A DNA stretch of 32,891 bases from Haplosporangium gracile (lineage: Eukaryota > Mortierellomycota > Mortierellomycetes > Mortierellales > Mortierellaceae), in assembly GCA_015499985.1 (NCBI GenBank), contig JAAAUF010000453.1, forward strand, positions 1 through 32,891. The letters run 5' to 3'. Position 1 is the first letter of the stretch; the number at the start of each line of letters is the position of its first letter. Both the position numbers and the translations under genes were made by a program. This document shows positions 1 to 32,891 of this stretch, in pieces. Under the pieces are notes generated by a model, which did no database searches, was not told where the DNA came from, and was given only the letters and a program-made list of their open reading frames with translations.

Positions 1-2
1 TT

Positions 3-1298
3 TTGCCCAGCTTCCCCACCGGCGCTGCTGTTGAGACCTTGAAGCATATTGGAGACAAAATCTCGTCGACTCCCCCCGGCTTCAAGATCCACTCCAACTT
101 GGCGCGTATCATGAAGGCTCGCGCCAAGACCATTGAGACTGGCTCCAACATTGACTGGGCCACTGCTGAGGGTCTTGCCTTTGGTACTTTACTCTCTGAG
201 GGCAAGCACGTCCGTTTGGCCGGCCAGGATGTTGAGCGTGGTACCTTCTCTCACCGACACGCCGTTCTCCACGACCAGGAGACCGACAAGTTGTATGTCC
301 CCCTCAAGAACTTGGGTCACGGTCAGGCTGCCTTCTCCGTCAACAACTCTTCCCTCTCTGAGTTTGGTGCTCTTGGATTCGAGCTTGGATACTCTCTCGT
401 CAACCCCAACTCTCTTGTCCTCTGGGAGGCCCAGTTCGGTGATTTCGCCAACAACGCCCAGTGCATCATTGATCAGTTCATTGCTTCAGGAGAGACCAAG
501 TGGCTCCAGCGCACTGGTTTGACCATGGTGTTGCCTCACGGTTACGATGGTCAGGGACCCGAGCACTCATCCGCCCGTATTGAGCGTTATCTCCAGATGT
601 GTGATGACCACCCCGACATTTTCCCTTCGCCCGAGAAGATGTCGCGCCAGCACCAGGACTGCAACATGCAGCTTGTCTACTGCACAACGCCCGCCAACTA
701 CTTCCACGCCCTCCGTCGCCAGATCCATCGCGACTACCGTAAACCCTTGATTGCCTTCAACTCCAAGTTGTTGCTGCGTCACCCCATGGCCCGTTCGACT
801 TTGGAGGAGATGTCGGGCGAGACTCGCTTCCAACGCTTCATCCCTGAGGTTGAGGAGGAGAAGATTGTTGCTGCCGACAAGGTCAAGAAGCACATTCTCT
901 GCTCTGGTCAGGTTTACTATGCCCTGGCTAAGGCCCGTGAACAGAACAAGATTGACGATGTTGTGATCTCGCGTGTGGAGCAGTTGAACCCCTTCCCCTA
1001 TGATCGTGTCAAGGAGCACGCTGACAAGTACCCCAATGCCGAGATTGTCTGGTGCCAGGAGGAGCCCTTGAACATGGGAGCCTGGGCCCATGTTGCGCCC
1101 CGTATCCGCACGTCGCTCAAGGAGACTGCCAACCATGCCAACAAGGAGGTCCGCTATGCTGGTCGTGAGCCCTCGGCTTCGGTCGCTACCGGTAACAAGA
1201 AGGTCCACTTGGCTGAGGAGTATGCCTTCCTTGCCGAGGCCCTCACCGGTGAGACCAGGAAGCCCTCTGATGTCGTCGGCGGTGTCCCCGTCTTCTAA
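3..1298 (+). CDS. KGD1: 2-oxoglutarate dehydrogenase E1 component, mitochondrial (3' part only)
   Basis: This is the C-terminal ~431 residues of the thiamine-diphosphate-dependent E1 subunit of the mitochondrial 2-oxoglutarate dehydrogenase complex, which decarboxylates 2-oxoglutarate in the TCA cycle. The reading frame matches the family almost end to end. Recognisable blocks are [88 protein letters not shown] and the terminal [17 protein letters not shown]. It ends at TAA 1296-1298. The 5' part lies outside the window. The first bases (pyrimidines, then an AG at 9-10) look like a 3' splice site, so the visible exon may really start at base 11. No intron interrupts the visible part. The long antisense open frame across it is a codon-bias shadow. 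Confusion with the paralogue DHTKD1 is possible but less likely given the close match to OGDH. Confidence 0.95.
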
Positions 1299-1774
1299 GA
1301 GCAGGACCAGCAGCGATTTTGGTTTACGGCTCTTGCTTTCCTTCATGATTATTTAGAGTTTTCTATACTTTTGTTTATAAATTTTCTTCTTTTTGCCAGC
1401 GCGATTTCTAACCGCATGCCATAACGGGAGCTTCCCGATTCCATGGTTGCTCGATACGATTGTCCATCTCACGCCATCACTCTCGGATTTGATTTGATTC
1501 TCTATTCCAATAGCGCGCCATGCCCGCCCCTAGTCAAATTGGATAGAAAAAAAAATAATAAAAAAAACACGAACGCCAATTCTTATTGCTCTTCCTTATT
1601 TCTCATCTTTTCCACGATTTCTCTTCCCCCCTTTCCCTTCTAATCCCTTCTCGTTCTCCTTGCTGCCTTCTACACCCTTGCCGCCGTCATCTTCATCCCT
1701 ACTCCCACCCTCAGCATCGCCACTTCAACAATAGTTCTCATCCCTCAACCCCACACAAAACATACCAGTCTGCC
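1299..1774. other. Intergenic: KGD1 3' UTR and SAC1 promoter
   Basis: No gene is visible. The first ~100 bases after the KGD1 stop are AT-rich and probably hold its 3' UTR. From about 1535 there is an A-rich stretch followed by strongly pyrimidine-rich sequence (about 1590-1720) leading to the SAC1 start. C/T-rich tracts of this kind precede most genes in this window and are probably core promoter and 5' UTR. The short open frames here are low-complexity artefacts. Confidence 0.6.
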
Positions 1775-4700
1775 ATGGTCATCTACAACTCACTTCGACT
1801 GTATGTCCTCCTCCCTTCTCCCTCAACCCTCTGATCGAATTGACCCACAGGTGCAACGCAACGCTAATGCATCTTGCATCTCTCTCGTCTTCTTCCTCCA
1901 CCTCACCCAGCTACACAAACGCAGACACATTCACGCTAGAACCTGTTCACAATGACCCGTCTGTCAAGTCCGAGAACATCGTAATTCACCGCGCGACAGG
2001 AGAACTCCGCTTCAATGGTGAGCGCCGCTACCTTGCTGCCTTACACGATTCATTGATACGTGAGCCTGAACAGCTCTTCCTAACCAAGCAAGGCTTCTTT
2101 TCCGCATTGTTAGGTCCAACTAATAGAGTCACCGCTGACGAAGAGGTCTTAACGATTTACGGTGTTATTGGATTCATTCGGTTACTCGCAGGTACTTCAA
2201 TTAATCGATTCATAGCGGTTTTGTCTCGTCTGTTGCCCTTGTATTGCTGCTGCTAAAGCTTAACCTTAAGAAACAAAGCTGATACCTCATTTCCCCACGC
2301 TCGATGCTTCTGCTTTTAGGCGAGTATATGGTTGTTGTCACTGACAGGATAAAGGTCGGGCGGATGGGCGAACACGATATCTTCAGGCTCAAGGACTACA
2401 AGATCATGCCGTTTTCGCGCAATTACCTTGCCTTGTCAGAAGCACAGGTAATATAAAACGGATCGAATGGACAATTCATCAAAAAAGAGCAACACCAAAA
2501 TTAGAGGACACAAAAATGTTCATTCACCTCGCCATTAACTTATTTTCTCTTGACACGTTGGTCCAACTCTGATCTAAGTAGACAAACGAAGAAACTGCCT
2601 TCATCGCTCTGCTTCACCAGCACCTTCAGTCCGGCCAATTCCACTTCTCATACGGCTACGAGCTCACTCATACTCTCCAACGGCAATCGGAATTCAGAGG
2701 CGATACTCGCCCTATCTGGGAGCGGGTGCGTTCAGTTCAATGGATACAAGGATCGATTACGGTACTCTCACAGCCCAATCTGGATAGATCAATTATGAGT
2801 GCAACAATGCTAACCGTCAAACCCGTCAATTGCATTTATATTAGGCGGACGAGCGGTTTTTCTGGAACTACCGCCTGCAATTAAAATTCGTTGAACATAT
2901 GAAGGCGCACAGGAACCAGGATGTAAGAGCATGCAAGCTACTTCATTTCTGGGGAAAGCGACGTGGGATTATGCCAGATCACACAAAAACCTATTACTGA
3001 CAGCCAAGCTTTTTTTTTTAATGACCTGTGTAGTTGAGCAGGTTTATCCTGCCAATCATGAATGGCTTCGCGGAGTTCAGGACGGCAGAGATCAACAAAA
3101 GAACATTCACCTTTGTCCTCATCTCTCGTCGGTCACGTCATAGAGCAGGAACCCGCTACTTTTCACGTGGCATCGATACACAAGGAAACGTCTCCAATTT
3201 TAACGAGACAGAACATATCGTCATTTTGGACCCGGTGACAAACGCCCTGATCCCCAGCAATCGGACTGTCATGGCCCACGTTCAAACGCGAGGTTCGATT
3301 CCTATCTATTGGACACAAATCAACAATATCAAATACACCCCTAAACTACAGATCTTTGACAACCCTGACACTGTAAGTTAATGTGGGCAATAATTAAATG
3401 CATTCAGGGCAGGCATTTGTACTGCAGAGCAAGTAACTAATGCTGTAACAACGATTCATATACATGATCAATAGGAAACGGCTTTCAGGAGGCATTTTGA
3501 CATGCAAAAACGGTACTATGGACCACAGATCGTCATCAACCTTACCAACAAAAAAGGATATGAGGCACCAATGGGCGTGGCGTTCTCCAAACAGATCGGC
3601 ATTTTGAACGACCCTCAGATCAACTACCACCACTTTGATTTTCATCACGAATGTAGCAAGATGAAATGGCACCGTGTGTCTCTTCTGCTAGACCACTTTC
3701 ATAGCGACCTCGTGGCCCAAGGGTATGTACTGTCGCTTCTTTTCGGTGTCACGGACATTACTGCTCTGTCTTACATTCTTTTTTTTTTTTACTTTTTTTA
3801 TGTTGTGTTCAACAGATACTTCAGGGCTGAATTGGGGATCGCAGGAGCAGGAATCCTGAGAGTGTATCAGAAGCAGACATCAGTGGTGCGCGCCAACTGC
3901 ATGGATTGTTTAGACAGGACAAATGTTGTTCAGTCTGTAATCTCTCGTTGGGTTCTGAATCGCCAGCTGCTCTCGGTGGGCGTCCTTGCTTCAGGCGAAC
4001 AATTCGATTCTCATGAAGAGTTTGAATGCCTCTTCCGAAATGGTAACTAACATACATTGTCATACTGTAAACTCCAAGCACAGAAGATGGGGTGCAGAGT
4101 TTTGACTTAACATGTTTCGTATTTATTTGTTTGTGCACTTAGTTTGGGCAGACAATGCTGATGTTGTCAGTTGCGCTTACTCTGGTACAGGAGCTCTTAA
4201 GACTGACTTCACAAGGTACTTTTTTACTGCTTTTGAAAATCCAATATGAAAAAAATATTTGGCACAGAATGTATAGCTAACATAACTACCACGTCTTCAT
4301 TTTATCTTACCACAGGACCGGAAGTCGTACAAAGATCGGGGCGCTGCAAGATCTTCAAAACTCCATCGTTCGCTACATCAAAAACAATTTCTTAGATGGC
4401 GCACGACAGGTATAGTGACACTGCTTGATGAAAAAAAACGCCACCAAAATTATGCTCCAGCGCGACTAATCGCAAAGTTTGTTTCATAACGCGGTGACCG
4501 ATTAGGACGCTTACGACCTGTTTCTTGGAGTATTCGACCTTCAGGAGGCTGGGAGTGCGCCCATCGTGGAGGGTCAGCCGCTCATTTTCAAGGCGCTGCC
4601 CGTTGTTCTACTCGTTGGTTTTGCAATGCTGACCACCTGCGCCATTATCCCAGAAAGTAAGTTGTACTTGTTGGCTGATACGGCAACAGTTGAAACATGA

Positions 4701-4967
4701 CTTGATCTGGTCTTAACACTACTATGCACCGACTCTACAATGAATATATTAATAGCTATATTCAGTACATTCGTACTTTTGTTTGCAGCCTTTTGGATCA
4801 CATTGATGGCCTATGTCACAAGGACCATCGTTGAAAATGGAGTACATTATGTGAACTGGCCAAGATTAGTCCCGTTGGCCTTTGACCTTCCTGAAAATCA
4901 CTTTCCTGGGATCTCCGAATCCAAGTTGAGCTCGAGCGAAGTCGAGCTTGGATGGAAGAACGAATAA
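1775..4967 (+). CDS. SAC1: Phosphoinositide phosphatase SAC1, 13 exons
   Basis: SAC1 dephosphorylates phosphatidylinositol phosphates, chiefly PI4P, at the ER and Golgi. My exons are 1775-1800, 1851-2017, 2114-2191, 2320-2447, 2582-2725, 2845-2922, 3034-3372, 3475-3722, 3816-4042, 4143-4215, 4316-4409, 4506-4656 and 4756-4967. They sum to 1965 nt, a 654-residue protein (yeast Sac1 is 623). Family blocks include ISRRSRHRAGTRYFSRGID, NFNETEHIV, QTRGSIPIYW, DFHHECSKMKWHR and YSGTGALKTDFTR. The catalytic CX5R(T) loop is NCMDCLDRTN (about C431-R437). Two hydrophobic segments (about 564-583 and 586-605) form the C-terminal membrane anchor, followed by an ENGVHYVNWPRLV block like the yeast protein. 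Introns 2018-2113 and 3723-3815 are multiples of three without stops, so retaining them would keep the frame; homology supports removal. The ATG at 1775 has the context gccATGG. Confidence 0.95.
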
Positions 4968-5622
4968 AAAAAAAGTATTCCTTCTTACATGCATTGGTAT
5001 AGCCTCGGTCGTGCACACGTGTGGAAAGCAGTTGGTTGTTGGCGCTGTGCTTGAGTAAGATGCAACGCGCAGCAAAATGAGTCTCCTATTGTCTCTTTTT
5101 TTTTTTTGCTTTCAACTTGAAGACGACTGTATTTAGTTCACGGACGCCCTTTCTCTGTCTTGGAAAAAACACCTCCTAAAAGGAGACATTATCGTGCCTG
5201 GACATATTGAGCCTTTCTATCCGTGACCTTTCTCCTTGTTTGTGGTCCTCCTTTTCATTTGTTTTGTCTGTTCATGATAATCCTCATGACCTCTTATGTA
5301 AGCAAAAAATGCCCAACTTCTCAGTCAATGGGCGTTGTGATGAGTGAACTTGTGCTCTGTTTTTTTCGTCTTTCTTTCCCTTCCTTTCGCCTCACCTGCA
5401 CCTGCAGTCCACTCATAATCCTACATCGCTTTCCTTTGTCCCATCCTGCTCACTGCCCCACGCTTTCCACTTTGCATTTGTGTGTTCTACTCTGCTTGGG
5501 CACCAACAAACAATCTCACTCGACTACGTCGTTCCTGCACCTAAACTTAACTTTCCTTTTCTTGCGTCCTCTCATAACACTACCCGCAAAAAAAAAAAAA
5601 AAACATCCGGTCTATTTGCAGC
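4968..5622. other. Intergenic: SAC1 3' UTR and promoter of the next gene
   Basis: No convincing gene is seen. The SAC1 stop runs directly into an A-tract (4966-4974). A T-tract lies at about 5097-5107. From about 5350 to 5580 the sequence is C/T-rich and ends in an A-run at 5588-5604, just before the ATG at 5623. A 190-codon open frame starting at 5223 is translated pyrimidine-rich promoter, with Leu/Ser/Phe/His bias and no domain, so I did not call it. Confidence 0.5.
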
Positions 5623-6340
5623 ATGAGATATTCGTCGATGACTCCCTTTTGGAGGTGCAGGGTCCTTGTCGCTGTTCTTCTTCTGCACACTGCAGACGTC
5701 TCTGTTGTTGGCGTCCCATCGTCTCATGCATGTCAAGAGAGGATAGATACTGTAAGCCCTCCAATGACCCTGCGGATCACTTCAATATCGAGTAGTTTGT
5801 GTCAGTAATGGTTACTCACATCACCTTCTTTTTCATTTGTTCATAAACTAGGAACTGAAGGATGGTACACTATCAAAGAGAGCATGTCATCAACCACAAC
5901 CACAAGGGCAACCACTCTCAGCATACTCAGCACATTCTCTTTCAAGCCTCGTTCAACGTGACTGTGATGGTGTTCAAGGAGGGCTCTGTATGGAACAACG
6001 AAGAAGAAGCGATGCAACAGTGTATATCAGCAGCTCTGTCGGTGTAGGCAGCAGTAGTAGCAGTTCTGTGTTTATTAGCGACGAAAGCGACAATGAGCCA
6101 CCAAGGGGTGGAGCAGGAGGCACAGAAGCCATGGCAGTTGTAAAGGCAGCATTGATGACTAGTGAGGGCAAGAGTCATGGAGGAGGAGGGATTTACCATG
6201 GTGGACCTTCCAAGGCGCATATGCGCAGCAGCTCGTCCATGTCCTCGTCTGCTGGTGAAAGAGTGTTGAGGGGGCGTGCAGCAAGGAGCGGGGGAGTTAT
6301 TGTAAGTGCTGCTGTGTGCATAGCTGCTACGTTGCTGTAG
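5623..6340 (+). CDS. Small predicted secreted, GPI-anchor-like protein (unknown function)
   Basis: I do not recognise the family. The model has two exons, 5623-5751 and 5852-6340, joined in phase 0 through a 100-nt intron with a gtaagc donor and a ctag acceptor. It gives 205 residues. The N-terminus has a basic start, then a hydrophobic stretch (VLVAVLLL, about 14-21), consistent with a signal peptide. The middle has a few Cys (HACQ, RACHQ, RDCDG, GLCM) and Ser/Gly-rich low complexity. The C-terminus ends in a short hydrophobic tail directly before the stop (GGVIVSAAVCIAATLL), as in GPI-anchor attachment signals. This layout suggests a cell-surface protein. Doubts: base composition is biased, exon 2 has partly open frames on both strands, and only the intron phase and the end signals support the model. 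Confidence 0.45.
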
Positions 6341-6605
6341 TGTGCTCCAGGTGGAGGAAATACTACGAGAATTGAGCAGAAAGAAAGGAGGCAACAGAGA
6401 TCATGTCCTTTGAAGCCATAGAAACCATACAACTGCATCGCACCTCCATCTGCATACCACGCGAAATCAAACCTTGTTTCTTATCCATCACTGTGCCTGA
6501 ATGTGAAGCCTTGTGCCTGTTGAGCTGGAAGCAGTCCCTTCTATCTTTCTCTTTTTATAAAAATATGATCGGGGAATTCTTTCTGTCATTCCACCTTCTC
6601 AACCA

Positions 6606-9099
<2,494 letters not shown>

Positions 9100-10241
9100 A
9101 TCACTTGCACGTGACTTATTTTGTTTGAGCAAAAAAGCAAATGAAACGTCACCATCACCCCCGCCAGCAGGGCCACACGCACACAGACAGACAAACAAAA
9201 AAACACCCGCAAAACAGCACAATCCTCTTCGGAAGTGCGCCTCAAGCAGACAGCACCAAAAAAAAAGACAACCACCATCAACACACTCTACAACAACCAA
9301 CTCCACTCTCATCTTTTGTTGCCCTTTTTTTTGTCTTTTGTTATTGTTGATAATACTTTTTCTTTTTTTTGTTGTTCAATCAATCGCCGAACAAAAAATA
9401 ACATCCATCCGCAGCAACACTTGGTAAGTTCCCATCCAAAAATAACATCATTTTAAAGGCTTGATTGAAAGCCAACATTGGAGATGGGCACTTCTCCCGC
9501 TCGCCCTCAATCAACTGTTTCCCAAGGCTTGCAATCATCTCTTGGATGTGTGTGTATGTGTTTTCATCCGACACATTCACCTTGAGTATGTGTTTGTATT
9601 TCCCTTTTCCCCCCCTCGCCTGCCTTTTTTCCCTTTTGTTCTCCCTCCACTGGCCTGGTGCGTCCTTTTTTTCCCTTTCTTTTTTTGTCAACTGCGCACC
9701 TTGGCTCTCCCTTCTTTTCATTTTTCTCCCGCTTTTTTGCCATATCATTTCTTTTGGCAACAACCCCCTAAAAGTCATGTGCATTCTCGGTTGGGAAATA
9801 ACGATTTAAAGAGAGCATAAAATATGACCCAGCAGCCTTTCGGTTGGTCATTGAAATGGAATAGGTGCTGGACGTGGACGTTGATTGCGTGTTTGTGTTT
9901 GTTATTTGTGGCTCGTTTGCCAATATCAACCTTTATTATTTGTTGCATACAAAACACCATTTGCTCTTTAACACTGTTTGCTAACATCCAAACAACTCTC
10001 GTTACGATAAATAGGCGACGCGTTCTAACAACAAGCACTCCCACCACACACATATCCTCTTTCCCTCGTTTTTCTTTCTTAATTCGAGTACCGTCTTGTT
10101 CATCAACTGTGCAGCGTACTTTCTTTTTCCCCAACCCGAATCTTCGAACACAAGTGACAACAAACGTCAGGGGAAACACCAATTGGAACGGTGTACGCCT
10201 GATAGTTTGACCCCACAACACGTCCAAAGAGTTCCCTCAAC
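9100..10241. promoter_or_regulatory. Long leader/promoter region of VID21, with a candidate 5' UTR intron
   Basis: The 1.1 kb between MSK1 and VID21 holds no supported gene. It is full of A-runs and C/T-runs. A consensus donor GTAAGT at 9424, a CTAAC branch-like motif at about 9980 and an AAATAG acceptor ending at 10014 could delimit a ~590-nt intron in the VID21 5' UTR. Open frames up to 150 codons occur on both strands (for example 9775-10227 minus), but they are low-complexity and show no domain. The start of VID21 at 10242 is preceded by CAAC. Confidence 0.35.
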
Positions 10242-13200
10242 ATGACCGAGGTGAACAAAGCTGTAAGTGGCACACGCGTTTCTCTTTTTTCCACTAAACT
10301 CAGATCATGAAGCCCGTAACTGTGATAATTTCAGCAACGACTTGATCTGACTGGCCGTTTGTTCGTTGCCTCTTTACTACTAACAGTTGCCACATATCCT
10401 CAAGATGAGGCTTTTGTCGGAGAAGACACATCGAGAGCAGATTGAGTAAGTATCCGCCACATACCTCTTCATCAACACTGGAACACCAAAAAGGTCAAAT
10501 TACATATCGATACTGATTCCTTCTTTCTCATTCACTCCCTCTTCGACACGTGTTGTCCTAAAAAAAAGTGAGATTCTTGTTCGACGCGACATTCTTCTCA
10601 AAGAATTTTATTATATGAAACAAGTCGCCGGGACAGACGCCAGCCTGGAGCCCGAACCGGACTTTGCCAAAATTGATGAAGCCAAGTTGAAAGCATTTCA
10701 AGAGCAACATCAACTGTCCGAGTATGGCCTTCTTGATATTTCCCTACCCCTTCCTCTGCAATCGACCACAAAACAACTTTAGAATGCCCGCTAATCACAC
10801 ACTGCTTGCAATTCATTAAATAGATTCAACCCCACCTCAGGCGCATTGGTATCCGATTCAGAGGACACTCTCATGGAAGAACCAGAGCCATGGGTCAAGC
10901 AGGAGAGCACAACGCCAACGGTCATGACGCCACCCGAGAGCGCAGTGGCTGTGCCCGACTTGACATCCGACTCGCCCATGGAGATCGCCGAGACGGAGCA
11001 GAATGACGATAAGGAGATGAACGAAATGGACAGCAACATCAAAAAGGAACCTATCACATCAATACCCGGCTTTACCAACGCCTGCTCCATAATTCCTGAA
11101 GACAACAATCATCCTTCGCCAAATTCCCGTGCTGCCACTCCCGAGAGCAACCACCCCTCACAAAACGACAGACTGCAGACGCCAGAACCCAGAACCCCAG
11201 GAAGCACTCCAGGAAGCACTCCAGGTGCGCAGACATACTCTGCTGAGACATCTCCTTCACGCAAGGCAAAACGAACGCTGCCGCCTCCAGAACGGATGGT
11301 CACTCGCGGAGTCAGTGGAGCTATTCGCCACCGGAGCGTCGATGAGATTCTCGGAACAGCATCAGAACGTTCACCACGCGCCACATCGCCCGTCGGTACC
11401 TCTGGAGCCGTAATCGCCACGCCTACCCCAATACCTGTGGCAGTGGAGCCCATGACTCCAGCTATTGCTGCCTTGACAGCCTCTGCCATATACTCGGCAC
11501 CGAGTAACAGCTCCATGTCTCACCTTGCTGTCAAGCCACTGCCACTCAAACTCCACTCTTCCAAGAAGCACGCTCAGCCTACAACAACCCCTACACTCAT
11601 GAAGCGGACAGACTCCCGCTTTGGATCGCAGCGGTACGATACCATGGATGGAAGCTCATCTGGTCGCTCGACTCGACACGTGGATCTCTATGCCTGGCAG
11701 CTCAAGGTTCAAAGCCAGCCCATCTACAAGTCTATCCAGACTGCGACCAAGGTCGTCAACACCAAGGATTGGAAGGTTGCTCGTGAGGAGTTGAAGTTAA
11801 TGAGGGCGATGCAACGGATTGACACCCTCAAGGAGGGGAATCGGTGGAGTTTCAAGCAGATTAAGAAGCATCGTGGACCAGCCCGTACAAAGACTCATTG
11901 GGATCACCTTTTGGACGAGATGCGGTGGACTCAAGTCGACTATAAGGAGGAAAGACGGTGGAAGATTGCCACTTCCTACCAGGTGTCCAGGTGGATTATG
12001 GCTTGGCACGAAACCGATGACAAGTCGCTCGTCTGTGTTTTGGTATGTTTTTTTGCTGTTGATTCCATTATACGAAGTGTGTGGTTTGTGGGGTACATGT
12101 TGCTAACTTATTGGATGTGTTGCTCTTCACTTCGAATACATAGCGCCAAAAGGTCATCGAGCGACCAGAATCGCCCAAGGAGCAGTCTGCTGAGGCTATG
12201 GAAGCAACTGTCAAGATCGAGGACTTCTTGGATGAATCCATGGTGGATACCTCCGAACCATCTCGTGAGGACTCTTCCGTACCCGCAGCAGTGGCAATGG
12301 GCGTCGTCACAAAACAGGAATGGTCGGAGCAACCTTCAGCGAACGAAACATCCGCCGATAAGCCCATTAAGCTTGAGTCAGAGGATGTACCCATGTCTAC
12401 TCCTTTAGCTGCAGATCAGAGCAAGATGCCTGTGATGGGCACGCCCGCTCCTGAAGGAGCCGACAATAAGGCACTCGTCCCCAAGTTCAAGGAGAACGCC
12501 AAGGACGATTTTATGATGATGCCCCCGCCCCTTGCGCCTGCAGTCATCCAAAAGTGCAGGCCATCCATTCTCGAGCTGGACACCAGCGTTACCATGTTCT
12601 CGCTCGACAATTTGGAGGCTTTGATGGAGGGAACTCGCATTGGATCTCTGGATATCAACGCTCTCTTCCCGGATTTGCCACTCTACGGACCACCCAACCC
12701 AGATGACAACGATGCCTACCTGGATGAGGCAGAGCACGGCCGTGTCACCATGATCAGTCGTTTGATGTCGTCAAAACCACCTTCATTGGACTTTGGTCCT
12801 CTGGCTTCCCAGGTCGTCTACTTGAAGCACAAGAGAGATCCCATTGACGAGATGGACGACTTTGAGGAGGAGGATGCCAGAGTCCCTAGGATTGAAGGCA
12901 GGATCCTGAACGCCATCCCTGGCACCGATCCACCAAGGACAGTTCCAGTGCTCTTCCAGACCAAGAAGAACAAAGATGCCCCATCTACGCCCATTCGCCG
13001 ACCTACGCCTCCCGGCCCTCTTGCGCAGAAGGTTCCTGTTGTTTGGACGAGCGAAGAGGACGACCTGTTGCTAAGCATGATTAAGCCGTACCAGTACAAC
13101 TGGGACCTTATTTCCGACATGTTCAATTCGATGCGAGGGCCCATTCTTTCTTCAGAGCGGAGAACCCCCTACGACTGTTACGATCGTTGGTCCAAGAAGG

Positions 13201-16183
13201 ATGGGCCTCAATCGGGACCCAATGGCGTTGGAGCAGACTCGGGTTCAGGACTCATCCCCATTGGTAACCTCCCTACTGGCTCAAGCTCGACACCACCATC
13301 ACCTAAGGCGAGAAAGGATAAGGACGGAAAGAAGATTGTCACGTCCATCAAGGCTGACCCTGCAAAGAAAAAGCAGCGGTCGTTGAGCATGCTTGAGGCC
13401 ATGAAGAAGGCTATGAAGAAACGCGAAATTGCTCAGAGTCGAGTCAATGCTGGTTCGTGTTTTTTGTCTTTGTTTGCTCTTCAAGTCTCTGTGCAGTATT
13501 TGGTTGATGGTCAAATCTCTAACCACTTTGATATAACTTTGCTGCATCCTTTTTAGCCCCCGTAGTGACTGCAGCTAACAAGAAGGCGGTTATTGGTCAG
13601 GATGGCCAGAGCCCTAAGATCGGAAACGGCAATGTACCTTTGACGCCCGCAGATCTTAGCAAGTACAAGACAGACCGCGACCGTCACTTGAGCCAAGTTA
13701 TGAACGAGCAGCGACAACTCCAGGCTGCGTCGATGGCTCTCGGAAGAGTAAGTCAAGAATATTATTTACTGAACATCAGAATCGCTCTTATGTTTGTCAC
13801 GAAATCGGTATCGAAACTAAATTGCTACTATTCATTCACTCTTGCTCACCACCCTTAGCCTGGTGTTGGTGTTGGAGTTCGCCCTCCCATGCCAAATCAA
13901 GCAGGTACTCCTCTGGACTCCGCTCAACAATTGACCCGTGCTGCCGTTCCCCAGATTGCAGCCCAACAGCGTCCCCCCCAGATGTCGCCCCAGGCCAAGG
14001 CGGGAGTTCGACCACTCAACCCCCAGCAGGTCCAGCAGGTCCAGCAAGCCCAAGCGGCAGCACAAGCTCAGGCCCAGGCCCAGGCTCAGGCCCAAGCCCA
14101 AGCCCAAGCCCAGACTCAGGCCCAGCAAGTTCAGCAGGCACAACAGGCGCAAGTCCAGCTCCATTTGCAGCACCAACAGCTTCAGCAGCAACAGCAGTTG
14201 CAGTTGCAGCAGCTTCAACAACAGCAGCAGCTTCAAATTCAGCAACAGCAAATCGCACAGGCGCAGCAAGCCGCACAGGCTCAGGCACAGGCGCAAGCCC
14301 AGGCTCAAGCTCAAGCCCAGGCTCAACAGCAAGGACAGGCCGTCCCGCAGATTCCATTGACAGGCCTGAGTCCTCAAGCTCTCAATTATATCCGCAATAA
14401 CCCCAGTTTGTCGCTCTCCAGCCCACAGATCCAGGCCTACATCCGTCAGCAACAGCTCCAGGCGCTCCAGCAGCAGCAGGCCGCGCAAGCTCAGGCTCAA
14501 ATCCAAGCTCAGGCACAGGCACAACTTCAGCAGCAACAGCAGCAACAGGCGTCTTCTTCGCCTCTCGCGAGACCCATGACGTCGCCTATGCCCGGCTTCG
14601 CCAGCCCTTCTCTTCAGGCACAGCACTTGCAGCAAGTCCAGGCTCAAGCTCAAGCACAGGTGCAACAGCAGGCGCAACAGCAGGCGCAACAACAGCTTTT
14701 GGCACAGCAGCTTCAGCTTCAACAGGCCCAGCAGTTGCAGGCCCAACAGCTTCACGCACAGAAGCAACAACAGCAGCAGATGGTCCAGCAGCAGCAAATG
14801 CAGCAGCTTCACCAACAGCAACAGCAACAGCTTCAGTTGCAGGCTCAGGCTCAGGCCCAGCGGGCTGCGCAAGCTCAGGCTCAGGCACAGGCACAAGCAC
14901 TTCAACAGCAACAGCAGCAGCTTCAACAACAAGCCATGCAACAGAAGCAGCAACAAGTCGCCCAACTCCAGCAGATCAAGACACCCACAGGATCTCCTCG
15001 ACAAGCTTCGACGGCTCAGATGGGTGGTTTGACCCCCAACCTCCCCAGCGGACCTAGCACACCCGGCGAGTCGATCAACCATGCCGCAGCCAACGCCAAC
15101 CGGATGAATGGTACAGGGAATGGATCGGGAAACTCGTCCGGAGCTGCCACACCATCGACCCCTATTCTTACCGGCGGAGCCCTCAACAACAATAACGGTG
15201 CTATCGGAGTCAACGCTAAGCCTCAGCAGGTTCTGAACACCAATGGAGTCGCCAAGGGAAGTAGCACTCCTGTCATGGCCCCCGGAGTTGTCCCTAGCCC
15301 CACTTTGTTCCATTCTGCGACTGTCTCGACACCTGCTACTGGAGCAAATCCTGTCACTGTCCAGACGCCCATTATGGGTCACACTCAGCCGCAACAGCAA
15401 CAGCTGCAACAGCAGCAGCAGCAGGCTCTTCAGCAGCAGCAATTGAAGCAGCAGCAGATGCAACAGCAACAGCAGGCAACAGCAGGTGCTCAAGGAACCG
15501 CGACTCCTCCTATGGCCTCTCTCCTGACAATGCCAACCGTGCCCACGCCTCAGATGATTGCACAACTAGCCCAGTACTACCCAAACCTTCCACACCTCCA
15601 AGCCGAAGCCCAGGCCCGTCAGCAGTTGCAAAGATTCTTTGAAAGCCAGTACAATGCCCAGCAGGCGATTAAGCAGCAGCAGGCGATGCAGCAGCAGAAC
15701 GGCCAGCAGCTCAATGGACAGTCGACCCAAGCTCAGACTCAAGCGCTTGCTCAACAGCAACAACAGGCATCACCTCAACTAGTCCAGCAGCCCCAAGTTA
15801 GTCAGACTGCGGGTCTTGTCAACGGTCAAGTGATGAACGGTCAAGTGATGAACGGCCAGTCGCCAGGCCTTGTCAACGGGCAAGGCATGAGCCCAGCAAT
15901 GAACGCGGCGCAGCTTGCTCAACAGAAACAGCTTCAGCAGCAGCACCTGATCCAGCAACAGAAGCTCCAGCAGCAGAAGCAGCAGTTAGCGATGCAACAG
16001 CAGCAACTAGCTCAGCGACAACTTCAGCAGCAGCAAGCACAACAGTTGGCCTTGCAACAACAACAGCAGCAGCAACAGCAGGCACTTGCATTACAGCAGC
16101 AGCAGCTGGCTCTTCAACAACAGCAGCAACAGCAACAACAACAGCAGCAGCAGCAGCAGCAAAATCCCCAATCACAGCCTTAA
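10242..16183 (+). CDS. VID21: NuA4 histone acetyltransferase scaffold subunit Vid21/Eaf1 (HSA and SANT domains, Gln-rich tail)
   Basis: Vid21/Eaf1 is the platform subunit that assembles the NuA4 histone H4/H2A acetyltransferase in the nucleus. My exons are 10242-10262, 10387-10445, 10569-10721, 10824-12042, 12144-13452, 13557-13747 and 13859-16183, total 5277 nt, 1758 residues. The N-terminus has LPHILKMRLLSEKTHREQIDEILVRRD split by introns. A Ser/Thr/Pro-rich stretch follows. The HSA domain (about 366-480) includes WDHLLDEMRWTQVDYKEER and SYQVSRWIMAWHE. The SANT/Myb domain (about 783-835) includes VVWTSEEDDLLLSMIKPYQ and TPYDCYDRWSKKDG. A Lys-rich helix precedes the last introns. From about residue 1040 to the end the protein is Gln/Ala-rich. 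At nearly 1760 residues it is much longer than yeast Eaf1 (about 980) because of this tail. The exon-3 acceptor follows an A-run, which is unusual but needed for frame. Confidence 0.92.
14023..16174 (+). repeat. Gln/Ala-rich coding low-complexity repeats in VID21
   Basis: CAG/CAA-rich sequence encodes long poly-Gln and Gln-Ala dipeptide arrays. A Gln-Ala array built of 6-bp units (CAGGCC and CAAGCC variants) runs at about 14058-14125, with further arrays at about 14277-14330 and 14640-14700. The largest pure Gln run, about 16 residues, lies just before the stop. A 15-bp tandem duplication encodes a repeated MNGQV unit at about 15825-15860. CAG and CAA are interspersed, which usually stabilises such tracts. 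The opposite strand shows a 577-codon Leu-rich open frame that is only the mirror of these repeats. Confidence 0.9.
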
Positions 16184-16547
16184 TTCCTGGAGCGAGCAGG
16201 TCAATTGTACAACACACACACACACACACACCACACACACGCGCACGCCAAAACCATTACTTTTATCACCTCATTTTCACGTATCTTTGCTTCCAAATTA
16301 TTTCCCTCTTTTTTTTTTTTCTTCCTCCCTCAGTAGTATCTTTTTTTTTTCTTTTCGCTTTTGGCTTTTTCTTCTTTGCTTCAATATCCCTACCCCAACT
16401 GTTGTATCATAGCTTTCCCTTGACCTGCCTGTAATTTTACTAAACGGAAAGCGCTCTATATTTCACATTTTACATTAAAAGAATCTCTTGCTGTTGCTTA
16501 ATTCATGTATTGTACAAGAGCTTTATGAAAATTAAAAGGTGCTTCTC
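16184..16547. other. Convergent intergenic region with a (CA)n microsatellite
   Basis: This gap separates the tail-to-tail VID21 (+) and PRP46 (-) genes, so it should hold both 3' UTRs and terminators. A CA dinucleotide run with one interruption spans about 16212-16240. Two T-runs (about 16311-16320 and 16341-16350) follow. The rest is AT-rich. No gene is seen. Confidence 0.6.
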
Positions 16548-18678
16548 TTAATAACGCTTTCTCATCAACGAAGGCTTCCAATCCAAAGGATGTGTCTCAG
16601 GCGTCTAAATTGATTCGATTAAAAAAAGGATATGGCAAGGTTAGCTCTCAACTCTTGACAAGTGGTGATAGATTCGATGCGTTCAAGTAACAAAAGAAAA
16701 CAGCAAAGAACGAAACATACGGCTTGATCGTCCTCCTTCCAGATCTTGATGGTCTTGTCAGCCTCTCCGGTAATAAGACGCAAACCAGTCTTATCAAACT
16801 CGGCACAAAAGATACCGGCTTCACTATCCAACGATCCGGGCTGAACGAGCGAGTCCAGTCTTTGAAACTGGTGTCCTGACTTCCAATCCCAGAAACCCAT
16901 TGCCCCGTTGTCAGCTAAAATAAAGGAAGGAGAAAACATAGATAAAGATGAATATTAGTAATGCTTTTTTCTACCAAATATATGCAGTCGTCGAAGATAT
17001 GAAAAGAGGCAAAACACAGTACCTCCGGTGAACATGACATTGTCAGAATTGACAGCCATGGCGTTGACGATGCCCCCGCCTCCGGTGACACCTCCAGGAC
17101 CCTCAAAATTGCGCATGAACTGGCCTTCAGGACACCTCCACTGCTTGATGTTGTCAGGACTGGCGGTCGAGAAGGTGAACTCTGTTGGGTGCAGGGCCAT
17201 GGCACGGACACTCTTCTTGTGATGTGTAAGCGTGGCCATGGTCTTTCCTGCAGCCAGATCCCACAGACGGACTGTGCTGTCCATGGACGATGTGATAACC
17301 TGTGGATCTGCCTCTTGACACTTAACTGCACTGACTGTTCCTGTGTGTCCTGAGAGAACGTGCACCGCCTGTTTTGTCCTCATATCCCACACCTATATGA
17401 TTGCATTGTAAGCAACAAGATACAGATCAGACATACAAGATTCGACCCACTGTGCTCCAGTTCATTTTGGACATAGCTTTTTAAAAAAGGCAACTTACGC
17501 GAGCGGTGGCATCACGACCAGAGGTGACAAGGACGTCCAGGGTAGGGTGAATAGCCATGGCATAGACACCGCTGAGATGTCCATGGTAGTGTCGAATGAC
17601 CTTGTTGGTCTCCAGATCCCAGCATTTGACCATCTTGTCGTCTCCGCACGAGAATAGGTATGGATGTCGTGGTGATACTGCCAATCCGCGAACCTGTCCA
17701 ATGTGACCCGTCAGCGATAGTTTCAATCTTCCTGATGCCAAATCCCAAATCTATGTAGTTTCCAATTGAGAGTGTTAGTTATACATCTCCCGGCGTTGCT
17801 GTATATCGCGAAGAGACATGGTAGAAAGGAAAGAAAAAATATTCAAGATATACCTTGATGATACGGTCACCAGCACCGGTAGCAAACCACGAATTGCCAG
17901 GCTCGACAGCAACACTCCTGACCCACCCCTGATGTCCTGAGATAACCCTCATCAGCTTCCAAGGAGCATGCCATTCTGGACGAATCGCCTTGGCGACAGG
18001 TCTCCTGACCAAAGAGGTTCCTCCGCCCGGTGCGTCTGGGAAGGGGTTGTGGATTGTTGGTTTGTGCATCACCAATGCGCTCGACTGTTGAGAAGTCTTT
18101 TTGGGAAGAGTGTCGAGAATCTTTTCCACGCCACTGTCAACATCTCCTGCTGTTGATGATGGTGCTGAAGCAATAACAGATCCCGCCTTAGCCTTCTTCT
18201 TTTCCAACTGCTCCTTCTGTCGCTTCAAGAGTGGGTATGGGAGGACTTGGGCGTCCTTGTATTCGTCATGGATCTTGGACTGCAATTTGACGCGCTGGCT
18301 GTTCGTAACAAAGAGGAAGAGAAGAATTGATCTGTCAGTATCGCATGCCCAAAATATCATGCTGAACAAGCAATCTTTACCAACAAAAACAACTATAGAA
18401 CAAGAATTCAAATCCTAAATAGATGCGCACCTCAATTGATCCTCTGCAGGTGTGCTATAGATGTTATCTTGGTCCTCGGCAAAGAGCTCCCGCGTCCTCT
18501 TGACTGATCGCTTGACGATCGCCGTGATGTCTTCATTAACAGCAGCATTCTGGTTGGATTCTTCTGCTGCTGATTCGATGGCAACTGCGGGGGTATGACC
18601 CTCCATGACCACGTCCTGACTGTCAGTGTCCTTGCTGCTGCTGCTGGCCTTGGCTCTTGAAGCTCTCTTTGGTGGCAT
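16548..18678 (-). CDS. PRP46: Pre-mRNA-splicing WD40 protein Prp46 / PLRG1 (PRL1 family), 6 exons
   Basis: Prp46/PLRG1 is a spliceosome component associated with the NineTeen complex and acts in the nucleus. My exons on the minus strand are 18678-18431, 18298-17854, 17750-17499, 17392-17023, 16914-16721 and 16604-16548, total 1566 nt, 521 residues. The N-terminus is Ser/Ala/acidic. Seven WD repeats start near residue 200: [104 protein letters not shown] and a C-terminal [16 protein letters not shown]. The last small exon reads [18 protein letters not shown], which matches the conserved end of PLRG1 and fixes the true stop at 16550-16548. Simple extension of exon 5 would have run into intron sequence. 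The start ATG lies about 90 bp from the divergent pseudogene. Confidence 0.95.
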
Positions 18679-18771
18679 TAGGAAGGATGTTGTTGAGAGT
18701 GGAAGAAAGGTGGAAGAAAAGGCTCGAGAGACTGGACTGAGAGTTGCCTTTGTGAGAAGCTAAAAATTCTG

Positions 18772-21700
18772 TCGACGTCACTTCTCTTATCTTCTTTCCG
18801 GCGGAAGGGATACAACCCTGTCGAGCTTTACCACGTTATAATCGACAGCCTCTCCACCACCGGTCGACGGCGTTTTGATGTGGTCGGCTCCTGCTTTCCA
18901 GCGATCAGAGACGCCTATTTCAAGCATCCACAGAAGGAGGCGCACAGCATCTTGCAGAAGAAAATTGAGTGATTTGGCAAAAACAACATGACTTAATACC
19001 TCGATGGCCCTCAGGCGGTTGAAAAGAGTGCCACGGCAGAAACGCGCGAGTCAAAACGACAGAAGGTGATAGAGAAGCTTTCGGGCAGGCTGGATACCTT
19101 CGAGAATAGGATCGACGAGGGCTCAAGAATACGCAAGCAGCATTACAACGACATCAAGAAGCATTACAACGACATCAAGAAGGGCCTCGGATCGTCATGT
19201 TACTGGAGTCTCGATAGCAGGCAGGACTTTGCTGAACATATGCGCGGGCAGGAGTGGATTGTTGTGGTCTGTGATACCGAGGCGGACGTCAAGAGTGCTG
19301 GCGGCACACTACCAGGCGACATTATCATCTCAGGTGATTCAGACATGCTGGGATACGCGAACATTTACACTCTATGGCGGCCCGTCTCCAAAACTGTTAT
19401 TCTGGCCTATTTTCTACCCGACATGCTCAAAACGATCGGGCTATCCCATGCGCAGCTTACGGCGCTTGCGGTCGTCTCCAAGAATGACTACCAACGCAAT
19501 ATCAAAGGGCTCGGACCTGCCAGCAATTTTGGTGTGATAAAGAGGCTTCGAGGTCTTTCATGTAACGTCGTGCTTAATACGTTCTTTCTTTCCTCGTTGT
19601 TCTAATGTCTTTTTATAAGTTGTATTGTAACCACAACTTTTTTCCTTTTGAAATAGATCCCCGTTTGATTGTTGCTGCTTATCTGTCCGACCCCACTGTC
19701 ATCACGAAAAACAAGCAGGATGCGACTTTCAACTATTCGATCAGGGACTTTATCGAGATGAAGCAGCAGCAAGTGTTGGATCCGTTCCGCCCAAATCCCA
19801 TGCAAGCAGTTTATCATGCTCTACAGAAGCGATTCCTAGACCTATGCCAGAAGCGCGAGTCTCTTAAAGATGCCAAAGGAAGCGAAGCCCAGCCAAGGTA
19901 AATTGAGAAATCTAACGTTTTATCTACTTTGTAATAAACCTTATTGTGAATAGCTTGTCTCATTGTTTCTTATTTCCGCTGTACGTTATTAGGCCTGTCG
20001 AAGAGCCGATTGTGCGTCTTTGAGTTCCACGTTCATTCAATCGTCATCGCCCCGTGGAGTCTCCAGACAATGTAACCAAGGACACAGGAGCTCCTTCTCT
20101 GCAATCTGAGGAGTGGCCGCCCGGCTTTGACTAGGACAAGGGTTCCTCGTCACCGTGAGCGCTTCTCGTTTCAGGAACGGACTCGAAGAAGTCCCATGCT
20201 CCACCTCCTCGCATGAAGCTGCTCACATTGAAATACTACAGGAAGCTCTCAGAGACAACAAACAACAAGTCGACCTCTACCAAGCCAAAGACCAGCGTAG
20301 AGAAGGCGCCTGCCTTGGCAAAGAAGCCCTTGACGGAGATGAAGAAGGTTGACCTAGTTCGGTCGCTTGACTGGCGTCACCCATCAGTCGGCCTCGAGGT
20401 CGGAACTCTCAATGCTAATACGAAGAGAGTGTTTATGAGTGGATGCACATCATCGACAACGCCCCCTCCGACTATACCAGGATCCGCCTCACTCTCTCCA
20501 ACCGCGCCCAGTCTACTCGCATCCGATCTACAACGTATAGTGGTGGAGTGTCTGCAGGAGTGTTTTCGCCTGGCGGCCGACAAAAAGCGCGAGACCCAGC
20601 GTCTTATTGGTATCTTTGTAGAGACACTACGCATTCGGATGGATTCCGCGAAGGAGACCCTCGGGATCAAGTTGTTGGCAGAAAAGTAGACCATGACAAA
20701 AGAGCAGCGCATCAAAGCGCGCAGGGATGCAGTCTCGGATACTGAGCGGTAGATCCTCGACCACCTGTCTGAACGGATCAAGCCCAAGGATGAGGATGAG
20801 GACGAGGATGAGGGCGAGGATGAGGGCGCCACCGATACTAAGAGACTGAGCAACTCCGACCTAGACGAGAAGGTCAGTAATCAGGAGGAGTTTTTACTCG
20901 CATTCCTTAATTTTCTGTATTCCGGCAATAATCCCCGGGAAAGAGCTTAGAAGGGATTTGGGCCGAGAGATTTTTTGCCCAAGGACAAGGATGATGATGA
21001 GGATAAGGCCAAGGACAAGAAGAAGACCAGCGCCGGGGTAGTTGTCAACCATCTCATCGATTGGCTTGTCGCTGGCCATTTCTACAAACCCCTTCGGAGA
21101 CGAGATGAAATCGTTGTGAAGATGCCCTACACTCCTACATACCTCGTTCGATCTGTGGTAGGTCCGCTGGCCGTGGAGTTCGATTATGTTTGTTATGGCC
21201 GTTTTACTGGAAGTATCTCTAACACTGATTATTTTCCCCATAGGTCCAGACCATGCAGCAGGAAGGCACACTGGAAGCCAGTATTGATATCCGGATCCAG
21301 GGGCAGATCTCAGCCGTTGAAAACTTTTTGTTTTTCAACAAACACACCAATAACAGCAGACGGATCGTACCCATCACTACTTCACAGCAGTCGTTTGTAT
21401 CATTTTCGGAACGGGAGTTGGGGGCTTTCTTTTGGAAGAGAGAAGTACTGAAGCGGAATCTTTGTGAGCTTGCCCTGCAGGACAGTACCAGGCTCTACTC
21501 AATTGATGATCTCGACTGCTGGATTGGATCCAAGGAGCCGGGCTTTATCATCAAGCGTTTCACCTGCGATGTTGGCTTGAAGGGACTGACCAGCAGAAAG
21601 AAGAAGGCCGGCCACCGAGCAGCTGTCAGGATGTGGGCGCTGGATGACATTCGCTCTCATTTGCAGCAGTTCCTGTTAGAAGATGAGAAGAAAGTCAAGA

Positions 21701-23309
21701 AGAACGCCAAGGAGGACAAGGAGAAGGACTTTCACCCTGCTAAGTACAAGAAGAAGGGTTATGTTCTTCGAAGGTTGATTCTCACAGTTGGGTTCCGAGT
21801 CAAGTTACAAGCATTCAAGCTTCGCAAATTGAAGGATGTTCGATATCGTCGTTAGAGAGAAGATCGATTGCCACCTAGGCTGACTTCGACTGTGAACGGT
21901 ACCGACTATTATTTGCAGGAGATTCAGAACGTGCTCACCTGCAAGGAGGATACTCAGCGATTTTCCCTAGGAGTCGACGTCAAGGACATCAGAACGTTGA
22001 CCCTAGATGCCGGACAAGCCTGTGTTATCGAAGAACTCGCTCACCTTTCCGAGGAATTGCAAAGAAGACGAAGGGCAAGGAGATCGTCAAAGATCTATCC
22101 CTCAACGACATTGTCGCCTCAAAACATCTGCCTTCTGCCTTTGTGTCAACATCACCAGCCTCCCCATCATCGACCACGGCAACATCGCTTACAGCTCATC
22201 ATACATTCTTCGGCTCCTCTTCTAACAACTCGGCTCCCCTATCTACACAGAACGTTTCCTCATCAACAACCTCGGCTCAACCCTCCACAGCCAGCCCAGT
22301 TCCATCGCCACGACCAGTTTTTTTCAATTTGGCTGTGAAGACCAAGGCTGCTTATTAACCAACTTTCAAATTTCACAGATGGGCCAAGAGCGAGAAAGGC
22401 AGCACGCTGGTCGGTCAGGACAGATCCGTAACGGATATTGAGACACATCTGCCCCCTATGAAAGGTCCTTCGTCAAATGTCATCAACTACATCAAGGAGC
22501 TGGAGCGCGTGGAGGAGCAGCTAAAGGGATTCTACAATGGTCCGGATGCCAAGTACAAAAGGCACAAATGGGACATGCAACGAGCACTCCACGGCGAGTT
22601 CCAACTTATCGCTCACCGTTTGCTTGGAATTGTGGGAGAAGGACTCAGGATCCGCAGCGTCTCCTCCAAACCTGTCATCATTAATGTAGGGTTGAGCAAG
22701 TTTGGCACCAAGAGCGGACTGACATCTTTGCACTCAACTTTCCTGTCCTACTTTATATCTTTGGTAAGCATTGCCTTGTGTTTATTTATTAATATTGAAA
22801 AGACACTGTTGTTGCTGTGTTTGTGTATGATCAAATAACTAATATAATGCCTTCATACTTTACATTAGGCGCGCTCTCTTGGGTACATCGTTCTAGGATT
22901 AAACGAATATTATACTTCCAAGAAGTGTCTGGCATGTGGTCTCTTCGTCGCGCAAGTAGATCTTAGACGATTCTTCTGTTCCCACTGTCAAGTTTACCAC
23001 CACAGGGATATCATGGCGGCTGAGAATATGGCCAACATCATACAGGGCTATCTCTTCGACCAGCAGCGCCCAGATCATCTCCACCCAGTCGCCCCGGATG
23101 GAACCATGCCCTGGAAGCAGGAGCCCAGCAGAGGATCCAACACGAGCCCAGGAACTGTTGGTACCTCCTCCACCACTGGCCCCACTTCGATCAAGACCGC
23201 TGCTGGTGGCTCCGCCAAGACTGCCCCTCCGTCCAAAAAAAGGCAACGCAAACGGTCGTCCACTGTCTCGAGTTTAGAGCAATCCTCATCAAAGGTAGCT
23301 AGGAAGTAG
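18772..23309 (+). pseudogene. Decayed gene: FEN1/XPG-like PIN nuclease fused to a TnpB/Fanzor-like RuvC with zinc ribbon
   Basis: The coding order is continuous but broken. Segments: about 18772-19561; 19657-19897 and 19993-~21187 (flanking 95-nt introns); 21244-22763; 22869-23309. Together they make about 1390 codons. The N-terminal part resembles a Rad2/FEN1-type PIN nuclease: acidic residues in RRRFDVVG, YLDGPQA, CDTEADV and ISGDSDMLGY, then SKNDYQRNIKGLGPASNFG, like the FEN1 DY..I.G+G helical motif. The C-terminal part has a RuvC-I-like LTLDAGQACVI (Asp codon 22006), GYIVLGLNEYYTSKKC, a zinc ribbon of two CX2C pairs (codons 22926, 22935, 22977, 22986), and RuvC-III-like HHRDIMAAENM (Asp codon 23007), ending in a Lys/Arg-rich tail. 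Disablements: no clear start; a 2-nt loss near 18797; in-frame stops at 18970, 18994, 20021, 20132, 20687, 20750, 20948, 21853 and 22356; a 1-nt loss in an A-run at 22061-22063. The 22359-23309 part is open apart from a clean intron (22764-22868). Family naming is by motif only. Confidence 0.75.
19140..19181 (+). repeat. Exact 21-bp tandem duplication inside the pseudogene
   Basis: The unit gcattacaacgacatcaaga (plus a) occurs twice back to back at 19140-19160 and 19161-19181. It encodes a repeated HYNDIKK heptapeptide in a predicted helical, charged stretch between the two halves of the PIN-like domain. The copies are identical, so the duplication is recent relative to the other damage or was still selected when it arose. 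Confidence 0.9.
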
Positions 23310-23365
23310 TTTAGAGTTTGGGTGTGTCCGCAAATAAACATGTCGTGCTGGTAGGGCGCCAGTCC

Positions 23366-23404
23366 GCGCACTAATATGTTGATACGGTGACGTATTATGT
23401 GCGC
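23366..23404 (+). other. Hairpin 57 bp downstream of the PIN-RuvC pseudogene stop
   Basis: Left arm gcgcactaata (23366-23376) pairs with right arm tattatgtgcgc (23393-23404), leaving one bulged T at 23398. That gives 11 base pairs around a 16-nt loop. GC-rich flanks (gggcgcc at 23354-23360; cgccc at 23412-23416) could extend it. An AATAAA lies upstream at 23333. It sits between the pseudogene and the PFD5 start, so it could be an element-end structure, a terminator-like remnant, or chance. Confidence 0.5.
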
Positions 23405-23493
23405 CCATTGTCGCCCAGCCCTGTTAATTATAGCAGATTGCTAAGATCTTTGACTACCATCATCATCTACCGACAGACACACACATACCGACA

Positions 23494-24790
23494 ATGGCGC
23501 AGCAAAAGATTGAACTTCAGGATTTGGACCTCCAACAGCTGGTTGAGGTCAAGAAGCAGCTCGAGGAAGTAAGTTTTTTGTCATTGACGATTTTACTCCT
23601 TCAGCCGAGACATCAACTTTGCAGGTTCTATTTGAGCTTCCCTTGAAAAGCTAGGGACGCTTTCTACACCCTCAGGCGCGAGCAGAGGAAATACTTTAAG
23701 CCCGACATCAAGCTGGATCGATTCCATCACGACTTTAGCCTCAAAGGACTAGTCGCGTGTTGTTACGATGGTGTTATACATGGGAATGCTAGCATGGCGC
23801 CGAACTGGACTACGAAACGTCGACAGGGAAACTACGCGTGGGACGTGAATCAACTATCTCAGTATACACTCAACATGCGTCGCGTGCTCGCGCCAGGGAC
23901 CACTGTGAGGCACAGTGGCTATGTCTTTGGGTGATAACTTAGGCGCGATCAGTCCACATTCACAGAAACGAAAGCTCAGAGACAGATTGCAGGATATAGT
24001 TAGGAACAGGAGAAACCGTTAAGTACGGCACTACATAACCAACGCCTTTGAAAGAAAATGCGGTGCTAATATCACCCAATCTTTGGAAATGATGATAGGA
24101 ACTTTCGCATTTGACTTCGTCGTTCGGACAGTTGAAGCAGGCACAAAATCGATTCGCAGACTGTATTGAGAGTTGCAAGGCCGTGGATGCCTCAAACAAG
24201 GATAAGACCATCCTCGTCCCATTAACCAGCTCACTCTACGTCCCTGGAAAGCTCGCCAACGTCGAGAAGGTCATTGTCGATATTGGAACTGGATACTACG
24301 TTGAGAAGGTACAAACGCATGGAGCTTCTTGGAGAGCTACTTCTTTAGGTTTCAAGGAGAATGCAAGTATCGTCAAGTGACCGATACAGCGGCGCGACGT
24401 CTATGAAAGCAACTTCATCTGTCCCCTAAATGAGTTAGTTAACAACAGCACTCATCGGAACGATATTTCACATAGACTACCGAGGATGCGATCAAGTTCT
24501 ACAACAGCAAGGTCGATTTCGTAAAAGAGAACTTGGAGAAGATCCAGGCGACTGTCGTACAGAAGCAAGGAAACTTGAGGTGTAAGTGTGCGCTCAGCTC
24601 TGGGTAAATTGTCAAGCGCGTTTTTTCAAACGACGTTTGAATTTTATATCTTTTCAATGAACTCGTCTGATTAACAAACTTGTTTCTTATTCTCTGTTTG
24701 TTCGTGTTTCCATTATTAGCATTGGTGGATATGATGCAGTACAAGTTGCAGATTCAGCAGCAGGATCAAAAGGCAGCAGTGAAGGCATAA
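23494..24790 (+). CDS. PFD5: Prefoldin subunit 5 (GIM5), 4 exons
   Basis: Prefoldin 5 is an alpha-type subunit of the hexameric cytosolic chaperone that passes nascent actin and tubulin to the CCT chaperonin. My exons are 23494-23568, 24099-24308, 24476-24581 and 24720-24790, total 462 nt, 153 residues, the usual size. The N-terminal coiled coil reads LQQLVEVKKQLEEELSHLTS across the first junction. The central hairpin reads LVPLTSSLYVPGKL and VIVDIGTGYYVEKT. The C-terminal coiled coil ends in QYKLQIQQQDQKAAVKA. Exon 3 must end at 24581 (donor GTAAGT at 24582) to give NLRSLVDMMQ. Intron 1 is 530 nt, several times longer than the others here, and contains a decayed coding fragment. An AATAAA at 24836 fits a poly(A) signal. 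The gene is divergent from PRP46, now separated by the pseudogene. Confidence 0.93.
23647..24022 (+). pseudogene. Decayed coding fragment inside PFD5 intron 1 (unknown family)
   Basis: An open frame of 95 codons (23647-23931, stop TGA 23932) has protein-like composition: RDAFYTLRREQRKYFKPDIK, then FHHDFSLKGLVACCYDGV and LNMRRVLAPGTTVRHSGYVFG. A one-base shift at about 23930 opens the next frame, which continues GDNLGAISPHSQKRKLRDRL to TAA 24020-24022. The clean continuation across the shift argues for a real protein C-terminus broken by a 1-nt insertion. It has no start codon and lies wholly inside the first intron of PFD5. I cannot name the family. It may belong to the same element as the upstream pseudogene or to another repeat. 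Confidence 0.5.
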
Positions 24791-25729
24791 GAGGAGAATG
24801 TGAAGGGAGCATAACAAAAATAATCTACGCGACAAAATAAACGAAAAAAGCAAACAAAATAAGCATAATCGAGATGAGAGAAGAACCAAGGTCTCCACAC
24901 GTTCAGGTCGGATATGTTGTTGGTCCCTCTTAAAGTACTATTGAAGCGCCGATAAAATGATCGTGTTCCTATTTTCGGCACGGCAGTATGAATGCCGAGC
25001 TTGGCGCCTCGACAATGATGGTGTGGCGAACTCGTAGTGCTTGTTCGCTAGTGTGGTTTCTGATTCGTTGTTTGTTTGTTGACTTTATGGCTTTGTAGGC
25101 GTTATTGTCCGCGCTTCACTTGGGGTGAGGGATAAATTTCCCCCCGAATCTCGATCACACTCCAGATCTTAATACCTTTTGGACACTTGCCCTGTGCGCC
25201 GCTACTTTTTTATTTCATTTTCTCCACAGACTACAGGACGAACAAACAGCAACACGGAATTTTTTTTCATTCACGCCTCTACCTACGCCCATGTCTTTGA
25301 CATGATGACGTCCTTTTGAGGTGGACGTTGCTGCTGTCGTACTGAGTCACTTGGTGCATTAGACGTTTTGACATCTGGCTGAGCCCTAGGCGGTGGACTT
25401 GACCTGTCCCCACCCCCTCGACATCGGCTAAATATCTGACCGACAATCATAAACAGAGGTTAGGCCGCCTCCTACACCTACTTTTGCAATCACTTAACCT
25501 CGAACTCCGGAAAAGTGATAGGATTCATGCACTCTTCCCCAATGGTCTCAACTTTGTCGATAACTCCCAGCCTAGTGCTCCTGTGTTTCTAAACTCCTTC
25601 CTTTTTTCGCATTTAAGATCTTCAGTCTTTTCTCTTTTACTCTTTTTCTTCTATTCTTTCTCACACAACAATCACAAACAGAAACCACTATCATTCTTTT
25701 CGTCCTTCCTCGCAAGGACTGCCTCGACA
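24791..25729. other. Intergenic: PFD5 3' UTR and carotenoid oxygenase promoter
   Basis: No gene is seen. The start is A-rich and probably PFD5 3' UTR (AATAAA at 24836). An inverted-repeat cluster lies at 24941-25012. Further on there is a C-rich block, ccccaccccctcgacatcgg (about 25410-25430), a possible GC-box-type promoter element of the oxygenase gene. After about 25590 the sequence turns T/C-rich, like the other promoters here. The frame of the oxygenase is open upstream to 25484, but that part is low-complexity and lacks a better start. Confidence 0.5.
24941..25012. other. Imperfect nested inverted repeats (possible folded RNA or cruciform)
   Basis: ttgaagcgcc (24941-24950) can pair with ggcgcctcga (25003-25012), with one wobble and one mismatch. 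Inside, cgataaaat can pair with attttcg (bulged T), and cggca (24981-24985) with tgccg (24993-24997). The 72-nt span suggests a three-way-junction shape. It is not a tRNA: no anticodon arm or T-arm consensus is present. It could be chance. Confidence 0.3.
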
Positions 25730-28218
25730 ATGGCAATCGACTCTTCCTCCCAAAAACCTTTGAAACAGAGTGGCCTTTCTGCTATCCCTGCCGATATCAA
25801 GATCCGCACCAAGGAACGAACCTTCGGACATCCTCACCCTTACCTCAACGGCAACTTCTATCCTGTCTTTGAGGAGACTGTCGAGGACGAAGGTATCGAG
25901 TGCGAGGTCGTTGGTACCATCCCCGAGGTCCTTCGTGGATCCCAGTACATTCGCACTGGACCCAACTCTCTGAATATCCCTGCCGATGGTGCCCCCCATC
26001 ACTTCTTCACTGGTGAAGGTAAGAAACAAGCAATGACACTCATACTGAACTGTAGTATTATGTGCGCGTCAATATTATTCCTATCTTTGTTTTGTTCGTT
26101 CGTTCGTTCGTTCGTTTGCTTGAAAGAGTGAGCCGAAACGCGAGTTTTTTTGTGGAAATGCGTCACAGATTGCTAACGTATGTGGTTTTGTTTTGTTTAT
26201 TTGGTATTTTCTTATTTGTTTGTCAACTGTGCGCATCATCAAAAAAGGGATGCTCCATGGTGTATACTTCGAGTCTGGAGCAGATTCAAAGGGTCCGATC
26301 CGTCCACGATACATGAACCGCTACGTCCGGAGCGATTTCTTCAAGAAACAGAACGACCATGGCTACCTTCACGTCCCTCTGGGAATCATCATGGCTCCGA
26401 CGCCGTTTTTCAAGTTCATATTCCACATATTCTGGTTCTACATCAAGATGGTCTGGTACAAGGTCGCCAATATTGGCGATGGCAACACGGCGCTGACATA
26501 CTTTGGATCGAGACTCTTGGCCCTTCACGAGGGCGGTAAGCCTATTGAGACAGCCGTTCCGAGTTTGAATACCACTGGCGAGTACTACTTCGAGGAAGAC
26601 CCGAACCACAAGGACAAGAATGCCGTTGTTACTGCTCATCCCAAGGTATATACATTCCCTCCCAAGTTAGCGGCTTGTTTGCTTGAAGGAATCCTACGCG
26701 CATACTTTTTTTTTTTACTTTTCTGATTATGCTATTGAAATGATGCATGGCTTACTCTTCGCATCCCTCACGCCCCTAACTACTGAGCACTGACCACCGA
26801 CCAAAAAATCCATTTCATGTACTGATGCATGTACGCCCTTGCTTGTTTGCAGATTGACCCTAAGACCGGCGAGATGATTTTCTTTTCGTATTCGCTGCAC
26901 AAACCTCTTGCGTTTTACTCAGTGATCTCTGCTGAAGGGAAGAGAAAGGTCTGGCGACAGAAGGTCGCGCTCCCTAAGCCCTCTATGATGCACGACTTTG
27001 CTACCACCGACACCTACTCCATGTAAGTCTCGCCAAACACCGCTCGTATCGTCATCATTGGACCTGTAAGCTTAACAGAAACTTCCATAATAGCTTCCTC
27101 GGCACCGAACTTTACCTGCCCCCTGACCTCTTCCTTCAAAATCTTCTCCTTTGATTAGCATGCTGAACTGTCCGATGTTCCTTGAGCGTGGTAACGTGTT
27201 CAAGGGCGAGCCCACACTCGTTTTTGATCCCACGGCGAAGGCGCGCTTCGGTTTACTTCCACGATACTACAACGACAAGAGCGACAAGGTCTACTGGTTC
27301 GAAACACGCGCCTGCCACATTTTCCACACAGCCAACGCCTGGGACGAAGAGGACCAAGACGGAAACATCATTGCCGTCTGTATGACTGCTTGCAGATCGA
27401 ATGGCTTTCTCAGGGACATCACCCTCTGGCAGCCCAGCGGACCTGATAACTATGGAGGTGGCAAGACCGAAGCCGAGCGTCTGATCCAGCACAAGGCACC
27501 AGGATCTGGAGATTATGACAGTCAGGACCCTGACAAGTCGTTCTTGACTTTGTTTCGATTTGTACTCGCGACCGGCGAAACCGAGTTGACAACTTTGTGC
27601 CAGATCAGCTCCGAGTTTCCGATGATCAACTTTGACCGCTACATGCGCCCTGATCTGCGATATGTCTTCTCGGCCAGTACTGAGGAATCTGCCTTTAATA
27701 TCGGAACAAAGTTTAACGGGATTGTCAAGACTGATGTGCATGCTGTGATCCGCAAGAAGAACGACCTCCAAGCGTCCGGCAAGCTCAAGAACGCCAATAT
27801 CGGCGGGGAGGGGCAGTGGGAGATTGGTGCCGAGACTCTGGCAACTGTTCAGGCTCAGACGGGCCAGACTCACCGCTTCGGTCCTCATATTTATGGAAAC
27901 GAGGCTACGTTTGTTGTTAACGCCCCTCGCGCTGATGGTCAACCTTTGGCTGAGGATGATGGTTTTTTACTAGTCTATGTCTACGACGAACGCCAGATGG
28001 AGAACGGAGTTCCCAAGGACAAGGCACGTCAGGTGACTGAGCTGTGGATTTATGATGCCCAGAAGATTGGACAGGATATTGATCCCGTTGCCAAGGTCAA
28101 GATCCCTAGACGTGTTCCCTATGGGTTCCATGGCCTCCACCTCACCAAGGAACAGATCCAGGAGAACCAGGAGTTTCTTGCACGTCGCGCCGCCGCCGCC
28201 GCTCGCACATTACAGTAG
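25730..28218 (+). CDS. Carotenoid cleavage oxygenase (RPE65/CCD family), 4 exons
   Basis: Enzymes of this family cleave a double bond of carotenoids (some act on stilbenes) with molecular oxygen, using a non-haem iron held by four His. My exons are 25730-26018, 26248-26645, 26853-27022 and 27159-28218, total 1917 nt, 638 residues. The four iron ligands are visible: H227 (VVTAHPK), H276 (SMMHDFATT), H342 (CHIFHTANAW) and H610 (RVPYGFHG). A strongly hydrophobic segment at about 141-166 probably dips into a membrane to take up the lipid substrate. The ATG at 25730 (gacaATGG) gives MAIDSSSQKP. The family blocks VLRGSQYIRTGPNSLN and HHFFTGEGMLHGVYF are intact. In Mucoromycota relatives such enzymes make apocarotenoid mating signals; the substrate here cannot be read from sequence. 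Confidence 0.92.
26094..26116 (+). repeat. (GTTC)n microsatellite in intron 1 of the carotenoid oxygenase gene
   Basis: Nearly six perfect tandem copies of the tetranucleotide GTTC lie inside the 229-nt first intron (26019-26247). They do not touch the splice sites. Confidence 0.9.
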
Positions 28219-28382
28219 CGCATATCAATTTCGATAAAAAGGGCAGATGCCCTTAATTGTTTTCACAGTCACGATAAAGTTTGCGATAAACAACCTTTAT
28301 TTTTTTTTTGCAAGTCGCTTAGCCCTCGTCCCCTTTACTCCTTTCATTCTTCACTTTATTCCCCACATCACCCTCATCAACC

Positions 28383-29636
28383 ATGTCCGACTCAGAGAGC
28401 GAAAACGAACAGAGACTCACACTCGAGGACCTCGAGGGTTCCGATACTGAGATGCTTTCGGGTGACGAGGACGGTCCCATGGATATCTTGACTCAGCAGC
28501 GTGTCACCATCAACAATGAGGTAAATACACCTGCCTAGCAACCAGGACTAAGCAGGAGTCATCGGAGCAGGAACATAGCCACACCAGTAGCCGCACCGAG
28601 GCACAAAATATCAACTTGCCTGAGATTTTACATCGACCAAGTTTCAGTGGAGACACCACAGGAGTTGGCATTTTAGAACTGGCCAGGACTGACAACCTTC
28701 TTCACTTTCCGATTCTTCACCACCTGTTGCCTAGCCTGCATTGAAGCGCCTCCGTGAACAGATCGCCCTCCCCTCCAACATTCCCTGGTCCGAGACCCAG
28801 TCGGTCATCTCTACACAAGCTATCAACATCACCGATCCCGACGACGATCTCAACCGAGAAGTCGCCTTCTACAACCAGGCCCTCGAGGCCGCAGTATTGG
28901 GACGTGACAGGATAAGAAAGGAAGGGGGTGTCTTTGAGCGCCCTTCAGACTATTTTGCAGAGATGATCAAGACGGACGACCACATGGCCAAGATTCGTCA
29001 ACGTCTTTTGGATGAGAATGCGTCGATCGAGGCCAGTGAGCGGGCCAAGGCACAAAGAGAGTTGAAGAAGTTTGGAAAGAAGGTTCAGACAGAGAAGCGT
29101 CTTGAGAGAGAGAAAGCTAAGGCCGATGCTTTGGATAAGATCACCGCCCTCAAGAAGAGTACGTACTTGCTGGTTTTTGTGTGCAGGATGTATTAAACAT
29201 AGGTAGCCACCAATGCATGACCCTAACATTTTCGCACTTGTAACAATTCATAACAATAGAGCGCCAGGGTAACGACAACTCGACAAACGCAGACGACGAT
29301 TTCGATGTGGCATTGGCAAGCGACGACGAGGAGATGAAGTCATACAAGACAAGCGACGGCAACTCCAAGAAGCGCTCCTCAACCTCCACACAGGAATCAC
29401 GCGGAAAACGACACAAGAAGGACCAAAAGTTTGGTTTCGGAGGCAAGAAGCGTTTCGGGAAATCAAACGATGCCAACAGTTCTGCCGATGTCTCGGGATT
29501 CAGTGTCAAGCGCAATAAGTCGACCTCTTTCAAGTCTGGACATAAGGCTCATAAGGCTGGTGGCGCCAAGAAGGGTGGAGCTGCCAAGCAAAGACCAGGA
29601 AAAGGACGTCGTCAGAACGGCGTCGGCAGGAAATAA
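28383..29636 (+). CDS. EBP2: rRNA-processing protein EBP2, 3 exons
   Basis: Ebp2 is a nucleolar factor needed for 27S pre-rRNA processing and 60S ribosomal subunit assembly. My exons are 28383-28520, 28735-29158 and 29260-29636, total 939 nt, 312 residues. The N-terminus is acidic (SDSESENEQ, SGDEDGP). The conserved core includes REVAFYNQALEAAVLGRDRI, FERPSDYFAEMIKTDDHMAK and IRQRLLDE, followed by a Lys/Glu-rich coiled coil (about 155-190). The C-terminus is basic and Gly/Lys-rich (FGFGGKKRFGKS, PGKGRRQNGVGRK), probably for nucleolar RNA binding. Intron 1 (214 nt) lies right after INNE, and the acceptor at 28734 gives INNEPALKRLREQIALPSN. The gene starts 164 bp after the carotenoid oxygenase stop and is convergent with the RAB3GAP2-like gene. 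Confidence 0.94.
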
Positions 29637-29822
29637 GGAAAACGAACAAGCAACCGCAAAAAAAATAGATACCGCCGCAATTAAAAAACAATATAGCATA
29701 GCATTTCATCTTGACATTCTTCTGCACGCACGCTTATTTCTACGGCCCAGTCTAAACATTGAGCAAGGATATTTTGGGGAAACGGCTATGGAGCAAAACA
29801 AAACAAAACAAAAGAAATAGTG

Positions 29823-32655
29823 CTACGGCGATCCCATTTCTTCAACTCTGCTTGCAAAGCTACCGGTCTTGACGCTTGAAGACGGGATCACAGGTGACAC
29901 TGTCAACGAGTTCTGGGTAGAGGTAGAAGCCGTGTTAGAGGCAGACGAATCTGCCGATTTCGAACCCACACGCTTGACTTCACCTGTAGGTCCAATCAAG
30001 AAACACTGAGCCAGATCATGTTGTAAACCCGATATGCTTGGTACAGCCACCGACGAATCGCGCGCACCAGATCTCGAGGGCGCTCCCTTGATACGATCCA
30101 ACACTGCGGGCTTGCCAATAGGAGTAGTGAATGTTGTGCATATCTTCCAGCCCAGTCCGACCTGAAGTAATCCCGCTCGCTTTCCTTGACGTGCTGGGTA
30201 AATCTCGACAGTCCCTCGCTTTGGCGCATAGATCACAAGGTAGAGAACCAGATGCCGTTTCGTGGGTCCTGTAGCGTCTCCGAAATCGCTCGTTCCCTTT
30301 CCTGTTTTGACAATCCGCTCCTCCTGAAGCCACCCGCACCTTGCACCTCGGAGACCCTTCCACATCCGGATGATCTCACACTCCTCCAAGTCAACCAGGA
30401 GCACACGTCCGAGTGAGTCTGTCATGGCAGCCAATTTTGACGGCGAGTGATAGCAAGTACCTCGAGGAGGCGGAGGTGCCAAAGAGATATGGCGAATGCA
30501 TCGCTGAGAGTCGCTCAACCAAAGAACTGCAGGTACTTCTGTAGCGGGGGCCAATGCTGAAGGATAGATAGTTCCGTATGGGCCGGCTGTCCCCTCCTGT
30601 AACCCTTGACCGGACAATCTCTTTGAATCAGGACTGGTCCTACCACTTGCGCCACCAAATGCTGGCGAGCCTGGTCTGGGTGATGAACCCCATATTGACT
30701 TTGCAAATCCAAACACGGCACTCGTGACCCTTGCCGCCATCTGGGTTGCCAGTGAGGTGGCCGAGAACAGAGGTCGACTAGAACTGGACGATGCATAGAA
30801 AGCCATCATAGGTTTTGATCCTACTGAAAGAAACCGCTCTGTTGCCTGGGATGTGTACATTGACGAGCTGGACGATGAAGAGAAGCCATTCGAGAGTGTC
30901 GGTTTGTGTCTCGCAGGACCTAATAAAGGAAATAGATAAAATACACAGCTGTCAGCGTCTTGGTCCGAGTGTAAAAAATAATAAGCATCAATGCAAGCTT
31001 CAGTACTAACCGCAGCTGACAACGTCCACCATTAAATCTTGGTTTTGCAGACTCCATTTCTTATAAGCGAATGTCGGTGTCTGCGTTGCTTGGACCGAAT
31101 TAGCATCTAAAAGACAAAAGTAATACGTGCTAAATGCTTGATACTGTTTAAGCTTTCACGCCAAAAGCAAAAAAACTGTATACTCTTACCTGAGACGCGG
31201 CTTGACCCGCTGGAGAGTCGTAGAACGACCCAAAGACTTTCTCCTTCGATACAGACCACCTTTCCTCCTTCGTGCAAGATGGTCATCTCGTCCTCATCAC
31301 TACCAGAAACTCTTCCTGTGCCTATCCTAGCCTTGATGGACACAACTGGGGTGTGATGGAGCTGCTGAACGACAACAAGCTGGCCACCCTATTTATAATA
31401 ATTGCAACACAATTAATCGATTGTTCAAATGGCCCGAGCTTTCAAAAAAAGCGCACATTTGGATGATGAATAGTACCTCGTTGAAGATTCGTATCATCCC
31501 GGACTTGTAACCTAGTACGACATACACCTGACTAAGAACGGGACGCATAGGTCAATTAGACTTTTTACAAGGTCGAATTAATAAGACAGTGCATTGTGGA
31601 CCGCCTCGTTACTCTACCTTTGATTTGACCGCGGGACGTAGAGAGGCAAGCACAGCACCGTCGTGATAGCGTCGCTGTGGTACAATAACACAAGGCGGTA
31701 GGATCGTTAGTTTCCCAAAGCTCTCACCTGAACACTAGCCAAGACGGACCGCCAAAGTCCCCAATACTTACAGAGGGCTGTCAAGTCCCGATCCTTGACC
31801 GACAAGAACCCATTCTTGATTGGTGTGAGGAGAACCACGCCCCTGAGGCTGGTTTGGTGTGGGTGATCGTGATGCGACTGACGATGCCTGCCGATGAAGA
31901 ATTGCAAACATCTTCTTGCTGGCACATGCGATATACTGGCCGCTGTCGCAGATAGATATGCTCAGATCCTGAGCGACACTCAATGGGTGCGAGACAGTCG
32001 AAATATCCGCAGGCTTTGAAGCCGATGTGTTTGGTACAGGTGTCCTTTTCGGTCCTGAGGCGCCGGCAGATGAAGACCTGGATGATGCATTGGAAGTTCG
32101 AGACTCTGTGCTATCGTGTTGGTCCGATCCTGGTGTTGAGAGGCCCAATCCTGTTGAATTTTTGGAAGGTACAGCTAATGTATTGCCGTGAAGTGACCTG
32201 GTAGGTGCAGCGGTCGCACGTGAAGCTTTTGAATGTGTGAAAGAAGAAGCTGGCTCCTCGTCTGACCACTCCCACTCATCGTCAGGCACGTTCCAAGCCC
32301 TCTGAGCGCCAGAGTCTTCTCCAGATCCTTTGTGTTCTTTACTTGCTTCATCTGTGATATCGTGGGTGCTCCTGCTCGTCTCGTCATCATCGTCTCCGTC
32401 GTCAGATAGTCTGTCATCATGCGTGGTGTATTGGCGTCCCAATGCCTCTTCTTCCTGCTTTGAATCTATTCAGACAGGCGGCATATACATATCATTGTTA
32501 GTTTGTAATTTAACTTTGCTTGTTAGTCAACATACGTGGTTTGTTGTGTGGTTATTCACGTTACCTGGCACTTTGGGAAGGGAGCCAAGAAGGATGGCGA
32601 GTACCTGGTGAGGGATGCTTCCTATTGGAGACAGCTCCCAACGGTGATGCTGCAT
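29823..32655 (-). CDS. Rab3 GTPase-activating protein non-catalytic subunit-like (RAB3GAP2 N-terminal region), 7 exons
   Basis: RAB3GAP2 pairs with a catalytic subunit to regulate Rab GTPases such as Rab18 in membrane traffic and autophagy. My minus-strand exons are 32655-32565, 32465-31772, 31674-31618, 31531-31477, 31388-31190, 31106-31011 and 30919-29823, total 2289 nt, 762 residues. Matches to the family include DDEWEWSDEEP, a DLSISICDSGQYIACAS block, ITTVLCLPL, VYVVLGYKSGMIRIFNE, FAYKKWSLQNQDLMVD, LAAMTDSLGRVLLVDLEE, IIRMWKGLRGARCGWLQEE and LVIYAPKRGTVEIY. Ser-rich linkers separate them. The protein stops after this N-terminal region, far shorter than the animal protein (about 1390). The start is uncertain: the ATG at 32655 keeps the frame, but the frame stays open upstream to a poly-A run near 32760, and a further 5' exon beyond the window is possible. 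Confidence 0.85.
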
Positions 32656-32891
32656 AAGGAGGGAGACAGGTGAAAGTACGCCTTCGTTGGCTGGTTGGTT
32701 GTGTTGTTGCTGTGGCACTTGTCCGGAAGGGTGATGCGTATGGCGGGAGGTGATCTTTTTTTTTTTTTTTTTAGTGGAAGACAATGAGAGCAGCAGCAGA
32801 AACAGCACACAGGCACAGGTGGAAGAAACACTTCTGTTGGCAGGTGTGCAGGTGTGCAGGTGTCAGAGGGCAAGTGCAAGGCAAGCGCAAA

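Follow-up and report, generated by a model that had tools for sequence, protein, structure and literature searches.

The window analysed here, 32,891 nucleotides of Haplosporangium gracile contig JAAAUF010000453.1, carries on its forward strand the remains of a long gene. Its pieces, between 18796 and 23273, match residues 10 to 1327 of the protein of an intact copy in the same genome, C129, in order (tblastn). Of the span 18772..23309 given in the original prediction, the end stands, at the close of the last open frame, whereas the start has to be moved to near 18796, where coding homology begins. Its description of one collinear, same-strand string with PIN motifs at the 5' end and RuvC motifs at the 3' end was borne out. 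All seven FEN1-type acidic positions that it had picked out are still legible in the pieces (RRFDV, YLDG, TEAD, GDSD and KNDY), as are RuvC-I (LTLDAGQ), the motif NEYYTSKKC-X2-C...C-X2-C and RuvC-III (HRDIM). Pfam recognises TNB (PF07282) in the last piece with an E-value of 9.5e-12, while the PIN piece alone yields XPG_I_2 at only 0.08. The copy is dead, as had also been proposed, because it contains seven in-frame stops and two frameshift sites (table 1), and neither a left repeat, nor a leader, nor the first ~9 codons can be recognised at its left edge.

Table 1. Features of the pseudogene and its flanks, in window coordinates
Feature	Position	Strand	Basis	Remarks
CGACGTCA, one mismatch from TGACGTCA, left flank	18773..18780	+	sequence; motif spacing at other copies	
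Putative FEN1/XPG-type PIN nuclease domain (C129 residues 10-266)	18796..19587	+	tblastn, ORFs; predicted fold of relative P0016	stops 18970-18972, 18994-18996; neither start codon nor first ~9 codons recognisable
End of PIN/H3TH, low-complexity linker, helical part (C129 residues 255-749, in pieces)	19650..21217	+	tblastn, ORFs	stops 20687-20689, 20750-20752, 20948-20950; frameshift near 20.19 kb
Fanzor-like recognition and WED-like part to RuvC-I (LTLDAGQ)	21136..22161	+	tblastn, ORFs; predicted fold of relative P0018	stop 21853-21855; frameshift near 22.07 kb
Remaining RuvC: relocated glutamate (NEYYTSKKC), TNB zinc ribbon, RuvC-III (HRDIM)	22269..23309	+	tblastn, ORFs, Pfam PF07282	stop 22356-22358; intron ~22764-22868 (from sequence); final stop 23307-23309
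Right-end stem-loop region common to copies, candidate end of a guide-RNA scaffold	23357..23413	+	covariance model R1	56.4 bits, the window row being among the model's 14 training rows
Right terminal inverted repeat	23385..23420	+	repeat comparison among copies	element end ~23420
ATG of adjoining prefoldin subunit 5 gene	23494..23496	+	sequence; P0027 carries PF02996	73 bp past element end

One public model spans both the pseudogene and its neighbour. P0027 ('subunit of tubulin prefoldin', 928 aa, PF02996 plus PF07282), at 19.8-24.4 kb of the window, is a chimeric annotation in which the pseudogene is joined to the real prefoldin-5 gene via predicted introns. P0025, labelled 'Elongation of fatty acids protein 2' yet carrying PF07282, may be a similar case.

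Two predicted nuclease halves

The predicted fold of a relative, P0016, comprises a PIN fold with a helical arch and H3TH, and its structural matches are specifically to the DNA nucleases FEN1, EXO1, XPG and GEN1. In an alignment of 36 proteins that we chose from 171 collected database entries, the seven acidic positions are conserved in 26/28, 34/34, 35/36, 35/36, 35/36, 36/36 and 35/35 non-gap rows; over all 171, where aligned, the counts are 31/32, 44/44, 46/48, 47/48, 45/49, 48/48 and 44/46. Pfam detects XPG_I in 19 of the 36 (E<=0.01). Additionally, Lys86 (34/34 non-gap rows) and Arg93 (34/35), seven residues apart in the arch region, are conserved in 44/44 and 44/45 proteins of a wider recount. 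In a low-scoring segment of the alignment with 6vbh, an XPG/FEN1 chain, their counterparts are likewise Lys and Arg, which we take to be K93 and R100 of FEN1. Gly242 of the H3TH-like segment is retained in 33 of 35 non-gap rows. Fold, acidic residues, arch pair and H3TH-like segment are thus common to this half and the Rad2 family (FEN1/EXO1/XPG). In contrast, identity is ~14%, the fourth acidic position holds Asp (TEAD) instead of the Glu of FEN1, and the domain is here a component of a transposon protein, joined to a RuvC nuclease. Judging from the predicted fold, the N-terminal half appears to be a FEN1/EXO1-type 5' nuclease, putatively a 5'-flap/5'-exonuclease.

For the C-terminal half, the best PDB matches (predicted fold of relative P0018) are Fanzor structures, with REC, WED, RuvC and TNB parts all present in the model, so that the RuvC fold expected around the zinc ribbon is indeed predicted. 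Between 451 and 465 residues align to SpuFz and PpFz, and the portion before RuvC also aligns with Fanzor1 structures. The earlier TnpB/Fanzor-like assignment therefore holds in a refined form, the resemblance being to Fanzor1 over most of the length and not just to TnpB. The RuvC triad is conserved as D430 in 42/43, E671 in 42/44 and D705 in 43/44 non-gap rows of 46 proteins, which we chose largely by their TNB annotation (TNB is found in 43 of the 46; Pfam, E<=0.01). Over all 171, where aligned, the values are 143/146 for the first Asp, 53/58 for the relocated Glu and 58/60 for the last Asp. Across both chosen alignments (36 and 46 of 171), every catalytic position of PIN and RuvC is at least 93% conserved.

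In the D-E-D triad of Fanzors the glutamate is relocated to six residues before the zinc ribbon, according to an excerpt of PMC10711439, and the same placement is found here (E-YYTSKK-C). The Bao-Jurka Fanzor motif, D-X(125,275)-[TS][TS]-XX-C4-X(5,50)-RD in the part of PMC3627910 available to us, is present in C129, with X of 225, TS, KK, C4 at 1223/1226/1240/1243, X of 5 and RD. However, the same excerpt of PMC10711439 gives RuvC-I as 'near exclusively' DPG in Fanzors, whereas the 46 rows read DLG in 21, DGG in nine, DAG in seven and DPG in only two, the other seven being different or gapped. We therefore name this half Fanzor1-like instead of filing it as a standard Fanzor1. In its modelled build, and probably in the way it acts, it resembles Fanzor1; as to membership, it is a divergent variant. 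With SpuFz1, PpFz1 and GtFz1 it has in common the C-terminal fold, the triad, the Bao-Jurka motif and copies within TIR elements. It differs in the added N-terminal FEN1-type nuclease, in the rarity of DPG, in a right-end guide RNA that is only a candidate here, and in a protein twice the usual 600-700 aa (the length given in an excerpt of PMC11423790).

Copies and gene structure

The RuvC tail has 52 matches in the 37.5-Mb genome and the PIN piece 24, on 20 contigs, the window being included in both counts; many copies had been anticipated for Mortierella-type genomes. On 10 of the 20 PIN contigs the PIN match is followed at 1.8-3.9 kb by a RuvC match in the same orientation, and at least three of the others (C44, C472 and C841) stop at a contig end. 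Given these numbers and the recurrent same-strand order of PIN before RuvC, the pairing in the window is not due to chance. Another of the 20, C508 (L047:6623-7839), is an internal-deletion derivative, a 1.2-kb element with both ends in which only the PIN exon is retained.

In C129, five exons across four GT-AG introns (100-104 bp) yield one open protein of 1,335 residues, running through PIN and RuvC, which replaces the ~1390 residues first estimated. The public prediction at this locus, P0001 (1,358 aa), agrees from PIN onward, and its start falls in the neighbouring transposase-like gene. Long relatives are found in Linnemannia, Podila, Entomortierella, Gryganskiella, Mortierella and Benniella. 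Among the 171 collected proteins, both strict motif sets occur in 15, always with PIN first, while 23 have PIN only, 21 RuvC only and 112 neither; 137 of these 156 proteins are no longer than 900 aa. In 13 of the 15 double-motif proteins (P0002 and P0010 excluded), PIN and RuvC distances are correlated (r 0.78, permutation p 1e-4), as expected if both halves travel together. Another predicted protein, P0032 of Linnemannia hyalina (1,409 aa), joins PF20147 to TNB and is a candidate fusion or a misprediction.

In an alternative scenario, a FEN1-like gene and a Fanzor gene would lie side by side in one element and be united by gene prediction alone. The many database entries with one half only could be read in this way. 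At the level of DNA, however, C129 has no stop between the halves and its five exons splice in one frame, full-length predictions exist in several species, and P0016 holds PIN and a Fanzor-like REC/WED segment in a single polypeptide. Two adjacent genes are thus very improbable, and we consider it nearly certain that PIN and Fanzor-like parts are fused in one protein, as the original prediction had it; the open exons and splice sites suggest that a single transcript covers both.

Terminal repeats and target sites

One repeat recurs at the right ends of the copies, and other copies have its reverse complement ~200 bp upstream of their start codon. With up to three mismatches allowed, AATTATGGNGCCCATTNTCCTG is found 57 times, against once for a reversed control. 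At least 12 of these matches fall no more than 40 bases from the beginning of a contig, which would be expected had the assembly been broken by near-identical repeats. A gene resembling a transposase, with a SWIM finger (E 0.0016, short of the Pfam cut-off), occurs on 19 contigs. On eight of them a PIN or RuvC match is no more than ~3.3 kb away, the two being divergent on seven and on the same strand on C129. A MULE is marked by a transposase with DDE core and SWIM zinc finger between its TIRs; Pfam finds no MULE domain in four pieces of this transposase. Transposase remnants also lie within the TIR pairs of C217 and C618. The first of these (L063:1143-2273) is a non-autonomous element 1.13 kb long; its 27-bp terminal repeats are identical, and no target-site duplication (TSD) is visible. 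The same left end occurs at C798 (L062:1-1394), where PIN-Fanzor coding goes undetected in the first 1.4 kb, and the repeats may therefore carry other cargo too. In the four two-ended copies (C217, C508, C618 and C718) no TSD of 8-11 bp, the MULE criterion, could be seen by eye, for which the age of the copies may be responsible.

The window element is most likely a Mortierellaceae TIR DNA transposon moved by a Mutator-like transposase, which makes the suspected link to mobile elements more specific, several copies lying within such TIR elements. Fanzors in MuDR-type TIR elements of Mucoromycota (ROr-4, PBl-3 and MCi-4) have 9-bp TSDs and no described second nuclease in the part of PMC3627910 available to us; the present elements are likewise fungal TIR elements with a Fanzor-type gene, probably of Mutator type, but TSDs were not found in them and a FEN1-type domain is fused. 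KolobokP, an animal DNA transposon with a DDD/E transposase and a His-Me finger homing nuclease for which nuclease-driven propagation has been proposed (excerpt of PMC9587614), has similarly gained a further nuclease, although this is not a Fanzor and that excerpt describes no fusion of two nucleases.

The left ends have a preferred distance from TGACGTCA. When this motif and the end sequence ACAGGACAATGG are sought with 2-30 bases between them, six places are found, all with an identical gap, equivalent to a distance of 11 bp between motif and element. With the gap fixed and up to three mismatches allowed, 15 rows are obtained (six at 0, four at 1 and five at 3, the last five weak or unrelated), against none in the control. 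Among 16 left-type ends, nine carry TGACGTCA, with no more than one mismatch, precisely 11 bp away, and the other seven do not; at one of the nine, C467, the sequence reaches the PIN gene and covers its first 17 codons, and several others are known from end sequence alone, so that their cargo may differ. The CGACGTCA to the left of the window copy probably belongs with this target motif. Since we take TGACGTCA to be a CRE/ATF site, promoter-proximal settling is likely. The right end of the window copy lies 73 bp before the prefoldin-5 ATG. Another copy, C718 (L033, reverse strand 6341-6440), likewise ends near the beginning of a gene: ~84 bp separate it from the ATG of an ORF that begins MASLATKLASASLNRSFV, presumably a Rieske protein gene.

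Possible function and alternatives

A candidate for the guide RNA is offered by the last ~57 nt of the element, for which folding gives a stem-loop in several copies. In the structure as given, 69.8% of cells are paired, compared with 33-48% for slid partners. Its covariation score is equalled by shuffles in 52 of 500 cases, RNAalifold returns almost no consensus on the right ends, and the right end of the window folds no better than shuffles (z -0.49). We regard the stem-loop as a lead towards a guide-RNA scaffold, not as a finding.

The explanation that we favour for the whole, with a probability of roughly 0.55, is a dead TIR element whose cargo is a FEN1-Fanzor1-like protein for guided cutting and 5' trimming. 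The cargo gene would encode one protein of ~1,300 residues, with a FEN1/EXO1-type 5' nuclease (PIN, arch and H3TH), a low-complexity linker and a Fanzor1-like half in which a RuvC nuclease is accompanied by REC, WED-like and TNB parts. The Mutator-like transposase would come from a divergent gene of larger copies or act in trans. By analogy with TnpB and Fanzor, RNA from the right end would guide the RuvC half to a matching site, for example a sister site that excision has left empty. Trimming or resection of the 5' ends of the staggered break would then fall to the FEN1/EXO1 half, which would favour repair that recopies the element. This order of events, an RNA-guided RuvC cut followed by 5' trimming, is put forward tentatively and at clearly less than even odds. 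Slightly more doubtful still is the notion of a eukaryotic guided nuclease with its own 5'-flap/5'-exonuclease in one polypeptide, whose second half readies the 5' ends for homologous copying and by which a transposon beside TGACGTCA promoter sites is retained or homes; such a protein would be a natural cut-and-resect editor.

Among the matches listed from the open-access literature, titles and abstract openings describe no FEN1/PIN-Fanzor fusion, and we found no open-access paper joining Fanzor with Mortierella or Fanzor with a PIN domain; the one found to join Fanzor with FEN1 deals with gene-therapy cargo. Nor is such a fusion described in the excerpts of PMC10711439, PMC10432273, PMC11423790 and PMC3627910. 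A FEN1/EXO1-type and a Fanzor-type nuclease in one transposon protein thus appear to be an undescribed architecture within the open-access literature, in agreement with the first impression of this locus. If both halves work, nature already unites guided cutting with the processing of 5' ends, by which a break is steered towards homologous repair. The role of Fanzors for their transposons would become directly testable through two separate active sites, and the conserved distance of 11 bp to a CRE-like site offers a concrete way to study how a eukaryotic Fanzor element chooses its target.

Two other readings accept the fusion and assign its halves differently. The PIN half might mature the guide RNA, or open hairpin or flap intermediates at the element ends, instead of resecting. 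PIN-fold enzymes include RNases, and the right ends do share a stem-loop-like region; nevertheless, the specific match to FEN1/EXO1/XPG/GEN1 DNA nucleases, the conserved arch Lys/Arg pair and the weak covariation of the stem-loop argue against this role, which we consider unlikely. Slightly less probable again is a RuvC half that is no longer RNA-guided and serves as a sequence- or structure-specific nuclease or as the recombinase of the element, the 11-bp spacing reflecting its own choice of target. The exactness of that spacing would suit such an enzyme, as would the want of a clear guide RNA in the right-end analyses, the mostly absent DPG and the presence within the right end of TGACGTAA, which resembles the target motif. 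Yet the part before RuvC, which in Fanzors holds the guide RNA, also aligns with Fanzor1 structures in the model, and the transposase-like gene in or beside several copies could account for mobility.
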